Source: Sphingobium lactosutens DS20 (GTDB taxonomy: Bacteria > Pseudomonadota > Alphaproteobacteria > Sphingomonadales > Sphingomonadaceae). From it: a stretch of DNA of 64,000 nt. The stretch is from contig NZ_ATDP01000098.1 in the NCBI RefSeq assembly GCF_000445105.1, positions 62,001-126,000 of the forward strand, written 5' to 3'. The translations under genes and the position numbers were made by a program. How positions within the stretch are numbered: position 1 is the first letter of the stretch; each line of letters opens with the position of its first letter. The notes under the pieces were generated by a model. The model saw nothing but the letters and a program-made list of their open reading frames with translations. It had not been told where the DNA came from and made no database searches. Below are positions 1 through 64,000 of this stretch, piece after piece.

Positions 1-350
1 ATGCCGGCCTCTTCCTTGATATCGGGGTGCAGGAAGAATCGGCCGCCATCGTCGAAATTTACGTCCTCGATCGTGCCGAGTCGGTTTTCGCGCTCCAGGT
101 CGGCATTGAAATCGCGACCGGCCTCATAGGCCTGACGCTCCAGCTTCTCGACCTCGTCGAACAGGAATTGCTTGTGCGACAGGCCAAAGCCGGTGGCGCA
201 GCCATTGTCGAAGTGGACGGACAGGCACAGGCGGTTCTGCCCGCCGCTAGCCTGGGCCACCAGCTTGCGCATCTCCAGGGGCAGCACGAAACGGCCTTTG
301 CCGTCCGCGACGCTGAACGCGTTGCCCGAATAGAGAATGACGTCCGACAC
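1..350 (-). CDS. mraZ: Transcriptional regulator MraZ (5' part, runs off window)
   Basis: MraZ is the SpoVT/AbrB-fold DNA-binding protein that heads the division and cell wall (dcw) cluster and represses it. The conceptual product contains the two tandem half-motifs of the family, DGKGRFVLPLEMR near the N-terminus and DDGGRFFLHPDI about 75 residues later, matching DxKGRxxxP and DxxGRxxxP. The reading frame is open to base 1, so the C-terminus and the expected downstream rsmH lie outside the window. No ATG precedes the first motif in frame; GTG at 350 with AGGGG about 13 nt upstream is the best start, placing the first motif near residue 16. Identification rests on motifs recognised by eye; other frames over this stretch are shadows. 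Confidence 0.75.
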   Translation of the reverse strand, partial: MSDVILYSGNAFSVADGKGRFVLPLEMRKLVAQASGGQNRLCLSVHFDNGCATGFGLSHKQFLFDEVEKLERQAYEAGRDFNADLERENRLGTIEDVNFDDGGRFFLHPDIKEEAG

Positions 351-490
351 CCTGAAATTGGCCCCTTTTGACTGGGACGCAGGCCGCCCTTTGCCGGAAT
401 CGCGAACAGACAATCCGACACCACAGGACTGCACAAAGCCTGACGAACCCCAATGCCGGTTTTCCTACCAAGCATGGGGCCGACTGAAAA

Positions 491-533
491 GGGAAAAGTC
501 GGGAGAGGATGGGAAAAGCTGGTCAAAAATGGG
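491..533. promoter_or_regulatory. 10-bp-period GGG array, possible MraZ operator
   Basis: Between the GldG-like gene (stop at 534) and mraZ (start at 350), GGG triplets begin at 491, 501, 511 and 531, with GG at 521, so five helical turns carry the same mark; GGGAAAAG recurs exactly at 491 and 511. MraZ of Escherichia coli binds TGGGN direct repeats at a 10-bp period upstream of its own gene. Here the G-rich strand is the plus strand, opposite to mraZ transcription, and the array lies 141-183 bases upstream of the proposed start. Period and position fit; orientation does not match the E. coli case, so the assignment is inference. Confidence 0.5.
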
Positions 534-1775
534 TTAGACTGATTTTGCTCGCTTTCCTGACCAAGTTTTCACTTTTTGTTCCTGATCTCTACGGCGAAAA
601 TGCTGGCGCAGCAATGCCCCACCCAATAATGCCCAGCCTGTCCCGACCAGAGTCGCCCATCGCAGCGCGATCGTCAGGTCGGCTGGCCCACGCATCCAGG
701 GACGGGCCTCAGGAGCGGAGGCGCCGAGCCAGTGGAGCATGACGGCCGGTGTATCGGCCGACCAGAAGCGGGGATTGAGGGGCTGCGCCGGGTCGGCCAG
801 CCAGAGCCGGTCGTCGATCATATCAGCGTCCCCCATGATCCGCACCCACCCGCGCCCCACTGGCTGTGGCGGTACTGCTTGACCATGCGGCAACCAGGCG
901 CCCGATACCGTCATCAGCCGACCGTCGGCCAGGAAATGACGCACCTCCAGCGGCTGCAACCGGCCAGGAACAAAGCCCCAATGGGCCAGCAATGGCGCAA
1001 GCGGGGTCGTCGACGGCGCCCGGCGGCGATCGCCGAGGGGTAGAGCGGAGGGCCAGCGCAACAGCGGATCGGCAAGGACCAACGCCCTGCCCCCGGCCCG
1101 CACCCAACCATCAAGCGCGACCAGCTGTTCGGGCGAAAGTGCGCGCGGCTGCGCGATCAAAAGCTGGCGCGCGCCCGTGCCAGGCAGATCGCGGGGGTCG
1201 TCAAGCGGCAGGATCGTGAAGCGGGTGCGCAGGACCGTGATGATGGGTGCATCGCGCGGTCCTTTCCCGACCGCTCCCAGCTCTTCCCAGAACAAGGGCA
1301 GCCCCGTCAGTACGGCAAGCCTGGGCCTGGCATCGACCGGCGCCAGGGGCGGCGCAGAGCCGAAGTTGAAAATCAGTCCCGCGACGGCGATCATGCCCAG
1401 GGCGGCGACCCGCCCCCGCCTGATCGGCGAATGGCGCAACCAGGCGGCCGCAACGACGAGCAGCAGCGCAATGACCGTCACGCCCAACGCCGACCAGAGC
1501 GCCAGCCGCCCTGCGGCCAGCACACAAAAGATGAGGACCGGCGCAGAGGCTCCGATCGCCGCCCATAGCAGTACGATGATGCCGCGATGCGCCAACAGAA
1601 AGCCGGCCGCCGCCATCAATGCGGCGACAGCGATGCTCCAATCCCATGGATCGGCCTGTCCGGTCTGCCAAGCCCGCCCCAATCCCGCGACCAGCACGAC
1701 CATGGCCGGAAGCCATAACCCAAGAAATGCCTTCGCAGCCGCCGCCATGACGCGACCCGTCCTGCCCCCGGACAT
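534..1775 (-). CDS. GldG-like (ABC transporter auxiliary/DUF4350-type) membrane protein
   Basis: A 413-residue integral membrane protein. About five hydrophobic segments lie within residues 15-140, followed by a soluble domain (about 150-350) and a final membrane segment near 375-395 before a basic tail. The soluble part has the pattern LLIAQPRALSPEQLVALDGW followed by GGRALVLADP, typical of the GldG/ABC_transp_aux and DUF4350 group, in which a Rossmann-like domain resembles a glutamine-amidotransferase fold. No ATPase or permease partner gene is adjacent, so a transport role is not supported by context. It starts 4 nt after the stop of the upstream small membrane protein and is probably co-transcribed with cysK. 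Substrate and function are unknown. Confidence 0.6.
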   Translation of the reverse strand: MSGGRTGRVMAAAAKAFLGLWLPAMVVLVAGLGRAWQTGQADPWDWSIAVAALMAAAGFLLAHRGIIVLLWAAIGASAPVLIFCVLAAGRLALWSALGVTVIALLLVVAAAWLRHSPIRRGRVAALGMIAVAGLIFNFGSAPPLAPVDARPRLAVLTGLPLFWEELGAVGKGPRDAPIITVLRTRFTILPLDDPRDLPGTGARQLLIAQPRALSPEQLVALDGWVRAGGRALVLADPLLRWPSALPLGDRRRAPSTTPLAPLLAHWGFVPGRLQPLEVRHFLADGRLMTVSGAWLPHGQAVPPQPVGRGWVRIMGDADMIDDRLWLADPAQPLNPRFWSADTPAVMLHWLGASAPEARPWMRGPADLTIALRWATLVGTGWALLGGALLRQHFRRRDQEQKVKTWSGKRAKSV

Positions 1776-1779
1776 GGGA

Positions 1780-2157
1780 TCAGTTGGGCTGACCGTCGGA
1801 ATCCGAATTAAGCGGCTGCGCCGGGTCCTGATCCATCGGTTTTTTGAGATTGGGGTCGGGCTGAAGATCCGGCACGACGGGGGCCTGCTCAGCCGCTGGC
1901 TGAACGCCGAGTTCAGCCAGCGGCTCCTTGGGCGCGACGGCGTTGGTTTCCAGCGTCGGCACGGTCGGCGGCGCTAATGCCGCGTCGTCCACCCGCGCCT
2001 TTTCTATGACGATATTGGCGAGGCCTACGAGCAGGACGACGCCGGCCAGGCCGGTCAATCCGATCTGGACGCGCTGCAACCCTTCCTGACGGCGGGGCGT
2101 ATCGGCCATGTTCGCGCTCTTGGTCCCATCATCGCCGCGACCCGTGTCGGCGATCAT
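1780..2157 (-). CDS. Small single-pass membrane protein, unknown function
   Basis: A 125-residue protein with one predicted membrane helix (about residues 32-50, GLTGLAGVVLLVGLANIVI) and a proline/acid-rich periplasmic tail (PPTVPTLETNAV, DLQPDPNLKKP) ending in QPN. I chose ATG at 2157 because it overlaps the cysK stop as ATGA, a common coupling arrangement; the internal ATG at 2109 (MADTPRRQ) is a realistic alternative that would give about 109 residues. The gene sits between cysK and the GldG-like gene in one operon, with a 4-nt gap to the latter. I recognise no family. A partner or regulator role for the large membrane protein is possible but unproven. Confidence 0.6.
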   Translation of the reverse strand: MIADTGRGDDGTKSANMADTPRRQEGLQRVQIGLTGLAGVVLLVGLANIVIEKARVDDAALAPPTVPTLETNAVAPKEPLAELGVQPAAEQAPVVPDLQPDPNLKKPMDQDPAQPLNSDSDGQPN

Positions 2158-3161
2158 GCAGTGTGCGCGAGCCAGGGGAAGACCGTCAAGCCCTTCGATT
2201 CGAGCCACTGGCGATTATAGAGGGTCGACAGATAGCGGAATCCGGTGTCGCACAATATGGTGGCGACGCGCTTGCCCGGCCCCAGTTGCTTGGCCAGCGC
2301 GACGGCGCCGGCCACGTTGATACCGGACGACAGGCCCAGACACAGGCCCTCTTCACTCAGCAAGCGCCGGACCCAATAAAGCCCTTCTTCGTCCGAGATG
2401 CGAAATTGGGTGTCGATCGGTGCACCGTCCAGATTGGCGGTGATGCGCCCCTGCCCGATGCCTTCGGCGACCGAGGACCCTTCTGCCTTCAATTCGCCAT
2501 GGGCGTAATAATTGTACAGCGCCGCGCCATGCGGGTCACTGAGCGCGATCGTGACAGTCTCGTCCCGCGCCTTGAGGCCGAGGCCGACGCCCGCGATCGT
2601 GCCCCCCGTGCCCGCCGCGCAGGTGAAACCGTCGACCCGCCCCTCCATCTGCGTCCAGATTTCCTCGGCCGTCCCGACGATATGCGCCTTGCGATTGGCG
2701 ATATTGTCGAACTGGTTGGCCCATATCGCATTGTCGGTTTCTTCCGCAATCCGGCGGGAGGTGTGAACGAAATGGCCGGGGTTCGAATAGGGCGCGGCCG
2801 GCACCGTCACCAGATCCGCACCCAGGGCGCGCAGCGTGTCCATCTTCTCACGGCTCTGCGTTTCAGGCATGACGATGATCGTCTTATAGCCCTTGGCATT
2901 GGCGACGAGGGCAAGGCCGATGCCAGTGTTGCCCGCCGTCCCCTCGACGATCGTGCCGCCCGGTTTCAGCAGCCCCTTTTCCTCGGCATCGTTGACGATG
3001 AACAGCGCCGCCCGGTCCTTGACCGAAGCGCCAGGATTGGCAAATTCGCATTTGGCGAAAATGTCGCAGCCCGTCTCATCAGAAGGGCCGGTAAGGCGCA
3101 CGAGCGGCGTGTTGCCGATCAGCGCGAGACTATTGGGAGAAAGCAGCATGGCGCAACGCAT
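2154..3161 (-). CDS. cysK: Cysteine synthase A (O-acetylserine sulfhydrylase)
   Basis: PLP enzyme that makes L-cysteine from O-acetyl-L-serine and sulfide in the cytoplasm. The 335-residue product has the family layout: IGNTPLVRL near the N-terminus, the PLP lysine in ASVKDRAA (about K48), the substrate loop GTAGNTGIG, and the glycine-rich phosphate-binding stretch CAAGTGGTIAGVG, ending with the conserved ATILCDTG. Length agrees with CysK. The start at 3161 gives MRCAMLLS; the second ATG (MLLSPNS) four residues in may be the true one. It is the first gene of an operon with two membrane proteins, and its stop overlaps the next ATG. Confidence 0.9.
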   Translation of the reverse strand: MRCAMLLSPNSLALIGNTPLVRLTGPSDETGCDIFAKCEFANPGASVKDRAALFIVNDAEEKGLLKPGGTIVEGTAGNTGIGLALVANAKGYKTIIVMPETQSREKMDTLRALGADLVTVPAAPYSNPGHFVHTSRRIAEETDNAIWANQFDNIANRKAHIVGTAEEIWTQMEGRVDGFTCAAGTGGTIAGVGLGLKARDETVTIALSDPHGAALYNYYAHGELKAEGSSVAEGIGQGRITANLDGAPIDTQFRISDEEGLYWVRRLLSEEGLCLGLSSGINVAGAVALAKQLGPGKRVATILCDTGFRYLSTLYNRQWLESKGLTVFPWLAHTA

Positions 3162-3364
3162 AGCGGAGCCGGCGCGGCTTTGCCAAGCAAGCGAATGATG
3201 CGCAGACCAAAGGTCGTGTTTTCGCCGCGACGTTAACCTCTACATGGCCGGCCGTCTCATTCCGGCACGCGCCAAAATGAGGGAAGCCAAGCACCGGGAT
3301 TTCGCGTATGGGCGCGTCTTCGCGGCATGACGCGCGCGGCTTGGGAACGAATGACGTGCAGGCA

Positions 3365-4312
3365 ATGGGCAGAAGAGCAAAGGGCGGCATGGCCCTGCTG
3401 GCGCTATGCGCGCTGGTCGCCCCGCGCCTGATTACGGCCGCGCCGCTCGATTTGCTGGAAGGCAGCGCGGCGCCGGTCGACCCCGCCGAACAACCTGGTG
3501 ACAATTTCCCGGGCTCCGCCTTTTTCTACGCCGAAGGCGCGTTCGCCCCGGTGCCCGGAGTGGAGATCGTTCAGAGCCGCCATGTGCTTGGGCTGGATGC
3601 GGTCAAGGCGGCGCCGGCCGCCGTCTTTCGCGGGCTTACGGCTCTGGATGGTTATCGCGCTGCCAACTGCCTGACCAACGCCATATATTATGAGGCGGGT
3701 AACGAACCCGAAGAAGGCCAACGGGCAGTCGCCCAAGTCGTCTTGAACCGCGTGCGCAGCCGCCTCTGGCCCGACAGCGTGTGCGGCGTCGTCTATCAGG
3801 GGTCCGAGCGGATCGACGCCAAATGCCAGTTCACCTTCAGCTGCGACGGCTCCATGACGCGGGCGCCTGCGCCCGGTGCCTGGGCGCGCGCGCGGCGAAT
3901 CGCGCAGGAGGCGCTGGCTGGATCAGTCTATGCCCCCGTCGGCCTCGCCACCCATTATCATACGCTTGCCGTTCGCCCGGACTGGTCGGGGTCTTTGCAG
4001 GCTGTCGCCGTCGTGGGCGCGCATATCTTCTACCGCAATCACGGCTTCAACGGCACGGTGGCGGCGTTCAACGCCCCTTATGCCGGTCGCGAACTGATTT
4101 CCGGTCCGGCGCGCACCAGTTGGCCCGCGAAACCAGTCGCACCGGCCGAGGCGCAGGCGATGCCGATACCTCTGCCAAATGGCGCGCTGCCCCCAGCGAC
4201 TGCGCCGTCATGGTCGTCACCGGGCAGTCCGGGCGACGCGTCAGCGGACAGTCGGCTGCCGCAATCGACGATCAAGCCCGAATATCGCAACAGCGGCCGC
4301 CCGCTTATCTGA
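3365..4312 (+). CDS. SleB/CwlJ-type cell wall hydrolase
   Basis: A 315-residue exported protein with a signal peptide (hydrophobic stretch MALLALCALVAPRL, cleavage likely after ITAA). Residues about 95-230 form a Hydrolase_2 (SleB) domain: it opens at NCLTNAIYYEAGNEPEEGQR, with the catalytic-type Glu in YYEAGNE, then VAQVVLNRV, and continues to the TFSCDG and ATHYHT blocks. The C-terminal 80 residues are Pro/Ala-rich and likely disordered. Family members cleave peptidoglycan; in Gram-negative bacteria they act in the periplasm and are not tied to sporulation. The frame continues upstream to ATG 3308, but the signal peptide fits best from 3365. The gene stands alone, divergent from cysK. Confidence 0.8.
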   Translation: MGRRAKGGMALLALCALVAPRLITAAPLDLLEGSAAPVDPAEQPGDNFPGSAFFYAEGAFAPVPGVEIVQSRHVLGLDAVKAAPAAVFRGLTALDGYRAANCLTNAIYYEAGNEPEEGQRAVAQVVLNRVRSRLWPDSVCGVVYQGSERIDAKCQFTFSCDGSMTRAPAPGAWARARRIAQEALAGSVYAPVGLATHYHTLAVRPDWSGSLQAVAVVGAHIFYRNHGFNGTVAAFNAPYAGRELISGPARTSWPAKPVAPAEAQAMPIPLPNGALPPATAPSWSSPGSPGDASADSRLPQSTIKPEYRNSGRPLI

Positions 4313-4395
4313 TTTTCTTGCGGTTAATAACTGGGCTACCATCCACCCAATTGAAATGACGGAAAAATAAAATTTGCAGGGCGTGAGGGACCGCT

Positions 4396-4421
4396 GGAAC
4401 CGAATGGCATTCCGGTTGGTT
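4396..4421 (+). promoter_or_regulatory. EcfG-type promoter candidate P1 (upstream of the sRNA)
   Basis: GGAAC at 4396-4400, a 17-base spacer, then GGTT at 4418-4421. The alphaproteobacterial general-stress sigma factor EcfG (SigT in Caulobacter) recognises GGAAC-N16/17-CGTT; this site matches at all but one of the nine core bases. A start point 7-9 bases downstream would fall at about 4428-4430, exactly at the foot of the first hairpin of the candidate RNA. This coincidence is the main support. Confidence 0.5.
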
Positions 4422-4475
4422 CTCTACCCCGGATAGCAAATCTTTTGCCCCCCGCTCTTGCTATCCACAAAATAT

Positions 4476-4523
4476 GAGCCCGGAACGTTTCTCCCCCCGA
4501 CGCGTTCCGGGCTCTACTTTTTT
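4476..4523 (+). terminator. Rho-independent terminator (3' end of candidate sRNA)
   Basis: Perfect 12-bp inverted repeat GAGCCCGGAACG (4476-4487) and CGTTCCGGGCTC (4503-4514), a 15-base loop, then six T at 4518-4523. It lies 164 bases beyond the SleB-type gene and so more probably ends a separate transcript than that mRNA. Confidence 0.8.
4482..4506 (+). promoter_or_regulatory. Perfect EcfG consensus inside the terminator hairpin (P2)
   Basis: GGAAC at 4482-4486 and CGTT at 4503-4506 are separated by exactly 16 bases, a full match to GGAAC-N16-CGTT. Both elements lie in the two arms of the terminator stem; because GGAAC pairs with GTTCC, the palindrome itself partly creates the match, so chance is a real alternative. 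If active, it would start transcription near 4513-4516 and drive the entericidin gene with a leader of about 135 nt. Confidence 0.4.
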
Positions 4524-4563
4524 GCGCCGGTTTTTCCCACAAGATCTTTATTGTTTGGCCCCC

Positions 4564-4588
4564 GGAACGGATTTTCGGAACACGGGTT
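4564..4588 (+). promoter_or_regulatory. EcfG-type promoter candidate P3 (upstream of entericidin gene)
   Basis: GGAAC at 4564-4568, a 16-base spacer and GGTT at 4585-4588, one mismatch from GGAAC-N16-CGTT. A start near 4595 would give a leader of about 55 nt to the ATG at 4649. A second GGAAC at 4577-4581 with CGTC at 4597-4600 has a 15-base spacer and fits less well. Entericidin-type genes are often stress-induced, which fits but does not prove use of this site. Confidence 0.45.
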
Positions 4589-4648
4589 TTTCCCATCGTC
4601 GCCGCCCTGAACGATCAGGCGGCAACCGTTTCTTGAGGAGATTTTTCG

Positions 4649-4777
4649 ATGGCGAAGAAAATCATTACCGCCTTGCTGCTCACCGGTTCGCTGATGGTTG
4701 CCGCGTGCAACACCGTCGAAGGCGCTGGCCGTGACGTGCAGAGCGCTGGCAAGGCCGTGGAAGATGCCGCGGACTAA
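4649..4777 (+). CDS. Entericidin EcnA/B-family small lipoprotein
   Basis: A 42-residue protein: positively charged start MAKK, hydrophobic stretch IITALLLTGSLMVAA, lipobox ending VAAC with Cys at residue 18, then NTVEGAGRDVQSAGKAVEDA, the amphipathic signature of the entericidin family (NTxxGxGxDxxxxGxxIxxAA). GAGGAG at 4635-4640 gives a good ribosome binding site. Entericidins are small membrane lipoproteins; the E. coli pair acts as a stationary-phase antidote/bacteriolytic toxin, while single-copy versions are widespread with unclear function. Only one copy is present here. It is preceded by two or three EcfG-type promoter candidates and followed by a strong terminator at 4811-4844, so it is monocistronic. 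Confidence 0.85.
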   Translation: MAKKIITALLLTGSLMVAACNTVEGAGRDVQSAGKAVEDAAD

Positions 4778-4810
4778 ATTCTCCGCTATTTGACGACCCC
4801 TCCCTAGCAT

Positions 4811-4844
4811 GGGCTCGCCGGGCAGACGGCGAGCCCTTTTTTTT
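4811..4844 (+). terminator. Rho-independent terminator of entericidin gene
   Basis: Perfect 10-bp stem GGGCTCGCCG (4811-4820) and CGGCGAGCCC (4827-4836) with a 6-base loop, followed by eight T (4837-4844). Confidence 0.9.
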
Positions 4845-4865
4845 AATGCCATGTCCGCAGACAGC

Positions 4866-4902
4866 AAAAAGCCCGGCGCTCGCAAGGGAACGCCGGGCTT
4901 TT
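4866..4902 (-). terminator. Bidirectional rho-independent terminator
   Basis: Arms GCCCGGCG (4871-4878) and CGCCGGGC (4891-4898) are flanked by AAAAA on the left and TTTT on the right, so the hairpin can terminate on both strands. Its natural client is the DUF4136 gene, which ends at 4923 on the minus strand; on the plus strand it backs up the entericidin terminator. Confidence 0.85.
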
Positions 4903-4922
4903 GTCACCTTAAGGCCCGTGTA

Positions 4923-5564
4923 TCAGCCGCGGCCTTCGGGCGGCAATGTGATCTTCACATTCTCGCCATTCTGACCGGGGAAATTGGTGAACATCGCGTC
5001 GATCAGATTGGGCACCAGATAGGTCAATTTGTTCGACAGGGATTGCGCGCTGGCAGTTCCCTCGAACAGACGGCGATTGTCGGCTGCACGATCGATCTTC
5101 ATCCTCAGATCGCTGGTGTAGACCGTATAGCTCGACACATCGGTATAGCCGCTGGGCCCGAACAGCCACGGGTCATAAAAGCCATAGCCCCATGGCCGGC
5201 CCCAGCGACCGCGCCAGCCCCACCCACCATAAAAGGGGTCGCCAAAGCCGGTCGAGCGGACCTTTTCACGGCCATTGTCGACATCATAGGCAACCCGAAC
5301 GATCAGATCGGCGCTGGCCGGGTCGCTGGCTGGCACATAGCCGGTCTGCGCCAGCCGCTGGCCGACGAGATCCGCATAATGCGCGAATTCGAGGCCCCCG
5401 GCGAGCTTGGGATCATCCGCGACGATCGTGAAGCTCTGCCCCGCCGGCGCGGGAAGTTGCTGGAAACGGGCGACATCGGCTTTGAACGACGTGGCGCAGC
5501 CCGACAGCGCCACCAGCGCCAGAGCGGGCGCCGCGAACAGACCGAACTTCTTGATACGGGTCAT
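4923..5564 (-). CDS. DUF4136 outer membrane-type lipoprotein
   Basis: A 213-residue lipoprotein. The start MTRIKKFGLFAAPALALVAL is followed by the lipobox LSGC (Cys about residue 22), so the long upstream extension of this frame to 5840 is rejected. The body matches DUF4136: an early FTIVADDP strand, a middle block ADLIVRVAYDVDNGREKVRS, a Gly/Trp/Pro-rich loop (DPFYGGWGWRGRWGRPWGYG) and a late TYLVPNLIDAMFTNFPG. Such proteins are periplasm-facing lipoproteins of unknown function. It is a single-gene unit closed by the terminator at 4866-4902; its upstream region (5565-5761) is shared with a divergent gene and shows no clear operator. Confidence 0.8.
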   Translation of the reverse strand: MTRIKKFGLFAAPALALVALSGCATSFKADVARFQQLPAPAGQSFTIVADDPKLAGGLEFAHYADLVGQRLAQTGYVPASDPASADLIVRVAYDVDNGREKVRSTGFGDPFYGGWGWRGRWGRPWGYGFYDPWLFGPSGYTDVSSYTVYTSDLRMKIDRAADNRRLFEGTASAQSLSNKLTYLVPNLIDAMFTNFPGQNGENVKITLPPEGRG

Positions 5565-5761
5565 TTTTCTGCGTCCTGTGACAGGCATGAAGCCTGGGTT
5601 CATTCTTGCGCCCTGCTGTAGCAAAAGGCAACTGAACATCGTTTGAACGCTTGAAGAGACCGAATGGGCGCAAACCATGTTCTCATGGCCTTGGACGGCA
5701 GGGGAGGCGTAAACCCGTCGTAGCACTGGCAAATATCCAGAGCTTGCGGCAAGGATGACCG

Positions 5762-6352
5762 ATGCTCCGTTTCTTCTGCATATGCGCTTCGCTTGCCATT
5801 CCGGTGGCAGCCAGCGCCTCCGAGCCAGCGCAGCGGGCAACGCCCGTTGGCAACCCCGGAACCTGGGTGACCAGTGACGATTATCCGATGGAAGCGATGC
5901 GGCAGGAAATCGAGGGGTCCACGAGCTTTCGACTGGACATCAATCGCGATGGCATACCCACGAATTGCACGACAACATCCAGCAGTGGATCGGCCCTTCT
6001 GGACGAAACGGCCTGTGCGAAGGCGATGGAGCGGGCTCGCTTCAGTCCGGCCAAGGATGCCAGCGGAAGCGCCGTCAGCGGCACCTTCACAGCACGGATT
6101 AACTGGCGTTTGCCCGACGCCTCAGCTCTATTTTCATCTCCCAGCATCACGGAAACGACGTTCACAATCAATCCGGACGGAAGCCCGTCCGACTGCCGCA
6201 CGATGATCGACGGAAATATAGCGCCCGACCAGTCAAGTTGCCTGCCGATAATGGGCAAGCGTTTTCCGATTCAGAAGGACACATCAGGCAATCCTATCCG
6301 GCAGAAAATGCGCATCACGACGAAATTGGAGAGGGTCGAAGAAGGCGACTGA
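5762..6352 (+). CDS. Periplasmic protein with two TonB-C-like modules
   Basis: A 196-residue exported protein with a signal peptide (about residues 1-19, cleavage after SASA). Two copies of a TonB C-terminal-like pattern follow: residues about 35-115 with DYPMEAMRQE, then FRLDINRDGIPTNCT and ARFSPAKDASG, and residues about 125-190 with FTINPDGSPSDCR, then CLPIMGKRFPIQKDTSGN. Paired cysteines occur in each module. Unlike a true TonB it lacks the N-terminal membrane anchor and the Pro-rich spacer, and no exbBD genes are near, so an energy-transducing role is doubtful. Such free TonB-like proteins are frequent in sphingomonads and are uncharacterised. The gene is monocistronic and slightly AT-richer than its neighbours. 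Confidence 0.6.
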   Translation: MLRFFCICASLAIPVAASASEPAQRATPVGNPGTWVTSDDYPMEAMRQEIEGSTSFRLDINRDGIPTNCTTTSSSGSALLDETACAKAMERARFSPAKDASGSAVSGTFTARINWRLPDASALFSSPSITETTFTINPDGSPSDCRTMIDGNIAPDQSSCLPIMGKRFPIQKDTSGNPIRQKMRITTKLERVEEGD

Positions 6353-6374
6353 AGGCCGCCTCCTCCTAATCTTC

Positions 6375-7379
6375 TCAGCGCATCAGGCCCATTGCGTCAT
6401 AGGCCGCGCGCAGGGTTGGCTCGGCCGCCGCGGCTGCCCGCGCCGCGCCCTTGTTCAAAATCGCGTCGAGCGCGGCGTCATCGGTACGCAGAGCCAGAAA
6501 CCGCTCGCGGATGGGACGCAGCGTTTCCACCAGCACTTCGCCTAGCGCGGGCTTGAAAGCGCCAAACCCCTTGCCGGCAAAGTCGGCGCAGACGGCATCG
6601 GGCGTCCTGCCGGCCAGCGTCGCGAATATGCCGACCAGATTATTTGCCTCTGGCCGGCCCGTCAGACCCTCGGCCGTTTCAGGCAGCGGTTCAGGATCGG
6701 TCTTTGCCTTCTTGACCTTCTGCATGATGGCGTCGTCGTCGTCGGTCAGGTTGATCCGGCTCATGTCGGACGGGTCGGACTTCGACATTTTCGCGCTGCC
6801 ATCGCGCAATGACATGATTCGCGCCGATTCCTTGGGGATGATCGGCGCGGGCATGGTGAACAGGTCGACGCCGAAATCGGTATTGAACTTGGTCGCGATG
6901 TCGCGCGCCAGTTCCAGATGCTGCTTCTGGTCCTCGCCCACCGGGACATGAGTCGCGTTATAGAGCAAAATGTCGGCCGCCTGGAGCACGGGATAGACGA
7001 ACAGCCCGATCGAGGCGCCCTCGCGATCCTTGCCGACCTTGTCCTTGAACTGGGTCATGCGGTTCAGCCAGCCGATCCGGGCGGTGCCGTTCAACAGCCA
7101 GCACAGCTCGGCATGGGCCGGCACGCGCGCCTGGTTGAACAGGACAGACCGATCCGGATCGATGCCAGCCGCGACCAGGGCGGCAGCCATGTCGCGAACA
7201 TTGCGGATGCGCGCCTCCCGCCCTTCATGGATGGTGATGGAATGCATATCGGCCAGGAAAAAGAAGCACTGGCTCTCACCGTCCATCTCATCCTGCATCC
7301 GCACCCAGTTGCGGATCGCGCCCAGATAATTGCCAAGGTGCAGATTGCCGGTGGGCTGGATGCCGGAAAGGACGCGCAT
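6375..7379 (-). CDS. trpS: Tryptophanyl-tRNA synthetase
   Basis: Class I aminoacyl-tRNA synthetase that charges tRNA-Trp in the cytoplasm. The 334-residue product starts MRVLSGIQPTGNLHLGNYLG, where HLGN is the HIGH-equivalent, and contains the KMSKS loop intact as KMSKSDPSD, preceded by RDGSA. Length matches bacterial TrpRS. The frame continues upstream to an ATG at 7409 that would overlap murJ; the start at 7379 places the conserved SGIQPTG immediately after Met, as in the family. It follows murJ (stop at 7399) by 19 nt on the same strand and is probably co-transcribed. Confidence 0.95.
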   Translation of the reverse strand: MRVLSGIQPTGNLHLGNYLGAIRNWVRMQDEMDGESQCFFFLADMHSITIHEGREARIRNVRDMAAALVAAGIDPDRSVLFNQARVPAHAELCWLLNGTARIGWLNRMTQFKDKVGKDREGASIGLFVYPVLQAADILLYNATHVPVGEDQKQHLELARDIATKFNTDFGVDLFTMPAPIIPKESARIMSLRDGSAKMSKSDPSDMSRINLTDDDDAIMQKVKKAKTDPEPLPETAEGLTGRPEANNLVGIFATLAGRTPDAVCADFAGKGFGAFKPALGEVLVETLRPIRERFLALRTDDAALDAILNKGAARAAAAAEPTLRAAYDAMGLMR

Positions 7380-7398
7380 AGTTGATCCGTTCTTGTCT

Positions 7399-8973
7399 TC
7401 AGTGTGCATGTTTGCGGCGCATCAGCGCCTGGATGTCGGACAGCCGATAAGCCCCCGTGACGAAGGAGGCCAGCCCGTAAAGCGCCACACCTGCGCCTAC
7501 CAGCAGCGCCAGTGCGAGGTAACGCTGGACCATGGAGCCGGTCAGCCATGGGTCGAGCAGGTCCTCCCCCGCCCATAGCGCCGCGCCCATAATCAGCGCG
7601 GCGAGGGCAAGGCGCGGGATACGACGCCGCAAACCTTCGTCCGCAGAGAAATGCCCGCGCTTGACCAGCGTGGTGTAAAGCATCGCGACATTGACGGTCG
7701 AGGACAGCGCCGTGGCCAGCGGCGGGCCGACATGGCCCAGCGTCGGAATCATCGCCAGATTGCCGATGATATTGATGAGGATCGACAGCATCGCGTAGCG
7801 GACCGGCGTTTTCGTGTCGCCGCGCGCATAATAGCCGGGCGTCAGCACCTTCACCAGCACATAGCTGGGCAGGCCGATCGAGAAGGCTGACAGCGCCCAT
7901 CCGCACCGCATCGCATCCTCGGCGGTGAAGCGGCCATATTGGAACAGGCCGCGCACGATCGGCTCCGCCACGACCAGGAAGGCGACAGTGGCCGGAAGCG
8001 TCAGGAACAGCGCCAGTTCGATGCCGCGATTCTGTGTTTCCATCGCCTGCGCGTCCTGCCCTTTCGAGAGCATGCGCGAAATGGTGGGCAGCAGGATGGT
8101 GCCAAGGCCGATGCCGATCAGGCCCAAAGGCAGCTGGTTCAGCCGGTCGGCATAATAAATATAGGTAATCGACCCGGAGGCGAGCAGCCAACCGGACAAG
8201 GCGGTGGAAATGAGCAGATTGATCTGCGACGCGCCCGCGCCCGCCGCTGCGGGGATGACCCGGCGCAATAATTCGCGCACGTCGCTGTCGAAGCGCGGCC
8301 GCTTGAGCCGGATCGTGACGCCAGCCCGGCGGCAGGCCAAGATCAGCCACAGCAATTGCAACGCGCCGCCGATCGTGACGGAGATGGCCTGGACGCGGGC
8401 GGTTTCATATTCGTCGGCGCCATGGAAAAACCACAGGCCGACGATCATCGCGACATTGAGCAGGATCGGCGCGGCCGCATTGACCCAGAATTTGTCGAGC
8501 GAATTGAGGATGCCGCCCAACAGCGAGGCGAGCGAGATCAGCGCCAGATAGGGAATGGTGATCCGCGACAGGGTGACGGCATAGGCGAATTGATCCGCCG
8601 TCGGGTTCTGCCGCGCAAAACCGCCTGACAGCGCCCATGTGATCGGCCAGGCCGCCGCCAGCAGGATCAGGGTGAAGAGGATGAGCACCGGCAGCAGCAC
8701 GGCCAGCGCACGCTCGGCAAAATCATAGCCGGCGGGAAGCCCGCCATCCCCCGCCGCCTTCTTGTTGAAGAGCGGGATGAAAGCTGCGGAAAACGCCCCT
8801 TCGGCAAAGAGCGCGCGAAACATATTGGGCAGGCGGAAGGCGACGCCGTTGAAGGCGTCGGACGCAAAACCCGCACCGACATAGCGCGCCGCCAGCGAAT
8901 CGCGCACCAGCGCCAGCACCCGGCTGGCGAGCGTCAGCCCACCGACCGATCCCAGAGCGCGGACAAGTTTCAT
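7399..8973 (-). CDS. murJ: Lipid II flippase MurJ
   Basis: A 524-residue multi-pass inner membrane protein of the MOP superfamily that moves undecaprenyl-linked lipid II to the periplasm for peptidoglycan assembly. Starting at 8973 the product is MKLVRALGSVGGLTLASRVLA followed by LVRDSLAARYVG, the typical MurJ N-terminus with the central-cavity arginines. FRLPNMFRALFAEGAFSAAFIP is the most diagnostic stretch. About fourteen hydrophobic segments are visible, ending in a basic tail MRRKHAH. The frame extends upstream to 9051 but the added residues lack membrane-protein character. trpS follows closely and secB lies upstream on the same strand. Confidence 0.93.
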   Translation of the reverse strand: MKLVRALGSVGGLTLASRVLALVRDSLAARYVGAGFASDAFNGVAFRLPNMFRALFAEGAFSAAFIPLFNKKAAGDGGLPAGYDFAERALAVLLPVLILFTLILLAAAWPITWALSGGFARQNPTADQFAYAVTLSRITIPYLALISLASLLGGILNSLDKFWVNAAAPILLNVAMIVGLWFFHGADEYETARVQAISVTIGGALQLLWLILACRRAGVTIRLKRPRFDSDVRELLRRVIPAAAGAGASQINLLISTALSGWLLASGSITYIYYADRLNQLPLGLIGIGLGTILLPTISRMLSKGQDAQAMETQNRGIELALFLTLPATVAFLVVAEPIVRGLFQYGRFTAEDAMRCGWALSAFSIGLPSYVLVKVLTPGYYARGDTKTPVRYAMLSILINIIGNLAMIPTLGHVGPPLATALSSTVNVAMLYTTLVKRGHFSADEGLRRRIPRLALAALIMGAALWAGEDLLDPWLTGSMVQRYLALALLVGAGVALYGLASFVTGAYRLSDIQALMRRKHAH

Positions 8974-9092
8974 ATCATGCCGCCCCGTCCCGCCGGACAG
9001 CCCCCTTCGCCCGCCCATCCCCGTCTGCGACAGACAGGGGCAGGACTGCAAAGGGCTCAGCCCGAACGGGAGCGAGGCTCATCGCCCTATGG

Positions 9093-9599
9093 TCAGGCGT
9101 GACCGGCCGGTTCGCCCGCGGTCGTCTGCATCTGCTGCGCCTGCTGCATGTAGAGCGAGCCGAAATCGATCGGGTCCAGCAGCAGCGGCGGGAAACCGCC
9201 GTCGCGGATGGCGTCGGCCAATACGCGGCGGGCGAAGGGGAAGATGAGGCGCGGCGCTTCGGCCAGCATGAAGGGCTGGATCTGGTCTTCGGGCACGTTG
9301 CGCATGCCGAAAATGGCGGCATAAAGCAGTTCGACGGCGAAAGCCGTGCCCTGCGGGGCGATTGCCTTCACCTCGATCTTGAGCGACACTTCCAGCACTT
9401 CCTCGCCCACCTTGTCGGCGCCGATGTTGAACTGGACGTCGATCTGCGGCTGGTCGGGCCATTGATAGACCGCCGGCGCATTGGGGTTTTCGAAGGACAG
9501 GTCCTTCACATATTGGCTGATGAGCGCGATCTGCGGCCCGGTGTCCGCGCCATTGGGCTGGACGTTGATGGTGCTGTTGATGTCGGCTTCGTCGGCCAT
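9093..9599 (-). CDS. secB: Protein-export chaperone SecB
   Basis: Cytoplasmic homotetrameric chaperone that keeps preproteins unfolded and delivers them to SecA. The 168-residue product carries the family blocks QIALISQYVKDLSFENPNAP, QIDVQFNIGADKV, YAAIFGMRNVPEDQIQPFML and EAPRLIFPFARRVLADAIRDG followed by FPPLLLDPIDFGSLY, in the usual order and with the usual length. It is divergent from the Tim44-like gene across 181 bases (9600-9780), an arrangement known from many alphaproteobacteria, and lies 119 bases upstream of murJ. Confidence 0.96.
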   Translation of the reverse strand: MADEADINSTINVQPNGADTGPQIALISQYVKDLSFENPNAPAVYQWPDQPQIDVQFNIGADKVGEEVLEVSLKIEVKAIAPQGTAFAVELLYAAIFGMRNVPEDQIQPFMLAEAPRLIFPFARRVLADAIRDGGFPPLLLDPIDFGSLYMQQAQQMQTTAGEPAGHA

Positions 9600-9780
9600 A
9601 TCCCTACCTTGACTTTCCCAGTTGGCCGGCGGCCGCAGGCCCCCGGAATATCAGTGCCCGCGCGCTTAGCAGGGGCGCGGAACAAGGGCAATGCCGCGCC
9701 GGCCACAGTCTATTTGAAGTTGGGGGGAAACATGCCTATGTTGTCGGGAACATCGTCCCGAACAAAGGGTATTTGCTTCC

Positions 9781-10434
9781 GTGTATGTGATCGTCATCCT
9801 CGCCATGATCGCCGGCTTCCTGGCGCTTCGGCTCTATTCCGTGCTCGGCAAGCGCACGGGCCACGAGCAGGAGCCCGCGCTGCGTCCTGCCGAGGATCGC
9901 GCGAAAGTCACGGTGTTGCAGCCCGGCCCCATGAGCCAGGGGGGTAGCGATACGGTCCGCCTTGCCGAAGGGCTGATTGCCCCCGGCGCGGAAACCGGCG
10001 TTCGGACATTGATTTCCGTCGATCGTAATTTCGACGTTCCCCAGTTCGTCGAGGGCGCCAAGAGCGCCTACAAGATGGTGCTGGAGGCCTTCTGGCGCGG
10101 CGATCGTGAAGAACTGGCTTGGCTGTGCGACGCTGATGTGCTGGCGTCGTTCGAAGAAGCGATCGCGACGCGCGAGGCCGAAGGGCATGTGCTCGACAAC
10201 CGCCTGGTCCGCATCGAGAAGGCACAGATTGTCGAGGCGACCGTCCGCGATCGCGTCGCTGAGATCGCGATGCGTTTCGAAGCTGATATTGCGGCTGTCA
10301 CTCGCGACCGTGACGGCAATGTGATTGCCGGATCGATGACGGATGCGATCGATACGAAGGACATCTGGACCTTCACGCGCGATATTCGCAGCGCCGATCC
10401 CAACTGGAAACTCAGCGAAACCGACGAAGCGTGA
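9781..10434 (+). CDS. Tim44/TimA-like membrane-anchored protein
   Basis: A 217-residue protein with one N-terminal membrane helix (VIVILAMIAGFLALRLYSVLG), a short variable linker, and a Tim44-like domain from about residue 85: FVEGAKSAYKMVLEAFWRGD, then LAWLCDADVLASFEEAI, and the closing DIWTFTRDIRSADPNWKL. Mitochondrial Tim44 tethers mtHsp70 to the import channel; bacterial relatives are inner membrane proteins of uncertain role, placed near secB in alphaproteobacteria. Start is GTG at 9781. Nineteen bases separate it from mltA, so Tim44-like, mltA and smr form one operon. The link to export is contextual. Confidence 0.8.
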   Translation: MYVIVILAMIAGFLALRLYSVLGKRTGHEQEPALRPAEDRAKVTVLQPGPMSQGGSDTVRLAEGLIAPGAETGVRTLISVDRNFDVPQFVEGAKSAYKMVLEAFWRGDREELAWLCDADVLASFEEAIATREAEGHVLDNRLVRIEKAQIVEATVRDRVAEIAMRFEADIAAVTRDRDGNVIAGSMTDAIDTKDIWTFTRDIRSADPNWKLSETDEA

Positions 10435-10453
10435 TTGCGGGCCTGACCGGCGC

Positions 10454-11728
10454 ATGAGGGGGCATCGCAAGGGGGGCGTCGTGGCGGCGGCATTGCTGCT
10501 GTCTGCCTGTGCCGGAAGCGTCATTCCGCCATCCGCTGGTGGCCCGGCGCCTGGCCGTCCCGCACCCACGCCAACAAGTCCTTCGCCCGCGGCTGAAGTC
10601 GCCGCGCGCCCCACACCGGCTACGCCCCGCCCCACTTTGTCCGTCGACGCGGCGACGCCGCCGGGCATCGACACGACCACGGCGGCGGGCCTGGGCGTAA
10701 CGCGCGGGCCGGCCATCGCCGACTTGCTGCCGTCTGGCGCGCGCTCGCGGCAGGCGCTCGTCGCGTTTCGCCTGTCCTGCCCCAGCTTGATGCGGCGCAC
10801 CGACCAGAGCGGCCTGACGCGCGGATCGGACTGGAACACCGCCTGCTCGGCCGCTTCAAGCTGGCCCGATTCATCAGCAAGCGAATTTTTCTCCCGCTAT
10901 TTCGAGGCCGTTCAGGTCGGCGACGGCGCAGCCTTCGTCACAGGCTATTATGAGCCTGAAATAGCCGGGTCGCGCAGTCGTCAGCCGGGCTATGCCGTGC
11001 CGATCTATCGTCGTCCGTCCGACCTTGTCGACGTGGATCTGGGCCTGTTCAGCGACAGCCTGAAAGGTCGCTCGATTCGCGGCAAGGTGCAGGGCACCAA
11101 ATTCATCCCCTATGACGAGCGCAGCCAGATCGTCGCGGGATCGCTAACGGGCCGGGGACTGGAACTCGCATGGGCTGCGGACCCGGTGGAATTTTTCTTC
11201 CTTCAGATTCAGGGGAGCGGCCGCCTGCTGCTGCCTGACGGCGGCGTCATGCGCATCGGCTATGATGGGCAGAATGGCCGCGACTATACCGGCATCGGCA
11301 AGCTGATGAAGGATCGCGGACTGATCCAGGCCGGGTCGATGCAGGACATTATGGGATATTTGCGCGCCAACCCGGAAAAGGGCGCGGCGATCATGAATGA
11401 GAATAAAAGTTTTGTCTTCTTTCGTGAGCTCACCGGCCCAGGGCCGCTGGGCGCGATGGGCGTGCCGGTGACGCCCGAAGCTACCGTCGCCGCCGATCCC
11501 AAATATATCCCCATGGGCGCGCCGGTGCTGTTATCGCTCGATCGCGCCGAACCCAACGGCATCTGGATCGCCCAGGACACAGGTGGTGCGATCAAGGGGG
11601 CGAATCGCTTCGACAGTTTCTGGGGTGCGGGCGCGCGGGCCCGGGCGATTGCCGGGGGCATGTCGGCGCGGGGCAGCGCCCTCATCCTGCTGCCGATCGG
11701 ATCGGCGGCCCGCCTCACCGGGCGCTGA
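10454..11728 (+). CDS. mltA: Membrane-bound lytic transglycosylase A
   Basis: A 424-residue outer-membrane lipoprotein with lytic transglycosylase activity on peptidoglycan. Start at 10454 gives MRGHRKGGVVAAALLLSACAG with lipobox LSAC (Cys about residue 19), followed by a Pro/Ala-rich linker of about 80 residues. The MltA barrel domain is recognisable from FSRYFEAVQVG, GYYEPEIAGSR and FLQIQGSGRLLLPDG, and the C-terminal 3D domain from LSLDRAEPNGIWIAQDTGGA to FDSFWGAG, where the catalytic Asp of MltA resides in the DTGGAI region or nearby. Conserved gene order Tim44-mltA-smr supports the call. The frame also runs upstream to 10343 inside the previous gene; that extension is rejected. Confidence 0.92.
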   Translation: MRGHRKGGVVAAALLLSACAGSVIPPSAGGPAPGRPAPTPTSPSPAAEVAARPTPATPRPTLSVDAATPPGIDTTTAAGLGVTRGPAIADLLPSGARSRQALVAFRLSCPSLMRRTDQSGLTRGSDWNTACSAASSWPDSSASEFFSRYFEAVQVGDGAAFVTGYYEPEIAGSRSRQPGYAVPIYRRPSDLVDVDLGLFSDSLKGRSIRGKVQGTKFIPYDERSQIVAGSLTGRGLELAWAADPVEFFFLQIQGSGRLLLPDGGVMRIGYDGQNGRDYTGIGKLMKDRGLIQAGSMQDIMGYLRANPEKGAAIMNENKSFVFFRELTGPGPLGAMGVPVTPEATVAADPKYIPMGAPVLLSLDRAEPNGIWIAQDTGGAIKGANRFDSFWGAGARARAIAGGMSARGSALILLPIGSAARLTGR

Positions 11729-11739
11729 CGGGCGCCGCC

Positions 11740-12279
11740 ATGACCAGGCGGAGGCTCAATGCGGAGGAGGAAGCGCTCTGGGCGGCGCTGATCCGATCCG
11801 TCCGCCCTTTGCGACCGCAAGCCGCCCCGGTCCTCGTCCCTGACGCGTCACAGGCAGTCGATCACACCCCCCCGAGCCGTCCCCGGCCGCTCCCTCCTCC
11901 CGCCCCCCCGCCATCATCGCGCCCGGCGCCCGCCGCCATATTGGACGGCACCTGGGAAAGGCGCATTCGCGGCGGCAATATCAACCCGGACATGAGCATC
12001 GATTTGCACGGGCACAGCCTGTCGGCCGCGCACGCGCGCTTGAACCAGGCGCTTGCCTCGGCCGTGATGAACCAGGCGCGGGTGCTGTTGGTCGTGACGG
12101 GAAAGCCGCCCAAGACGGCGGAAAAATCCGGCTCGTCACGCCGGGGCGCGATCCGCGGCGAGATTGGCCATTGGCTGGAAACCAGTCCCCACGCCCACCG
12201 GATCGCCAGCGTGCGGATCGCCCATCCGCGCCATGGGGGTGACGGCGCGCTCTATGTGATATTGCGTCGCGCAAAATAA
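11740..12279 (+). CDS. Smr/MutS2 C-terminal-domain protein
   Basis: A 179-residue cytoplasmic protein. After an N-terminal helix (LNAEEEALWAALIRSVRPL) and a long Pro-rich linker (PPSRPRPLPPPAPPPSSRP), an Smr domain occupies about residues 75-178: SIDLHGHSLSAAHARLNQAL carries the DLHG motif and a later LLVVTGKPPK followed by GAIRGEIGHWL is the HGxGxxxLR-equivalent region, here without a classic HGKG. Smr domains are nucleic-acid nickases or RNA endonucleases. Stand-alone versions downstream of mltA are typical of alphaproteobacteria and their substrate is unknown. It starts 11 bases after mltA. Confidence 0.85.
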   Translation: MTRRRLNAEEEALWAALIRSVRPLRPQAAPVLVPDASQAVDHTPPSRPRPLPPPAPPPSSRPAPAAILDGTWERRIRGGNINPDMSIDLHGHSLSAAHARLNQALASAVMNQARVLLVVTGKPPKTAEKSGSSRRGAIRGEIGHWLETSPHAHRIASVRIAHPRHGGDGALYVILRRAK

Positions 12280-12379
12280 TCTGCTGCCCGCTTCAAACGC
12301 TGACCGTTTCTTAACCAGCATGTCCCATATGCATCGGATTGGTGCTCCCTGACCGGAGCGTAAAGCAGGCAGGAGACAT

Positions 12380-14065
12380 ATGCGGGGGGTGACGTTGAAA
12401 AGCCGCGCCACTGCCTTCGCCTGCGCTGCGGGGGCTTTGGTCTTCACCCTGTCGCTGGTGCTGGGCTACACGCCGGGCCAGCAGGATGATCTGATTCAGG
12501 TCGGCCGCGCCCTGATCATCGCCATTTTGTGCGGCACGTTGAGCTGGGCGTCGACCAGCCGATCCATGGCTTCGACCGCCGCCGCCGTCGACAGCGCGAC
12601 AGAGCGGCTCCTCTCCGCCGCACATGGCGATCTGCAATCCCCCGTGTCGCCCGATATCGGCGCTGAATTGCCGGACCTGTCCGTCGCGATGCAAAGCCTG
12701 TTTTCCCAGGTGCGCACGAACCTGGATCATGTGCAGAGCCTGGCGCTATTCGATCAGATTACCGGCCTTGCCAATCGCACCAGCTTCTGCCGTCAGGTGG
12801 AACGGCATCTGACGGGCCGAACATCGGATGCCATGGCTGCGCTATTCTTCATCGACCTGGATGGGTTCAAGGGCGTCAACGACAGCCTGGGCCACGCTGC
12901 GGGCGATCAGTTGCTGGCCCGTGTCGCCGGGCGGTTGCGCGAAGTGGTCATGGCGCAGGTGAGCGCGGGCACCGGCGACGCCGTGATCGGCCGCCTCGCC
13001 GGCGATGAATTCACCATGTTCTTTCCCTTCCTGCCCGGCCCCAGCGCGGCGGCACGGATCGCGCGCGCCGTGCAATTTGCCCTGGGCGAACGGTTCGACC
13101 TCGGCAGCCAGCATGTTCAGTTGGGCGCATCCATTGGCATTGCCTGCTATCCCGATCATGGCGACACCCTGTCGGCGTTGCTGCGTGCGGCCGACGTCGC
13201 CATGTATCACGCCAAGCATCAGGGGCGCGGTCGGGCGGAAATCTATAATAGCGACCTGGCGCTGGAGGCGGCCGATCGCGCCGAATTGGAGCGCGACCTG
13301 TTGCTCGCCCTGCAGCGGGAGGAATTCCTGCTGGAGTTCCAACCTCAGATAGACGTCACCAATGGCCAGGCGGTCGCCGCCGAAGCCCTGGTCCGATGGG
13401 CGCACCCGGAACGCGATCTGGTCATGCCGGGCGCTTTCGTCCCGGTTGCTGAAGAGAGCGGCACCATCGTCGCCTTGGGCGACTGGGTGATGAGCCGCGT
13501 CTGCGAAACGGCCGCGCGCTGGGCGGAGGCCGGGCAAAGGCAGCGGATCGCCATCAACATCAGCACGCGGGAGCTGTCGCAGGCCGATTTCTTCCTGCGA
13601 TTTCGCCATGCCATGGCGACTCATCAGACGCCGGCGTCGATGCTGGAACTGGAAATCACCGAATCCGTCGCCATGAACATGGACCCCCGCGTGCTGGAGC
13701 AACTGATCGCCCTGCGAACCGAGGGCGTATGCATTGCGATAGACGATTTCGGCACGGGCTATTCCAACCTCGCCCGCCTGCGCGAATTGCCAGTCGACCG
13801 CATCAAGATCGACCGCAGCCTGGTGCGTGACATCGCCAGTTCGGCCGAAGCCCGCACCATCTGCTCCGCCGTCGTCGGCCTGATCCAGGGCCTTGGCATG
13901 GAAGTCGTGGTCGAAGGGGTGGAGAATGAGGCGCAGATGGACGTGCTGCGCGTCATCGGATGCACCTTGTTCCAGGGCTATCATCTTGCGCGGCCGATGG
14001 ATGAGCAAAGCTATCTCACCCGTTTTGCCGTTCCGCTGATCGTGCAGGAACGCCTTATCGGCTAA
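12380..14065 (+). CDS. Diguanylate cyclase/phosphodiesterase (AGDEF-EAL), membrane anchored
   Basis: A 561-residue c-di-GMP signalling protein. Two membrane helices (about residues 10-30 and 42-58) are followed by a short linker, a GGDEF domain (about 118-285) and an EAL domain (about 300-555). The cyclase signature reads LAGDEF (residues 206-211), an A for G change at the first position, with FFIDLDGFKGVNDSLGHAAG upstream intact. The EAL domain keeps the catalytic set: AEALVRW (334-340), ELEITES, and IAIDDFGTGYSNL, so phosphodiesterase activity is likely. Some AGDEF proteins are active cyclases, hence dual activity is possible. No PAS or other sensor domain is present. It is monocistronic, convergent with dapE with only 3 bases between. 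Confidence 0.93.
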   Translation: MRGVTLKSRATAFACAAGALVFTLSLVLGYTPGQQDDLIQVGRALIIAILCGTLSWASTSRSMASTAAAVDSATERLLSAAHGDLQSPVSPDIGAELPDLSVAMQSLFSQVRTNLDHVQSLALFDQITGLANRTSFCRQVERHLTGRTSDAMAALFFIDLDGFKGVNDSLGHAAGDQLLARVAGRLREVVMAQVSAGTGDAVIGRLAGDEFTMFFPFLPGPSAAARIARAVQFALGERFDLGSQHVQLGASIGIACYPDHGDTLSALLRAADVAMYHAKHQGRGRAEIYNSDLALEAADRAELERDLLLALQREEFLLEFQPQIDVTNGQAVAAEALVRWAHPERDLVMPGAFVPVAEESGTIVALGDWVMSRVCETAARWAEAGQRQRIAINISTRELSQADFFLRFRHAMATHQTPASMLELEITESVAMNMDPRVLEQLIALRTEGVCIAIDDFGTGYSNLARLRELPVDRIKIDRSLVRDIASSAEARTICSAVVGLIQGLGMEVVVEGVENEAQMDVLRVIGCTLFQGYHLARPMDEQSYLTRFAVPLIVQERLIG

Positions 14066-14068
14066 GCG

Positions 14069-15214
14069 TCAGGACAGCCGCAGCGCCCTATCCACGATCT
14101 GTGCATAGATGCGTTGAAGATCGCGCAAGTCCTGAACCGCGACGGCTTCATCCAGCTTATGCATGGTCGCATTGTTGAGGCCGAATTCGACCACCGGGCA
14201 GAGGCGCGACAGGAAACGGGCGTCGGACGTGCCGCCCGTGGTCGACAATTCCGCCTCGACACCCGTCACATCCCTGATCGACGCGCCGACAATATCCGAT
14301 AAAATGCCAGGCGCCGTCAAAAAGGATTCGCCGCTAATCCGGGCCTCCACCGTTCCGCCCTCCGGCGCGGCGAGCGCGGTGATCCGGTCGATCAGCGATG
14401 CGCCGCTATGCCGATCGTTGAACCGGATCGAAATGCGCGCCGTGGCTTTGCCGGGAATGACATTGTGCGCGGGGTTTCCGACCTCGATATCAGTGATTTC
14501 GATATTGCTGGGCTGGAACCACTCGGTCCCCTCGTCCAGTATCTCCGCCTCGACCGCCGTTAGGATGCGGACCAGGGCGGGTATCGGATTATCCGCGAGA
14601 TGCGGGTAAGCGACATGCCCCTGTGATCCGGCGACGCTGATCCACATATTGACCGAGCCCCGCCGTCCAATCTTCATCACATCGCCCAGGCGGTGCGACG
14701 ATGTCGGTTCGCCCACCAGGCACAGGTCCGGCCGTAGCGCGCGCGTCGCCATCCGCTCCATCAGGGCCAATGTTCCATATGTGGCGGGACCTTCCTCGTC
14801 GCCCGTGATGATCAGGCTGATCGTACCGGGCAAATCGTCCGGCAGATCGGCAAGCGCGGCGACGAAGGCTGCGATCGCGCCTTTCATGTCAACGGCCCCA
14901 CGCCCGTATAGAAGGTCGCCACGAATGTCCGGAGAGAATGGGTCGCTGTTCCACCCCGCGCCCGGCGGAACGACATCCAGATGCCCGGCAAAGGCAAAAT
15001 GCGGGCCTGCGCCGGTCGTGCGCCACGCCAGCAGATTTTCCACAGGGCCATCGGGCGCTTTCCCGGCCGTGAACCGATCGACCGTGAAGCCGAGCGGCAC
15101 GAGCATCGATTCCAGTTCGTCAAACACCGCGCCGGTCGCAGGAGTTATGGACGGACAGGCCAGCAGGCGCTGCGCCAGGGCCACGACATCATCATTGGTG
15201 CTGGTCATGCTCAT
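14069..15214 (-). CDS. dapE: Succinyl-diaminopimelate desuccinylase
   Basis: M20 metallopeptidase of lysine/meso-diaminopimelate synthesis, releasing succinate from N-succinyl-LL-DAP. The 381-residue product has the first zinc motif FAFAGHLDVVPPG, the bridging Asp in GRGAVDMKGAIAAF, the catalytic glutamates in ITGDEEGPATYGT, the DapE-specific lid-domain text NVIPGKATARISIRFNDRHS, and the C-terminal STTGGTSDARF and EFGLNNATMHKLDE. Length matches DapE. The second ATG (MTSTNDD) two residues in is an alternative start. The gene is divergent from the cupin gene across about 57 bases. Confidence 0.95.
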   Translation of the reverse strand: MSMTSTNDDVVALAQRLLACPSITPATGAVFDELESMLVPLGFTVDRFTAGKAPDGPVENLLAWRTTGAGPHFAFAGHLDVVPPGAGWNSDPFSPDIRGDLLYGRGAVDMKGAIAAFVAALADLPDDLPGTISLIITGDEEGPATYGTLALMERMATRALRPDLCLVGEPTSSHRLGDVMKIGRRGSVNMWISVAGSQGHVAYPHLADNPIPALVRILTAVEAEILDEGTEWFQPSNIEITDIEVGNPAHNVIPGKATARISIRFNDRHSGASLIDRITALAAPEGGTVEARISGESFLTAPGILSDIVGASIRDVTGVEAELSTTGGTSDARFLSRLCPVVEFGLNNATMHKLDEAVAVQDLRDLQRIYAQIVDRALRLS

Positions 15215-15271
15215 GGCGACGCGTTAGCGAATGCCCTGCCCCTTGGCCAGCCGCACAGGAAGGAGGACGCC

Positions 15272-15715
15272 ATGCCCCGCATCGATCTGGACGATATCGT
15301 CCAGAGCAATGGCACAACCTATCCCGCTGATCATGCGGGTCCGGTCCAGCAGCGTTGGGTCCGGCGCATCGCGCCAGCCATCGGCCTCGCCGATTTCGGC
15401 GTCAGCCATGTCGTGCTGAAACCCGGGGCCGCTTCGTCCCAGCGCCATTGGCACGAGGATGAGGATGAATTCGTGGTGATGCTGGCCGGGCAAGCCACAC
15501 TTGTTGAAGAAGGCGGGCGAACAGTGCTGCATGCCGGCGACTGTGCCGCCTTCCCCAAGGGCGAGCCCAATGGCCATCATCTGGTGAATGAAAGCGACGC
15601 CGATTGCGCCTTCATGGCCTTTGGCCGGCCGCCATCGGGCGATTGCCATTATCCGGATGTAGACCTGCTATGGTCTGGCGGTGCCTTCCGGCACAAGGAT
15701 GGGAGACGATATTGA
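15272..15715 (+). CDS. Cupin-domain protein
   Basis: A 147-residue single-domain cupin. Motif 1 reads RHWHEDEDEFVVMLAGQATL and motif 2 HAGDCAAFPKGEPNGHHLVN, keeping the metal-type histidines and glutamate (HxHxxxxE and a later H). The closing PSGDCHYPDVDLLW followed by GAFRHKDGRRY is typical of a proteobacterial cupin group often labelled as sugar-binding or transcriptional-regulator-like, without known substrate. The start is fixed by AGGAGG about 7 bases upstream; the upstream extension of the frame crosses dapE. Its stop (TGA) is adjacent to the LD-carboxypeptidase frame, so the two are probably co-transcribed. Confidence 0.8.
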   Translation: MPRIDLDDIVQSNGTTYPADHAGPVQQRWVRRIAPAIGLADFGVSHVVLKPGAASSQRHWHEDEDEFVVMLAGQATLVEEGGRTVLHAGDCAAFPKGEPNGHHLVNESDADCAFMAFGRPPSGDCHYPDVDLLWSGGAFRHKDGRRY

Positions 15716-15723
15716 CGATCGAG

Positions 15724-16758
15724 ATGAACCGCCGCGCTCTGGTTACGGGCGCAGGCAGCATGATGATGGCGGCTTACGCATCCTCCGCCGGCGCCGCGAC
15801 CACCCCAGGCCTCATCAAGCCGCGCAGGCTGCGGGAAGGCGATATCGTCGGCCTGATCGAGCCGGCAGGATTTACCGATGACGCATTCGACCTGGATCTG
15901 GTGGAAGACACGATCAGGGCCATGGGCCTGAAACCCAAACGCGCGCCGCATCTGGTCGATCGCTATGGCTATCTGGCGGGGAAGGATGCGGACAGGGCGT
16001 CGGACGTGAACGCCATGTTCGCCGACCCGGCGGTCAGCGCGATCTTCGCGGTGCGCGGCGGCTGGGGTTGCGCGCGCATTCTGCCGCTGCTCGACTGGCG
16101 AACCATCCGCGCCAACCCCAAGCTGCTCATCGGCTTTTCCGACATTACTGCCTTGCATCTGGCCGTTGCGGCCAAGGCCGGCTTCACGACCATTCATGGC
16201 CCCAACGCATCGAGCAGCTGGGGCCAATATAGCTGGGATGCGTTCCGCGCCGTCGCGTTCGACGCGGGCACGCCGACGCTGACCAATCCGCAGGGACATG
16301 AAGACCGCCTGGCGCAAAGGATCGGCCGGGTCCGAACATTTGGTTCGGGCATAACGCGCGGACGGTTGCTGGGCGGCAATCTGACGGTCCTTGCCGCCTT
16401 GATGGGCACGCCATGGCTGCCCGACTTTTCGGGCGCGATCCTCTTCATCGAGGATATTGGCGAAGCGCCCTACCGAATCGACCGGATGCTGACACAGCTT
16501 AAACTGGGCGGTATCCTCGACAAGCTGGCGGGCGTCGTCTTTGGCCAATGCACTGATTGCGGAGCTGCCGGTCCCAGCTATGGGGGCTTCACCCTGTCGG
16601 AAGTGCTGCAACAGCATCTTGGCCCCCTGGGCATCCCGGCGTTCCAGGGCGGGCAATTCGGCCATGTCGCCAATCAATATAGCCTGCCGCTGGGCGTGCC
16701 GGCGGAAATGGACGCGACGGCAGGGACGATAAGGCTGCTGGAGCCGGCGGTCAGCTAA
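15724..16758 (+). CDS. Exported LD-carboxypeptidase (peptidase family S66)
   Basis: A 344-residue serine peptidase of the LdcA/MccF family, which removes the terminal D-Ala from tetrapeptides during peptidoglycan recycling. Start at 15724 yields MNRRALVTGAGSMMMAAYAS, a twin-arginine-like signal peptide ending near AGAA; a TTG at 15712 that overlaps the preceding stop is an alternative. The S66 signatures are visible: VRGGWGCARILPLLD, LLIGFSDITALHL with the nucleophile Ser, GGNLTVLAALMGTPW, and the late GGQFGHVANQYSLPLG with the catalytic His; the Glu lies in FIEDIGEAPYRIDRML. An exported form would act in the periplasm. It overlaps the convergent phosphatase gene by 4 bases. Confidence 0.88.
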   Translation: MNRRALVTGAGSMMMAAYASSAGAATTPGLIKPRRLREGDIVGLIEPAGFTDDAFDLDLVEDTIRAMGLKPKRAPHLVDRYGYLAGKDADRASDVNAMFADPAVSAIFAVRGGWGCARILPLLDWRTIRANPKLLIGFSDITALHLAVAAKAGFTTIHGPNASSSWGQYSWDAFRAVAFDAGTPTLTNPQGHEDRLAQRIGRVRTFGSGITRGRLLGGNLTVLAALMGTPWLPDFSGAILFIEDIGEAPYRIDRMLTQLKLGGILDKLAGVVFGQCTDCGAAGPSYGGFTLSEVLQQHLGPLGIPAFQGGQFGHVANQYSLPLGVPAEMDATAGTIRLLEPAVS

Positions 16759-17345
16759 GCGGCTTCAGGCGGACGCACATTCCAGCGCACGCATCGCACC
16801 CTGCCATCACCATCGACGGAAAATTCGCCAAACGCGCCTGTGCGCAGTTTGGCGGGGGGCAGGCCGAGGGCGATCAGCGCGAATCGGGCCGCCCCGTTGC
16901 TGGTGACGAGCAGGTCGGCCCCTTCCCCCGACTCAGCGAAAAAGGCGCGCCATGCGGCGATCCGCGCGGGCGCGTCCACGTGCCAGCCGTCCGGCGGGAC
17001 AGCGTCCTCTTCCCATCGCGCCAGCGCCGCAGCGCCAATGCGAGCGATGACGGCGTCCTCGGTCTGGCCCTCATCCGGGCCGTGGTCGATTTCGCCCAGC
17101 CAGTCGCAGCATTCATCCAATGCATGGCCCGTCGCGGCGGCAATCGGCGCCGCTGTCTGACGCGCACGCCGCAGCGGACTTGCCAGCAATAGGCGAAGTT
17201 TCGTCCCGCCAAAAAAGTCCGCCAGCGCCGCCGCCTGGGCATGGCCGCTGTCGACCAGCGGAATGTCGGTCGCGGACCCAATGCGTCGGGGCGCCTCGTG
17301 ACTAGCGAAGGTGTTGCCATGTCGGATGACGAAGATGCGGCGCAT
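16755..17345 (-). CDS. Histidine phosphatase family protein
   Basis: A 196-residue phosphoglycerate-mutase-like phosphatase. The catalytic RHG is at the N-terminus (IFVIRHGNTF, His at about residue 9), followed by the phosphate-pocket Arg in ASPLRRARQTAAPIA, a Glu in LGEIDHGPDEG, and the second catalytic-type residue in LLVTSNGAARFALIALGL, where the usual SHG is SNG: the second histidine is replaced by Asn. This makes a full phosphatase mechanism uncertain. The substrate cannot be told from sequence. It lies 5 bases downstream of kdsB on the same strand and may belong to the Kdo operon. Confidence 0.8.
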   Translation of the reverse strand: MRRIFVIRHGNTFASHEAPRRIGSATDIPLVDSGHAQAAALADFFGGTKLRLLLASPLRRARQTAAPIAAATGHALDECCDWLGEIDHGPDEGQTEDAVIARIGAAALARWEEDAVPPDGWHVDAPARIAAWRAFFAESGEGADLLVTSNGAARFALIALGLPPAKLRTGAFGEFSVDGDGRVRCVRWNVRPPEAA

Positions 17346-17350
17346 GGACG

Positions 17351-18160
17351 TCAGAGCGCCGGCGTCGGGTCACCATGTTCGGCAATCAGCCGCTCGACCC
17401 TGATAATATCGGCTTCGGTGTCGATGCCGGAACTGTCGAAACGGGGCGAATCGACAGGGACCGTCATGATGTCTATCCCCAATTCCAGCAGCCGCAGCTG
17501 CTCCAGCCCTTCCAGACGCTCCAGCATCGTCGGCGCGCTTGCCTCGAACTGCCGCAGCGCATCGAGCCTATAGCCATATAGCCCCACATGCCGCCATACG
17601 GGAGACAGCGGATGGGCCGCACGCAATCGGTCTTCATCCCGGATTGCAGGCAGGATCGTTTTGGAGAACCAGAGCGCGCGACCATCGGGCGCCCGGACAC
17701 AGGTCGTTCCGCTGAAGGGCGATCGTAGCTTGTGATCGCGCAGCGCGTCCAGCGCCGCCCAATCGAGCGCGATCACCGGAGTCGCGACCTGAGCGCCCCG
17801 CTCCAGCGCGCCCAACACGGCAGTAAGCGCGCCCTCCGGCTGAAACGGCGAATCGCCCTGAAGGTTGATGACAAAGCGCGGGGCTTCGGCCAGTGACAGG
17901 GCCGCAGCCAGGGCGCGGCCGGAGCCGGTTGCAATGGCGCTGTCGGTCATGACCGCCGGGCAGTCCGCCTCACGGGCATGGGCCGCAATAGCGTCATCGT
18001 CCGTGGCGACGACCAAGGCAACGTCATCCCTGCCCGCGATCGCCGCGCGCGCCATGGCGATCGTGCGATGCAGCAGTGTGCGCCCGGCGATCAGCCGTAG
18101 CGGCTTGCGCGCCAGCCGGGTCGATCCGGCGCGCGCGGGAATGACGACAAGATGGTTCAG
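17351..18160 (-). CDS. kdsB: 3-deoxy-manno-octulosonate cytidylyltransferase (CMP-Kdo synthetase), CTG start
   Basis: Activates Kdo with CTP to CMP-Kdo in the cytoplasm. The nucleotide-binding motif IPARAGSTRLARKPL lies at the N-terminus, followed by LLHRTI, VVATDDDAI, FVINLQGDSPF, and the C-terminal HVGLYGYRLDALRQF, all in KdsB order. Reading 5' from the motif, an in-frame stop occurs only about nine codons upstream of the proposed start and no ATG, GTG or TTG intervenes; the first ATG at 18055 would delete the nucleotide-binding motif. CTG at 18160 gives MNHLVVIPAR, overlaps the kpsF stop as CTGA, and has AGGGG upstream. Length from CTG is 269 residues, close to the family. Confidence 0.88.
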   Translation of the reverse strand: MNHLVVIPARAGSTRLARKPLRLIAGRTLLHRTIAMARAAIAGRDDVALVVATDDDAIAAHAREADCPAVMTDSAIATGSGRALAAALSLAEAPRFVINLQGDSPFQPEGALTAVLGALERGAQVATPVIALDWAALDALRDHKLRSPFSGTTCVRAPDGRALWFSKTILPAIRDEDRLRAAHPLSPVWRHVGLYGYRLDALRQFEASAPTMLERLEGLEQLRLLELGIDIMTVPVDSPRFDSSGIDTEADIIRVERLIAEHGDPTPAL

Positions 18161-19167
18161 GCAACCCCTGCGTGCAACAAATCATGCATATGCAGCGCCC
18201 CGGTCAGTCGACCATTTTCGCAGACGAACAACAGCATGATATTGCGCTCATGCATCATGTGCAGCGCTTCGGACGCCAGCTCATCGGGTCCGACGGCTTG
18301 CGGCGTCTGGGTCATGAAACGGCCAACCGGCTCGGTCAAATTCTGCTTGCCCGTGACAGTACGTCGCAGATCGCCGTCCGTGAACGCGCCGATCAGGCGG
18401 CCATTGCGATCGACCACTGCCGTGCCACCCAGGCGCGCGCGCGTCATTTCGATGGTCGCATCAAGCAGCGACGCGTCTTCGCGCACCATCGGCACCTGCT
18501 CATCGCGCGCCATGAGTTCGCGTACCTTGATAAGCTGCGCGCCCAGACGGCCATTGGGGTGGAATTTATGGAAATCATCCGCGGAAAAACCACGCATTTC
18601 CATCAGGGAAACCGCCAGCGCATCGCCGAACGCCATCTGCACCGTGGTCGATGTCGTCGGCGCCAGGGCGTTGGGGCAGGCTTCCTGCACGTCCGGCATC
18701 AAGATGCAGATGTCGGCGGCCTGCGCGACGGTGCTCTGCGGCTGCGCCGTCATGCCCAGCAAGGGTATGGCGAATCGCTTGCAATATTGGATGATCGGAC
18801 CGAGTTCCGTAGATTCGCCCGAGTGCGACAGCATCAGCACGACATCATCGGGCGTCACCATGCCCAGATCGCCATGGCCAGCGTCCGCCGGATGCAGGAA
18901 GATGGCCGGCGTGCCGGTCGAGGTCAGGGTTGCCGTCATCTTGCGCGCGACGATGCCGCTCTTGCCGATGCCCGTCACGATGACGCGGCCACGCACTTTC
19001 ATCAGCATGCCGACCATACGCAGGAAGGTCGCGGCAAATTCCCGCTCGCTGAACCGCGCCTCAAGCGCCTGCAAGCCGCCAGCCGCGATGGACAGGCTTC
19101 GGCATGCCGTATCGACAATACGGCTGCCCGAGCCAAATGGCACAATCTTGGATGCTAATGTCGACAC
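18157..19167 (-). CDS. kpsF: D-arabinose-5-phosphate isomerase (KpsF/GutQ family)
   Basis: Converts D-ribulose 5-phosphate to D-arabinose 5-phosphate, the first step to Kdo. The product has an SIS domain (about residues 25-180) with VIVTGIGKSGIVARKM, FLHPADAGHGDLGMV and MLSHSGESTEL, and two CBS domains (about 205-335) with PMVREDASLLDATIEMT and GRLIGAFTDGDLRR. Family length is 320-335 residues; GTG at 19167 gives 336 and has AAAGGG seven bases upstream, so I prefer it over ATG at 19233 (358 residues). Its stop overlaps the CTG start of kdsB. The paired kpsF-kdsB arrangement is that of capsule rather than lipid A genes. Confidence 0.9.
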   Translation of the reverse strand: MSTLASKIVPFGSGSRIVDTACRSLSIAAGGLQALEARFSEREFAATFLRMVGMLMKVRGRVIVTGIGKSGIVARKMTATLTSTGTPAIFLHPADAGHGDLGMVTPDDVVLMLSHSGESTELGPIIQYCKRFAIPLLGMTAQPQSTVAQAADICILMPDVQEACPNALAPTTSTTVQMAFGDALAVSLMEMRGFSADDFHKFHPNGRLGAQLIKVRELMARDEQVPMVREDASLLDATIEMTRARLGGTAVVDRNGRLIGAFTDGDLRRTVTGKQNLTEPVGRFMTQTPQAVGPDELASEALHMMHERNIMLLFVCENGRLTGALHMHDLLHAGVA

Positions 19168-19457
19168 GCGCTCGCCCTTTAGTTCCGCCCGATGCCGCGA
19201 GCCCTGTCTCGCCGGCACAAAGGCGCCGATCATCTGCCGCTTTCGGTCAGTGATCTCTCCTCGTTCCGCGACCCTTCTGCCGATCAGTTATCGGCGTGAC
19301 GCGACTGTCTACGCCGTTTCAGCAACTTATGGCAATCTATTTTGCAGGTGCGAAGAGGTAAAGCGTCGAAAAAACAGGAAATCACAATTTGCCCGTGAGA
19401 CGAGGTGAAGAGTTAGGGCGACGAACAGCGCAACCTTTTGGGCATTCGCGCGTGCAC

Positions 19458-20459
19458 TTAATCGAGATCATTGTAACGCCGATACCATTGCACGAATCGG
19501 GGCACACCAATTTCTATCGCGGTGCTGGGGGAAAAGCCGATGTCCCGCGCGATCGCACTGATGTCGGCATAGGTGGCGTGCACGTCTCCTGGCTGCATCG
19601 GCTGAAAATCCAGCTGCGCCTTACGGCCGATCGCTTCCTCCAGCACCGCGATCAGATGCATGAGTTCTTCGGGCCGGTTATTGCCGATATTATAGAGTCG
19701 ATGCGGCGCGCGACTGCCTCCCGCCTTCAGCGCGCCGTCATCGGCCGGCGGATGATCGAGGCAGCCGATGATGCCCTCGACAATATCGTCGATATAGGTG
19801 AAATCGCGCTGCATCCTGCCATGGTTGAATACGGGAATGGGCTCCCCGGCCAATATTTTGGACGTGAAGATCCACATGGCCATATCCGGCCGCCCCCACG
19901 GCCCATAGACCGTGAAAAAGCGCAGGCCGGTCATCGGGATACGAAACAAATGCGCATAGGTTTCGCTCATCAGCTCGTCGGCTCGCTTGGTCGCGGCATA
20001 GAGAGACACAGGATGATCCACCCTGTCCTCCACCCGGAACGGCAGGCTCTCATTGCCGCCATAGACAGAGGAGGACGATGCATAGACCAGGTGGCGGACA
20101 TGACGGTCCCGCGCCAGTTCCAGCATGTTGACATGCCCGGCCAGGTTGGACCGAACATAGGCGTGGGGATTGATGAGCGAGTAACGGACGCCTGCCTGCG
20201 CGCCTAGATGGACGATCGCCTCGATCACCTGATCGGTCAGTGCCGCCTGCACCGCGCCCATGTCGGCGAAATCCAGCTCGTGGAAGGTGAAGAGCCTGCC
20301 ATGACGTTCGCGCAGCAAGTCGAGTCGCGCCCGCTTCAAGGCGACGGGATAATAGTCATTGAGATTGTCGATACCGACGACGGCGTGGCCCTGCTCCATC
20401 AGGCGGTCGGCGACATGCATGCCGATAAACCCCGCCGCGCCCGTGACCAATATCGTCAT
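19458..20459 (-). CDS. NAD-dependent epimerase, UDP-glucuronate 4-epimerase type
   Basis: A 333-residue extended SDR. The start at 20459 gives MTILVTGAAGFIGMHVADRL, the NAD-binding Rossmann motif GxxGxxG, followed by VVGIDNLNDYYPVALKRARL, the diagnostic DNLNDYY of UDP-hexuronate epimerases. YASSSSVYGGNESLPF, the catalytic YxxxK in SLYAATKRADE and the TGLRFFTVYGPWGRPDMAMW block agree with UDP-glucuronate/galacturonate 4-epimerases. It would supply UDP-galacturonate for polysaccharide or glycolipid. The frame runs on to 20561 but the extra residues lack support. It is transcribed toward the kpsF-kdsB pair, with 290 bases between that show no gene. Confidence 0.88.
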   Translation of the reverse strand: MTILVTGAAGFIGMHVADRLMEQGHAVVGIDNLNDYYPVALKRARLDLLRERHGRLFTFHELDFADMGAVQAALTDQVIEAIVHLGAQAGVRYSLINPHAYVRSNLAGHVNMLELARDRHVRHLVYASSSSVYGGNESLPFRVEDRVDHPVSLYAATKRADELMSETYAHLFRIPMTGLRFFTVYGPWGRPDMAMWIFTSKILAGEPIPVFNHGRMQRDFTYIDDIVEGIIGCLDHPPADDGALKAGGSRAPHRLYNIGNNRPEELMHLIAVLEEAIGRKAQLDFQPMQPGDVHATYADISAIARDIGFSPSTAIEIGVPRFVQWYRRYNDLD

Positions 20460-20591
20460 GCCAATGTCTCCAACACGGGTATCGCCGAACCCTTCCCTGT
20501 CCTGCCGGCTGCTGTATAGCGCCATGCGCCGCCTTGCCCATAGAGGATGGGGTTTAGCCATTCCCTAACAATTCGCCGCTATCGCACCCTT

Positions 20592-21722
20592 ATGCTTCTG
20601 GCCTCCCATCCCGCCGATCCGGACACTGACCGGCAACGCGCATCGCGAGATGCGCGGTGGATGGCTCTCGCGCTCGATGCCGCTGAGGCCAACGCCTTCT
20701 ATGCGCCCGATATGCTGGTGGCGGCGCTGGATCATCTCGACGGCAAGCATCAGGTGCATGTGGTCGAAGCGGTAGCGGGTGAAGAATTGATCGGCCTCCT
20801 CCCTGTCGTGCGGCACGCGCGGCACGGTCGGCTGCCGATCGGCTGCGTCGGCAATTGGATGCATGACCATTGTTTCCTGGGTGCGCCAATCGTCCGGCGC
20901 GGCTTGGAGCAGGAAGCCTGGCGATCCTTTCTGGCGCAACTGGACGACGCCCAGTGGGCGCAGGGATTTCTGCACCTTCAGGGGATGGATGCGGCCGGGG
21001 CAAACGCTGCGGCCCTAGAAGCGATGTGCGGCCAGCAGCGGCGGGGCTGGCGCGAGGTCCATCGCTACGAACGCGCGATGCTGCATTCCGACCTTGACGC
21101 CGAGCGCTATTGGGACACCCAGGTGCGCGCGAAGAAGCGCAAGGAGTTGCGCCGCCTGCAAAAAAGGCTGGGCGAACTCGGGACGGTCGAGCAGCGTCTG
21201 TTGAGCGAGGAAACGCAACTTCCTGAATGGATCGACGCCTTTCTGGCGCTGGAGGCCGCGGGCTGGAAAGGCAAGCAGGGAACCGCACTGTCATGCTCAC
21301 CAAGCGATGGCGCCTTTTTCCGTGCGGCCTGCGTCAACGCATTCCGGGGCGGCCGCCTGCATATGTTGCGCATCGACCTGGATGGGCAGCCGATCGCGAT
21401 GCTGGTGAACTTTCGTCATGGCGAGGGCGCCTTTTCCTTCAAGATTGCCATCGACGAGGCGCTGGGCCGCTTTTCACCCGGCGTGCTCATAGAAATCGCC
21501 AATCTCCACGCGGTTCAGAATGATCCCACCATTGCCTGGATGGACAGCTGCGCCGCGCCCGGCCACCCCATGATCGACAGCCTGTGGGCAGAACGGCGAA
21601 CAATCGTGCAATATCGCGTAGCGTTGCGGGGAACCGGCATGGAAGGCCTCCGCCGCAAAGCCGCGTTCATGCTCGCAAACAAGAGCGAAGCGCTCGCAAG
21701 GACATTGAAAGGACAGCCATGA
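20592..21722 (+). CDS. GNAT/FemAB-like acyltransferase (BioF2-like, Acetyltransf_6)
   Basis: A 376-residue cytoplasmic protein with the double-GNAT fold of the BioF2-like/FemAB group. Visible marks are the N-terminal NAFYAPDMLVAALDHLDG, the central basic helix RAKKRKELRRLQKRLGELG, GWKGKQGTALSCSPSDGAF, and the C-terminal VNFRHGEGAFSFKIAIDEAL followed by RFSPGVLIEIANLHAV. Relatives acylate or aminoacylate polysaccharide or peptide precursors, and several sit in exopolysaccharide clusters. Substrate is unknown. Start is uncertain: ATG at 20547 or 20592. Its stop overlaps the JmjC gene start as ATGA, so the two are translationally coupled. Confidence 0.75.
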   Translation: MLLASHPADPDTDRQRASRDARWMALALDAAEANAFYAPDMLVAALDHLDGKHQVHVVEAVAGEELIGLLPVVRHARHGRLPIGCVGNWMHDHCFLGAPIVRRGLEQEAWRSFLAQLDDAQWAQGFLHLQGMDAAGANAAALEAMCGQQRRGWREVHRYERAMLHSDLDAERYWDTQVRAKKRKELRRLQKRLGELGTVEQRLLSEETQLPEWIDAFLALEAAGWKGKQGTALSCSPSDGAFFRAACVNAFRGGRLHMLRIDLDGQPIAMLVNFRHGEGAFSFKIAIDEALGRFSPGVLIEIANLHAVQNDPTIAWMDSCAAPGHPMIDSLWAERRTIVQYRVALRGTGMEGLRRKAAFMLANKSEALARTLKGQP

Positions 21723-22588
21723 CCAGCATGGATTCCGCCATCGCGCACCATCCCGCCACCTTCCCGCAAACTGCGCGCGCGGCTTTTGCCAAGGCCTATC
21801 CCGACCAGCCGGTCAAGCTGAGCCACGATCTGGTCGGTCACAGCCTGCTGACGCTGGACGCGCTTGCGACGCTGGCCGAACGGATGCCGGCGGCATCGGT
21901 CGAGTATAATCTGGGCAAGCTGCCGCTGGGCGTCCGACCCGAAGACACGCCGTCCAACGGACTGACGCTGGGCGAAACGATCCGCACGATCGAAACCAAT
22001 GGCAGCTGGGCCGTGCTCAAGAATGTCGAGCGCGACCCGGCCTATGGCGCTTTGCTCGACGCGGCGCTGGCCGAACTCGAGCCGATCGTGGTGGCGCAGA
22101 CCGGCCCGATGCTGCACCGAGAGGCATTCATATTCTTAAGTTCGCCGGGCAGCGTGACGCCGTTCCACATGGACCCGGAACATAATATCCTGCTTCAGAT
22201 CATCGGCAACAAGACGATGATGATCTTCCCGGCGCGGGACGAAGTGCTTGTCCCGGCGCAGAAAAGCGAGGATTTTCACGGCGGCGGGCATCGCAATCTG
22301 GAATGGCAGGACGGGTTCAAGGCCCGGGGCACCCCCTTCCCGCTCGCGCCGGGAGACGCGGTGCATGTGCCGGTGAAGGCGCCGCATTTCGTCGAAAATG
22401 GCCCGGCCGTATCGGTCAGCCTGTCCGTCACCTGGCGGTCGGACCGGTCGGTGGCGGAGGGCGAGTTGCACAGTTTCAACGCCCTGCTGCGCAAGCGCGG
22501 ACTGCCCACCGGGGCGGTCAGCGACCGGCCGGAACGGCAGGGCCTGCGCCGGCTGGTCTACCGCATCATGCGGAAGCTGGGCGCCTGA
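21719..22588 (+). CDS. JmjC/cupin-type Fe(II)/2-oxoglutarate oxygenase-like protein
   Basis: A 289-residue protein with a JmjC-like cupin core. The metal facial triad is suggested by HMD (H150, D152, in SVTPFHMDPEHNILLQIIG) and a distal His at residue 223 (VPVKAPHFVENG); TMMIFPARDE and LAPGDAVHVPV are the surrounding strands. Bacterial JmjC-like proteins are amino-acid or peptide hydroxylases, so a hydroxylase role is plausible but the substrate is unknown. The start ATG at 21719 overlaps the preceding acyltransferase stop. Its 3' end overlaps the convergent second acyltransferase gene by 23 bases. Confidence 0.7.
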   Translation: MTSMDSAIAHHPATFPQTARAAFAKAYPDQPVKLSHDLVGHSLLTLDALATLAERMPAASVEYNLGKLPLGVRPEDTPSNGLTLGETIRTIETNGSWAVLKNVERDPAYGALLDAALAELEPIVVAQTGPMLHREAFIFLSSPGSVTPFHMDPEHNILLQIIGNKTMMIFPARDEVLVPAQKSEDFHGGGHRNLEWQDGFKARGTPFPLAPGDAVHVPVKAPHFVENGPAVSVSLSVTWRSDRSVAEGELHSFNALLRKRGLPTGAVSDRPERQGLRRLVYRIMRKLGA

Positions 22589-23633
22589 GCATCCGGCGCA
22601 GCAGCGCTTCCAGCTCCAGCCGGGGCGAAAAACGCTCGATCATCCACCATTCCAGTCGTTCCTCGCAGGTGGCGAGGCTCTGCTTGTAGCGATCCTTGCC
22701 GGCGAGGAAGGAATAGCGCCCCAGCCCCCGACCGGCATAATGATCGACCGCTGCGGCGTGGCAGAGCAGCCCTGGCTTGTCTTTGGCCCCGCGCGGCGGA
22801 GCGAAGGCGGACTGGTAGTTCATCGCGACGCCGGCGTGGATGAAGGTGATGAGAAGCCCGACCAGATCCGCGCCGTCGGTGAGGCGGAGCAGGTCGACCT
22901 GCCCATTGGCATGGCCCCGTGATGCCAGGGTTTCGACAAAGGCCCGGAATGCGGGATCGTCCCAGGCATTGTCGGCATGGCGGCCGCTATTGAGCTGCGC
23001 CATGTCTTCGACCCAGGGGCCGATATCGTCCAGTGCAGCGTGAGCGATCCGGGGCAACGCGCCGCCCCGATCCTTGAGCGCGCGCCGGATCTGGCTGCGG
23101 CTGTTGGCGCTGAGCAGCGAGAGATAATTGCCATTGGCGGCGCGGACGGCGTCGAGATCGACCTGATAGACCGGGGATTCGTCGCGCCGGACGCGACGGC
23201 GGGCGGGGAGGTCGAGCAAGGGGCTGCCCGGTGCCATGCCGCTGAGGCGCAGCGCCCGCCAGTCGCGGCGGGCGGCGAGCGCGGCGATGGCGGCGCTGGC
23301 AGCTTCGGGGGCGCGGTCGCGGTCGGCGAGCAGGCCGTTATATTCGATATAGGGCCGGTCGGCGGCCGGATCACCGGACTGGTTGAGGCTGAGCGTCGCG
23401 ACCGGTCCCAGCAGACGCGGCTGCATGGCATGGCCCACCAGCGCCAGCGCAATGTCGCGGCCATCATCATCGACCACCGCCAGCAGTTCGGGTTCCAGGC
23501 CATAGCTGTCGAGCCAGGCCCCGATCCAGGTCCAACGCAGGAAGAAGGAGGCATCCGATCGCGCCTCCAGCGCCTGCCAGCGGCGGGCCAGCGCAGCCCG
23601 GTCGGGCCGGGAAAAACTCGCATGATAGGACAT
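22566..23633 (-). CDS. Second GNAT/FemAB-like acyltransferase (BioF2-like)
   Basis: A 355-residue protein of the same BioF2-like group as the gene at 20592, but clearly diverged. It has SDASFFLRWTWIGAWLDSYG near the N-terminus, a middle block NYLSLLSANSRSQIRRALKD with the basic helix, LLRLTDGADLVGLLITFIHA, and the closing GRGLGRYSFLAGKDRYKQSL typical of the family's second GNAT half. The N-terminal half includes LSLNQSGDPAADRPYIEYNG. Its gene faces the JmjC gene. Two paralogous acyltransferases around one oxygenase suggest a shared product, possibly a modified glycan or peptide, but no chemistry can be assigned. Confidence 0.75.
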   Translation of the reverse strand: MSYHASFSRPDRAALARRWQALEARSDASFFLRWTWIGAWLDSYGLEPELLAVVDDDGRDIALALVGHAMQPRLLGPVATLSLNQSGDPAADRPYIEYNGLLADRDRAPEAASAAIAALAARRDWRALRLSGMAPGSPLLDLPARRRVRRDESPVYQVDLDAVRAANGNYLSLLSANSRSQIRRALKDRGGALPRIAHAALDDIGPWVEDMAQLNSGRHADNAWDDPAFRAFVETLASRGHANGQVDLLRLTDGADLVGLLITFIHAGVAMNYQSAFAPPRGAKDKPGLLCHAAAVDHYAGRGLGRYSFLAGKDRYKQSLATCEERLEWWMIERFSPRLELEALLRRMLRRPASA

Positions 23634-23676
23634 GGCGCCCCTTGTGGCAGAGCGCGCCCTTGGGTCAAGCGGCCGA

Positions 23677-24033
23677 TCAGACCGTGATGCGCCGGGCCGG
23701 ATCGACGGTGCCGTCGCTGCGCACGCCCGCGCGGGCCAGGTCGGCGCGCATATGGCCGGTCAGGAAGCGCGCCAGCATCAGAAAATCGGCGCCCAGCGAC
23801 CAGAGCGGATAGCGGAAGGTGGCGGGCCGGTTGCGTTCGATAAGGCCATGGCCCGCCCAGGCGAAGCCATAGCCCGCAAGCGGCAGTGCCAGGACCAGCC
23901 ACCAGCCCCCGGTGAGCGGCGCGCTGGCCACCATCGCGATCACCAGGCTGGTGCCCGCATAATGCAGCGCGCGCGTGCCGGGGCGCGCATGTTCCTGAAG
24001 ATAATAGGGCCAGAAGTCGCGAAAATGACGCAT
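23677..24033 (-). CDS. DUF962/Mpo1-like membrane protein
   Basis: A 118-residue membrane protein. Start at 24033 gives MRHFRDFWPYYLQEHARPGT, followed by the family blocks LHYAGTSLVIA, two to three hydrophobic segments (APLTGGWWLVLALPLAGYGF), GHGLIERNRPATFRYPLWSL and ADFLMLARFLTG. The HxxxN/H pattern (H in YLQEH, H in ALHYAG, H in AGHGLIERN, N) corresponds to the iron-binding histidines of yeast Mpo1, a 2-hydroxy-fatty-acid dioxygenase in phytosphingosine breakdown. In a sphingolipid-making bacterium a role in 2-hydroxy acid alpha-oxidation is an attractive but unproven idea. It follows the beta-lactamase-like gene by about 50 bases and may be co-transcribed with it. Confidence 0.8.
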   Translation of the reverse strand: MRHFRDFWPYYLQEHARPGTRALHYAGTSLVIAMVASAPLTGGWWLVLALPLAGYGFAWAGHGLIERNRPATFRYPLWSLGADFLMLARFLTGHMRADLARAGVRSDGTVDPARRITV

Positions 24034-24085
24034 CACTCTCCCCCGATCTTTTCTGTCCCCTCGATACGCCGTCCGGCGTGCGGCG

Positions 24086-25198
24086 TTAAGTCTTTTGCGC
24101 CGATCCGTGCGCCCTTTCCGGGGCGTAGAGAAAATAATCATAGGCCGCGCGCGCGGCTTCGGCGATGATGCGGTCGCGCGACTTGTGCCCCTTGCTGTCC
24201 TTCATGACGAAGGCGACGACGGCGAAGCGGCGGCCATCGGGCAGGCGCACGATGCCGACATCATTGCCGGTGCCGTTGAGCGAGCCGGTCTTGTGCGCGA
24301 CGGCGGTGCCGGGCGGCAGCATGCCGACGATCCGCGCCTTGCCGGTTTCGCAATGGGCCATGATGGTGAACAACCGCTGCGTGCTGTCGGCCGACAGCGC
24401 CTTGCCCGATTCATAGGCGGTGAGCAGATCGAGCATCGCGCGCGGGGTGGACGTATCCTCGATCTCAGCCGCGAAAGCGAGATTGGGGAGGTCGCGCAGG
24501 TCGCGGGTGACGAGCAAGGGATCAGCGCGACGGGCGGCGTCGGCATTCTCGCGGAAACGGCCCGACAGCGGATGGATGCCCATGGCGCGATAGAGAAGAT
24601 GCGCGGTGTCGCTGTCGACGCGCAGCCCGTCGACGCCAAGCCCCCTGACGAACTGCGTGATCGCCGCAGGCCCGCCGGCGCGCGCAACGAGCACGTCGGT
24701 GGCGTTATTGTCGCTTTTTTGCAGCATCAGTTCGAGCAGCCGCTGGACCGACAGCGACGCGCCGGGGCGGGAGAACATCCAGGCGATGCCGCCCTCGCTC
24801 GCCAGCGCCGGGTCGAGCGTAAGCTGATCGTCCAGCCGCACATCGCCCGCGTCGATCAGCGCGAAGATGCGCCCGGCGACCGCCACCTTGTAGGCGCTGG
24901 CCATGGGAAACAGCGTGTCGCCATTGATCGCCTGCGTCTCGCCGGTCTGCAAATCGCGCACGGCTATTCCGACCGTGCCGTCCGACAGGGTGGCGAAGCG
25001 TTCAAATTCGCCCAGCAGCTTGGCCTGCGCCGTCTGTTCGATCAGCGGGCGCGGCGGCGGCCCGAAGGCGTCGGCGCTGGGCAAGGGCGCGAAGAAAAGG
25101 CCAAGACCGGCGAGCGCTGCGCCACAGCGGCTAAGGTTGACGCGCGACAGGCCGCGGAGCGAGAGGCCGGGCAGCGAAAAGCGAGAGGCGGAGGGCAT
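24086..25198 (-). CDS. Class A beta-lactamase-like serine hydrolase
   Basis: A 370-residue exported protein with signal segment (about residues 22-44) and a penicillin-recognising fold. The nucleophile motif is SAYK (S101, K104 in FPMASAYKVAVAGR), the SDN loop is intact (S162-D163-N164 in LQKSDNNATDVL), and the KTG triad is K303-G305 in VAHKTGSLNG. Between SDN and KTG the spacing is longer than in class A enzymes, and the omega-loop ExxLN with the deacylating Glu166 is not recognisable; RFREN (214-218) and EIEDTSTPRAM (245-255) are the nearest candidates. Thus beta-lactamase activity is uncertain; a DD-peptidase or other serine hydrolase role is possible. It is divergent from ung. Confidence 0.78.
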   Translation of the reverse strand: MPSASRFSLPGLSLRGLSRVNLSRCGAALAGLGLFFAPLPSADAFGPPPRPLIEQTAQAKLLGEFERFATLSDGTVGIAVRDLQTGETQAINGDTLFPMASAYKVAVAGRIFALIDAGDVRLDDQLTLDPALASEGGIAWMFSRPGASLSVQRLLELMLQKSDNNATDVLVARAGGPAAITQFVRGLGVDGLRVDSDTAHLLYRAMGIHPLSGRFRENADAARRADPLLVTRDLRDLPNLAFAAEIEDTSTPRAMLDLLTAYESGKALSADSTQRLFTIMAHCETGKARIVGMLPPGTAVAHKTGSLNGTGNDVGIVRLPDGRRFAVVAFVMKDSKGHKSRDRIIAEAARAAYDYFLYAPERAHGSAQKT

Positions 25199-25292
25199 GG
25201 CCCTGTCCTTGCGCAAGCCGGGCCGCATGGCAAGCCCCTGCGCAGCGCCCGATGGTTGACGCGCCGCGATTGGCCGATCATCACCCGGCGGC

Positions 25293-26003
25293 ATGAACGC
25301 CCCCCTTCTGCTGCCCGATGCCTGGGCCACCGCGCTCGCCGGCCGGATCGACGACATAGGCCTCAGCGCCATCGCCCGGTTCCTGGAAGACGAAATGGCG
25401 GCGGGCAAGCGCGTCTTTCCAGCGCCGGACGATATTTTTCGCGCCCTTGCCCTCACCCCGCCCGATGCCGTCAAGGTCGTGATATTGGGCCAGGACCCCT
25501 ATCATGGCGAAGGACAGGCGCATGGTTTGTCCTTTTCGGTACAGCCGGGCGTGCGCACGCCGCCGTCGCTGCGCAACATTTTCAAGGAGTTGCACGCGGA
25601 CCTGCGGATCGCGCCGGCCGGCCACGGGCATCTGGACCATTGGGCGCGGCAGGGCGTGCTGCTGCTCAACAGCGTGCTGACGGTCGAGATGGGCAAGGCC
25701 GCGTCGCATCAGGGCAAGGGCTGGGAAAAGCTGACCGACGCGATCGTGGGCCAGGTGGCGGAGCGAGCGGCGCCGAGCGTGTTCCTGTTGTGGGGCGCGC
25801 ATGCGCAGCGCAAGGCGGGCGCGATCGACGAGACGCGGCATCTGGTGATCCGATCCGCCCACCCCTCCCCCTTGTCGGCCCATGCCGGCTTTCTGGGATC
25901 GCGGCCCTTTTCGCGGGCCAACGTCTTTCTGGAGGCAAAGGGGCGCGGGGGCATCGACTGGGCGCTGCCGCCGCTGGAGACGGACGCGCCCAGACTGCTT
26001 TGA
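25293..26003 (+). CDS. ung: Uracil-DNA glycosylase (family 1)
   Basis: Removes uracil from DNA to start base-excision repair. The 236-residue product carries the family-1 catalytic motif [18 protein letters not shown] (Asp68), [20 protein letters not shown], the uracil-binding stretch [12 protein letters not shown] and the leucine-loop motif [13 protein letters not shown], ending in a normal C-terminus. Length agrees with Ung. It stands alone, divergent from the serine hydrolase gene across 94 bases, and is followed by a 692-base gene-free stretch. Confidence 0.96.
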
Positions 26004-26084
26004 TGCGATGCCGATGAGGCGGCAGAGGGCGACAAGGCGACAGGAGCGAAGTTCACAGTGTCGTCGGGCATTTTCGGGGCCGAA

Positions 26085-26128
26085 GCGACCATAAGGCGAC
26101 CGCAAGGCGACCACGAAGCGACACTGAC
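26085..26128. repeat. 11-bp tandem repeat, four units
   Basis: Units gcgaccataag, gcgaccgcaag, gcgaccacgaa and gcgacactgac follow one another without gap, with gcgac constant at the start of each. Looser gcgac copies lie just upstream near 26028. Function unknown; probably replication slippage. Confidence 0.75.
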
Positions 26129-26242
26129 GCGGCAGGGCGAACAGCGGCGGGACCGGGCCGGAATTGCGGGCATCGTCTCTATTCGGGCGGATGGCGGGAG
26201 TGCTCACGACAACGCGATCGAAGGCGCGGGCCACATATGGGT

Positions 26243-26334
26243 CCCCGCCTGCGCGGGGATGACGGTGGAAGGCGCGGGGATGACGGGGGAAGGCGCGGGG
26301 ATGACGGGGGAAGGCGCGGGGATGGCGAAGGGAG
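26243..26334. repeat. REP-like palindrome expanded into a 21-bp tandem array
   Basis: The palindrome CCCCGC-CTGC-GCGGGG (26243-26258) with the following GATGAC is the core of a proteobacterial extragenic palindrome. From 26251 a 21-bp unit beginning GCGCGGGGATGACGG repeats four times (26251, 26272, 26293, 26314); units 2 and 3 are identical and unit 4 is degenerate. It looks like slippage expansion of one arm of the palindrome. Confidence 0.8.
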
Positions 26335-26480
26335 GCGCAGGAGAGACGGAGGGAGGCGCGGCGTTGCATCGCCAAGGGTAGATCAGACGAAATCCTACAT
26401 TGAAAGGGGTTTTCGGTCGGCGCGGCCCGCGGCGGCGGTGATGAGCGCGCAGGACGCCGGGACAGATGCCGGCATCGGGC

Positions 26481-26511
26481 AAAAAAACGGCCCGGCGTAG
26501 TGGCCGGGCCG
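26481..26511 (-). terminator. Rho-independent terminator downstream of icl
   Basis: On the minus strand, arms CGGCCCGGC and GCCGGGCCG (plus-strand 26503-26511 and 26488-26496) with a 6-base loop are followed by seven T (plus-strand A run 26481-26487). It lies 185 bases beyond the icl stop, so the icl mRNA would have a long 3' end. Confidence 0.8.
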
Positions 26512-26695
26512 TCCAGTGCTTCCACCCACGCGCGCGAAGACCGTGTGCATGTCTCCGCGCGATGGTCGGTCTCGCGGGCAAGTGGCCGCGAATGAGGGCG
26601 CCTTTCGGCGAGGGCATCCACCGTTCCGCCATGTCATCGGGATCAGACAGAGCGAAACGGTGGATGCGGGCGCGGTGGGATCGCGCCGTAAGGGA

Positions 26696-28288
26696 TCAGG
26701 CGGCGAACTGGTTCATCGTGTTATGCGCGCCGCCAGCCTTCAGGGCCGCTTCCCCGGCGAAATAATCCTTGTGATCATCGCCAATGTCGGAACCGGCCAT
26801 ATTCTGATGCTTGACGCAGGCGATGCCCTGGCGAATTTCCTCTCGCTGGACCTGCTTGACATAGCCCAGCATCCCTTCCTCGCCGAAATAGCGCTTGGCC
26901 AGATTGTCGGTGCTGAGCGCGGCGGTGTGATAGGTCGGCAGGGTGATGAGGTGATGGAAGATGCCCGCTTCGCGCGCGGCATCCCGCTGGAAGGTGCGAA
27001 TACGCTCATCCGCCTCGCGGCCCAGTTCGGTATCATCATAATCGATGCTCATCAGCCGTGCGCGATCATAAGCGGTCACATCGCGCCCGTCCTGCGCCCA
27101 GGCGTCATAGACCTGCTGGCGGAAGTTCAGCGTCCAGTTGAAGCTGGGCGAGTTGTTATAGACCAGCTTGGCGTTCGGGATGACCTCCCTTATGCGGCTG
27201 ACCATGCCGCCAATCTGGCCGATATGCGGCTTTTCGGTTTCGATCCACAGCAGGTCCGCGCCATTTTGCAGGGCGGTGATGCAGTCGAGCACGCAGCGGT
27301 CCTCGCCCGTGCCGGGACGGAACTGGTAGAGGTTGCTGGGCAGGCGCTTGGGCCGCAGCAACTGGCCGTCGCGGGTGATGAGCACGTCACCATGCCCGAT
27401 CGTGGCAGGATCGACCGGATCGCAGTCGAGGAAGCTGTTATACTGATCCGCAATGTCGCCGGCCTCGCGGACATAGGCGATCTGCTTGGTGAGGCCCGCG
27501 CCCAGCGAGTCGGTGCGCGCGACGATGATGCCGTCATCGACGCCCAGCTCTAGGAAGGCGTAGCGGACCGCGCGTATCTTCGCCAGGAAGTCCTCATGCG
27601 GGACCGTCACCTTGCCGTCCTGATGCCCGCACTGCTTTTCGTCCGACACCTGATTTTCGATCTGGATGCAGCAGGCGCCCGCTTCGATGAACTTCTTGGC
27701 CAGCAGATAGGTCGCCTCGGCATTGCCGAAGCCTGCGTCGATGTCCGCGATGATCGGGACGACATGGGTTTCATAGTCGTCGATCTTGTGCAGTAGCCGA
27801 TGGGTGTTGACCGCATCTTTCGCGGCCTTCGCCGCGTCGAGATCCCGGAACAGCATGCCCAGTTCGCGGGCGTCGGCCTGCTTGAGGAAGGTGTAGAGTT
27901 CCTCGATCAGGGCGGGCACGCTGGTCTTTTCGTGCATGGACTGGTCGGGCAGCGGCCCGAATTCGGACCGCAGCGCGGCGACCATCCAGCCCGACAGATA
28001 GAGGTAACGCCCCTTGGTGCTGCCAAAATGCTTCTTGATGGAGATCATCTTCTGCTGACCGATAAAGCCGTGCCAGCAGCCCAGCGACTGGGTGTAGGCG
28101 GCCGGGTCGGCATCATAGGCGGCCATGTCCGCGCGCATGATTTTGGCCGTGTAGCGGGCGATGTCCAGCCCGGTGTTGAACCGGTTCTGGAGGCGCATGC
28201 GAGCGACGGATTCGGGGGCGATGCCATCCCATCCCGTCTGGCCGCCGATCAGATCATCCGCTTTGGCAATCTCGCTATGATAGGTCAT
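26696..28288 (-). CDS. aceA: Isocitrate lyase (long form)
   Basis: First enzyme of the glyoxylate shunt, splitting isocitrate into succinate and glyoxylate for growth on acetate and fatty acids. The 530-residue product is the long form seen in alphaproteobacteria and mycobacterial aceA. The catalytic loop reads KQCGHQDGK with Cys at residue 220 (KKCGH in most enzymes). Other blocks: IADIDAGFGNAEATYLLAKK, GACCIQIENQVSDEKQCGHQ, VARTDSLGAG and YNNSPSFNW. It is divergent from an XRE/ScfR-type regulator across 138 bases that contain inverted repeats, so acyl-CoA- or acetate-responsive control is likely. No malate synthase gene is in the window. Confidence 0.95.
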   Translation of the reverse strand: MTYHSEIAKADDLIGGQTGWDGIAPESVARMRLQNRFNTGLDIARYTAKIMRADMAAYDADPAAYTQSLGCWHGFIGQQKMISIKKHFGSTKGRYLYLSGWMVAALRSEFGPLPDQSMHEKTSVPALIEELYTFLKQADARELGMLFRDLDAAKAAKDAVNTHRLLHKIDDYETHVVPIIADIDAGFGNAEATYLLAKKFIEAGACCIQIENQVSDEKQCGHQDGKVTVPHEDFLAKIRAVRYAFLELGVDDGIIVARTDSLGAGLTKQIAYVREAGDIADQYNSFLDCDPVDPATIGHGDVLITRDGQLLRPKRLPSNLYQFRPGTGEDRCVLDCITALQNGADLLWIETEKPHIGQIGGMVSRIREVIPNAKLVYNNSPSFNWTLNFRQQVYDAWAQDGRDVTAYDRARLMSIDYDDTELGREADERIRTFQRDAAREAGIFHHLITLPTYHTAALSTDNLAKRYFGEEGMLGYVKQVQREEIRQGIACVKHQNMAGSDIGDDHKDYFAGEAALKAGGAHNTMNQFAA

Positions 28289-28375
28289 GTCCTCATCCCT
28301 TCACCTGAACATCATGGACAGCGACATAGACAGGCAAAGCAGGATGCGGGACGGGGCATGACGTTCAGTTGTCGA

Positions 28376-28408
28376 ACTTTACAGATTTTCTGTGTATAGT
28401 TGTAAAGT
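28376..28408. promoter_or_regulatory. Inverted repeats in the icl-regulator intergenic region
   Basis: ACTTTACA (28376-28383) and TGTAAAGT (28401-28408) form perfect 8-bp arms 17 bases apart (25 bp between arm starts). A second, overlapping palindrome ACAGA-TTT-TCTGT spans 28381-28393. They lie 19 bases upstream of the regulator's GTG and about 90 upstream of icl. RamB-type regulators bind related AAAGTTTGCAAA sites, which supports an operator role but does not prove it. Confidence 0.55.
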
Positions 28409-28426
28409 CTGTAGCGGAGAGGCTTT

Positions 28427-29824
28427 GTGGCGAAAGATCGGCCGGTCTATATGGGGCCAAGATTGCGGCGGTTGCGCCGTGAACTGGGGCTGACCCAGGC
28501 GGACATGGCGGCCGACCTGGAGATCAGCGCATCCTATGTCGCGCTGCTGGAACGCAACCAGCGCCCTTTGACCGCCGACATGCTGTTGCGGCTGGCGCGC
28601 ACCTACAAGTTGGACATGGCGGAAGTGGCGGGCGACGGCGGCGCGGAGCAGACGGCGCGGCTAAGCGCGGTGCTCAAAGACCCGATGTTCGCCGACATCG
28701 ACCTGCCGCCGCTCGCCAGCGAGGATGTGGCGGTCAATTATCCCGGCGTTACCGAGGCGCTGCTGCGTCTCTACACCGCCTATCGCGAGGAGCATCTGGC
28801 GCTGGCCGATCGCAGCGTCACGCGGGCGGATACGGCCGATGCGCCCGACCCGGTGGCGGAATCGCGCCGGTTCCTCGCGGCCCGACGCAACAGCTTTCCC
28901 CTGCTGGACGATGCCGCCGAGCGACTGGCAGGCGAGGCGGAGGCGGAAGGCGGCCTGGCGGCGTGGCTGAAGGCGCGGCATGGCCTGCGCGTGCGGCGGC
29001 TGCCGTCCGACGTGATGGCAGGATCGGTGCGGCGGCTGGACCGGCATCGCGACGCGGTGCTGCTGGACGATGCGCTGGACGGGGCGAGCGCGCAATTCCA
29101 GCTGGCGTTGCAGATCGCCTATCTGGAGATGCGCAAGAGTTTCGACGCGCTGCTGAAGGAGGGGCAGTTCAGCGGAGACAGCGGGCGACGGCTGGCGCGG
29201 CGGGCGCTGGCGAGCTATGGCGCGGCGGCGATCGTGATGCCCTATGGCGCGTTCGCCAAGGCGGTGGAGGCCCGCGCCTATGATGTCGAGGCGCTCAGCC
29301 GCCAGTTCGGCACCAGTTTCGAACAGACCGCGCATCGACTGACGACCTTGCAGAAGCCGGGGCAGGAGCGCGTGCCCTTCTTCTTCCTGCGGGTCGACCC
29401 GGCGGGCAATGTCAGCAAGCGGCTGGACGGGGCGGGATTTCCCTTTGCGCGGCATGGCGGGTCCTGCCCGCTCTGGTCGGTGCATCGCGCGTTCGAGCGG
29501 CCGCGCGAGGTCATCACCCAATGGCTGGAACTGCCCGACGGGCAGCGTTTCTTCTCGATCGCGCGGACGGTGACGGCGGGCGGCGGCGGCTGGGGCGTGC
29601 CTAAAGTCGATCGCGCGATCGCGCTGGCCTGCGCCGCCGAGCATGCGCATCGACTGGTCTATGCGCGCGACATGGGGGTGAGCGATCCAACGCCGATCGG
29701 TGTCACATGTCGCCTGTGCCATCGGGCGCAATGCATGGCGCGATCTGCCCCGCCGATCGGCCGCGAGATGATGCCCGACGATTATCGCCGCACGCGCGCG
29801 CCGTTCGGTTTTGGTGAGGGGTGA
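28427..29824 (+). CDS. XRE-family short-chain fatty acyl regulator (RamB/MccR-like)
   Basis: A 465-residue transcription factor. Residues about 9-62 form a helix-turn-helix of XRE type (RLRRLRRELGLTQADMAADL then ISASYVALLERNQRPLTADM). The middle (about 150-290) is the ImmA/IrrE-like region without an HExxH zinc motif, and the C-terminus (about 300-455) is the ScfRs domain with its cysteine cluster GVTCRLCHRAQCMARSAPP. Such proteins (RamB in Corynebacterium, MccR, PrpC-type regulators) control acetate, propionate and glyoxylate genes. It starts with GTG at 28427 behind GCGGAGAGG. Its position divergent from icl strongly suggests that icl is a target, with the palindromes at 28376-28408 as likely sites. 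Confidence 0.88.
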   Translation: MAKDRPVYMGPRLRRLRRELGLTQADMAADLEISASYVALLERNQRPLTADMLLRLARTYKLDMAEVAGDGGAEQTARLSAVLKDPMFADIDLPPLASEDVAVNYPGVTEALLRLYTAYREEHLALADRSVTRADTADAPDPVAESRRFLAARRNSFPLLDDAAERLAGEAEAEGGLAAWLKARHGLRVRRLPSDVMAGSVRRLDRHRDAVLLDDALDGASAQFQLALQIAYLEMRKSFDALLKEGQFSGDSGRRLARRALASYGAAAIVMPYGAFAKAVEARAYDVEALSRQFGTSFEQTAHRLTTLQKPGQERVPFFFLRVDPAGNVSKRLDGAGFPFARHGGSCPLWSVHRAFERPREVITQWLELPDGQRFFSIARTVTAGGGGWGVPKVDRAIALACAAEHAHRLVYARDMGVSDPTPIGVTCRLCHRAQCMARSAPPIGREMMPDDYRRTRAPFGFGEG

Positions 29825-29836
29825 GGTTCTACGCGC

Positions 29837-30493
29837 TTAGTCGGCTGGCTGGCGGTAGAGGGGCAGGCCAAGGCCGCGAGCGATCGCCATGGCGCGCAGG
29901 GCAAAGCCCAGCGTGGCGGCAATGAGGCCGGCGACGGGCACGTCAAGGCCGATCCAGCGCAGCGCCACGAACAGGCCGGAAGCGAAGGCGGCGGCGGTGA
30001 CGTAAAGTTCGGGGCGCAGCAGGATGGACGGCTCGCCCGCCAGCAGGTCGCGCATGATGCCGCCGACGCAGCCCGTGACCACGCCCATCATGCCCGCGAC
30101 GAAGGGTGGGACGCCGAAGCTCAACGCCTTGGCCGCGCCGAATACGGCAAAGGCGGCAAGGCCGATGGCGTCGAGCCAGTCGAGCGCGCGGTCGCTCCAC
30201 CAGCGGCGCGGCGTGAACCAGACGATGACCGCCGCGCTCATGCAGGCCATCGCGGGCACGGCATCGACCACCCAGAAGACCGGCGCGCCGATCAGCAGGT
30301 CGCGGACCGTGCCGCCCCCTACCCCCGTCACCAGCGCGAAGAAGGCGAAGGTGACGAGCGTCTGTTGCAGCCTCGCAGCGGCCAGCGCACCGGACGCAGC
30401 GAAGACGAAGGTGCCGACGATGCTGAGCGTTTCGAGCACCGGGCCGATGGACGTGGCAAGCGAGGGGGTGGGCGGGAGCATATAGGCTTTCAA
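29837..30493 (-). CDS. TRIC-type cation channel family protein (UPF0126)
   Basis: A 218-residue membrane protein of the trimeric intracellular cation channel family. It has seven hydrophobic segments arranged as two three-helix repeats plus one. Each repeat carries the glycine-rich pore motif: GVGGGTVRDLLIG in the first and GCVGGIMRDLLAGEP in the second. Prokaryotic members conduct K+ or Na+ and may balance charge. It is convergent with the icl regulator (12-base gap) and is followed upstream by a long inverted repeat at 30500-30573. Confidence 0.88.
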   Translation of the reverse strand: MKAYMLPPTPSLATSIGPVLETLSIVGTFVFAASGALAAARLQQTLVTFAFFALVTGVGGGTVRDLLIGAPVFWVVDAVPAMACMSAAVIVWFTPRRWWSDRALDWLDAIGLAAFAVFGAAKALSFGVPPFVAGMMGVVTGCVGGIMRDLLAGEPSILLRPELYVTAAAFASGLFVALRWIGLDVPVAGLIAATLGFALRAMAIARGLGLPLYRQPAD

Positions 30494-30499
30494 CTAGGT

Positions 30500-30573
30500 C
30501 CGGTCGGGCTGACCGCTCGGCCCCTGCCTATTTAAGGATAGGACAGGGCTCTGACGGCGATCAGCCCGACCGG
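30500..30573. repeat. Nested inverted repeat between TRIC gene and M20 peptidase gene
   Basis: Outer arms CCGGTCGGGCTGA (30500-30512) and TCAGCCCGACCGG (30561-30573) pair perfectly over 13 bp. Inside, CCCTGCCTAT (30532-30541 region) and ATAGGACAGGG form a second near-perfect stem around TTAAGG. There is no T run on the minus strand, so it is not a standard terminator of the M20 gene, which ends at 30583. Confidence 0.65.
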
Positions 30574-30582
30574 GAATGGCGT

Positions 30583-31893
30583 TTATTTTCCACCCTTTTC
30601 GCTGGCGAGCCGGCTCATGAGGATGGCGGCGCGCTTGGCCTGGCGTTTCATGCTGGCGAGGTCGACGCGTTCGGCCGGGCTGTGATCGCCGGTCGAGGCA
30701 GGGCCAAGGCCGACCAGCCCGTCCACATCCTGCGCGACGAAGGCGATATCGCCCGCGCCACGTTTCAACGGATCGAGCGCGGGCATGTCGGCGAGGCCCA
30801 GGTCGCGATTGACGACGTTCAGCCGGTCGAGCAGCGCGCGGTTGCCCGGCGTCGGCGCCATGGCGGGGTAGCCAAGGTCAAAGGCGATGGTGGCCGATGT
30901 TCCGAGCAGATGATCCTGCCCGACGATCTGCTGCATCTTCGCCTGCACGCGCTTGGTTTGTTCCTCGCTCAAGGTTCGGAAATCGCCCTTGGCGACGGCG
31001 ATGGGCGGAATGATGTTGGTCTTGCCGGTGACGGCGATGCGCACGCCGTCCTTGTCGACCTCCGCGCTCTGGCCGCCGCCGATCAGGCCGACATTGAAGG
31101 TCAGATTGGGTTCGGGCAGGTCCTGGCGAAAGCGGGTGATGATGCGAGCGATTTCATAGATCGCGCCATCGCCCGCCTTGGCCGAGAAGATGCCCGAGCT
31201 ATGCCCCGATTTGCCGGTGGCGGTCAGCGTCCAGCTATTGGACGAGCGGCGGGCGATCGCGCCCATATCCTTGCCATCCTCCTGCGAGAGGCCTTCGAAA
31301 TCGAGCGCGACGTCGGCGCGCTTGCCCGCCGCGATGAGGTCGCCACGGGCGATGCTGATCGGTTCGCCCGAATCTTCCTCATCCCCGGTCAGCACCACCT
31401 CTATATTCGCATTTTTGAGCGTCCCTGCGGCCTGCATCGCCTGGAGCGCGAGCAGCATGGTGGCGACCCCGCCCTTATTGTCGGCGGCGCCGGGACCAGT
31501 GGCGAAATCGCCGTCGCGCGTGAAGCGCTGGAACGGCGAATCGGGTTCGAACACGGTGTCGAGATGGCCGATCAGCAGCATTTTCGTCGTGCCCGGTCGC
31601 CCCTTGTGCGTGGCGATAAAATGGCCGGCGCGCTTGGCCGCGTCCATGGGCTTCCATGCGACGGCAAAGCCCAGCGCCTCAAACTGCGGGCGGAGCATGT
31701 CGGCCACGGCCTTCACGCCCGCCATGTTCATCGATCCGCTATTCTGGTTCACCAGCTTTTCAAGCAGCGCGACGGACGGTTCATAGCCCGCCTCGACACT
31801 CTCCCCAATTTTGCGTTCGGCGGGGCTGAGCGCGGCATGGGCGATCGGCGCGCCGCCCAGCAGCAGGGCGGCGCAAACGAGCGTGCGGATCAT
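30583..31893 (-). CDS. Exported M20 metallopeptidase (glutamate carboxypeptidase-like)
   Basis: A 436-residue periplasmic peptidase with a signal peptide ending at about AHA-A (residues 20-21). The M20 catalytic elements are present: LLIGHLDTVFEPDSPFQRF with the first zinc His-Asp pair, GPGAADNKGGVATMLLALQA with the bridging Asp, VLTGDEEDSGEPIS with the catalytic Glu pair, and a C-terminal His in a GLGPASTGDHSPAERVDLAS block. It resembles carboxypeptidase G2. Its natural substrate (folate-like or peptide glutamyl bonds) is not told by sequence. Its start overlaps the glutathione peroxidase stop by 4 bases, so both are co-transcribed. Confidence 0.88.
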   Translation of the reverse strand: MIRTLVCAALLLGGAPIAHAALSPAERKIGESVEAGYEPSVALLEKLVNQNSGSMNMAGVKAVADMLRPQFEALGFAVAWKPMDAAKRAGHFIATHKGRPGTTKMLLIGHLDTVFEPDSPFQRFTRDGDFATGPGAADNKGGVATMLLALQAMQAAGTLKNANIEVVLTGDEEDSGEPISIARGDLIAAGKRADVALDFEGLSQEDGKDMGAIARRSSNSWTLTATGKSGHSSGIFSAKAGDGAIYEIARIITRFRQDLPEPNLTFNVGLIGGGQSAEVDKDGVRIAVTGKTNIIPPIAVAKGDFRTLSEEQTKRVQAKMQQIVGQDHLLGTSATIAFDLGYPAMAPTPGNRALLDRLNVVNRDLGLADMPALDPLKRGAGDIAFVAQDVDGLVGLGPASTGDHSPAERVDLASMKRQAKRAAILMSRLASEKGGK

Positions 31894-32435
31894 TTCGCCA
31901 GTTCCGCCTCGATCGCGGCGATCAGGGCGGGGTCGTCGGGATTGGTAGTCGGCGCGAAGCGCGCGGCAACGCTGCCATCCTTTGCGATCAGGAATTTTTC
32001 GAAATTCCAGAGGACTTCGGGCGCATCGCCCGGCGTGATGCCATAGCCCACCAGCTTTTCGCGGAACGCATCGCCCTCCCCCTGGGCGGCCGGCTGGGCA
32101 CTGGTGAGGGCGGCATAGAGCGGATGCTTGTCCGGGCCGGTCACGACGATCTTTTCGAACATCGGGAAATCGACGCCGAAATTGGTGGTGCAGAAGGTCG
32201 CGATCTCGTCATTGCTGCCCGGTTCCTGGGCGCCAAAATCATTGGCGGGAAAGCCGGTGACGACCAGCCCCTTGTCCTTGTAATCGCGATAGAGTTTTTC
32301 CAGCCCCTCATATTGCGGGGTGAGGCCGCATTTGGAGGCGACGTTGACGACCAACACCACCTTGCCCGCATAGTCGGCCAGGCTGGCGTCGTCGCCCTTG
32401 ATGGTCTTGAGCGGTATTTGCTGGATATCGGCCAT
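31890..32435 (-). CDS. Glutathione peroxidase family thiol peroxidase
   Basis: A 181-residue cytoplasmic peroxidase. The peroxidatic cysteine is in VVNVASKCGLTPQYEGLEKL, where Cys replaces selenocysteine; VTGFPANDFGAQEPGSNDEI holds the conserved Gln and the FPxNxFG motif, and VLWNFEKFLIAKDG the conserved Trp-Asn-Phe-Lys. Many bacterial members use thioredoxin rather than glutathione. It is the first gene of a two-gene unit with the M20 peptidase and follows the VIT gene on the same strand by about 40 bases. Confidence 0.93.
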   Translation of the reverse strand: MADIQQIPLKTIKGDDASLADYAGKVVLVVNVASKCGLTPQYEGLEKLYRDYKDKGLVVTGFPANDFGAQEPGSNDEIATFCTTNFGVDFPMFEKIVVTGPDKHPLYAALTSAQPAAQGEGDAFREKLVGYGITPGDAPEVLWNFEKFLIAKDGSVAARFAPTTNPDDPALIAAIEAELAK

Positions 32436-32476
32436 GTCCTGTCTCCTGTAAGATCATGATGGGCGCGACCTTGGCA

Positions 32477-33187
32477 TCAAATGGCCGCGCCGAACAGATG
32501 CCCCGCGCCCGCCGTAACCGCCATGGCGAGCGCGCCCCACAGGAGCGTGCGCAGGACCGAGCGCGGCGGACTGGCCCCGCCCAGCCGCGCCCCGATGAAA
32601 CCAAGCAGCGCCAGGCAAGCGAGGCAGATGCCGACGATGGCGGGAATCGCCGTGGCGGCGGGGACCAGAGCGGCGGCGACCACTGGCGGGGTCGCGCCTG
32701 CGGCAAAGCTGGCGGCCGAAGCGAGCGCGGCCTGCACCGGGCGCGCGGTCGCAAGGTCGGAAATGCCCAGTTCGTCGCGAGCGTGGGCGCCCAGCGCATC
32801 GGCATCCATCAATTGCTGCGCCACCTGCCCCGCGAGATCGGGGGTCAGGCCGCGATCGACATAGATGTCGCGCAGTTCGACCCATTCGGCATGGGGCTGC
32901 GTGCGCAGCGCCTTCTCCTCCTTGGCAAGGTCGGCGCGTTCGGTGTCGGACTGGGCGCTGACCGAGACATATTCGCCCGCCGCCATCGACATGGCGCCCG
33001 CGACCAGCGCGGCGATGCCCGACAATAGCACGGACTGGCCGGTGGCGCCCGACGCGGCGATGCCGGTCATCAGGCTGGCGGTCGAGACGATCCCGTCATT
33101 GGCCCCCAGCACGGCCGCGCGCAGCCAGCCGACGCGGTTGACATAATGGACGGCGTGATGCGGCGAGGCGGTGGTGCTGCTGTCCAT
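32477..33187 (-). CDS. VIT1/CCC1 family iron/manganese transporter
   Basis: A 236-residue membrane protein. Start at 33187 gives MDSSTTASPHHAVHYVNRVG, followed by WLRAAVLGANDGIVSTASLMTG, the most conserved VIT block with the substrate Asp, then VAGAMSMAAGEYVSVSAQSDTE with the Met and Glu positions of the transport site. The soluble middle region (KEEKALRTQPHAEW, IYVDRGLTPDLA) is the metal-binding linker. The C-terminal half carries three hydrophobic segments. Family members move Fe2+ or Mn2+ out of the cytoplasm. The frame runs on to 33298 but the added residues are not family-like. Confidence 0.9.
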   Translation of the reverse strand: MDSSTTASPHHAVHYVNRVGWLRAAVLGANDGIVSTASLMTGIAASGATGQSVLLSGIAALVAGAMSMAAGEYVSVSAQSDTERADLAKEEKALRTQPHAEWVELRDIYVDRGLTPDLAGQVAQQLMDADALGAHARDELGISDLATARPVQAALASAASFAAGATPPVVAAALVPAATAIPAIVGICLACLALLGFIGARLGGASPPRSVLRTLLWGALAMAVTAGAGHLFGAAI

Positions 33188-33365
33188 CGGATTCCTTCTG
33201 GTTCGGAGGCGCACAGTGCCGCGACGCACGTGCGAAGTCGATCCCGCGATGGCATGGAGCGCAAAGAGCCTCCGACCATAGTCGTAGAAGAGGCCCATGC
33301 CGATTGCGCCGGTCCGATGGGGCGCGATAAGCCCCGCTCTTCACGCGGCGGATGGAGGGACGGCC

Positions 33366-34145
33366 ATGGGAATGATGATGCGGCTCCTGCTGGCGATCGC
33401 CGCCCTTTTCGCCGCGCCGAGCGCCATAGCCGAAAGCCAGTTCAAGCTGCTCGTCTTCGCCAAGGCGAATACCTATCATTATGAGTATATCCCGATCGCG
33501 CGCGAGAGCCTGGAGCAGATGGCGCGGCTGCACAGCTTCGAGCTTGTCTGGACGCGTCACCCGGAAAGTTTCGACGAAGACCTGAGTCAATATGCGGCGA
33601 TCATGTTCCTCAATTCGCCCGGTGAGGAATTGAACGCCGGGCAGCGGGCGAAGTTCGAAGCCTATATGCGCGCAGGCGGCAATGCGATGATCGTCCACCG
33701 CGCCGCGATCACTCCGCCGGGCGAATGGCCCTGGTATGAAAAGCTGGTGGGCCGGCGCGTCGGCGTGCATCCGATGGTGCAGACCGGCGTCGTCACGGTG
33801 GAAGACCGCAATTTCCCCGCGACCTTCGCCCTGCCCGACCGATGGGTGTGGAGCGACGAATTCTACGTCACGACCAATCCCTTTGACGTGCGGATCAACA
33901 CCGTGCTGGGCGTGGATGAAAGCAGTTACGACCCGACCAAGATCTGGCCCGGCCAGGTGTCACGGCCGATGGGCCGCGACCATCCGATCGCCTGGTATCA
34001 TGACTATGAAAAGGGGCGCGTGTTCGTGACCACGCTGGGGCATGAAGGGGCGATGTACCGCGATTATACCTATCTGACGCATTTGATGGGCGGCATTTAC
34101 TGGACGGCGACCGGGCGCGGCCAGGCGGCGACCAGCAAGCGTTGA
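33366..34145 (+). CDS. Exported ThuA-like (trehalose utilisation) protein
   Basis: A 259-residue protein with signal peptide MGMMMRLLLAIAALFAAPSA, cleaved near AIA-E. The ThuA fold (glutamine amidotransferase-like) follows: KLLVFAKANTYHYEYIPIA, QYAAIMFLNSPGEELNAGQR, GGNAMIVHRAAITP where the usual H replaces the GATase Cys, the second half DHPIAWYHDYEKGRVFVTTL and GHEGAMYRDYTYLTHLMGGI with the conserved H and YxxxxfxxHxxGG. ThuA proteins act in the metabolism of sugars, with a ketotrehalose link in rhizobia. The exported form here is of unknown substrate. Three methionines compete as starts; 33366 is best. Confidence 0.82.
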   Translation: MGMMMRLLLAIAALFAAPSAIAESQFKLLVFAKANTYHYEYIPIARESLEQMARLHSFELVWTRHPESFDEDLSQYAAIMFLNSPGEELNAGQRAKFEAYMRAGGNAMIVHRAAITPPGEWPWYEKLVGRRVGVHPMVQTGVVTVEDRNFPATFALPDRWVWSDEFYVTTNPFDVRINTVLGVDESSYDPTKIWPGQVSRPMGRDHPIAWYHDYEKGRVFVTTLGHEGAMYRDYTYLTHLMGGIYWTATGRGQAATSKR

Positions 34146-34155
34146 AGAGGCAGCG

Positions 34156-35937
34156 TCAGCCCGCCAGGCCTTCGGCCTTTTCCGCTAGGTCGAGCCAGCG
34201 TTCCTCCGCCGCATCCTTGTCGGCGCGGGCCTGTTCTATGGCCTTGGTGAGCGCGGCGAATTTGCCGGGATCGCGGGTGTAGAGGGCGGGATCGGCGAGC
34301 GCGGCCTCATCGCGGGCGATCGCGGCTTCCAGCGCCTCGATCCGCCCGGGCAGCAGATCAAGGTCGCGCTGATCCTTGTAGCTGAGCTTGGCGGACGCAG
34401 GCTTGGGCGGCGGCGGGGGCGCGGCGTCCTTCTTTTCCGCCTTCGCGGCCTTGCGCGGATCGCGCTTGGCGATCCAGTCGGCATAGCCGCCGACGATCAC
34501 ATCGACCGTCCCCGATCCGTCGAGGCCCAGTGTGACCGTGACGGTGCGGTCGAGGAAATCGCGGTCGTGACTGACGATCAGGACGGTGCCGTCATAATCG
34601 GCGATGACTTCCTGAAGCAGATCGAGCGTTTCGAGGTCGAGATCATTGGTCGGTTCGTCGAGTACGAGCAGGTTGGATTCGCGGGCAAATTCCCGCGCGA
34701 ACAGCAGGCGCGAGCGTTCGCCGCCCGACAATGTGCCGACCTTCGCCTCGGCAAGCGACGGATCGAACAGGAAGTCCTTCAGATAGCCGTGGACATGCTT
34801 GCGCACCCCGCGCACGTCGATCCAGTCGCCCCCTTCGGCCAGCACGTCGCGGACGGACTTGTCGCCCTGCATCAGGCTGCGCTGCTGGTCGATGAAGATC
34901 ATGTCGAGCGTCTTGGCGAGCGTCACGTCGCCGCTGTCGGGCGCAAGCTGGCCGGTCAGCAATTTCAGTAGCGTCGACTTGCCAGCGCCATTGCCGCCGA
35001 CGATGCCGATGCGGTCGCCGCGCTGCACGCGCAGGGTGAAGTCCCTGATGATGGTGCGATCACCAAAGGCCTTAGTGACATGCTCGGCCTTGATGACGCT
35101 CTTGGTCTTGCTGTCGTCGCTGGCGACGGCGATCTTGGCGGTGCCCTGCGGCCCCTGCATGGCGGCGCGCTGGGCGCGCATCTCCCAAAGTTTCGCGAGC
35201 CGGCCCTGGTTGCGCTTGCGCCGGGCGGTGACGCCGCGTTCCAGCCAGTGCGCCTCGATCTTGAGCTTGGCGTCCAGCTTTTCGGCCGCCCGCGCCTCTT
35301 CGGCGTAGACCGCCTCCATCCATTGTTCAAAACCGCCAAAGCCGATCTCGTTGCGGCGCATCGAGCCGCGGTCGAGCCAGAGCGTCTGGCGGGTGAGGCG
35401 CGTCAGAAACGCGCGGTCGTGGCTGATGACGATGAAGGCGCCATTATAGCGCGCCATCCAGTTTTCGATCCAGTCGATCGCCGCGATGTCGAGATGGTTG
35501 GTCGGTTCGTCGAGCAACAGCAGGTCGGGTTCGCTGGCGAGCGCGCGGGCGATGGCGGCGCGGCGGCGCTCGCCTCCACTCGCCGTCTTCGCCTCGCGCG
35601 ACAGGTCGATGCCCAGTTGATCGGCAATCGCCTCCACCTCATGCGCCGGGGGCGCATAATCGCCGGCCAATGCGAAATCATGCAGCGTGGCGAAGGGCGT
35701 GACGTCGGGGTCCTGTTCCAGCGTGATGACGCGCGCGCCCGGCTGCACCGAGCGGGTGCCTTCATCCGGTTCGATCTGGCCGCCGATGAGTTTGAGCAGC
35801 GTCGTCTTGCCCGCGCCGTTGCGGCCGATGAGCGCCAGCCGGTCGCGCTGGCCGACATGAATGTCTATGTTGCGGAACAGCCAGTGCGTACCCTGGCTGA
35901 GGCCGAGATTTTCGAAGGAGAGGATGGGAGCCGCCAT
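34156..35937 (-). CDS. uup: ABC-F family ATPase, Uup-like
   Basis: A 593-residue soluble protein with two ATP-binding cassettes and no membrane domain. Walker A motifs are LALIGRNGAGKTTLLKLIGG and IGIVGGNGAGKSTLLKLL, signatures are TASGGERRRAAIARAL and TLSGGERSRLLFAREF, and both Walker B regions read DEPTNHLDI and DEPTNDLDLE. A charged interdomain linker (about 225-290) and a C-terminal coiled-coil domain (about 510-593, KLSYKDQRDLDLLPGRIEAL onward) follow. ABC-F proteins act on the ribosome; the C-terminal coiled coil marks the Uup subgroup. Start is at 35937 after removing a 12-residue extension. Confidence 0.9.
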   Translation of the reverse strand: MAAPILSFENLGLSQGTHWLFRNIDIHVGQRDRLALIGRNGAGKTTLLKLIGGQIEPDEGTRSVQPGARVITLEQDPDVTPFATLHDFALAGDYAPPAHEVEAIADQLGIDLSREAKTASGGERRRAAIARALASEPDLLLLDEPTNHLDIAAIDWIENWMARYNGAFIVISHDRAFLTRLTRQTLWLDRGSMRRNEIGFGGFEQWMEAVYAEEARAAEKLDAKLKIEAHWLERGVTARRKRNQGRLAKLWEMRAQRAAMQGPQGTAKIAVASDDSKTKSVIKAEHVTKAFGDRTIIRDFTLRVQRGDRIGIVGGNGAGKSTLLKLLTGQLAPDSGDVTLAKTLDMIFIDQQRSLMQGDKSVRDVLAEGGDWIDVRGVRKHVHGYLKDFLFDPSLAEAKVGTLSGGERSRLLFAREFARESNLLVLDEPTNDLDLETLDLLQEVIADYDGTVLIVSHDRDFLDRTVTVTLGLDGSGTVDVIVGGYADWIAKRDPRKAAKAEKKDAAPPPPPKPASAKLSYKDQRDLDLLPGRIEALEAAIARDEAALADPALYTRDPGKFAALTKAIEQARADKDAAEERWLDLAEKAEGLAG

Positions 35938-36080
35938 GGCGGTGCAGCTAGGGGGTAAGGGGCGACAGAGCAAGTGGGGAACCCGAAAGCTGTCGCACGG
36001 CTTTCACCGGTGCACAGCGTCCGTTCATCGCATCCCGGCCAATCACGGATGCAGCGAATTTTTGCAGAGGAGACCCGTTG

Positions 36081-36812
36081 ATGAAATCCGCCCTCGCCCT
36101 GATGGCGCTTAGCGCCGCCGCGATTCCCGCAGCCGGCCTGGCGCAGACCAGCGTCACCATCGCCGAGACAGCGCCGGTCGTGACGCTGAACGTGACCGAA
36201 AGCGTCGAAGCCGCGCCCGATGTCGCGACGGTGGGCACCGGCGTCCAGACCCGCGCGCAGACGGCGCAAGCGGCGATGCAGCAGAATGCGGCGCAGACGG
36301 AAAAGCTGATCGCGGCGCTGGCCAGGGCCGGCATCGCCAAGAAGGATATCCAGACCAGCGGCATTAATCTCAGCGCGCAATATGATTATAACAATCAAAA
36401 TGGCCAGCCGCAGGGGCCGCGCTTCATCGGTTATGAGGCGTCGAACCAGCTGACGGTGAAGCTGCGCGACATCAAGCGCGTCGGCGCGTCGCTGGACGCC
36501 ATGGTGGCGGCGGGCGCGACCAATATCAGCGGGCCGACCTTCTCGATCGACGACCCGTCGCCCATGCTGGTGCAGGCGCGCGGCGCGGCGATGAAGAGCG
36601 CGAAGGCGCAGGCGGACTATTATGCGCAGGCGGCCGGCTATCGCTCCGCGCGGCTGGTGTCGATCAGCGAAAGCAACAGCGGCGGCCAGCCGCCCATGCC
36701 GATGATGCAAAGCGCCCGGTTCAAGGCCGATGCCGCGCCGGCGACGCCGGTGGAGCCGGGGCAGGTCAGTGCGTCGGTGACGCTGACCGTGCAATATGCG
36801 CTGGAAAAATAA
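36081..36812 (+). CDS. Periplasmic SIMPL-domain protein (DUF541)
   Basis: A 243-residue exported protein with signal peptide (about residues 1-21, ending AGLA-QT). The SIMPL domain runs to the C-terminus: ESVEAAPDVATVGTGVQTRA, LARAGIAKKDIQTSGINLSA, YEASNQLTVKLRDIKRVGAS and ISGPTFSIDDPSPMLVQARG followed by AKAQADYYAQAAG. E. coli YggE is a relative, linked to lower oxidative stress, and others form large periplasmic rings. It is preceded by GAGGAG about eight bases from ATG 36081; a TTG one codon earlier is also possible. Divergent from uup across 143 bases. Confidence 0.9.
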   Translation: MKSALALMALSAAAIPAAGLAQTSVTIAETAPVVTLNVTESVEAAPDVATVGTGVQTRAQTAQAAMQQNAAQTEKLIAALARAGIAKKDIQTSGINLSAQYDYNNQNGQPQGPRFIGYEASNQLTVKLRDIKRVGASLDAMVAAGATNISGPTFSIDDPSPMLVQARGAAMKSAKAQADYYAQAAGYRSARLVSISESNSGGQPPMPMMQSARFKADAAPATPVEPGQVSASVTLTVQYALEK

Positions 36813-36828
36813 GGCGCTGAACCCGTCC

Positions 36829-38322
36829 TTATTCCGTGATGCGCCAGCGCAGGGCCGCCCGGTCCGCGCTGGCGCCTTGCGTCAGGCGCACGTCGACGCC
36901 ACGATCGGCGAAGGGCTGCGTCAGGGCGGGATGATCGTCCCCGCGCACGGCCATGTCGATGGGCAGGCCGACGCGCTGCGCCGCCCATAGCGCCAGCGCC
37001 AGCGTTTCAGCATTGGCCGGCGCGCCATCCTCATCAAGGGTAATATCGGGCAAGGGCAGCACCGGCGGTTCGACCTCTATCGTCCAGCCCGGCGCCATGG
37101 CGGCGGCGCGCTGTTCGAGCACGCGATAGGTGGCAAGGCCCGCTTCTGGCAGCGGCCGCGCGCGCACCAGCGCCCGCTTGCGCCCGGTGTCGATGGTGAC
37201 GGCGTCGGGATCGACCCCGGCGATGAGCGCGAGCCGATCGGTCAGGCGATCGACCTGGCCCTGCACCTCGCGCCGCGCGGTCTGGACGGCGAGCAGCTGG
37301 GCATTTTCGGTGTCGGTCCCTTCACCCACGCGAATCTGTTCGATATCGAGCGCGACAGGCTGGCCCAGCATGTCGCTGAGCACGCGGCTGGCGCGCGTCG
37401 TCGCGTTGCGTTCATAGCGGCTGGTCAGGACGCTGGCGGTAACGGACAGCGGCCGGGCGTCGAAATCTATGTCGAGCTGCGAGATGCGGGCATCATCGGC
37501 AAATTCGCGGCGGATGACGTCGCGCGCCTCGCGGGCGGCATTGGATTCCCAGGCGATCTGGCGCAGCGACAGGCCGAGCGGCACGGCGAGGGCAAAGAAG
37601 ATGACGCCGATGAAGACGCTCTGCATCCAGCTTTGCCGGGGCGAGAGTTCCCGGCCAAAGCCATAGAGCCGCGCCATGATGCCCGCCGCCAGCGCGATCG
37701 TCACGAAGTTGGTGAAGAAGAGCAGGAAGGCGCCGCCCGCCACGGTGGCGTTGAGCGTCGCGACACCAAAGCCGACCGTTGCGAGCGGCGGCATCAACGC
37801 GGTGGCGATGGCGACGCCCACGATGGTGCCCGCCTTCCCCCGGATCATCGCATAGGCGCCCGCCAGCGCGGAAAAGAGCGCGACCATGAGGTCGAAGAGA
37901 TTGGGCCGGGTGCGCGCGGCGATTTCCGCCGTCACGGTCTGAAGCGGGGACAGCAGAACGATGAAGGCGGTGAAGAGGATGGCGATGAGCGCGCCGACGG
38001 CAAGGGTGAAAAGCGTGCGGCGAATCTCGCGCGAATCGACGGTGGCGAGCGCGAAGCCCAGGCCAACGATCGGCCCCATAAGCGGGGAGATAAGCATCGC
38101 GCCGATCACCACGGCAGGCGAGGAGAGCAACAGCCCCAGCACCGCGATGCCCGCCGACATGAGGATCATGAAGGCGTAGCGCGGGCTCCACCCATCATCT
38201 TCGCGCACGCGATCGACCACCGCCTGATGGTCGATTTCGCGGATCACATGGCCGCGCCACCAGCGGGGCACGGCGCGCCAGAGTGGCGGATCGGCAACGG
38301 GCCTTTCGTCCTGCATCTTCAT
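36829..38322 (-). CDS. DUF389 family membrane protein
   Basis: A 497-residue membrane protein. Start at 38322 gives MKMQDERPVADPPLW. After a short cytoplasmic region comes the DUF389 block with about seven membrane segments: FMILMSAGIAVLGLLLSSPA, VVIGAMLISPLMGPIVGLGF, TIVGVAIATALMPPLATVGF. These glycine/proline-rich lines are family hallmarks. The C-terminal 200 residues form a soluble domain with an OsmY/BON-like character (ISQLDIDFDARPLSVTASVL). Function unknown; transport has been suggested for the family. It is convergent with the SIMPL gene and divergent from the PepSY-like gene. Confidence 0.82.
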   Translation of the reverse strand: MKMQDERPVADPPLWRAVPRWWRGHVIREIDHQAVVDRVREDDGWSPRYAFMILMSAGIAVLGLLLSSPAVVIGAMLISPLMGPIVGLGFALATVDSREIRRTLFTLAVGALIAILFTAFIVLLSPLQTVTAEIAARTRPNLFDLMVALFSALAGAYAMIRGKAGTIVGVAIATALMPPLATVGFGVATLNATVAGGAFLLFFTNFVTIALAAGIMARLYGFGRELSPRQSWMQSVFIGVIFFALAVPLGLSLRQIAWESNAAREARDVIRREFADDARISQLDIDFDARPLSVTASVLTSRYERNATTRASRVLSDMLGQPVALDIEQIRVGEGTDTENAQLLAVQTARREVQGQVDRLTDRLALIAGVDPDAVTIDTGRKRALVRARPLPEAGLATYRVLEQRAAAMAPGWTIEVEPPVLPLPDITLDEDGAPANAETLALALWAAQRVGLPIDMAVRGDDHPALTQPFADRGVDVRLTQGASADRAALRWRITE

Positions 38323-38425
38323 GACACAGCGCCATAATCGAGCGCGGCGCGGCTTTCCAGCCGCCACCGCGATGCCATCATTCACCACCTGTTCAATGGC
38401 CTGCACCTATGGCATGCCCATGATG

Positions 38426-38734
38426 ATGAAGTGGAAAAGCCTGACAGCCGGTGCCGGCATGCTGATGGCCGCGATGCTGATGATCCCCGCCGCCGACGCC
38501 GGTGGACGCCGCGATGAACAGGATGCCGCCCGCCGCGCGATGCTGGACGGTCATGTCATGCCCTTTTCCATGATCAAGCGCCGTGTCGACGCCGCCGTGG
38601 GCGGCGCAACCTATGTCGGCAGCGAGTTCAACCCGTCATCCAACCGCTATCGCCTGAAATATGTGAAGAACGGAAAGGTCATGTGGGTTGATGCCGACGG
38701 CCGGACAGGCGATATTATCGGCATGGCGCGCTGA
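38426..38734 (+). CDS. Small exported PepSY-like protein
   Basis: A 102-residue exported protein: MKWKSLTAGAGMLMAAMLMI then cleavage near ADA-G, followed by FSMIKRRVDAAVGGATYVGS and YRLKYVKNGKVMWVDADGRT with GDIIGMAR, the two-strand plus helix pattern of a half PepSY domain. Such proteins often accompany PhoP/PhoQ-like systems and may modulate the sensor. Three ATGs in a row (38420, 38423, 38426) and one at 38414 leave the start open. It lies 45 bases upstream of the response regulator and likely shares its transcript. Confidence 0.72.
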   Translation: MKWKSLTAGAGMLMAAMLMIPAADAGGRRDEQDAARRAMLDGHVMPFSMIKRRVDAAVGGATYVGSEFNPSSNRYRLKYVKNGKVMWVDADGRTGDIIGMAR

Positions 38735-38779
38735 CCCCGCGTCGCATACTGGTCATAACAGAAACGGAAATACACGCCC

Positions 38780-39445
38780 ATGCGCCTGCTGATCGTCGAG
38801 GATGAACCGAGCCTGGGCCATCAGCTCAGAACCACGCTGGAAGGCGCGGGCTATGCCGTCGACCTGGCGACGGACGGTGAGGACGGACATTTCCTGGGGT
38901 CCACCGAAAGCTATGACGCGGTGGTGCTGGACCTGGGCCTGCCCACGATCGACGGGCTGACCGTGCTCGACAAATGGCGCAAGGAGGGCAAGACCTTCCC
39001 CGTGCTGGTGCTGACCGCGCGCGACAGTTGGTCCGACAAGGTCGCCGGGCTGGACGCGGGCGCGGACGATTATCTAGCCAAACCCTTCCAGAGCGAGGAA
39101 CTGATCGCACGGCTGCGCGCGCTGATCCGCCGCGCGTCGGGCAATGCGTCGAGCGAGCTGACGGCGGGCGACGTGCGGCTGGACACGCGGTCGGGCAAGG
39201 TGACGCTGAAGGGCGATCCGGTGAAGCTGACGGCGCAGGAATATAAGCTGCTGAGCTATCTGCTCCACCACAAGGGCAAGGTGGTGAGCCGCACCGAATT
39301 GATCGAGCATATCTACGATCAGGATTTCGACCGCGATTCCAACACGATCGAAGTGTTCGTGACGCGCATCCGCAAGAAATTGGGCGCCGACGTCATCACC
39401 ACCATCCGGGGCCTGGGCTACAGCCTGGACGAGCCGGGCAGATAA
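38780..39445 (+). CDS. OmpR/PhoP-family response regulator
   Basis: A 221-residue two-component regulator. The receiver domain (1-115) has the acidic pocket E7/D8 in LLIVEDEPS, the phospho-acceptor Asp51 in VVLDLGLPTIDG, the Thr of LVLTARDSW and the Lys of DDYLAKPF. The winged helix (about 125-218) includes KLTAQEYKLLSYLLHHKGKV and DSNTIEVFVTRIRKKLGAD, ending in the ITTIRGLGYSLDE hairpin. Closest functional type is PhoP/QseB. The partner kinase begins at 39567 after an intervening palindromic repeat; the PepSY-like gene precedes it. Confidence 0.93.
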   Translation: MRLLIVEDEPSLGHQLRTTLEGAGYAVDLATDGEDGHFLGSTESYDAVVLDLGLPTIDGLTVLDKWRKEGKTFPVLVLTARDSWSDKVAGLDAGADDYLAKPFQSEELIARLRALIRRASGNASSELTAGDVRLDTRSGKVTLKGDPVKLTAQEYKLLSYLLHHKGKVVSRTELIEHIYDQDFDRDSNTIEVFVTRIRKKLGADVITTIRGLGYSLDEPGR

Positions 39446-39449
39446 TCCA

Positions 39450-39562
39450 CCGTTCGTGCTGAGTAGGGATTGAGCGAAGTCGAAATCCCGTATCGAAGCA
39501 CCTCGCACGAACCCTTCGATAGGCCACTTCGACTTCGCTCAGTGGCTACTCAGGGCGAACGG
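39450..39562. repeat. Dispersed palindromic repeat, copy A
   Basis: A 113-bp element with inverted ends CCGTTCGTGCTGAGTAG on the left and CTACTCAGGGCGAACGG on the right, and inner arms TTGAGCGAAGTCGAAAT / CACTTCGACTTCGCTCA. It fills the space between response regulator and kinase, ending four bases before the TTG start of the kinase. Related copies lie at 55356-55433 and 56532-56636. Confidence 0.88.
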
Positions 39563-39566
39563 CCTT

Positions 39567-40934
39567 TTGGCAAGCGACGCGATATCCCCTCCCCCCGTCC
39601 GCTCGACCGGCTCCATCAGCCGGCGCATGATCGGTATTGCCGCGCTGTGGATCAGCGTGCTGCTGATCGGCGGTGGCGTGGCGCTGGACCGGGTACTGTC
39701 GGACGCGATCACCCGCAATTTCGACGACGGCATGAATTATGTGCTGACGGCGATGATCGCCGCGTCGGAAATCGGCCCCGATGGCGAAGTGCTGTTCAAC
39801 CGGGAACTGGCCGACCAGCGATTCCTGGAGCCCAATAGCGGGCTATATTATCAGATCAGCGCCAAAGGACATGAGGATTGGCGGTCGCGGTCGCTATGGG
39901 ACCGGGCATTGAAGGCGCCGGCCGAGCATGACGACCGCCACCTGCATGTCTACAACAGCAAGCAGTTTCCCGGCGAGGACCTGCGCATCATGGAACGCAC
40001 CGTGGTGCTGCCCGGATCGGACACGCGCTGGCTGTTCATGGTGGCGCAGGCGCGATCGGGCCTGGACGCCCAGATAAAGACGTTGCGGTCCACCCTGTTC
40101 AAGAGCTTCGCGCTGCTGGCGCTGGGGCTGTTCGTGCTGGCGACGTTGCAGACGATCTACGGGCTGCGGCCGCTGCGCAAGGTCAGGCTGGAAATCATCC
40201 GGATGCGAGGGGGCGAGAAGAGCCGGGTGACAGAGCCGATGCCCGCCGAAGTGTTGCCGATGGTGGAGGAACTGAACGCGCTCCTTGCCCATAATGAGCG
40301 GCAGGCGGAGGAAGCGCGCACCCATGCGGGCAACCTGGCCCACGCCCTCAAGACGCCGCTGACCGTCATCATGAACGCCGCGACCGCCAAGGCGCCGGAC
40401 CTGGGCGACGCGGTGATCCGCGAGGCGACGACGATGCGGCGGCAGGTGGACCATCATCTGGCCCGCGCGCGCGCCGTCGGCCGCCGCGGCGCGGCGCAGA
40501 GCCGGGCCGATGTGTGGAAAAGCCTGGGCGCGGTGGAGCGCGCGGTCCAGCGCCTCTACCCCGACGCGCGGATCGACATGGATGGCGACAAGGACGCGGC
40601 CGTCCGCGTGGAGCGGCAGGACCTGGACGAGATGCTGGGCAATGTGATCGAGAATGCCGCCAAATATGGCGGCGGCAGCGTGTTCGCGACCGTGGTCGCC
40701 CGCAGCGGCGGCATGGTGGAGGTCCAGGTCGAGGATGACGGCATGGGCATTCCGGAAGAGGAGCGCGTGCGCATCTTCGACCGGGGCGTGCGGCTTGATT
40801 CGGGCAAGCCCGGCACTGGCCTTGGCCTCGCCATCGTGCGCGATGTGGCGGAGATTTACGGCGGCACCGTCGCTCTGGAGGAAAGCGAGGACCTGGGCGG
40901 ATTGCTGGTGCGGCTGCGGCTGCCGGCGGCGTGA
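39567..40934 (+). CDS. PhoQ-like sensor histidine kinase
   Basis: A 455-residue membrane kinase, partner of the regulator at 38780. TM1 is about residues 21-41, TM2 about 178-198, with a periplasmic sensor of some 135 residues between (NYVLTAMIAASEIGPDGEVL onward). A HAMP-like linker is followed by the phospho-acceptor region AGNLAHALKTPLTVIMNAA (His259), N box NVIENAAKYG, G boxes VEDDGMGIPEEERVRIFDRG and GLGLAIVRDVAEIYGG. The start is unclear: TTG at 39567 immediately after the palindromic repeat, or the ATG at 39627 (MIGIAALW) at the head of TM1. Repeat insertion may have replaced the native ribosome-binding region. Confidence 0.9.
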   Translation: MASDAISPPPVRSTGSISRRMIGIAALWISVLLIGGGVALDRVLSDAITRNFDDGMNYVLTAMIAASEIGPDGEVLFNRELADQRFLEPNSGLYYQISAKGHEDWRSRSLWDRALKAPAEHDDRHLHVYNSKQFPGEDLRIMERTVVLPGSDTRWLFMVAQARSGLDAQIKTLRSTLFKSFALLALGLFVLATLQTIYGLRPLRKVRLEIIRMRGGEKSRVTEPMPAEVLPMVEELNALLAHNERQAEEARTHAGNLAHALKTPLTVIMNAATAKAPDLGDAVIREATTMRRQVDHHLARARAVGRRGAAQSRADVWKSLGAVERAVQRLYPDARIDMDGDKDAAVRVERQDLDEMLGNVIENAAKYGGGSVFATVVARSGGMVEVQVEDDGMGIPEEERVRIFDRGVRLDSGKPGTGLGLAIVRDVAEIYGGTVALEESEDLGGLLVRLRLPAA

Positions 40935-40954
40935 CAGGGATGAGCAACAACCGT

Positions 40955-40981
40955 CCTCCCCTCCCTTCCAGGGAGGGGAGG
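40955..40981. terminator. Perfect GC-rich hairpin after the kinase gene
   Basis: Arms CCTCCCCTCCC (40955-40965) and GGGAGGGGAGG (40971-40981) pair over 11 bp around TTCCA. No T run follows, so it may be a weak terminator or an mRNA 3'-end stabiliser. Confidence 0.45.
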
Positions 40982-41007
40982 GGAGAAGAAGGCCACATAA
41001 AAATCCC

Positions 41008-41361
41008 ATGCGGCGGCAGCTCTATCTTATCGCGGGGTTTCTTTCGATCGGCCTAGGCGCGATCGGGGCGTTTCTGCCGCTGTTGCCGACAGTGCCGTTC
41101 ATGATCCTGGCGGCCTTCTGCTTCGCGCGGTCCAGTCCGCGGCTGGAGGCGAAGTTGCTCAATCATCGGCAGTTCGGGCCGCATATCCGCCGCTGGCGCG
41201 AACGTGGCGCGATCAGCCGGCGCGGCAAAATCGCAGCGGTGGCAGCGTTCGGCTTCAGCATTGCGCTGGCGCTGATCCTGTCGCCCTGGCCCTGGTTCCT
41301 GATCCCGGTCGCCGCCGCGCTGATCGGCGGCAGCTGGATCTGGAGCCGGCCGGAGGCGTGA
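41008..41361 (+). CDS. DUF454 (YbaN-like) inner membrane protein
   Basis: A 117-residue membrane protein with the full family pattern: MRRQLYLIAGFLSIGLGAIG, FLPLLPTVPFMILAAFCFAR, SSPRLEAKLLNHRQFGPHIR, WRERGAISRRGKIAAVAAF. Two hydrophobic hairpins surround the conserved soluble loop. The family (YbaN of E. coli) has no assigned function. The upstream extension of this frame lies within the kinase gene and is rejected. It is convergent with the 64-residue gene. Confidence 0.85.
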   Translation: MRRQLYLIAGFLSIGLGAIGAFLPLLPTVPFMILAAFCFARSSPRLEAKLLNHRQFGPHIRRWRERGAISRRGKIAAVAAFGFSIALALILSPWPWFLIPVAAALIGGSWIWSRPEA

Positions 41362-41365
41362 ATCT

Positions 41366-41560
41366 TCATTGCTCGATCAGGTCGAGATAGGCGACGACAT
41401 CATTGTCGGTGGCGATGAAAAGGCCGTCCTGCATCTCGGCCGGCTGCTGATCGGCGACGCGCAGCGCTTCCGTCAGGGGACCATAAAGCAGAGTGGTGAC
41501 ACCACCGTCATCACCCAGATGATAGAGGCGCACGGTCGCGCCGTCATAGGTGCTACGCAT
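41366..41560 (-). CDS. Small hypothetical protein (64 aa)
   Basis: A 64-residue acidic protein, MRSTYDGATVRLYHLGDDGG then ALRVADQQPAEMQDGLFIAT and VVAYLDLIEQ. It reads as a folded small domain with alternating strand-like segments and no membrane segment or signal. I do not recognise a family. It is transcribed toward DUF454 with a 4-base gap and lies downstream of the beta-helix gene on the same strand, 36 bases from its stop, so it may be the last gene of that unit. Confidence 0.5.
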   Translation of the reverse strand: MRSTYDGATVRLYHLGDDGGVTTLLYGPLTEALRVADQQPAEMQDGLFIATDNDVVAYLDLIEQ

Positions 41561-41596
41561 CAGAGGCTTATCGCGGCGGAACGAGTGCGACGCAAG

Positions 41597-42535
41597 TCAG
41601 CGCCGGTCGCTGACCTTCATCGAGGGGGCAAGCTGGTTGCGGCCGATGCGCACGGCATCATCGGTGAAATTGGCGACGAAGGTGGAGCCGCGCTCCAGCC
41701 CCGGCACGAAACCGGCGCGATTGCCGTCGATGACAAGGCCCGCGCTGCTGTTTTCCCGGCCTTCGGGCGCGACAGTGATGAAGGCGGACCAGTTATCCTT
41801 GTCCTTGCCCTGCACCATTTCATTGCCGCTGATCGTGCCGGTCGCGCCGTTGGACAGGTCGATCATATAATTGGTCAGGTGCCCGGCGCTGTCATCGAAG
41901 CTGTTGCCGGTGATGGTGACGCGCGGCGTGCGGGTTTTGAGATAATGGCCGCCATTGCCTTCATCGAACCGGCTGTTGGTGACGCTGAGGCTGGCGAGGC
42001 GGCCGATATAGATGCCATGGGCGCAATCGAGATCGCGGTCGCAGCGGCCGAGCTTGCGGAAGGTCGATTTGTCGATGCTGACGCGGCCGCCGGCATAATC
42101 GCCGGTCAAAATGCCTTCCTCGCTGTTGCGGAACAGGCTGTTGGTGACGGTGAGGTCGCCGCTTTCGAGGCGGATGCCAGCGCCATTGCCGTCGGGCACG
42201 CGGATATTCTGGAAAACAATGCCATCGACGGTGGTGGCGCGGCCGCGCGCGACAAGCGCCCCCTTCCCTTCGCACGGCACGCCGTCGAAGATGGCGGTGC
42301 CGGGCTTTGCGGCGCGGATGGTGACGACGCCGCCCTGCTGCACCGCGCATTGGCGATAGGTGCCGGGGGCGACGAGGATGGTGCCCTGCCCATCACCGAT
42401 CGCGTTCAGGGCGTCCGACAGGGTGGCATAGCCGCGGCCCGAGTCGCTCAGCGTGAAGGGCGCGGATTGCCCCTGCGCGAGCGCGGTCGCGGCGACGGCG
42501 GCGGACAGAAGCAGGGCGGTGGACAGGAAGCGCAT
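41597..42535 (-). CDS. Exported right-handed beta-helix protein
   Basis: A 312-residue secreted protein with signal peptide MRFLSTALLLSAAVAATALA. The mature part is a run of parallel beta-helix coils in the PbH1/NosD style: ILVAPGTYRQCAVQQGGVVT, GIVFQNIRVPDGNGAGIRLE, LTVTNSLFRNSEEGILTGDY, SLSVTNSRFDEGNGGHYLKT, VTITGNSFDDSAG and TGTISGNEMVQGKDKDNW. The first coil resembles the N-terminal cap of pectate-lyase-like folds. No catalytic set of a lyase or hydrolase is recognised; it may bind or modify a polysaccharide. The upstream extension of the frame is rejected. Confidence 0.82.
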   Translation of the reverse strand: MRFLSTALLLSAAVAATALAQGQSAPFTLSDSGRGYATLSDALNAIGDGQGTILVAPGTYRQCAVQQGGVVTIRAAKPGTAIFDGVPCEGKGALVARGRATTVDGIVFQNIRVPDGNGAGIRLESGDLTVTNSLFRNSEEGILTGDYAGGRVSIDKSTFRKLGRCDRDLDCAHGIYIGRLASLSVTNSRFDEGNGGHYLKTRTPRVTITGNSFDDSAGHLTNYMIDLSNGATGTISGNEMVQGKDKDNWSAFITVAPEGRENSSAGLVIDGNRAGFVPGLERGSTFVANFTDDAVRIGRNQLAPSMKVSDRR

Positions 42536-42699
42536 GGCGCGCTCCTTAGAGGCTTGCAGGCGCGCCGCCAAGCGGGTGCGAACGCCGCCACGGCGACTGG
42601 CCTGAAATGGCACAGGCGCGGGGCCAAAGCTGAATGGTTTTCGCGCACGACGCGATCCGGTAAGAAGGGCCAAGACGCGATCCAACGGAGTGCCTGTCC

Positions 42700-43533
42700 A
42701 TGCCCAATTCCCCCTGGAGCCATCATCGCAGCGCCAGCCTGTCCGACGACATCGATTTCGAGATCAAGGGCCAGGAATTGCAGTTTCTGGAGATCGAGCT
42801 GGACCCGGGCGAGAGCGCGGTTGCCGAAGCGGGTGCGATGGTATGGAAGGACGGCGCGATCAGCATGACGACGGTGTTCGGCGACGGCAGCGGCGGCGCG
42901 GACGGCGGCTTCATGGGCAAGCTGCTGGGCGCGGGCAAGCGGCTGGTGACGGGGGAAAGCCTGTTCACCACCGTCTTCACCCATCAGGGCCATGGCAAGG
43001 CGCGGGTCGCCTTTGCCTCTCCCACGCCAGGGTCGATCCTGCCGCTCAAGCTCGACCAATATGGCGGCGCGCTGATCTGCCAGAAGGACAGTTTCCTGGC
43101 CGCCGCCAAGGGCGTGGCGATCGGCGTGCATTTCCAGAAGCGGATCATGACCGGCCTGTTCGGCGGCGAAGGCTTCATCATGCAGCGATTGTCGGGCGAT
43201 GGATGGGTGTTCGTGCAGATGGGCGGCACGCTGGTGGAAAAGGAACTGGCACCGGGCGAGGAACTGCATGTCGATACAGGCTGCCTGGCGGCGATGACGC
43301 CCAGCGTCGATTTCGACCTGGTGGCTGCGGGCGGCGTCAAATCCATGATCTTTGGCGGCGAAGGCGCGTTCTTCGCGCGGCTGCGCGGACCGGGGCATGT
43401 GTGGATCCAGTCCCTGCCCTTTTCGCGCCTCGCCGGACGGATGCTGGCGGCGGCCGGCAGCCGGGGCGGGCAGAATAGGGGCGAAGGATCGTTGCTGGGC
43501 GAATTTGGCGACCTGATCGGCGGCAATCGCTGA
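42700..43533 (+). CDS. AIM24/TIGR00266 family protein
   Basis: A 277-residue soluble protein of the AIM24 family: DDIDFEIKGQELQFLEIELD, AVAEAGAMVWKDGAISMTTV, GLFGGEGFIMQRLSGDGWVF, EELHVDTGCLAAMTPSVDFD, FFARLRGPGHVWIQSLPFSR. These form two repeats of a beta-rich (TRAP-like) fold. Bacterial members are of unknown function; yeast Aim24 is mitochondrial and needed for MICOS assembly. It begins the group 42700-49211 on the plus strand and is followed by the metallo-hydrolase after 57 bases. Confidence 0.88.
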   Translation: MPNSPWSHHRSASLSDDIDFEIKGQELQFLEIELDPGESAVAEAGAMVWKDGAISMTTVFGDGSGGADGGFMGKLLGAGKRLVTGESLFTTVFTHQGHGKARVAFASPTPGSILPLKLDQYGGALICQKDSFLAAAKGVAIGVHFQKRIMTGLFGGEGFIMQRLSGDGWVFVQMGGTLVEKELAPGEELHVDTGCLAAMTPSVDFDLVAAGGVKSMIFGGEGAFFARLRGPGHVWIQSLPFSRLAGRMLAAAGSRGGQNRGEGSLLGEFGDLIGGNR

Positions 43534-43590
43534 GCACGGGCGGCGACGCGCGGCCCTTGAAATCGGGTGCGAAATGGGCACATGGGTCCC

Positions 43591-44469
43591 ATGGCATCCC
43601 CTTTCGATCCGGCTGACCTGCCCATAGGCGTTTCGATGACGCTGTCGCCGCTCGTGAGCCGGGTGCTGGCGCCCAATCCGTCGCCCTTCACCTATACCGG
43701 CACGCAGACCTATGTGGTGGGCGGCGAGGCGGTGGCGGTGATCGATCCGGGACCGGACGACGCCGACCATCTCGCCGCGATCGCGCGGGCGATTGGCGGA
43801 CGGCCGGTCATCGCGATCCTGTGCACCCATACCCATCGCGACCACAGCCCGGCGGCGCGGCCGCTGAGCACGGCGACGGGCGCGCCGGTCATCGGCTGCG
43901 CGCCGCTGACGCTGGAGGATGACGGCCCGCGCGCGGACGCGGCGTTCGACGCGGACTATCGGTCCGACCGGGTGCTGGGCGATGGCGAGACGGTGGAAGG
44001 GCCGGGCTGGACGCTGGAGGCGGTGGCGACGCCGGGCCACACGTCCAACCATTTATGCTTTGCTCTGCGCGAGGAACAGGCGCTGTTCACCGGCGATCAT
44101 GTCATGGGCTGGTCGACTAGCGTGATTTCCCCGCCCGATGGCGACATGACCGCCTATATGCGCTCGATGCAGCGGCTGGTCGAGCGGGACGACGCGATCT
44201 ACTACCCGGCCCATGGCGATCCCGTCGACAATCCGCAGCGGCTGGTGCGCGGCATGATGGGCCATCGCAAGCAGCGCGAAGGGCAGATTTTGCGGTTCCT
44301 GGCCCGCCATGGCGACAGCGCGATCCCCGACATGGTGGCCGAAATGTACAAGGGCGTCGATCCGCGCCTTTATGGCGCGGCAGGCCGGTCGGTGCTGGCG
44401 CATCTCATCGACCTTAACGGCCGGGGGCTGGCGGCCCCGGCGGAGGACGGGCTGTGGCGCGCAGCCTGA
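43591..44469 (+). CDS. MBL-fold metallo-hydrolase
   Basis: A 292-residue zinc hydrolase. The metal motif is HTHRDH in AILCTHTHRDHSPAARPL, followed by a further zinc ligand His in ATPGHTSNHLCFAL and Asp in ALFTGDHVMGWSTSV, and the last His in YYPAHGDPVDNPQRLV. The C-terminal part (about 225-290) is a winged-helix-like extension RKQREGQILRFLARHGDSAI, as in LACTB2-type RNA/acyl hydrolases. The substrate is unknown. Start ATG 43591 follows two near upstream ATGs. The 3' end overlaps the DUF4230 gene by 16 bases. Confidence 0.88.
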   Translation: MASPFDPADLPIGVSMTLSPLVSRVLAPNPSPFTYTGTQTYVVGGEAVAVIDPGPDDADHLAAIARAIGGRPVIAILCTHTHRDHSPAARPLSTATGAPVIGCAPLTLEDDGPRADAAFDADYRSDRVLGDGETVEGPGWTLEAVATPGHTSNHLCFALREEQALFTGDHVMGWSTSVISPPDGDMTAYMRSMQRLVERDDAIYYPAHGDPVDNPQRLVRGMMGHRKQREGQILRFLARHGDSAIPDMVAEMYKGVDPRLYGAAGRSVLAHLIDLNGRGLAAPAEDGLWRAA

Positions 44470-45173
44470 AAGCCTATGCCGGGCCGGTGGGCGCGGCATT
44501 GCTGATCCTGATCGTCGGGGCGGCAATGCTGGTGGGCTGGCAACGCTATAATCGCGACTATGTCGTGAGCGTGGAGGATGATGGATCGGCGGTGACGAAG
44601 ATCATCGCCGAGCGGATCGCCGGCAGCAGCAGCCTGCGCGTGTCGCGGCTCAACGGCACGATCCAGAGCACCGCGCGCGATGTCCGTGGCTTTGGCTGGC
44701 TGAAATCCGACCAGGTGGTCAAGATGCCCTATACGGTGGACTATTTCGTCGACCTGTCGGGCCTGTCCGCCAACGACCTGGAATGGGACGAGCAGCGCCG
44801 CACGCTAATCGTCAACGCCCCCGACGTGAAGGCCGACACGCCCAATCTGGACGAGGCGCGCCGCACGCTGGTGCGCACCAGCGGCCTGTTCGTCACGCGC
44901 GAGGCTGGCGAGGCGCTGAGCCGCCGGGCGTCGGCGCATGCCGAGGCGCGGGCGAAGGCGTCGGCGCGGTCGCCCGAACGCATGGCGCAGGCGCGCGAAT
45001 ATGGACGGACCGCGCTCGCCAGGCTTATGAGCGCGCCGCTCGCCGCCATGGGCTATGGCGACGCGCGCGTAATCGTCACCTTCCCGCCCGAACGCAAGGG
45101 CGACAATCGCGAGCGATGGGACGTCACCACGCCGATCAACGAGGTGCTGGCCAACAAGCGCCAGCAACGCTAG
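44454..45173 (+). CDS. DUF4230 membrane-anchored protein
   Basis: A 239-residue protein with one N-terminal membrane helix (PVGAALLILIVGAAMLVGWQ) and a DUF4230 domain to the C-terminus: LNGTIQSTARDVRGFGWLKS, VKMPYTVDYFVDLSGLSAND, TLIVNAPDVKADTPNLDEAR, followed by a helical stretch ASAHAEARAKASARSPERMA and a last strand ARVIVTFPPERKGDN. The family is uncharacterised. Start is GTG at 44454, overlapping the preceding gene by 16 bases; nadA follows after 48 bases. Confidence 0.8.
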   Translation: MARSLKAYAGPVGAALLILIVGAAMLVGWQRYNRDYVVSVEDDGSAVTKIIAERIAGSSSLRVSRLNGTIQSTARDVRGFGWLKSDQVVKMPYTVDYFVDLSGLSANDLEWDEQRRTLIVNAPDVKADTPNLDEARRTLVRTSGLFVTREAGEALSRRASAHAEARAKASARSPERMAQAREYGRTALARLMSAPLAAMGYGDARVIVTFPPERKGDNRERWDVTTPINEVLANKRQQR

Positions 45174-45221
45174 GGCACAAGCCCAAGACCCCGGCCAAAC
45201 GGGACGCAGGAGTTACAGGGT

Positions 45222-46211
45222 ATGAACGCTTTTTCAGGCATCCCGCAGGGCATCGACCTGCGCGCGGAAATCGACCGGCTGCGCAAGAAACGCAACGCCG
45301 TCATCCTGGGCCATTATTACCAGACGCCCGAGATTCAGGACCTGTCCGATTTCGTGGGTGACAGCCTGGAGCTGTCGCGCAAGGCGGCGGAGACGGACGC
45401 GGACGTCATCGCCTTTTGCGGGGTGCGCTTCATGGCGGAAACCGCGAAAATCCTGTCGCCCGAAAAGATCGTCGTCCTGCCCGACATGGACGCGGGGTGC
45501 AGCCTGGAGGACAGCTGTCCCCCCGCCCAGTTCAAGGCGTTCCGCGAGGCGCATCCCGATCATATCGCCTTGAGCTACATCAACTGTTCGGCCGAGGTGA
45601 AGGCGCTGTCCGACATCATCGTGACATCCTCATCCGCTGAAAAGATACTGGCGCAGATCCCCGCCGACCAGAAGATCATCTTTGGCCCTGACAAGCATCT
45701 GGGCGGCTACCTTAAGCGCAAGCTGGGTCGCGACATGTTGCTGTGGCCGGGCGTGTGCATTGTGCATGAAGCGTTCAGCGAAACCGAATTGCTGAAACTC
45801 AAGGCCCAGCACCCGGACGCGCCGATCGCCGCGCATCCCGAATGCCCGCCCTATATCATCGATCATGCCGATTATGTCGGATCGACCAGCGGCATCCTGG
45901 ATTTCGCCAAGACCATGCCGGGCGACACGCTGATTGTCGCGACCGAGCCGCATATCATCCACCAGATGCAAAAGGCGGTGCCGCACAAGAATTTCATCGG
46001 CGCGCCGGGCGCGGACGGCAACTGCAACTGCAATATCTGCCCCTATATGGCGCTCAACACGATGGAGAAGCTGTATCTGGCGCTGCGCGACCTCCAGCCG
46101 CGCATCGAAATGGACGAGACGTTGCGGTTGCAGGCGAAGAAGAGCCTGGACCGGATGCTGGACATGGCGAGCGGCACGGTGGGCCAGGGCGATGTCGGCC
46201 CGCGTAGCTGA
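45222..46211 (+). CDS. nadA: Quinolinate synthase A
   Basis: 4Fe-4S enzyme that condenses iminoaspartate with dihydroxyacetone phosphate to quinolinate in de novo NAD synthesis. The 329-residue product has the diagnostic stretches NAVILGHYYQTPEIQDLSDF, VIAFCGVRFMAETAKILSPE, MDAGCSLEDSCP, FGPDKHLGGYLKRKLGRDML, VHEAFSETELL, EPHIIHQMQKAVPHKNFIGA and the Cys-rich CNCNICPYMALNT, which with two further cysteines holds the cluster. Start 45222 is preceded by AGGAG. nadC is two genes downstream; a nadB gene is not in the window. Confidence 0.96.
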   Translation: MNAFSGIPQGIDLRAEIDRLRKKRNAVILGHYYQTPEIQDLSDFVGDSLELSRKAAETDADVIAFCGVRFMAETAKILSPEKIVVLPDMDAGCSLEDSCPPAQFKAFREAHPDHIALSYINCSAEVKALSDIIVTSSSAEKILAQIPADQKIIFGPDKHLGGYLKRKLGRDMLLWPGVCIVHEAFSETELLKLKAQHPDAPIAAHPECPPYIIDHADYVGSTSGILDFAKTMPGDTLIVATEPHIIHQMQKAVPHKNFIGAPGADGNCNCNICPYMALNTMEKLYLALRDLQPRIEMDETLRLQAKKSLDRMLDMASGTVGQGDVGPRS

Positions 46212-46224
46212 GGCCTGATCCGCG

Positions 46225-47544
46225 ATGATCGCGCGGCTGCGCGCGCTCTGGCAGGGGACGCGGGCCAGCTATTGGTTCTACCCCGCGCTGTTCACCACCA
46301 ACGCCGCGCTGCTGGCGATCCTGACGGTCTGGCTCGATCGCCATGGCGCGGCGCAATGGCTGACAAGCCATGACTGGGTGGATGAAGCCCGGCCAGAGGG
46401 CGCGCGCAATGTCCTGAACGTCATATCCGGGTCGATGATCGGCGTCGCATCGACCGTCTTTTCGATCACCATCGCCGCGGTCGTTTACGCATCGGGCAGC
46501 TATGGCCCGCGATTGCTGTCCAATTTCATGGAGGATCGCGGCAACCAGCTGTCGCTGGCGACCTTCATCGCCACCTTCGTCTATTCGGTGCTGGTGCTGC
46601 GCGTGGTGCGCGACGCCTATGAAACGGCGGGCGACCCCGGCTTCGTGCCGCAATTGTCGCTGCTGATCGCCACGGGCCTGATGGCGGCGTCGATCGTCGT
46701 GCTGGTCTATTTCCTCAATCATGTGCCGGCCTCCATCCGCATCAACGCAGTGCTGGAAGGGATTGGCGAGCGGCTGCTCCGCAGCGTGCGGGATCGCTTC
46801 CCCAGACATTGCGACGCCGAGCAGCAGGACCAGCCGCCACAGGGGACGCCAGTGGCGGCGACCGGCACGGGCTATATCCAGATCATCGATTTCGCCGGGC
46901 TAGACCGGATCGCGCGGGACATAGAATGCCGGATCGAGTTGCGACTGCGGCCGGGCGATTTCGTCCATCCCGACGTGGTGTTGCTGGCGGTCGTCGGCGC
47001 GGAGCCGGATGATGCGATGGCCGACCGGCTGCGCGACTGTTTTTCATTGGGCGCGATGCGATCGCCCTCGCAGGATATAGAATTCCTGATCGACGAGCTG
47101 GTGGAGATTGCGCTGCGGGCGCTGTCGCCGGGCATCAACGATCCCTTCACCGCCGTTACCGCGCTGCACTGGCTGGGCGCGGCGACCGCGCAGATTGGCG
47201 CGCGGGACCTGCGCGGCGGGCCGGATCGGGGCGATTATGACTGGAACCGGATCGTGCCGATGAACGACGATTTCGATCATTTCGTGCGGCGCGGCTTTGG
47301 CGGCATCCGTGCGGCGGCGGCGACCAGCCCGATCGCGGCGATGCAGTTCCTCGATTGCCTGCTGGGCGTGGGATCGACGCTGAGCCTGACCGGCCGGCGG
47401 GCGCGGCTGCGCGAGGAAGGCGCGCTGCTGATGGCGCAGGCGCGGCTGGACCTGGCCGGGCCATCGCTCGATGAACTGGAGGCGCGCTATTGCGATTTCC
47501 TGGCAGCCATGAAAGACGGCACCCATGAACGGCTTTCTTCCTGA
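46225..47544 (+). CDS. DUF2254 membrane protein
   Basis: A 439-residue membrane protein with four hydrophobic segments in residues 15-185 (SYWFYPALFTTNAALLAILT, SGSMIGVASTVFSITIAAVV, LATFIATFVYSVLVL, LIATGLMAASIVVLVYFLN) and a long cytoplasmic C-terminal domain. The conserved DUF2254 text MIGVASTVFSITIAAVVYAS, YGPRLLSNFMEDRGNQLSLA and ALRALSPGINDPFTAVTALH is present. Function unknown. It lies 13 bases after nadA and overlaps nadC by 20 bases, so it is part of the NAD operon transcript even though the family has no known NAD role. Confidence 0.85.
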   Translation: MIARLRALWQGTRASYWFYPALFTTNAALLAILTVWLDRHGAAQWLTSHDWVDEARPEGARNVLNVISGSMIGVASTVFSITIAAVVYASGSYGPRLLSNFMEDRGNQLSLATFIATFVYSVLVLRVVRDAYETAGDPGFVPQLSLLIATGLMAASIVVLVYFLNHVPASIRINAVLEGIGERLLRSVRDRFPRHCDAEQQDQPPQGTPVAATGTGYIQIIDFAGLDRIARDIECRIELRLRPGDFVHPDVVLLAVVGAEPDDAMADRLRDCFSLGAMRSPSQDIEFLIDELVEIALRALSPGINDPFTAVTALHWLGAATAQIGARDLRGGPDRGDYDWNRIVPMNDDFDHFVRRGFGGIRAAAATSPIAAMQFLDCLLGVGSTLSLTGRRARLREEGALLMAQARLDLAGPSLDELEARYCDFLAAMKDGTHERLSS

Positions 47545-48391
47545 CGCATTTTCGCTTCCCGGCTTCGACCTTGACGCCTTTGTCGCCGCCACCCTGGCCG
47601 AAGACCTTGGCCCCGATGGCCGGGACGTCACCAGCGAGGCGGTAATCCCGGCCGACGCGATGTTCGACGGCGTGATGGACAGCCGCGACGCGGTGACGCT
47701 GGCGGGCCTGCCGATCGCTGTCGCTTTTTTCCGTGCGCTTGATCCGCAGGTCGACATCGAAATGCTGCACCGGGATGGCGATCAGGTGGCGGCGGGCACC
47801 GACCTGATGCGAATCCGGGGCAAGGCGCGCGCGATGCTGACGGCGGAGCGATCGGCGCTGAACACCGTCCAGCATCTGACCGGGATCGCGACGATGACGC
47901 GCGCCTATGTCGATGCGATCATGGGCACGGGCGCGACCCTGCTCGACACGCGCAAGACGATTCCGGGCCTGCGTTGCCTTGAGAAATATGCGACGCGCAT
48001 GGGCGGCGCGACCAATCACCGCATGGGCCTGTGGGACGCGGCGATGATCAAGGACAATCATGTCGCGGTCGCGGGGACGGTCGAGGAAGCGGTGCGCCGC
48101 GCGGTGGCTGCCGGGGTCGAGCGCATCATCGTCGAGGTCGACCGGGTGGACCAGATCGAACCGGCGCTGAGCGCAGGTGCGACCCATTTGCTGCTCGACA
48201 ATATGGCCGCGCCCGTGCTGCGGGGAGCGGTGACGTTGGTGGGCGGACGGGTGCCGACCGAAGCGTCAGGCGGCGTGACGCTGGACACGATCCGCGCCAA
48301 GGCGGAGACCGGCGTCACCTATATCAGCGTCGGGCGGCTGACCCAGTCGGCGCCGGCGGCCGACATCGGACTGGATTTCGACTATGCCTAG
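47525..48391 (+). CDS. nadC: Nicotinate-nucleotide pyrophosphorylase (carboxylating)
   Basis: Converts quinolinate plus PRPP to nicotinate mononucleotide. The 288-residue product has the N-terminal ATLAEDLGPDGRDVTSEAV, then LTAERSALNTVQHLTGIATM, DTRKTIPGLRCLEKYATRMG, NHRMGLWDAAMIKDNHVAVA and the closing VPTEASGGVTLDTIRAKAET with GVTYISVGRLTQSA. Residue order and length are normal. It overlaps the preceding DUF2254 gene by 20 bases and the following RNase T2 gene by 8. Confidence 0.95.
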   Translation: MNGFLPDAFSLPGFDLDAFVAATLAEDLGPDGRDVTSEAVIPADAMFDGVMDSRDAVTLAGLPIAVAFFRALDPQVDIEMLHRDGDQVAAGTDLMRIRGKARAMLTAERSALNTVQHLTGIATMTRAYVDAIMGTGATLLDTRKTIPGLRCLEKYATRMGGATNHRMGLWDAAMIKDNHVAVAGTVEEAVRRAVAAGVERIIVEVDRVDQIEPALSAGATHLLLDNMAAPVLRGAVTLVGGRVPTEASGGVTLDTIRAKAETGVTYISVGRLTQSAPAADIGLDFDYA

Positions 48392-49211
48392 GCTGATCCT
48401 TGCCCTGCTGCTCATACTCGCGCCATCGGCGGCGCTGGCCCAGTCGGCGCAATGCCGGATGCCCGCCACCCTGCCCCGGCCCACGGCCGAAGGGCCGACC
48501 GCCAAGGAACCCAAGCGCGTGCTGCCGATCGGCAGCTACACGCTGGCGATCAGCTGGACGCCGCAATATTGTTCGACCGCGCGGGATCGCGGCAGCCTGC
48601 AATGCGGCGGGCGCAACGGCACGTTCGGCTTCACCCTGCATGGCCTGTGGCCCGATGGCGTCGGCAAGCAATGGCCGCAATATTGCCGACCGGCCGACCT
48701 GGTGCCGCGCGACGTGGTGCGGGACAATTTGTGCGCCACCCCGTCGGTGCAGCTGATCCAGCATGAATGGGCCAAGCATGGCACCTGCATGACGACCAGG
48801 CCGGAGCTGTATTTCGACCTGTCGCGCGCTTTCTACCAATCGCTGCGCTATCCCGACATGGGGGCGCTGGCGCGGCGCAAGACATTGACGGTGGCGCAGT
48901 TCGCCGCCGCCTTCGCCGCCGCGAACAAGCGGTTGGAGCCCGATATGCTGCGCGTGACCACGGTGCGTGGCAATTGGCTGAGCGAAGTGTGGATCTGCAT
49001 GGACCGGGCAATGGAATATACGCGCTGCCCCGCGCATCAGGGCGGTGCGCCCGGACCCAGCTATTTGCGGATCGAGCCGGGGCCGAGCATCCCTGTCGCG
49101 CGTCCGGCGCGGCGCGGTGAACCCGGCCCTGCCCCCGCGCGCAAGCCCGGCCTGATCCTGGACCTCGACCCCAAGGTCCAGCCACTTGCCAAGGATGGCG
49201 AGGCGGACTGA
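48384..49211 (+). CDS. Ribonuclease T2 family exported nuclease
   Basis: A 275-residue exported ribonuclease with signal peptide MPRLILALLLILAPSAALAQ. Both active-site motifs are intact: CAS I GFTLHGLWPDG (His86) and CAS II IQHEWAKHGTCM (His127, Glu128, Lys131, His132). Disulfide-type cysteines are well represented (C63, C74, C101, C117, C135). The C-terminal 60 residues are Pro/Arg-rich and atypical. The enzyme should cut RNA in the periplasm or medium to 2',3'-cyclic nucleotides. It overlaps nadC by 8 bases and so is transcribed with the NAD genes. Confidence 0.9.
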   Translation: MPRLILALLLILAPSAALAQSAQCRMPATLPRPTAEGPTAKEPKRVLPIGSYTLAISWTPQYCSTARDRGSLQCGGRNGTFGFTLHGLWPDGVGKQWPQYCRPADLVPRDVVRDNLCATPSVQLIQHEWAKHGTCMTTRPELYFDLSRAFYQSLRYPDMGALARRKTLTVAQFAAAFAAANKRLEPDMLRVTTVRGNWLSEVWICMDRAMEYTRCPAHQGGAPGPSYLRIEPGPSIPVARPARRGEPGPAPARKPGLILDLDPKVQPLAKDGEAD

Positions 49212-49634
49212 TTACTGGTCGATCACCGCCGTCGCGGGATGATGGCGGTCCAGATGCTTACGGATGATGCGCAGATTCTTGGTGTTCGATTTGTAGAGAA
49301 AGTCGAAGATATCGCCGGCGAACGGGATCGCGCCGATCAGGGTATCGACGCCCACATTAGCGGCCATGCGCGTCAGATGCCATTTCGACATGCCAAGGTT
49401 GCGCGCTTCCCAGACGATCCATGCCCCCATCGCCGCGGTGGCGATGTCGCCCACCACGGGAACCAAGCCGACCAGACTGTCCAGCCCGACGCGGCGGTTG
49501 GTGCCGGGGATGACGAACAGCCCCTCCAGCATCGCCTCCATCGCCTCGATCCGGCGGCGCACCGATGCGGGGTCGCGGCCAAAGCCCGGCATGTCCCGCA
49601 CGATATGGTCGAACTGGTCCTGCGATAACGCCAT
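49212..49634 (-). CDS. DUF4112 small membrane protein
   Basis: A 140-residue protein with the DUF4112 pattern: VRRRIEAMEAMLEGLFVIPG, TNRRVGLDSLVGLVPVVGDI, MAANVGVDTLIGAIPFAGDI and FDFLYKSNTKNLRIIRKHLD. Two short hydrophobic stretches each end in a P-V/F-x-GD motif. The family is uncharacterised. Start ATG at 49634 preceded by TTG one codon earlier. It is directly convergent with the RNase T2 gene (stop codons adjacent) and has a GC-rich hairpin between it and the next gene. Confidence 0.82.
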   Translation of the reverse strand: MALSQDQFDHIVRDMPGFGRDPASVRRRIEAMEAMLEGLFVIPGTNRRVGLDSLVGLVPVVGDIATAAMGAWIVWEARNLGMSKWHLTRMAANVGVDTLIGAIPFAGDIFDFLYKSNTKNLRIIRKHLDRHHPATAVIDQ

Positions 49635-49655
49635 CAATCGTCTCCTCCACCTCCC

Positions 49656-51149
49656 CTAATTGGGGGAGGCAAGGAGGTGGTTCAATGGGTGGCGCGCGCG
49701 CTGGGAGGGCATGAAGCCGCCAAGGCGGCGCGAGACGAGCGACCAGCGCACCGGCGCGCCCAGCGCAATATAGCCATTATGCCCCTGCATCAGCGCTTCG
49801 GCTTCGGCGATCCGGGCCACCCGTTCTTCCGCCGTGCTGGCAAGGCTGGCCGCCTGCAAGGCAGCATCGGCGGCGGCGCTGCAATGCACCTTGCGCGCGC
49901 AACCGACGCGGCCAAGATACCAGAGCGCGCTGTCATAAGGGGCGACTTCGTCGATGAGGCGCAGGTCGGCCGAGGCGGTCATGGCGACCCGATCGACGGC
50001 AAGGCCGATCGCCCCCAGGTCCCGGCGGAGCATCCCGAACAGCAATGTGGCGCCAGGGCCTTCGGGCAAGGCGATGCGCAGCGCGGGGACATCGTCATGA
50101 TCGGCGCGCCAGCGCGTGATCGTCGCGCTGGCGCGGGCGCGGCGTTCATCCATCGACTGACTGGCCCAGACGGGCGCAGTCGGGGCGCGGCCGAGGTCCA
50201 GGTCCGACGGAACGATGCGATCGGTCGTGGTCCAGCCGCCAAGCGGGAAGAGAGTGGGCAGGACGCTCCGGTCGATCGCCATGTTGATCGCGGCGCGCAC
50301 ATTGTCATCGTCCAGCATCGCGCCGGTGCCGACCACCGCCAGGCCCAGCAGGCCCTGCACCGGGTCAATCTGCACGGCGTCGCGGTCGATGCCGGCGGGG
50401 ATGAGCAGCGGCACATCCGCGAACCGCCCGCCCAGCATGAGTTCCGAGCGCCCTTCGCGAAAGCGGACGATGCCCAGCGCCGCCCGCTCCGCGCGCAATA
50501 TGCGCAGGCGGGAAGGCGGAACCGGCTCCTCCTCCGCATCGTCGTCGCCCGTCGAGCGATCCACCGGCGTCAGCATCAGCGCGCCGCCCTGCCGCCGCGC
50601 GCGATAAGGCCCGGTGCCGCCATCGCGCGACAGGACTCCCATCTGCGGCTGCGCCAGCATCTGGAGCATATAGGGGCGCGCGGCGGCCATGCGGATTTCA
50701 ATGACCTCTCCCGTCATCGGCACGACCGCCTGCACCGCATCGAGCGGGCCATCGGGGTCAAGCTGGCGCAGGCTGGTGATGCGCGCCATCAAAAGGCGGG
50801 CGACGGCGGTGGCGGTGACGCGCGAGCCGTCGGCCCAGAAAGCGCGGCGCAGGCGAAAAATATAGCTGCGTCCGTCGTCCTCGACGATCCAGCGCTGGGC
50901 CAGCCCCGGCACGATATCGCCGCGCGCATCGAATGCGACAAGCCCCTGCGCCGTGCTTTCCAGCAGCAGCTTGGCCGCCGGATCGGGCAATTGCTGCAGC
51001 GGTTTTTTGAAATCGTCCCGGTCGCCGACGACGCTGACCACGATCAGCCCGCCATCTTCCTTCGAACAGCCCGACAGCGCGAGCAGCATCGCGCCGAGCG
51101 ACGGCAGGGCGTGGCGCAGGGCGCGGGGGAGGGAAAGGGCGATGCGCAT
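49656..51149 (-). CDS. Peptide/nickel-type ABC substrate-binding lipoprotein (SBP_bac_5)
   Basis: A 497-residue lipoprotein: start at 51149 MRIALSLPRALRHALPSLGA, lipobox LSGC at about Cys28. SBP_bac_5 marks include LESTAQGLVAFDARGDIVPG, LAQRWIVEDDGRSYIFRLRR with the common AFWADGSRVTATAV, RAAINMAIDRSVLPTLFPLG and a C-terminal NGYIALGAPVRWSLVSRRLG. No permease or ATPase gene is adjacent. Its C-terminus lies in a short GC-rich hairpin (49650-49669) that includes the stop codon. Ligand unknown; DppA/OppA-type di- or oligopeptides are the family norm. Confidence 0.8.
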   Translation of the reverse strand: MRIALSLPRALRHALPSLGAMLLALSGCSKEDGGLIVVSVVGDRDDFKKPLQQLPDPAAKLLLESTAQGLVAFDARGDIVPGLAQRWIVEDDGRSYIFRLRRAFWADGSRVTATAVARLLMARITSLRQLDPDGPLDAVQAVVPMTGEVIEIRMAAARPYMLQMLAQPQMGVLSRDGGTGPYRARRQGGALMLTPVDRSTGDDDAEEEPVPPSRLRILRAERAALGIVRFREGRSELMLGGRFADVPLLIPAGIDRDAVQIDPVQGLLGLAVVGTGAMLDDDNVRAAINMAIDRSVLPTLFPLGGWTTTDRIVPSDLDLGRAPTAPVWASQSMDERRARASATITRWRADHDDVPALRIALPEGPGATLLFGMLRRDLGAIGLAVDRVAMTASADLRLIDEVAPYDSALWYLGRVGCARKVHCSAAADAALQAASLASTAEERVARIAEAEALMQGHNGYIALGAPVRWSLVSRRLGGFMPSQRARHPLNHLLASPN

Positions 51150-51288
51150 CGGACGGCAGGAGTAGCGAATGGACGCGCAATCACCAACCCTGGTTCCGCC
51201 TGAACCATTGTCATAATTTAGCAACATGAAAGACCCGCAGATGCAATAAATAGTTCATATTGGCACCGCCCAGAGAAAGGGCGTTTCC

Positions 51289-52695
51289 ATGCCAGCTATG
51301 AAATCCATGACCGCCATCGCGCTGATCCTGACGATGGCGCAGGCCCCAGCCGCCGCGCAGGCGATCAGCCAGCAGGAGGCCGCGGCCATGCGAGCCGAGA
51401 TTGCGGCCCTGAAAGCCCAGATCGACCGGCTGGAAGCCCGCATCGGGGGGAGCGAAACCGTTGCGGCGGCAGCACCGGTACAAGCTGACGCACCCGCCCC
51501 CGCAAAGCTCGCGGCCGCCGCCCCCTCTGCTCCGCCTGCCGAATCGCCCACGTCCGTTCGCTGGAAGGGCGGCCCGGTCTTTTCGCAGGGGGAACTGACC
51601 TTTCACCCCAAAGGCCGCATTCAATATGATGCCGGCCTGCTGATGACGCCGGACAGCGTCGCCGACCGGGCGCGTGGCTATTCCAACGAACTGCGTCGGT
51701 TGCGGCTGGGCGGTGAAGGCAAAATCGGCGGCGGTTTTGGCTATAAGCTGGAACTGGAACTGTCCGACAACAGCGTCGACCTGGTCGATACCTTCATCAC
51801 CTATGAAAAGGGCCCGTGGCTGGTGACGTTGGGCAATCACAACGCATTCCAGTCGCTGGACGAGCTGATCAGCGATACCGGCGGCGCGGTGATGGAGCGC
51901 GCGGCCTTTACCGACGCCTTCAATTTCGAGCGGCGGCTGGGCCTTTCCGTGCAATATCGCAAGGGCATAGTGCTGGCGCAGGCCGGCGTCTTTTCCGACA
52001 GCGCCGATTCGCTGACCAATGATGCGGACGGCGCCGACGGCGGGGACGAGAATAACAGCTATGCGCTGGACGGGCGCATCGTGCTGGCGCCCAAATGGGG
52101 CGACACGCAATTGCATGTCGCGGCGTCCGGGCATTGGCGCGATTTTCAGCGGCTTTCGTCGGTCGGCCAGCGTTATCGCCAGCGCGCCTATCTTCATTCC
52201 GCCAACAGCCGATTCCTGGCGACGCCGCAGATCGTCGGCGACAGCGAAAGCCATTATGGGCTGGAATTTGCGGGCGAACGCGGCCCCTTCTGGTGGGCAA
52301 GCGAAGCGCATTGGTTGCGGGTGTCGCGCCCCGGCGTCGCCGATCCCGTCTTCTTCGGCGGCTATGGCGAAGTGGGCTATGTGCTGACGGGTGAAAAGCG
52401 CGGGTACAAGAACGGCATTTTCGGCACGGTGACGCCTGACAGCCCGGTCGGCAGCGGCGGATGGGGCGCGTTGCAGACGACGTTGCGCTATGACTATCTG
52501 GATTTGAACGACAAGGGGATCGTGGGCGGCACGCAGAAGGCGGTGATCGCCGCGCTGGTTTGGACGCCGGTCGAATTTTTGCGCTTCAACGTCAATTATG
52601 CGCATCTGCGCTACGGCGACGCGGCAATCCTGGCCGGGAATGACCGGGATTACAGCGTCGATGTCATTGGCTGGCGCGCCGAACTGGATTTCTGA
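51289..52695 (+). CDS. OprP/OprO-like outer membrane porin
   Basis: A 468-residue outer-membrane protein. Signal peptide (about 1-24, ending APAAAQA), then a coiled-coil segment AAAMRAEIAALKAQIDRLEA, an Ala/Pro-rich linker (about 60-85) and a beta-barrel from RWKGGPVFSQGELTFHPKGR onward. Alternating strands (YKLELELSDNSVDLVDTFIT, GWRAELDF) end in the C-terminal Phe of outer-membrane barrels. It resembles the phosphate-selective porin O/P family. A possible half Pho box (TTGTCAT at 51208) exists upstream but is weak. Convergent with metH (C-terminal part). Confidence 0.85.
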   Translation: MPAMKSMTAIALILTMAQAPAAAQAISQQEAAAMRAEIAALKAQIDRLEARIGGSETVAAAAPVQADAPAPAKLAAAAPSAPPAESPTSVRWKGGPVFSQGELTFHPKGRIQYDAGLLMTPDSVADRARGYSNELRRLRLGGEGKIGGGFGYKLELELSDNSVDLVDTFITYEKGPWLVTLGNHNAFQSLDELISDTGGAVMERAAFTDAFNFERRLGLSVQYRKGIVLAQAGVFSDSADSLTNDADGADGGDENNSYALDGRIVLAPKWGDTQLHVAASGHWRDFQRLSSVGQRYRQRAYLHSANSRFLATPQIVGDSESHYGLEFAGERGPFWWASEAHWLRVSRPGVADPVFFGGYGEVGYVLTGEKRGYKNGIFGTVTPDSPVGSGGWGALQTTLRYDYLDLNDKGIVGGTQKAVIAALVWTPVEFLRFNVNYAHLRYGDAAILAGNDRDYSVDVIGWRAELDF

Positions 52696-52738
52696 CCGGC
52701 ATGCGGGCGATGCGCGATCGCGCACCGCCCCAAGTCGC

Positions 52739-55339
52739 TCAGTCGAGATTGGGTCGCAGATAGCGTTCAGCAGTCTCCAAATCGATGCCCCGGCGCGCGG
52801 CATAATCCTCCATCTGATCGCGCCCGACGCGGGCGACGCCGAAATATTCGGCTTGCGCATGACCGAAATAAAAGCCGCTCACCGCCGCCGTCGGCAGCAT
52901 GGCGAAGCTTTCGGTCAGCGAAACCCCGGTGGCGTGATGCGCGTCGAGCATGTCGAACAGCAGGGGTTTCAGGCTATGTTCCGGGCAGGCGGGATAGCCC
53001 GGCGCGGGACGAATGCCGCGATATTGCTCCTTGATGAGCGCTTCGTTCGTCAACTGCTCGCCCTCGGCATAGCCCCACAGTGCGGTGCGGACATAATGGT
53101 GCAGCCGCTCGGCAAAGGCTTCGGCGAGGCGGTCGGCCAGCGCTTTCAAAAGAATGTCCGAATAGTCGTCGATCGACGCCTTGAAGCGAGCGAGATGCGG
53201 TTCGATGCCGTGGATCGACACGGCAAAGCCACCCATCCAGTCGCCATGAGGACTGATGAAGTCGGCCAGGCACATGTTCGCCCGCCCTTCCCGCTTGGCG
53301 ATCTGTTGCCGCAGCATGGGCAGGCGGACGTGGCGTTCATCCTCGACATGGACGATGATGTCGTCGCCCACCCGGCGGCAGGGCCACAGGCCGCAAACGC
53401 CGCGCGCGGTCAGCCATTTGTCGTTGACGATTTTGTCGAGCATCTTCTGCGCGTCGGCAAACAGGCTGCGCGCGCTTTCGCCGACGATGTCATCGTCCAG
53501 GATGGCAGGATAGTTGCCGGCCAGTTCCCAGGCACGGAAGAAGGGGGTCCAGTCGATATATTGGACCAGGTCCTTCAAATCCCAGTCGGGGAAGCGGTGC
53601 ACGCCGGGCAGGCGCGGGCGCGGCGCCTTGAGCGCCTCGTCCATCTCGAAGCCATTGGCGCGGGCATCCTCGATCGAAAGAAGCTGGCTTTGCCCCTTCC
53701 CCTCTCGCGCCTTGCGGACATGATCATAATCGGCCTTCGTCTTCTGCACGAAATCCGTCTTCTGCGTTTCCGAAACCAGCGCCGTCGCCACGCCCACCGC
53801 GCGGCTGGCGTCGAGCACATGGACGACCGGACCGGTGAAGGCCGGGTCGATGCGCAGCGCGGTATGGACCTTCGACGTGGTCGCGCCGCCGATCAGCAGC
53901 GGCATGGTCATGTTGGCGCGCTGCATTTCCGCCGCGACCGTCACCATTTCGTCCAGGCTGGGGGTGATGAGGCCGGACAGGCCGATCATGTCGGCGTCAT
54001 TCTCGTTCGCGGCCTTGATGATGTCCTGCCAGGGGACCATCACGCCCATGTCGATGACCTCAAAGCCGTTGCACTGGAGCACGACGCCAACAATATTCTT
54101 GCCGATGTCATGGACGTCGCCCTTGACCGTGGCCATGACGATCTTGCCCTTGCCCTTGGCACCCGGCTCCTTTGCCGCCTCGATATAGGGCAGCAGATGC
54201 GCGACCGCCTTCTTCATGACGCGGGCGGATTTGACGACCTGGGGCAGGAACATCTTGCCTGCGCCGAACAGGTCGCCGACGACGTTCATACCGTCCATCA
54301 GCGGCCCTTCGATCACCTCGATGGGCTTGGCGGCGGCGAGCCGGGCTTCCTCCGTATCCTCGACCACATACATGTCGATGCCCTTGACCAGCGCATGTTC
54401 GAGGCGTTTGGCGACCGGCCAGCCGCGCCATTCCTGGGCGGCTTTCTCCGAAGCGGCATCCTTGCCCTTGAAGCTTTCCGCCAGCGCGACGAGGCGGTCG
54501 CCCGCTTCCGGGTCGGAGTTCAGGAGGACGTCCTCGCACGCCTTGCGCAGCGCGGGATCGATCGCATCGTAGACGTCGAGCTGGCCGGCGTTGACGATCG
54601 CCATGTCGAGCCCGGCGGGAATGGCGTGATAGAGGAAGACGCTGTGCATCGCCCGTCGCACCGGCTCATTGCCACGGAAGGAGAAGGAGAAGTTGGAGAG
54701 GCCGCCCGAAATATGGACATGCGGGCAGCGCGCCTTGATCTCGCGGCAGGCTTCGATGAAGTCGACGCCGTAATTATTATGCTCCTCGATCCCGGTCGCG
54801 ACGGCGAAGATATTGGGGTCGAAGATGATGTCCTCGGGCGGGAAGCCGATGCTCATGAGCAGCTTGTAGGCGCGCTCGCAAATTTCGACCTTGCGCTCTT
54901 TGGTGTCGGCCTGCCCGGTTTCATCGAAGGCCATGACGACGACGGCTGCGCCATAGGCCATGCAGAGGCGGGCGTGGTGGAGAAACGCATCCTCGCCTTC
55001 CTTCATGCTGATCGAGTTGACGACCGGCTTGCCCGACACGCATTTGAGGCCGGCCTCGATCACTTCCCATTTGGAAGAGTCGATCATGACGGGAACGCGG
55101 CTGATGTCCGGTTCCGACGTCATGAGCTTGAGGAAAGTCGTCATCGCCTCGACCGCGTCGAGCAGGCCTTCATCCATGTTCACGTCGACGATCTGCGCGC
55201 CATTCTCCACCTGCTCGCGCGCGATGTCGATGGCGGCGGCATAATCGCCCGCCATGATCAGCTTCTTAAATTTGGCGGAGCCGGTGACGTTGGTGCGCTC
55301 GCCGATGTTGACGAAAGTGGCGGTGGTCTGGGTGGTCAT
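52739..55339 (-). CDS. metH: Cobalamin-dependent methionine synthase, C-terminal polypeptide
   Basis: An 866-residue polypeptide holding the methyltetrahydrofolate-binding, cobalamin-binding and reactivation domains of MetH. Residues about 5-270 form the pterin domain ([36 protein letters not shown]), about 290-550 the B12 domains ([20 protein letters not shown] with the base-off His of DxHxx[17 protein letters not shown]), and about 600-866 the AdoMet activation domain ([34 protein letters not shown]). The homocysteine-binding domain is encoded separately at 55459. Start gives [17 protein letters not shown]. Both form one operon after metF, split from each other by a palindromic repeat. Confidence 0.95.
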
Positions 55340-55355
55340 ATCCCGATCTTCAATT

Positions 55356-55433
55356 CCGTTCGGGCTGAGCCTGTCGAAGCCCAGTCCTTTTTTTCAAGAA
55401 AGTGCAGCCCTTCGACAAGCTCAGGGCGAACGG
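55356..55433. repeat. Dispersed palindromic repeat, copy C (short form)
   Basis: A 78-bp element with ends CCGTTCGGGCTGAGCCTGTC and CAAGCTCAGGGCGAACGG; inner arms GAGCCTGTCGAAG and CTTCGACAAGCTC. It lies between the two metH genes and is a shorter relative of copies A and B. Confidence 0.85.
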
Positions 55434-55458
55434 AGGAGAGATATCCCCTCCCCATTTC

Positions 55459-56505
55459 TCACGCCGCGATGTGCATGGGTTCGAGGCCCGCCAAGCGCGT
55501 CACGACCGGCAGTTCGGGCACCGCGCGCGGCTTGTGACCGGCCAGCGCCTTCGCCACCGCGCCGATATGGGCAGGCGTCGTGCCGCAGCAGCCGCCGACC
55601 ATGTTGACCAGCCCCTCGTCCACCCAGTCGCGGATCAGCTTCGCGGTGGTTTCGGGCAGCTCGTCATATTGGCCCAGCTCATTGGGCAGGCCGGCGTTGG
55701 GATAGGCCAGGATCAGCGTGTCGGCATTTCTCGACAATTCGGCCAGATAGGGCCGCAGCAGGTCCGCCCCGAACGCGCAGTTCACGCCGATGGTCAGCGG
55801 CTTCAAATGGCGCAGCGAATACCAGAAGGCGTTGATCGTATGGCCCGACAGGTTGCGGCCGGACATGTCGGTGATGGTGAAGCTGAGCATCAGCGGCACG
55901 GAGCGTCCGGCCGCCGCCTCGGCCTCGCGCGCGGCCATGCCCGCCGCCTTGGCGTTCAGCGTATCGAAACAGGTTTCGACCAGCAGGAAATCGACACCGC
56001 CCGCGATCAGCGCGTCGCACTGTTCGCGATAATCGGCCTTGAGCGTATCATAGTCGACTTCGCGATAGGCGGGGTCGTTGACGTCGGGCGAGATGGAAAG
56101 CGTCTTGTTGGTCGGGCCGATCGATCCGCAGACGAAGCGGGGCCTGCCATCCTTCGCGCTTGCCTTTTCGCACGCCGAACGGGCCAGCTTCGCAGCGGCG
56201 ACATTGATGTCCCAAACCAGATGTTCGCAGCCATAATCGGCCATGGCGATCTTGGTCGAGGAAAAGGTGTTGGTTTCGATCATGTCGGCGCCGGCATCGA
56301 GATAGGCGGTGTGAATGCCCTCCACGATATTGGGGCGCGTCAGGCAGAGCAGGTCGTTATTGCCCTTCTGGTCCTTCGCCAGATCGAGGTCGCCGCGATA
56401 ATCGGCTTCGGTCAGGCCATGTTTCTGGATCGAGGTGCCATAGCCGCCGTCAAAGATCAGGATCTTTTCGGCGGCCAGTTGGCGGAATGTCTGTTCGGCG
56501 GTCAT
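55459..56505 (-). CDS. metH: Methionine synthase, homocysteine-binding polypeptide
   Basis: A 348-residue homocysteine S-methyltransferase module equal to the N-terminal domain of full-length MetH. Blocks include [100 protein letters not shown] and the zinc cluster [20 protein letters not shown] with the three Cys ligands across C-x(n)-GGCC. It must combine with the 52739 polypeptide to give the complete reaction. Split MetH is common in alphaproteobacteria. Upstream frame extension to 56616 crosses a repeat and is rejected. Confidence 0.93.
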
Positions 56506-56531
56506 CGTCTCGTCCCCGCTTTTGGAAAAAT

Positions 56532-56636
56532 CCGTTCGTGCTGAGTAGAGGCTGAGCTTGTCGAAGCCTCGTATCGAAGCGCCTATCCTTCGATACGCCA
56601 TTTCGACTTCGCTCAATGGCTACTCAGGACGAACGG
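56532..56636. repeat. Dispersed palindromic repeat, copy B
   Basis: A 105-bp element with ends CCGTTCGTGCTGAGTAGAGG and CTACTCAGGACGAACGG; inner arms carry GAGCTTGTCGAAGCCTCG and TTTCGACTTCGCTCAATGG with TATCGAAG/CTTCGATA in the middle. Close to copy A in both outer and inner parts. It lies between metF and the first metH gene. Confidence 0.88.
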
Positions 56637-56649
56637 CTGATAAAATTCA

Positions 56650-57558
56650 TCACGCCACTATCTCAGCCGCCACCTTGGGCCTTAAACCCAGCAGATGGCA
56701 GATCGCATAGCTATGTTCCGCCCGGTTGAGCGTGTAGAAATGAAAGTCGCGCACGCCGCCTTCATAGAGTTTGCGGCAGAGTTCCGCCGCGAGCGTCGCG
56801 GATATCAACTGACGGGCGGCGGGGCGATCGTCCAGGCCTTCGAACAGGCGCCCCATCCAGGCGGGCACATCGGTGTTGCACATGGCCGCCATGCGCTGGA
56901 CCGCGGCGAAATTGCCGACCGGCATGATGCCGGGCACGATTTCCGCGTCGATGCCGGCGGCGCGCACCTGATCCATGAAGCGGAAATAGGTGTCGGGTTC
57001 GAAGAAGAATTGGGTGATGGCGCGGGTCGCCCCCGCGTCCAGCTTGCGCTTGAGATTGTCGAGATCGCTTTGCGCATCGCGGGCGTCAGGATGAACCTCG
57101 GGATAGGCGGACACGGAAATTTCGAAAGGGTGACGCTTCATCAGCCCTTCGACCAGATCGGCCGCGCCGGCATAGCCATCGGGATGCGCTTCGAACCGTC
57201 CGCCCTGTTCGGGCGGATCGCCGCGCAGCGCGACGATGTGGCGCACCCCGGCCTGCCAATAGGCGTCGGCAATCTCGTCAATCTCGCTCTTGCTGGCGGC
57301 GACGCAAGTCAGGTGCGCGGCGGCAGCAAGCGGCGTTTCCCGCGCGATCCGGGCGACCGTATTATGCGTGCGCTCCCGCGTCGATCCGCCCGCGCCATAG
57401 GTGACGGACACGAAGCGGGGCGCAAGCGGCGCGAGCGTTTCGATCGCCGACCAGAGCTGCGCCTCCATCTTTTCCGTCTTGGGCGGGAAAAATTCGAAGC
57501 TGACGCGCGCATCGCCGGCCAGATCCGCATAAAGGGGCACGCGATCGTCAATGGTCAT
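56650..57558 (-). CDS. metF: 5,10-methylenetetrahydrofolate reductase
   Basis: Flavoenzyme that makes the methyl-THF used by methionine synthase. The 302-residue product starts MTIDDRVPLYADLAGDARVS then FEFFPPKTEKMEAQLWSAIE, FVSVTYGAGGSTRERTHNTV, AHLTCVAASKSEIDEIADAY, HIVALRGDPPEQGGRFEAHP, ITQFFFEPDTYFRFMDQVRA and NTDVPAWMGRLFEG, all family-typical. The stop of the upstream regulator overlaps the start as ATGA. Operon order is regulator-metF-metH(N)-metH(C). Confidence 0.95.
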   Translation of the reverse strand: MTIDDRVPLYADLAGDARVSFEFFPPKTEKMEAQLWSAIETLAPLAPRFVSVTYGAGGSTRERTHNTVARIARETPLAAAAHLTCVAASKSEIDEIADAYWQAGVRHIVALRGDPPEQGGRFEAHPDGYAGAADLVEGLMKRHPFEISVSAYPEVHPDARDAQSDLDNLKRKLDAGATRAITQFFFEPDTYFRFMDQVRAAGIDAEIVPGIMPVGNFAAVQRMAAMCNTDVPAWMGRLFEGLDDRPAARQLISATLAAELCRKLYEGGVRDFHFYTLNRAEHSYAICHLLGLRPKVAAEIVA

Positions 57559-58526
57559 GCGGATATCCGTCGTTCGAGCGGCAGGACATCGGCGCTCTTG
57601 CGCCGCCCCAGCCACAGTTGCACCGTCAATTCCTGTCCTGGCAGGCGTTCCACCTGTTCCAGGACCAGGCCCGCATCCGCGAACCAGCCTTCCATCTGGG
57701 CATCGGCAAAACCGAGCCGCGCATGCTGGTCGCGGGTGCGCAATTCTTCCCGCTGATGCGGGGCGAAATCGGCGATCAGGACGCGGCCATCGCGGGCGGT
57801 CACGCGCGCCGCTTCGGCAATGACGCTTTCGGGCGCTTGGGCATAATGAAGCACCTGATGGCACAGCACCGTGTCGATGCTGCCGGATTCCATCGGCAGG
57901 GACAGGAAATCGCCCAGCAACAGCGCATATTTGTCACCTGCATCCTGCGGCAATTTGGCGCGGGCGAGGCGCAGCATATCGGGGCTGCGATCCAGAGCCG
58001 TCACTTGGCGCGCTTCGTCGCCGAACAATTCGATCATCCGCCCGGTGCCGGTGCCGATGTCGAGCAAATGGCCGATCGGTTCGCGCGCCAGCAGCGCGGT
58101 CATCGCCGCTTCCACCTGCGCTTCGGGCACGTGGAGCGAGCGGATCGCGTCCCATTCGTCGGCATGTTCGGCGAAATAGGCCTCGGCCGCGCGCGCCCGC
58201 TCCGCCCGCACCGCCGACAGACGCGCGAGATCGGCCGCCTGCCACAGCGCTTCGGGTTGCGAAGGTTCGATCCGATCGAACAGCGTGAGAAAAGGCGCGA
58301 GGCCCTGCTCGCGCGCCAGGCGCAGGAACACCCAATTGCCCTCCTTGCGCCGCTCGACAAGGCCGGCTTCGGCAAGGATGCGGACATGGCGGGATACGCG
58401 GGGCTGGCTTTGCCCGACGACCTGCGCGATTTCCCCCACCGCCAGTTCCATCGCGCGCAACAAATGCACGATCCGCAATCGCGTCGGGTCGCCGAGCGCC
58501 CGGAAAATATCGAGAGCGGAGTGCAT
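57555..58526 (-). CDS. sahR: SahR-like ArsR regulator fused to a SAM-dependent methyltransferase domain
   Basis: A 323-residue protein. Residues about 1-75 form an ArsR winged helix (MHSALDIFRALGDPTRLRIV, SQPRVSRHVRILAEAGLVER); residues about 130-310 form a class I methyltransferase (HLLDIGTGTGRMIELFGDEA, motif I at 156-162; DTVLCHQVLHYAQAPESVI). ArsR-methyltransferase fusions heading metF/metH in alphaproteobacteria are the SahR regulators, which bind S-adenosylhomocysteine and control the methionine cycle. The start at 58526 is chosen because the operator palindrome at 58536-58555 must lie upstream of the coding region; the ATG at 58562 would translate the palindrome. The assignment is by domain composition and context. 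Confidence 0.85.
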   Translation of the reverse strand: MHSALDIFRALGDPTRLRIVHLLRAMELAVGEIAQVVGQSQPRVSRHVRILAEAGLVERRKEGNWVFLRLAREQGLAPFLTLFDRIEPSQPEALWQAADLARLSAVRAERARAAEAYFAEHADEWDAIRSLHVPEAQVEAAMTALLAREPIGHLLDIGTGTGRMIELFGDEARQVTALDRSPDMLRLARAKLPQDAGDKYALLLGDFLSLPMESGSIDTVLCHQVLHYAQAPESVIAEAARVTARDGRVLIADFAPHQREELRTRDQHARLGFADAQMEGWFADAGLVLEQVERLPGQELTVQLWLGRRKSADVLPLERRISA

Positions 58527-58535
58527 GGAGAGATC

Positions 58536-58555
58536 ATATAAAGAAATCTTTATAT
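58536..58555. promoter_or_regulatory. Perfect 20-bp palindrome, probable SahR operator
   Basis: ATATAAAGA at 58536-58544, then AA, then TCTTTATAT at 58547-58555: a perfect 9-bp inverted repeat with a 2-base centre. It is centred 20 bases upstream of the regulator start, in GC-rich surroundings, and is the size and AT-rich type expected of an ArsR-family operator. It would control sahR-metF-metH. Confidence 0.75.
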
Positions 58556-58741
58556 ACGTCAATGCCCGTCATTTCCGCGACGAACCAAGCGTAACGACCC
58601 CCGCCAACCCTTGCTTTGCGATGAATGGGATTGCCTTGCCCCGATCAACGCATTACGAATCGCGGCGCAGGCGCAATGGGGGGTGAGCTTTTCTCCGAGA
58701 GTTGTCTGCATCTTTTTTTTCTCAGAGAGGGGTTGTTGCCC

Positions 58742-58960
58742 ATGACCAAGTCGATTGCTCTTTCGCTCGTTCTCGCCGCTTCGCTCGGCCTGGCTGCCTG
58801 CAGTGGCAACCATGAAGAAAACGCCGCCAACATGGCTGCCAACGCTGCCGAGAATGCGTCGAACGCGGCCGACAACGCCATGAACGCCGCGATGAACGCC
58901 GCTGACGATGCCGCCAACGCCGCGTCGAACGCGACGAACAACGTCGCGAACGCGATGTAA
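58742..58960 (+). CDS. Ala/Asn-rich repetitive small lipoprotein
   Basis: A 72-residue lipoprotein: MTKSIALSLVLAASLGLAAC with lipobox LAAC (Cys20), then SGNHEENAANMAANAAENAS followed by more NAA(D/E/M)N units to the C-terminus (NATNNVANAM). The mature part is a near-continuous amphipathic helix with repeats of four residues (NAAD, NAAM, NAAN), similar in kind to Lpp/entericidin-like wall-associated lipoproteins, but it has no diagnosed family and no terminal Lys. RBS GAGAGG lies upstream. A terminator follows at 58987-59022. Confidence 0.7.
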   Translation: MTKSIALSLVLAASLGLAACSGNHEENAANMAANAAENASNAADNAMNAAMNAADDAANAASNATNNVANAM

Positions 58961-58986
58961 TTGTCCCTGACCAGGGAAGAATTTGT

Positions 58987-59022
58987 AAAAGGGGTCGCTC
59001 CGGCAACGGGGCGGCCCCTTTT
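58987..59022 (+). terminator. Rho-independent terminator after the Ala/Asn-rich lipoprotein gene
   Basis: AAAGGGGTCGCTCCG pairs with CGGGGCGGCCCCTTTT (two G-U pairs) around GCAA, then TTTT. It could also act in the opposite direction. Confidence 0.65.
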
Positions 59023-59038
59023 CCATGGGAGAGTGCCG

Positions 59039-59275
59039 ATGCGCTATCTGTCGGGGCTGATGTTTCTGACGCTGCTCAATGGGTGCGGATCATCGGAGAG
59101 CGACGGCGTGGGCGGCGTCAGCGCGAGCGACGCGCGCGCCCTCAATGAAGCTGCTGCGATGCTGGACGCGCGCGTCGGCGTGACGGACGACAAGGCGGGG
59201 GATCTCAATCCCGCAGCGCGCATGGCGGCGGACCGTCAGCGCGGCCAGGCGCCGGAGAGCAAGCCGGCACAATGA
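59039..59275 (+). CDS. Small lipoprotein, unknown function
   Basis: A 78-residue lipoprotein: MRYLSGLMFLTLLNGCGSSE with lipobox LNGC (Cys16), then a Gly/Ser-rich stretch, the helical DARALNEAAAMLDARVGVTD and a low-complexity tail. Family not recognised; similar small lipoproteins with a LNEAAAMLD core are frequent in sphingomonads. Start ATG 59039 comes 17 bases after the preceding terminator; no clear promoter was identified. Terminator follows at 59274-59308. Confidence 0.6.
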   Translation: MRYLSGLMFLTLLNGCGSSESDGVGGVSASDARALNEAAAMLDARVGVTDDKAGDLNPAARMAADRQRGQAPESKPAQ

Positions 59276-59308
59276 AGGGCCGCCCCGGCGGGGGACGGCC
59301 CTTCCTTT
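59274..59308 (+). terminator. Rho-independent terminator-like hairpin
   Basis: Arms GAAGGGCCG (59274-59282) and CGGCCCTTC (59296-59304), 9 bp, around a 13-base loop, then a short CTTT. Lies between two convergent genes. Confidence 0.55.
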
Positions 59309-59326
59309 ACTGCCAGCCAGGCTGGC

Positions 59327-59737
59327 TTAGCAGTTGCGGTCGATCGCGCGACCGGCAAGGGCGCCGACGCCAGCGCCGATGATCGCGCCAGCCGTACCGT
59401 CGCCACGACCGTAGCGACCCGAATTGCGACCGACCTCATTACCGAGCAGGCCACCGGCGATCGCGCCGATGATGGTGCCGCCCGTGCCATTATCCCGGCA
59501 GCGATAGCCGCCACGATAGCCGCGATAATAATTGTTGCGGTAATAGCGCTCGCCGCGATAGCCGCGATAATGGTCACCGCGATAGCCGCGATACCCCCGA
59601 TTATATCCGCGATAATGATCGCCCCGGTCATAGCCGCGATAATGGTCGCGGGCCATGGCGGGCGTGGCGGTGACGGCAAGGGAAGCAGCGCCCATCGCAA
59701 GAGCGGCTCCCATATTTACAAGAAACTTCATCTTCAT
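59327..59737 (-). CDS. Exported glycine-zipper protein with HYRGY repeats
   Basis: A 136-residue protein with a signal peptide (MKMKFLVNMGAALAMGAASL, cleavage near AMA-R). The first half of the mature part is a run of HYRGY/NRGYRGYR-type units (residues about 30-75). The second half is a 2TM glycine zipper (GTGGTIIGAIAGGLLGNEVG and GTAGAIIGAGVGALAGRAI) of the SlyB/Rick_17kDa type, ending in a Cys. Such proteins sit in the outer membrane or periplasm. Strong RBS GGAGGAG upstream. No lipobox, unlike typical 17-kDa antigens. Confidence 0.78.
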   Translation of the reverse strand: MKMKFLVNMGAALAMGAASLAVTATPAMARDHYRGYDRGDHYRGYNRGYRGYRGDHYRGYRGERYYRNNYYRGYRGGYRCRDNGTGGTIIGAIAGGLLGNEVGRNSGRYGRGDGTAGAIIGAGVGALAGRAIDRNC

Positions 59738-59928
59738 GGCGGTTGCTCCTCCAGAAAAAATTATCTCATCGGCGAAGCGTCAAGAACGGGATTCGCCATT
59801 GATTGACGTCTTTATGCCCGATCGGGTTTGAGCCATCGCTGAATGGCGCTGTCAGCCAGCGTTCACCTGATGGCGACCCGTCACTGCTTTGCTGCGTCCT
59901 GCCGCATATTGCCCTAAGCGGGGCGGCG

Positions 59929-60918
59929 ATGAGCCGAATCCTGATCATCCTGGCGCTGGCGATGCTGCTATGGCCCGCGCCCCACCCCGGAAAGCCCGCA
60001 GCGGTGCGCGCCGGGACGTTGCTGGTCAGCGCGCGCGCGTTGCCGCTGGACAGCACCGATCCGGCGCGGCGCAGGATCGGCACGCTCACATATCTGGGCG
60101 GGTGGGAGTTGCAGAGCGCCCATCCCGGCTTTGGCGGCATATCCGCATTGCTGGCCGCAGCGCCTGGCGAAATGCTGGCATTGAGCGATTCAGGCATATT
60201 GATGGGATTTCACGTCGGCGACGGACCGCATCTGCGCCGACCGTTCATCGCCCCCCTGCCCGTTCGCCCGCGGGATCGGCACCGGCCATGGTGGGCGTGG
60301 GATTCAGAATCGCTGACCCACGATCCTGCCACGGATCGTTACTGGGTGGGCTTTGAGCTGCAACAGTCCATCTGTCGCTATGGCCCCGGTTTCGCGCGGG
60401 TGGAAGCGTGCCGAACCTGGCCGCAGATCGCCGCCTGGCCCAAGACCGGATCGATCGAATCGCTTGCCCGGTTGCCCGACGGACGCTTCATCGCGATCGG
60501 CGAAATGGGCATGACGGCGGAAGGGCGGCACGAGGCGCTGCTCTTCCCTGGCGATCCGGCCGATGCCGCAACCGGCAATCCCGTCCCGCTGCGCTATACC
60601 CCGCCCCGGGGATACAGGCCGACCGATGCGGTGGCGCTGGACGCGCGCCACTTGCTGGTGCTCCACCGCCGCCTGACGTTGCAGGACCTGTTCACCGCGA
60701 CGATCGCCATCGTCGACCTGCCCCCGATCCTGTCGCCGGGCACGATCCTGAAAGGCCGCACGCTCGCTCGGCTGGCGCCGCCGCTGCTGGCCGACAATTT
60801 CGAAGGAATGACGGTGACGCGCGAAGGGGGGCGGCCGGTCCTGTGGATCATATCCGACGACAATCACGAATTTTTCCAGCGCACCCTGCTGCTGAAATTC
60901 GCCTTGCGGATGATGTGA
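59929..60918 (+). CDS. Esterase-like activity of phytase family protein
   Basis: A 329-residue exported protein: start at 59929 gives MSRILIILALAMLLWPAP. The body matches the phytase-like esterase family (PF13449): RRIGTLTYLGGWELQSAHPG, FGGISALLAAAPGEMLALSD, WAWDSESLTHDPATDRYWVG, GSIESLARLPDGRFIAIGEM, RPTDAVALDARHLLVLHRRL and ADNFEGMTVTREGGRPVLWI. These form a beta-propeller-like fold with acidic loop motifs. Activity in bacteria is unproven. Upstream frame extension to 59803 is rejected since the signal peptide starts here. A rpmB terminator follows. Confidence 0.8.
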   Translation: MSRILIILALAMLLWPAPHPGKPAAVRAGTLLVSARALPLDSTDPARRRIGTLTYLGGWELQSAHPGFGGISALLAAAPGEMLALSDSGILMGFHVGDGPHLRRPFIAPLPVRPRDRHRPWWAWDSESLTHDPATDRYWVGFELQQSICRYGPGFARVEACRTWPQIAAWPKTGSIESLARLPDGRFIAIGEMGMTAEGRHEALLFPGDPADAATGNPVPLRYTPPRGYRPTDAVALDARHLLVLHRRLTLQDLFTATIAIVDLPPILSPGTILKGRTLARLAPPLLADNFEGMTVTREGGRPVLWIISDDNHEFFQRTLLLKFALRMM

Positions 60919-60941
60919 CCGCTGGCTCCGCGAAAGGACGC

Positions 60942-60968
60942 AAAAAAGCGGCCCGTTCCCAGGCCGCT
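60942..60968 (-). terminator. Rho-independent terminator of rpmB
   Basis: On the minus strand, AGCGGCC and GGCCGCT pair over 7 bp around an 8-base loop, then a run of six T (plus-strand A run 60942-60947). It lies 26 bases beyond the rpmB stop at 60995. Confidence 0.8.
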
Positions 60969-60994
60969 CATTCACCGAAACGAATCGGACAGGA

Positions 60995-61288
60995 TCAGGC
61001 CGCGGCGGCGGCCTTCTTCTTGACGATGTCGCGCTTGAGGCGACGGGCCTTGAGCGAGAGCTTGTCGTCGCTGGTCTTGACCAGCCAGTTGTCGAGGCCG
61101 CCATTATGTTCGACCGAACGCAGGCCATGGGTCGACACGCGCAGCTTCACGGTCGTTTCCAGCGCTTCGGAGATCAGCGAGACGTTCTGCAGGTTGGGCA
61201 GGAACACACGCTTGGTCTTGTTATTGGCGTGGGACACATTGTGACCCACCTGGCGGCCCTTGCCGGTCAGCTCGCAGATGCGCGACAT
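60995..61288 (-). CDS. rpmB: 50S ribosomal protein L28
   Basis: Ribosomal large-subunit protein of 97 residues: [34 protein letters not shown], and the alphaproteobacterial-type C-terminus with KKKAAAAA. The extra N-terminal extension of the frame to 61381 is not used. It is monocistronic, closed by its own terminator, and divergent from the small membrane protein gene. Confidence 0.96.
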
Positions 61289-61432
61289 AGTCTGTTCAAC
61301 CTTTGAATTCGGGTTCGTTCGGAAAGCCGCGCCAATAACGGGATTCCCTGCGGCCGTCAACCCGGATGGGGTGGCACGCAACCCTTTCGCTCAGCGCAGC
61401 GTTTGACCTGGGTTACAGCAAAGGAGGGCGGA

Positions 61433-61654
61433 ATGCGACTCATTGGTGGATTGTTGGTCATTATCCTGCTGGTGCTGGCGGGTGGCATCGCGACCGGATT
61501 CATCGACCTGCAGCGCACGCAATCGGGCAGCCTGCCCGAAGTGTCGGTGCGTGGCGGATCGCTGCCCAAATATGAGGCCAATGTCGCCAAGGTCGAGGTC
61601 GGCACCCGCAACGAAACGGTCGAAGTGCCGACCGTGGATGTGCGCAAGCCCTGA
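61433..61654 (+). CDS. Small membrane-anchored protein, unknown function
   Basis: A 73-residue protein: MRLIGGLLVIILLVLAGGIA is a single membrane segment, followed by a soluble tail TGFIDLQRTQSGSLPEVSVR with GGSLPKYEANVAKVEVGTRN. The strong RBS AAAGGAGGG lies 4-6 bases upstream of ATG 61433, which is why this start is chosen over 61403. I do not recognise a family. It is divergent from rpmB and lies 37 bases upstream of tadA. Confidence 0.65.
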   Translation: MRLIGGLLVIILLVLAGGIATGFIDLQRTQSGSLPEVSVRGGSLPKYEANVAKVEVGTRNETVEVPTVDVRKP

Positions 61655-61691
61655 TATTCCGATCGCCGTTCAGATGCGCTAGGGGCGGATC

Positions 61692-62150
61692 ATGGCTGCG
61701 CCCTTCCCCCTGCCCGCCCCGATGCGCCGTGCGCTGGAACTGGCGCTACGGGCGCAGGAGGCGGAGGAAGTGCCGATCGGCGCTGTGGTGACGCGGAACG
61801 GCGTCATCATTGGCGAGGGCGAGAATCGCAACCGGCGCGATCGCGACCCGACCGCCCATGCGGAGATCGTCGCGATGCGAGCCGCTGCGGCTTATCTTGA
61901 CGATTTTCGACTGACGGGGTGCGACCTGTGGGTGACGCTGGAGCCCTGCCCGATGTGTGCGGGCGCCATTTCCCATGCGCGCATCGCGCGGCTTTATTAC
62001 GGGGCGGCGGACCCCAAGGGCGGCGCGATCGAGCAGGGGCCGCGCCTTTTCATGCAGCCCCAATGCCTGCACCGACCCGAAGTCTATGGCGGGCTTGCCC
62101 AAGCGGACGCGTCAGCTTTGTTGCGCGATTTTTTTGCTGCCCGCCGGTGA
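61692..62150 (+). CDS. tadA: tRNA-specific adenosine deaminase
   Basis: Deaminates A34 to inosine in the wobble position of tRNA-Arg(ACG). The 152-residue product has the cytidine-deaminase-type zinc motifs: TAHAEIVAM (H56, E58) and EPCPMCAGAI (C86, C89), and YGAADPKGGAIEQGPRLF and CLHRPEVYGGLAQ as in TadA. Length and order are normal. Its last 39 bases overlap the convergent membrane protein gene. Confidence 0.93.
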   Translation: MAAPFPLPAPMRRALELALRAQEAEEVPIGAVVTRNGVIIGEGENRNRRDRDPTAHAEIVAMRAAAAYLDDFRLTGCDLWVTLEPCPMCAGAISHARIARLYYGAADPKGGAIEQGPRLFMQPQCLHRPEVYGGLAQADASALLRDFFAARR

Positions 62151-63986
62151 ATAGAGGATGCGGTACAGCTGATAGGGCAAGGTGATGTCGGTATTGAGCC
62201 GCACCGGCACGAGCCAGTCGGGCCGCTGGCCGCGCATCAGGTCTGCGTAAAAGCCGCCGGGGCTGCGTGACTGATAGATGGTGCCTTCGGGGAAATTGGG
62301 ACAGATCAGCAAATAGGTCGCGTGATGCCGGGCGGCGATGGCGCGAAAAGCGGCGGGCTTGCCATCAAAGGCGTGATGGATGTCGAGGATCGTCGCGCCG
62401 TTGCGGTGATAGGGGCCGGCCAGGGCGCTGTGATGCGTCGTCGCCAGGATGCGCGGGCCAAGGTCGACCATGGTGAAGATGGTCGCGGGCGGCAGCTGGT
62501 CCAGCACGGCCAGCGCCGGCAATGTGCGGCACCGGCCATTCGCTTTCTTGATCGCATCGGTGCGAGCAAGCGCGGAGGGGCGCCAAGCCTTTGGCTTTTG
62601 CCCGGTCATGTCCTGATAGACTTTGACCACCTGCGGGTAGAGTGGATAGGCAAAGGCGATGGCGGCGAGCAGAGCGACGCCGGCCGCGCCAGCGATGCGG
62701 GCACGGCGCGATCCGGTCAGCACCGCCGCGACCAGCCGGTGCGCGGCCCAGGCGGCGGGCGGGATGGCGAGCAATTGCGCCGCCGGACCGGCGCGCAGCT
62801 GCCAGAACAGCAAGGCGGTCGAAAAAACCATCATCGCCCCCACGGTCGCCCAGGCCCAGAGCCGTTCGCCGTCGCGCCGCGCGTCCCACAGCGCCCAGAG
62901 CAGGCCGATGAGGCCGGCGGCGGGGATGGCGAGCAACGGCACGACCAGGCTTTGCGCCTGCGCGGTGATCGGCTTGGCCTCGCGAATATTGGCGAGCCAC
63001 AGGCGCTGGAGTTCGGGCGATATCTGATAGGGGCTGAGGCATTGCGGCCAGTTGAGCCAGACGAAAAGGCCAAGCGCGCCGCCGACCAATGCGCCTGCGG
63101 CAAGACGCATGGGCCAGCCCCGCAGCGGCGCGAGCGCCAGCAGCACCATCCCCGCTCCCGCCGCGCCGAACACCGCCACCCAGATGGGCGAGAGGGCGTC
63201 GCAGACCATGGCGCGATTGGCATAGCTGGCAAAGAGCAGGTAGAGGAGCGAGGTCGCGCCCGACAGGCTGAGCGCATAGGCGAGCATGCGGCTTTCCGCG
63301 CCGGGGCGGAATACCCAGCGCAGCGCGATGAGCGCCCCGCCCGCGGCCAGATAGACGATCATTTCCATGCCGATGGCGATGGAGAGCGCGCTGCTGACGC
63401 CGGCCATGATGCCGCCGCGCAGCCGGTTGGTGTCGATCACCCCGGCCAGCATGGTGAGCGCGAGCGCCAGTTGCCAGCCATGATGGTCGATCCGCATCGG
63501 CGCATACATGCCCAGCCCCATCTGCGCGGCGAAGGGCGCGACCACCGCGAGCAGCCAGCCATGCGGCCCGGCGAGCCGCCGGCCGATGAAGCCCAGCGAC
63601 AGCATCAGAAGCAGCAGCGGCAACAAGGGCGCGATGCCGCAGGCCAGGCGATCGGCCATGCCCTGGTCGACAAAGGCGCGGAAGAACAGCATCAGCCCGG
63701 CAATGGGTAGATCGACGAGGCGCGACCAGTGGATATTCGCACCGCCTGGCGGATCGAGCCGATATTGGCGCAGGTCGTACCAGCCCTGCCCCGCCAGCCA
63801 GTCCTTCACCTGGACATAGCGGATATTATCGTCGGTATCGCCGAGCACGAGCCAATAGATCGCCGGCCAGCGCGTCGCCACCATCGCGACGACGGCAACG
63901 ATCCAGATGAGGAAGGTCAGCCATTTCCAGTGACGGCTGGACCAGCGCGCCAGATGACCCGCCAGGATCATCGATTTCGCGCGCAT
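62112..63986 (-). CDS. Polytopic membrane protein, possible STT3/PMT-like (GT-C) glycosyltransferase
   Basis: A 624-residue membrane protein with about twelve hydrophobic segments and a C-terminal soluble domain (about 480-624). The first periplasmic loop carries WLVLGDTDDNIRYVQVKDWL and LDPPGGANIHWSRLVDLPIA, acidic DTDD text reminiscent of the DXD/first-loop motif of STT3/PMT (GT-C) oligosaccharyltransferases, followed by DHHGWQLALALTML. This class is sometimes mislabelled as an AcrB-type transporter; no RND features are visible. Substrate and lipid donor are unknown. The 3' end overlaps tadA by 39 bases; the minus-strand start is near the window end at 63986. Confidence 0.6.
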   Translation of the reverse strand: MRAKSMILAGHLARWSSRHWKWLTFLIWIVAVVAMVATRWPAIYWLVLGDTDDNIRYVQVKDWLAGQGWYDLRQYRLDPPGGANIHWSRLVDLPIAGLMLFFRAFVDQGMADRLACGIAPLLPLLLLMLSLGFIGRRLAGPHGWLLAVVAPFAAQMGLGMYAPMRIDHHGWQLALALTMLAGVIDTNRLRGGIMAGVSSALSIAIGMEMIVYLAAGGALIALRWVFRPGAESRMLAYALSLSGATSLLYLLFASYANRAMVCDALSPIWVAVFGAAGAGMVLLALAPLRGWPMRLAAGALVGGALGLFVWLNWPQCLSPYQISPELQRLWLANIREAKPITAQAQSLVVPLLAIPAAGLIGLLWALWDARRDGERLWAWATVGAMMVFSTALLFWQLRAGPAAQLLAIPPAAWAAHRLVAAVLTGSRRARIAGAAGVALLAAIAFAYPLYPQVVKVYQDMTGQKPKAWRPSALARTDAIKKANGRCRTLPALAVLDQLPPATIFTMVDLGPRILATTHHSALAGPYHRNGATILDIHHAFDGKPAAFRAIAARHHATYLLICPNFPEGTIYQSRSPGGFYADLMRGQRPDWLVPVRLNTDITLPYQLYRILYSPAGSKKIAQQS

Positions 63987-64000
63987 GTCGTGCCGGCTTT

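Follow-up and report, generated by a model that had tools for sequence, protein, structure and literature searches.

What does the intergenic stretch between a hydrolase gene and an entericidin gene of Sphingobium lactosutens encode? The window, meaning the whole stretch of 64,000 nucleotides that was analysed, carries on its forward strand a cell-wall hydrolase gene at 3308-4312 (SleB/Hydrolase_2, Pfam PF07486), which is the upstream neighbour in Sphingobium-type loci, and at 4649-4777 a conserved neighbour, the gene ecn for an entericidin-family lipoprotein (Pfam PF08085, 39.3 bits). A sequence-only reading had placed an EcfG-dependent small RNA (sRNA) with two C-rich loops here, designed like GsrN of Caulobacter, and had called the stretch intergenic. 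The position between the two genes is correct. Two mechanical open reading frames run across the stretch, at 4336-4596 on the reverse strand and at 4474-4734 on the forward strand. A coding frame is disfavoured because the length of the C-tract in the terminator loop differs among relatives: over 96 aligned rows it varies from 5 to 13, while the C-tract of loop 1 is 6 or 7. It is possible that the terminator-loop tract is an element tuned by slippage.

The predicted sRNA covers 4430-4523 on the forward strand, about 94 nt, with its 5' end probably at about 4428-4430 and its 3' end probably within the T-run. Both structural elements read from the letters are found, all on the forward strand. 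Hairpin 1 (4431-4466) has a perfect 9-bp stem, GGATAGCAA/TTGCTATCC, in which 4431-4439 pair with 4458-4466. Hairpin 2 has 13 bp (4476-4488 with 4502-4514) and occupies, together with the T-run, 4476-4523. The T-run at 4518-4523 and hairpin 2 make up an intrinsic terminator with a second C-rich loop; in the 96-row alignment the T-runs are poor in many Sphingomonas rows. The six C in each loop had also been read correctly: in the 18-nt loop of hairpin 1, AUCUUUUGCCCCCCGCUC, a putative target-pairing loop, they are at 4448-4453, and in hairpin 2 at 4493-4498. Partition-function folding gives C4449-C4453 and C4493-C4498 an unpaired probability of at least 0.95, and C4448 one of 0.57. The fold of 4380-4530 has an energy of -65 kcal/mol (z -5.15), and none of 200 shuffles is equally stable. 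Between the hairpins lies the A/U-rich linker ACAAAAUAU (4467-4475, forward strand), a candidate RNase E cleavage site that is likewise A/U-rich in 30 aligned rows of the same genus.

The EcfG-type promoter is located at 4396-4421 on the forward strand, with a -35 box GGAAC at 4396-4400, a 17-nt spacer and a -10 box GGTT at 4418-4421, just as the sequence-only reading had it. By the sequence criterion GGAAC-N16/17-N[G/A]TT this promoter type is kept in 96/96 aligned loci, and the promoter played no part in finding them. GGAAC stands 32-36 nt 5' of the RNA (-33 in 69 loci, -34 in 24, -32 in two and -36 in one), and the -10 box, at a spacing of 16 or 17, is CGTT in 70, GGTT in 14, TGTT in 8, CATT in 3 and AGTT in 1. 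The distance from box to hairpin is 8 nt in 90 of the 93 loci scored. In Sphingopyxis granuli the EcfG motif is reported to be GGAAC-N16-CGTT, with TGTT, CATT and GGTT as the next commonest -10 boxes, used as in vitro transcription templates, and ecnAB is reported to depend on EcfG factors (PMC7083833). In the window a separate EcfG-type promoter, GGAAC-N16-GGTT at 4564-4588 on the forward strand, precedes the entericidin gene.

The motif GGAAC-N16/17-SGTT is found four times in the 64-kb window, all inside 4396-4588, against an expected 1.2; at least four are also found in 3 of 100 shuffles of the window, and the motif count by itself carries little weight. The terminator stem supplies two of the four, one on each strand: 4482-4508 reads as an EcfG site (GGAACG-N-CGTT) in either direction. 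As many relatives lack this site, the EcfG-like reading of the stem is probably a coincidence.

By BLAST the RNA is found in 35 of 61 genomes, which are 35 of the 37 genomes of the window's genus (its own included); there was no BLAST match to it in the genus genomes G027 and G033, nor in any of the 24 genomes of other families of the order. Among 28 distinct genus rows, 99.8% of the cells are paired, and 5 of 23 pairs have changed on both sides (shuffled mean 1.7). A covariance model of 30 rows, R1, has matches in 83 of 249 family genomes, spread over 37 of 96 genera. For the model of 96 rows, R2, the numbers are 102 of 249 sampled family genomes and 43 of 96 genera; the 102 is an upper figure, of which about 97 are trusted, because five genomes (G238, G108, G291, G129 and G179) rest solely on chance-like matches. 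The other 147 of the 249 have no R2 match under strict filters, and since Infernal's stricter filters were used in all genome-wide model searches such absences are soft. In a sample of 289 genomes of the class R2 matched two, the window genome and G150 of the same family, and none outside the family; for other families of the order, the searches with R1 and R2 extend as far as this sample includes them. Two R1 matches in the class, L061 and L062, are GC hairpins without a promoter and were rejected.

The input of the larger alignment was the window and 96 of 142 loci (L001-L142), with near-identical Sphingobium rows, same-contig copies and L061/L062 left out; the incomplete L115 was dropped, and 96 full forward rows out of 115 were kept (A2 to A3). 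A pattern derived from the RNA itself had fetched 56 of the 96 rows, which biases loop 1 and the 3' stem; the promoter lies outside this pattern. In the alignment 98.8% of 2,185 cells are paired. Further, 16 of 23 pairs have changed on both sides (shuffled mean 12.0) and there are 296 double-change cells (shuffled mean 74), a signal that is destroyed by sliding the partners, and these covariation figures should be read with the fitting of the alignment to the covariance model in mind. Compensatory stem changes in relatives and a search with covariance models had been named beforehand as checks. Both came out in favour of the RNA, with such changes in the genus and family pairs given above and with covarying stems in many genomes of the family. 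On the grounds of conservation and covariation the predicted sRNA is beyond chance.

Within the RNA, conservation is highest in the loop core. Loop 1 is C6 or C7 in 39/39 aligned loci found by BLAST or model, with the pattern scan excluded, while more divergent relatives depart from this (C4 in L274, C11 in L266). In Sphingobium abikonense (L119) the RNA is that of the window with one extra C in loop 1. Second copies elsewhere in three genomes (L256, L257 and L264) have another stem and keep the loop core GCCCCCC(C)GCTC together with an EcfG-type promoter. That the core is kept on different stems is as expected of a pairing seed.

The named hosts among the matches listed (80 loci) are Sphingomonas, Sphingobium, Sphingosinicella, Sphingomicrobium, Stakelama, Parasphingopyxis, Sphingorhabdus and Rhizorhapis. 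We re-read 40 R2 loci, namely weak, second-site and some middling matches; the remaining matches were not all re-read. A relaxed motif finds the promoter in 28 of the 40, and it is absent in 12. L250, L251, L253, L254, L255, L258 and L260 have neither promoter nor synteny and were set aside as probable chance matches. A second site of G104 (L259) is a C-loop hairpin without promoter, and L274 has a degenerate -35 box with tatC and ecn kept. In genus g25 (L246, L247 and L283) there is a divergent relative with tatC kept beside it and GGAAC absent; these relatives have possibly been rewired to another sigma factor.

Loci outside the Sphingobium type usually have the gene order phyR (reverse), nepR, HWE kinase, sRNA, ecn and tatC (reverse). 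By tblastn, PhyR is found upstream in 38 of the 40 such loci whose upstream sequence reaches at least 3.3 kb, and an HWE kinase in 67 of the 74 with at least 1.2 kb. On the other side, TatC is found in 59 and Ecn in 49 of 70 loci with at least 0.9 kb downstream. The exceptions for PhyR are L081 and L129, and the latter, named Sphingobium and having the hydrolase, was counted in this group. In the Sphingobium-type group, 15 loci assigned by hand, a SleB-like hydrolase stands upstream in the kinase's place in 15/15, ecn is found in 15/15 and tatC in 13/15; in the window itself tatC is absent beside ecn. Pfam identified PhyR, the kinase, TatC, a TatB-like protein and NepR in L066, and the kinase also in L100 and L109. 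The domain checks cover few proteins, and nepR in other loci stands for similar short frames read by eye. The neighbouring kinases fall well short of the PhyK equivalog cut-off.

In the window genome phyR and an HWE kinase are on contig C71, where the stress stretch holds no C-loop RNA behind an EcfG-type site. As phyR is on C71 and the sRNA on C98, the sRNA has probably moved out of the stress locus in the window's genus.

GsrN of Caulobacter crescentus (ccna_R0081) is described as an RNA of about 100 nt under the control of the stress sigma factor, with six tandem C in the 5' loop and a cleavage site near nucleotide 53; it activates katG by pairing where the katG leader begins, and its targets are G-rich (PMC5869019). 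In the account given there, BLAST homologues are confined to Caulobacteraceae, typically beside phyR-nepR-ecfG, a few gsrN-like genes in other alphaproteobacteria are predicted by position and expression, and Erythrobacter litoralis serves as an out-group in which no gsrN-like gene is apparent (PMC5869019). The sphingomonad RNA resembles GsrN in its EcfG/SigT-type promoter, its length of about 100 nt, the six-C loop exposed by a hairpin in its 5' part (C6 in the window, C6 or C7 in the 39 loci) and, in relatives, its location at the stress core. This location is seen in relatives, by the PhyR count above, and not in the window genome; gsrN of C. crescentus is itself an exception to it. GsrN is also known for a stable 5' isoform that results from cleavage and for a full length stabilised by Hfq. 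The two RNAs differ in that there is no covariance similarity between them, and that the sphingomonad RNA has a simple 9-bp hairpin without an inner hairpin and a terminator loop that is C-rich as well. Nor does pairing with katG come out of the predictions. A katG gene was identified in 9 of the 13 genus genomes, and 11 katG leaders have no conserved G-tract, with GGGG within 160 nt in 4 of the 11, at differing places; in the leader of the window genome GGGG is at -61, and the duplex predicted there has -18.4 kcal/mol. In kind the two RNAs look the same, while membership by sequence fails.

In general, known RNA families do not account for the locus. No Rfam family reaches its gathering threshold in the window, and the nine sub-threshold matches include ar14 and 6C. 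CC3552 (RF01529, gathering threshold 50 bits), which we infer is probably GsrN, has no match at gathering in the window and is not among the matches at E<=10 for 4380-4560. The small bacterial RNAs that come closer stay well below threshold: ar14 (RF02344) reaches 24 bits in the window against 58.8, and in the relative L066 CcsR1 (RF02791, a CCUCCUCCC-motif RNA) reaches 10.8 against 65.3 and Scr3202 of Streptomyces (RF02833) 25.9 against 52. Of these, ar14 and CcsR1 are alphaproteobacterial RNAs with C-rich motifs. The 6C RNA (RF01066; B11 in mycobacteria) is similar in having a C-rich loop and a terminator hairpin with a C-rich loop, and B11 is reported to have runs of six and nine C (PMC12395582). 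However, the 6C match has 17.8 bits against a threshold of 47, the RNA belongs to another phylum and B11 has a third stem-loop. We know of no EcfG in the case of 6C RNA or B11. The window's RNA was not recognised in the titles and abstract openings of the open-licence papers listed; the transcriptome of S. granuli (SuhB, 2018) may list it.

As far as sequence can tell, there is support for the predicted RNA gene with its fold and promoter, and for its association with the stress locus. The proposal of an EcfG-dependent, GsrN-like sRNA stands by the promoter, the compensatory changes and the adjacency to phyR, nepR and an HWE kinase. The part that does not stand is the portrayal of GsrN as a plain anti-Shine-Dalgarno RNA, since katG is reported to be activated through the start of its leader.

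Candidate targets were sought through the C-rich loop. The 16-nt complement of loop 1, with at most two mismatches, is found in 13 genomes at 24 places besides the gene, against 42 for a reversed control. Two long-complement sites recur, AGCGGGCGGAAAAAGA in 5 of 13 genus genomes and GGCGTGGGGCAAAAGA in 2. The former are at G000:C79:28223, G007:C7:11001, G010:C5:8976, G009:C4:23833 and G003:C4:29398; in the window genome the site sits on a contig of 43,934 bases and is perhaps part of a plasmid element. The pattern GCGGGGGG-N2-9-ATG occurs 42 times in the own genome against 8 for the reversed control, which is a crude one. Reading 18 GCGGGGGG-N-ATG sites, of 20 picked by hand, gave no defensible target: in five of the 18 (L316, L320, L326, L329 and L331) a frame of more than 80 aa opens at the ATG, and the remaining sites look gene-internal, as judged without gene calling. 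An anti-Shine-Dalgarno mode is putative and unproven.

In the established pathway, stress makes PhyR free EcfG from NepR. We consider it probable that the locus encodes a stand-alone RNA, transcribed by EcfG, with a regulatory role in the general stress response of alphaproteobacteria. It would be the sphingomonad counterpart of GsrN, and its C-rich loops would pair with G-rich leaders of mRNAs. Under stress, the freed EcfG is predicted to transcribe the sRNA from the promoter at 4396-4421. The 5' hairpin would then present the conserved loop GCCCCCC(C)GCUC, and the terminator hairpin a second C-rich loop. By analogy with GsrN and B11, these loops would most likely use short GC-rich seeds to pair with G-rich stretches of mRNA leaders, and the pairing may alter the translation or stability of several mRNAs. 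The linker may be processed, its A/U-rich sequence being suited to cleavage, and Hfq may be involved.

Other explanations of the same features have to be weighed. That these are chance C-rich hairpins behind a chance promoter might be suggested by the high GC content and by the 3 of 100 shuffles that match the motif count of the window, but the z-score of the fold, the covariation and the promoter in 96/96 loci oppose it and conservation is decisive, so the probability left to chance is negligible. The two hairpins could instead be a cis-acting 5' leader or attenuator of the downstream entericidin mRNA. The gene ecn is on the same strand, its match begins some 25-384 nt downstream of the RNA (in most cases 90-150), and the T-runs are imperfect in many rows. 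However, this is disfavoured because 66 of the 69 loci having ecn show a promoter-like site (GGAA[C/T] with a relaxed -10 box) between it and the sRNA; moreover, the second copies L256 and L257, with no ecn nearby, keep loop and promoter, and the terminator hairpin of the window is strong. A cis leader is therefore very unlikely. Constancy of the loop core while the stems vary, and the long-complement search that gave no target in 13 genomes, would also agree with a decoy, whose C-rich loops bind a protein and not mRNAs. We know of no candidate protein for such binding. We hold the decoy to be unlikely, as the C-rich loops of GsrN (PMC5869019) and of mycobacterial B11 (PMC12395582) are reported to base-pair.

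A different matter is whether the RNA is a true orthologue of GsrN by descent, and not a mere analogue in the same place. The sigma factor motif, the neighbourhood of the locus and the length of about 100 nt are the same. Two stress loci, L220 and L371, in which PhyK is above the equivalog cut-off as in the Caulobacter vibrioides control, carry an EcfG-promoter RNA with the loop GACGCCCCCCCGAC that Rfam names CC3552, and the loop core GCCCCCCCG is shared by these RNAs (beside phyR or phyK) and the window-type RNA. Against descent, the covariance model found nothing outside the family in the 289 class genomes under strict filters, CC3552 was not among the Rfam matches, and the RNA of L220 has an inner hairpin inside its 5' hairpin and a terminator loop that is not C-rich, unlike the sphingomonad RNA. 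Orthology is thus doubtful, though it deserves some weight, and a counterpart of GsrN in function and place is the reading we prefer.

The stress loci of family genomes without a match hold further RNAs of this kind. Of 19 such genomes, picked by hand (G033 being negative by BLAST only), 17 have PhyR, and 15 of the 17 carry another EcfG-promoter C-loop RNA beside phyR; in two (L409 and L410) no such RNA was found beside phyR. Type II is found in 12 of the 17 loci (L411-L422, e.g. L417:7497-7601, forward strand), again as an EcfG-promoter RNA beside phyR. Its loop is GAGACCCCCC(C)TCCCGTCCAAG in most, shorter in L413, with CCCCCTCCCGTCCAA as the conserved loop, and its terminator loop is C-rich in a minority only. 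Helix 1 of type II is nearly invariant and the covariation support sits in the terminator; in L417 there is no Rfam match at gathering. Type III, in three of the 17 (L423:7474-7578, L424:6808-6912 and L425:1941-2045), has two C-rich loops and an EcfG promoter beside phyR, and its hosts are the same-genus genomes G027, G203 and G033. L423 and L424 score about 28 bits with R2 (E about 0.0005), so that type III may be distantly related to type I, the RNA of the window. A pattern scan found neither type II nor type III in 121 loci, comprising type I, its weak matches and the stress locus of the window genome. In the loci examined, phyR is as a rule accompanied by an EcfG-promoter C-loop RNA, which comes in at least three forms.

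In 27 other alphaproteobacterial stress loci (19 and 8) there are 126 promoter-like sites, few of them with a C-run near the start. Two sites of family f12, L218:9700 and L373:12193, both on the forward strand, are EcfG-promoter hairpins with the loop CGGAACGCCCC(C)AGCCCC in PhyR or PhyK-like loci; they are possibly another GsrN-like form.

Tentatively, and with the odds somewhat against it, the stress core of sphingomonads may be seen as a slot for an EcfG-driven C-loop RNA that no fewer than three unrelated folds have come to occupy: type I, type II (loop GAGACCCCCCTCCCGTC) and type III (loop CCTGCCCCCGAAA). Together with GsrN and the look-alike 6C RNA of actinobacteria, these would form an arm of the stress response that consists of RNA and not of protein and is maintained through repeated displacement, with the C-rich loop alone conserved. 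Type II might explain why gsrN has been reported as missing from Erythrobacter, and if it occurs in Erythrobacter litoralis the published statement of "no apparent gsrN-like gene" would need revision.

The covariance models and the loci make a role of these RNAs in stress testable in tractable strains. The link between a C-loop RNA and the stress core in many Sphingomonadaceae suggests that alphaproteobacteria make wider use of post-transcriptional control in their stress response.
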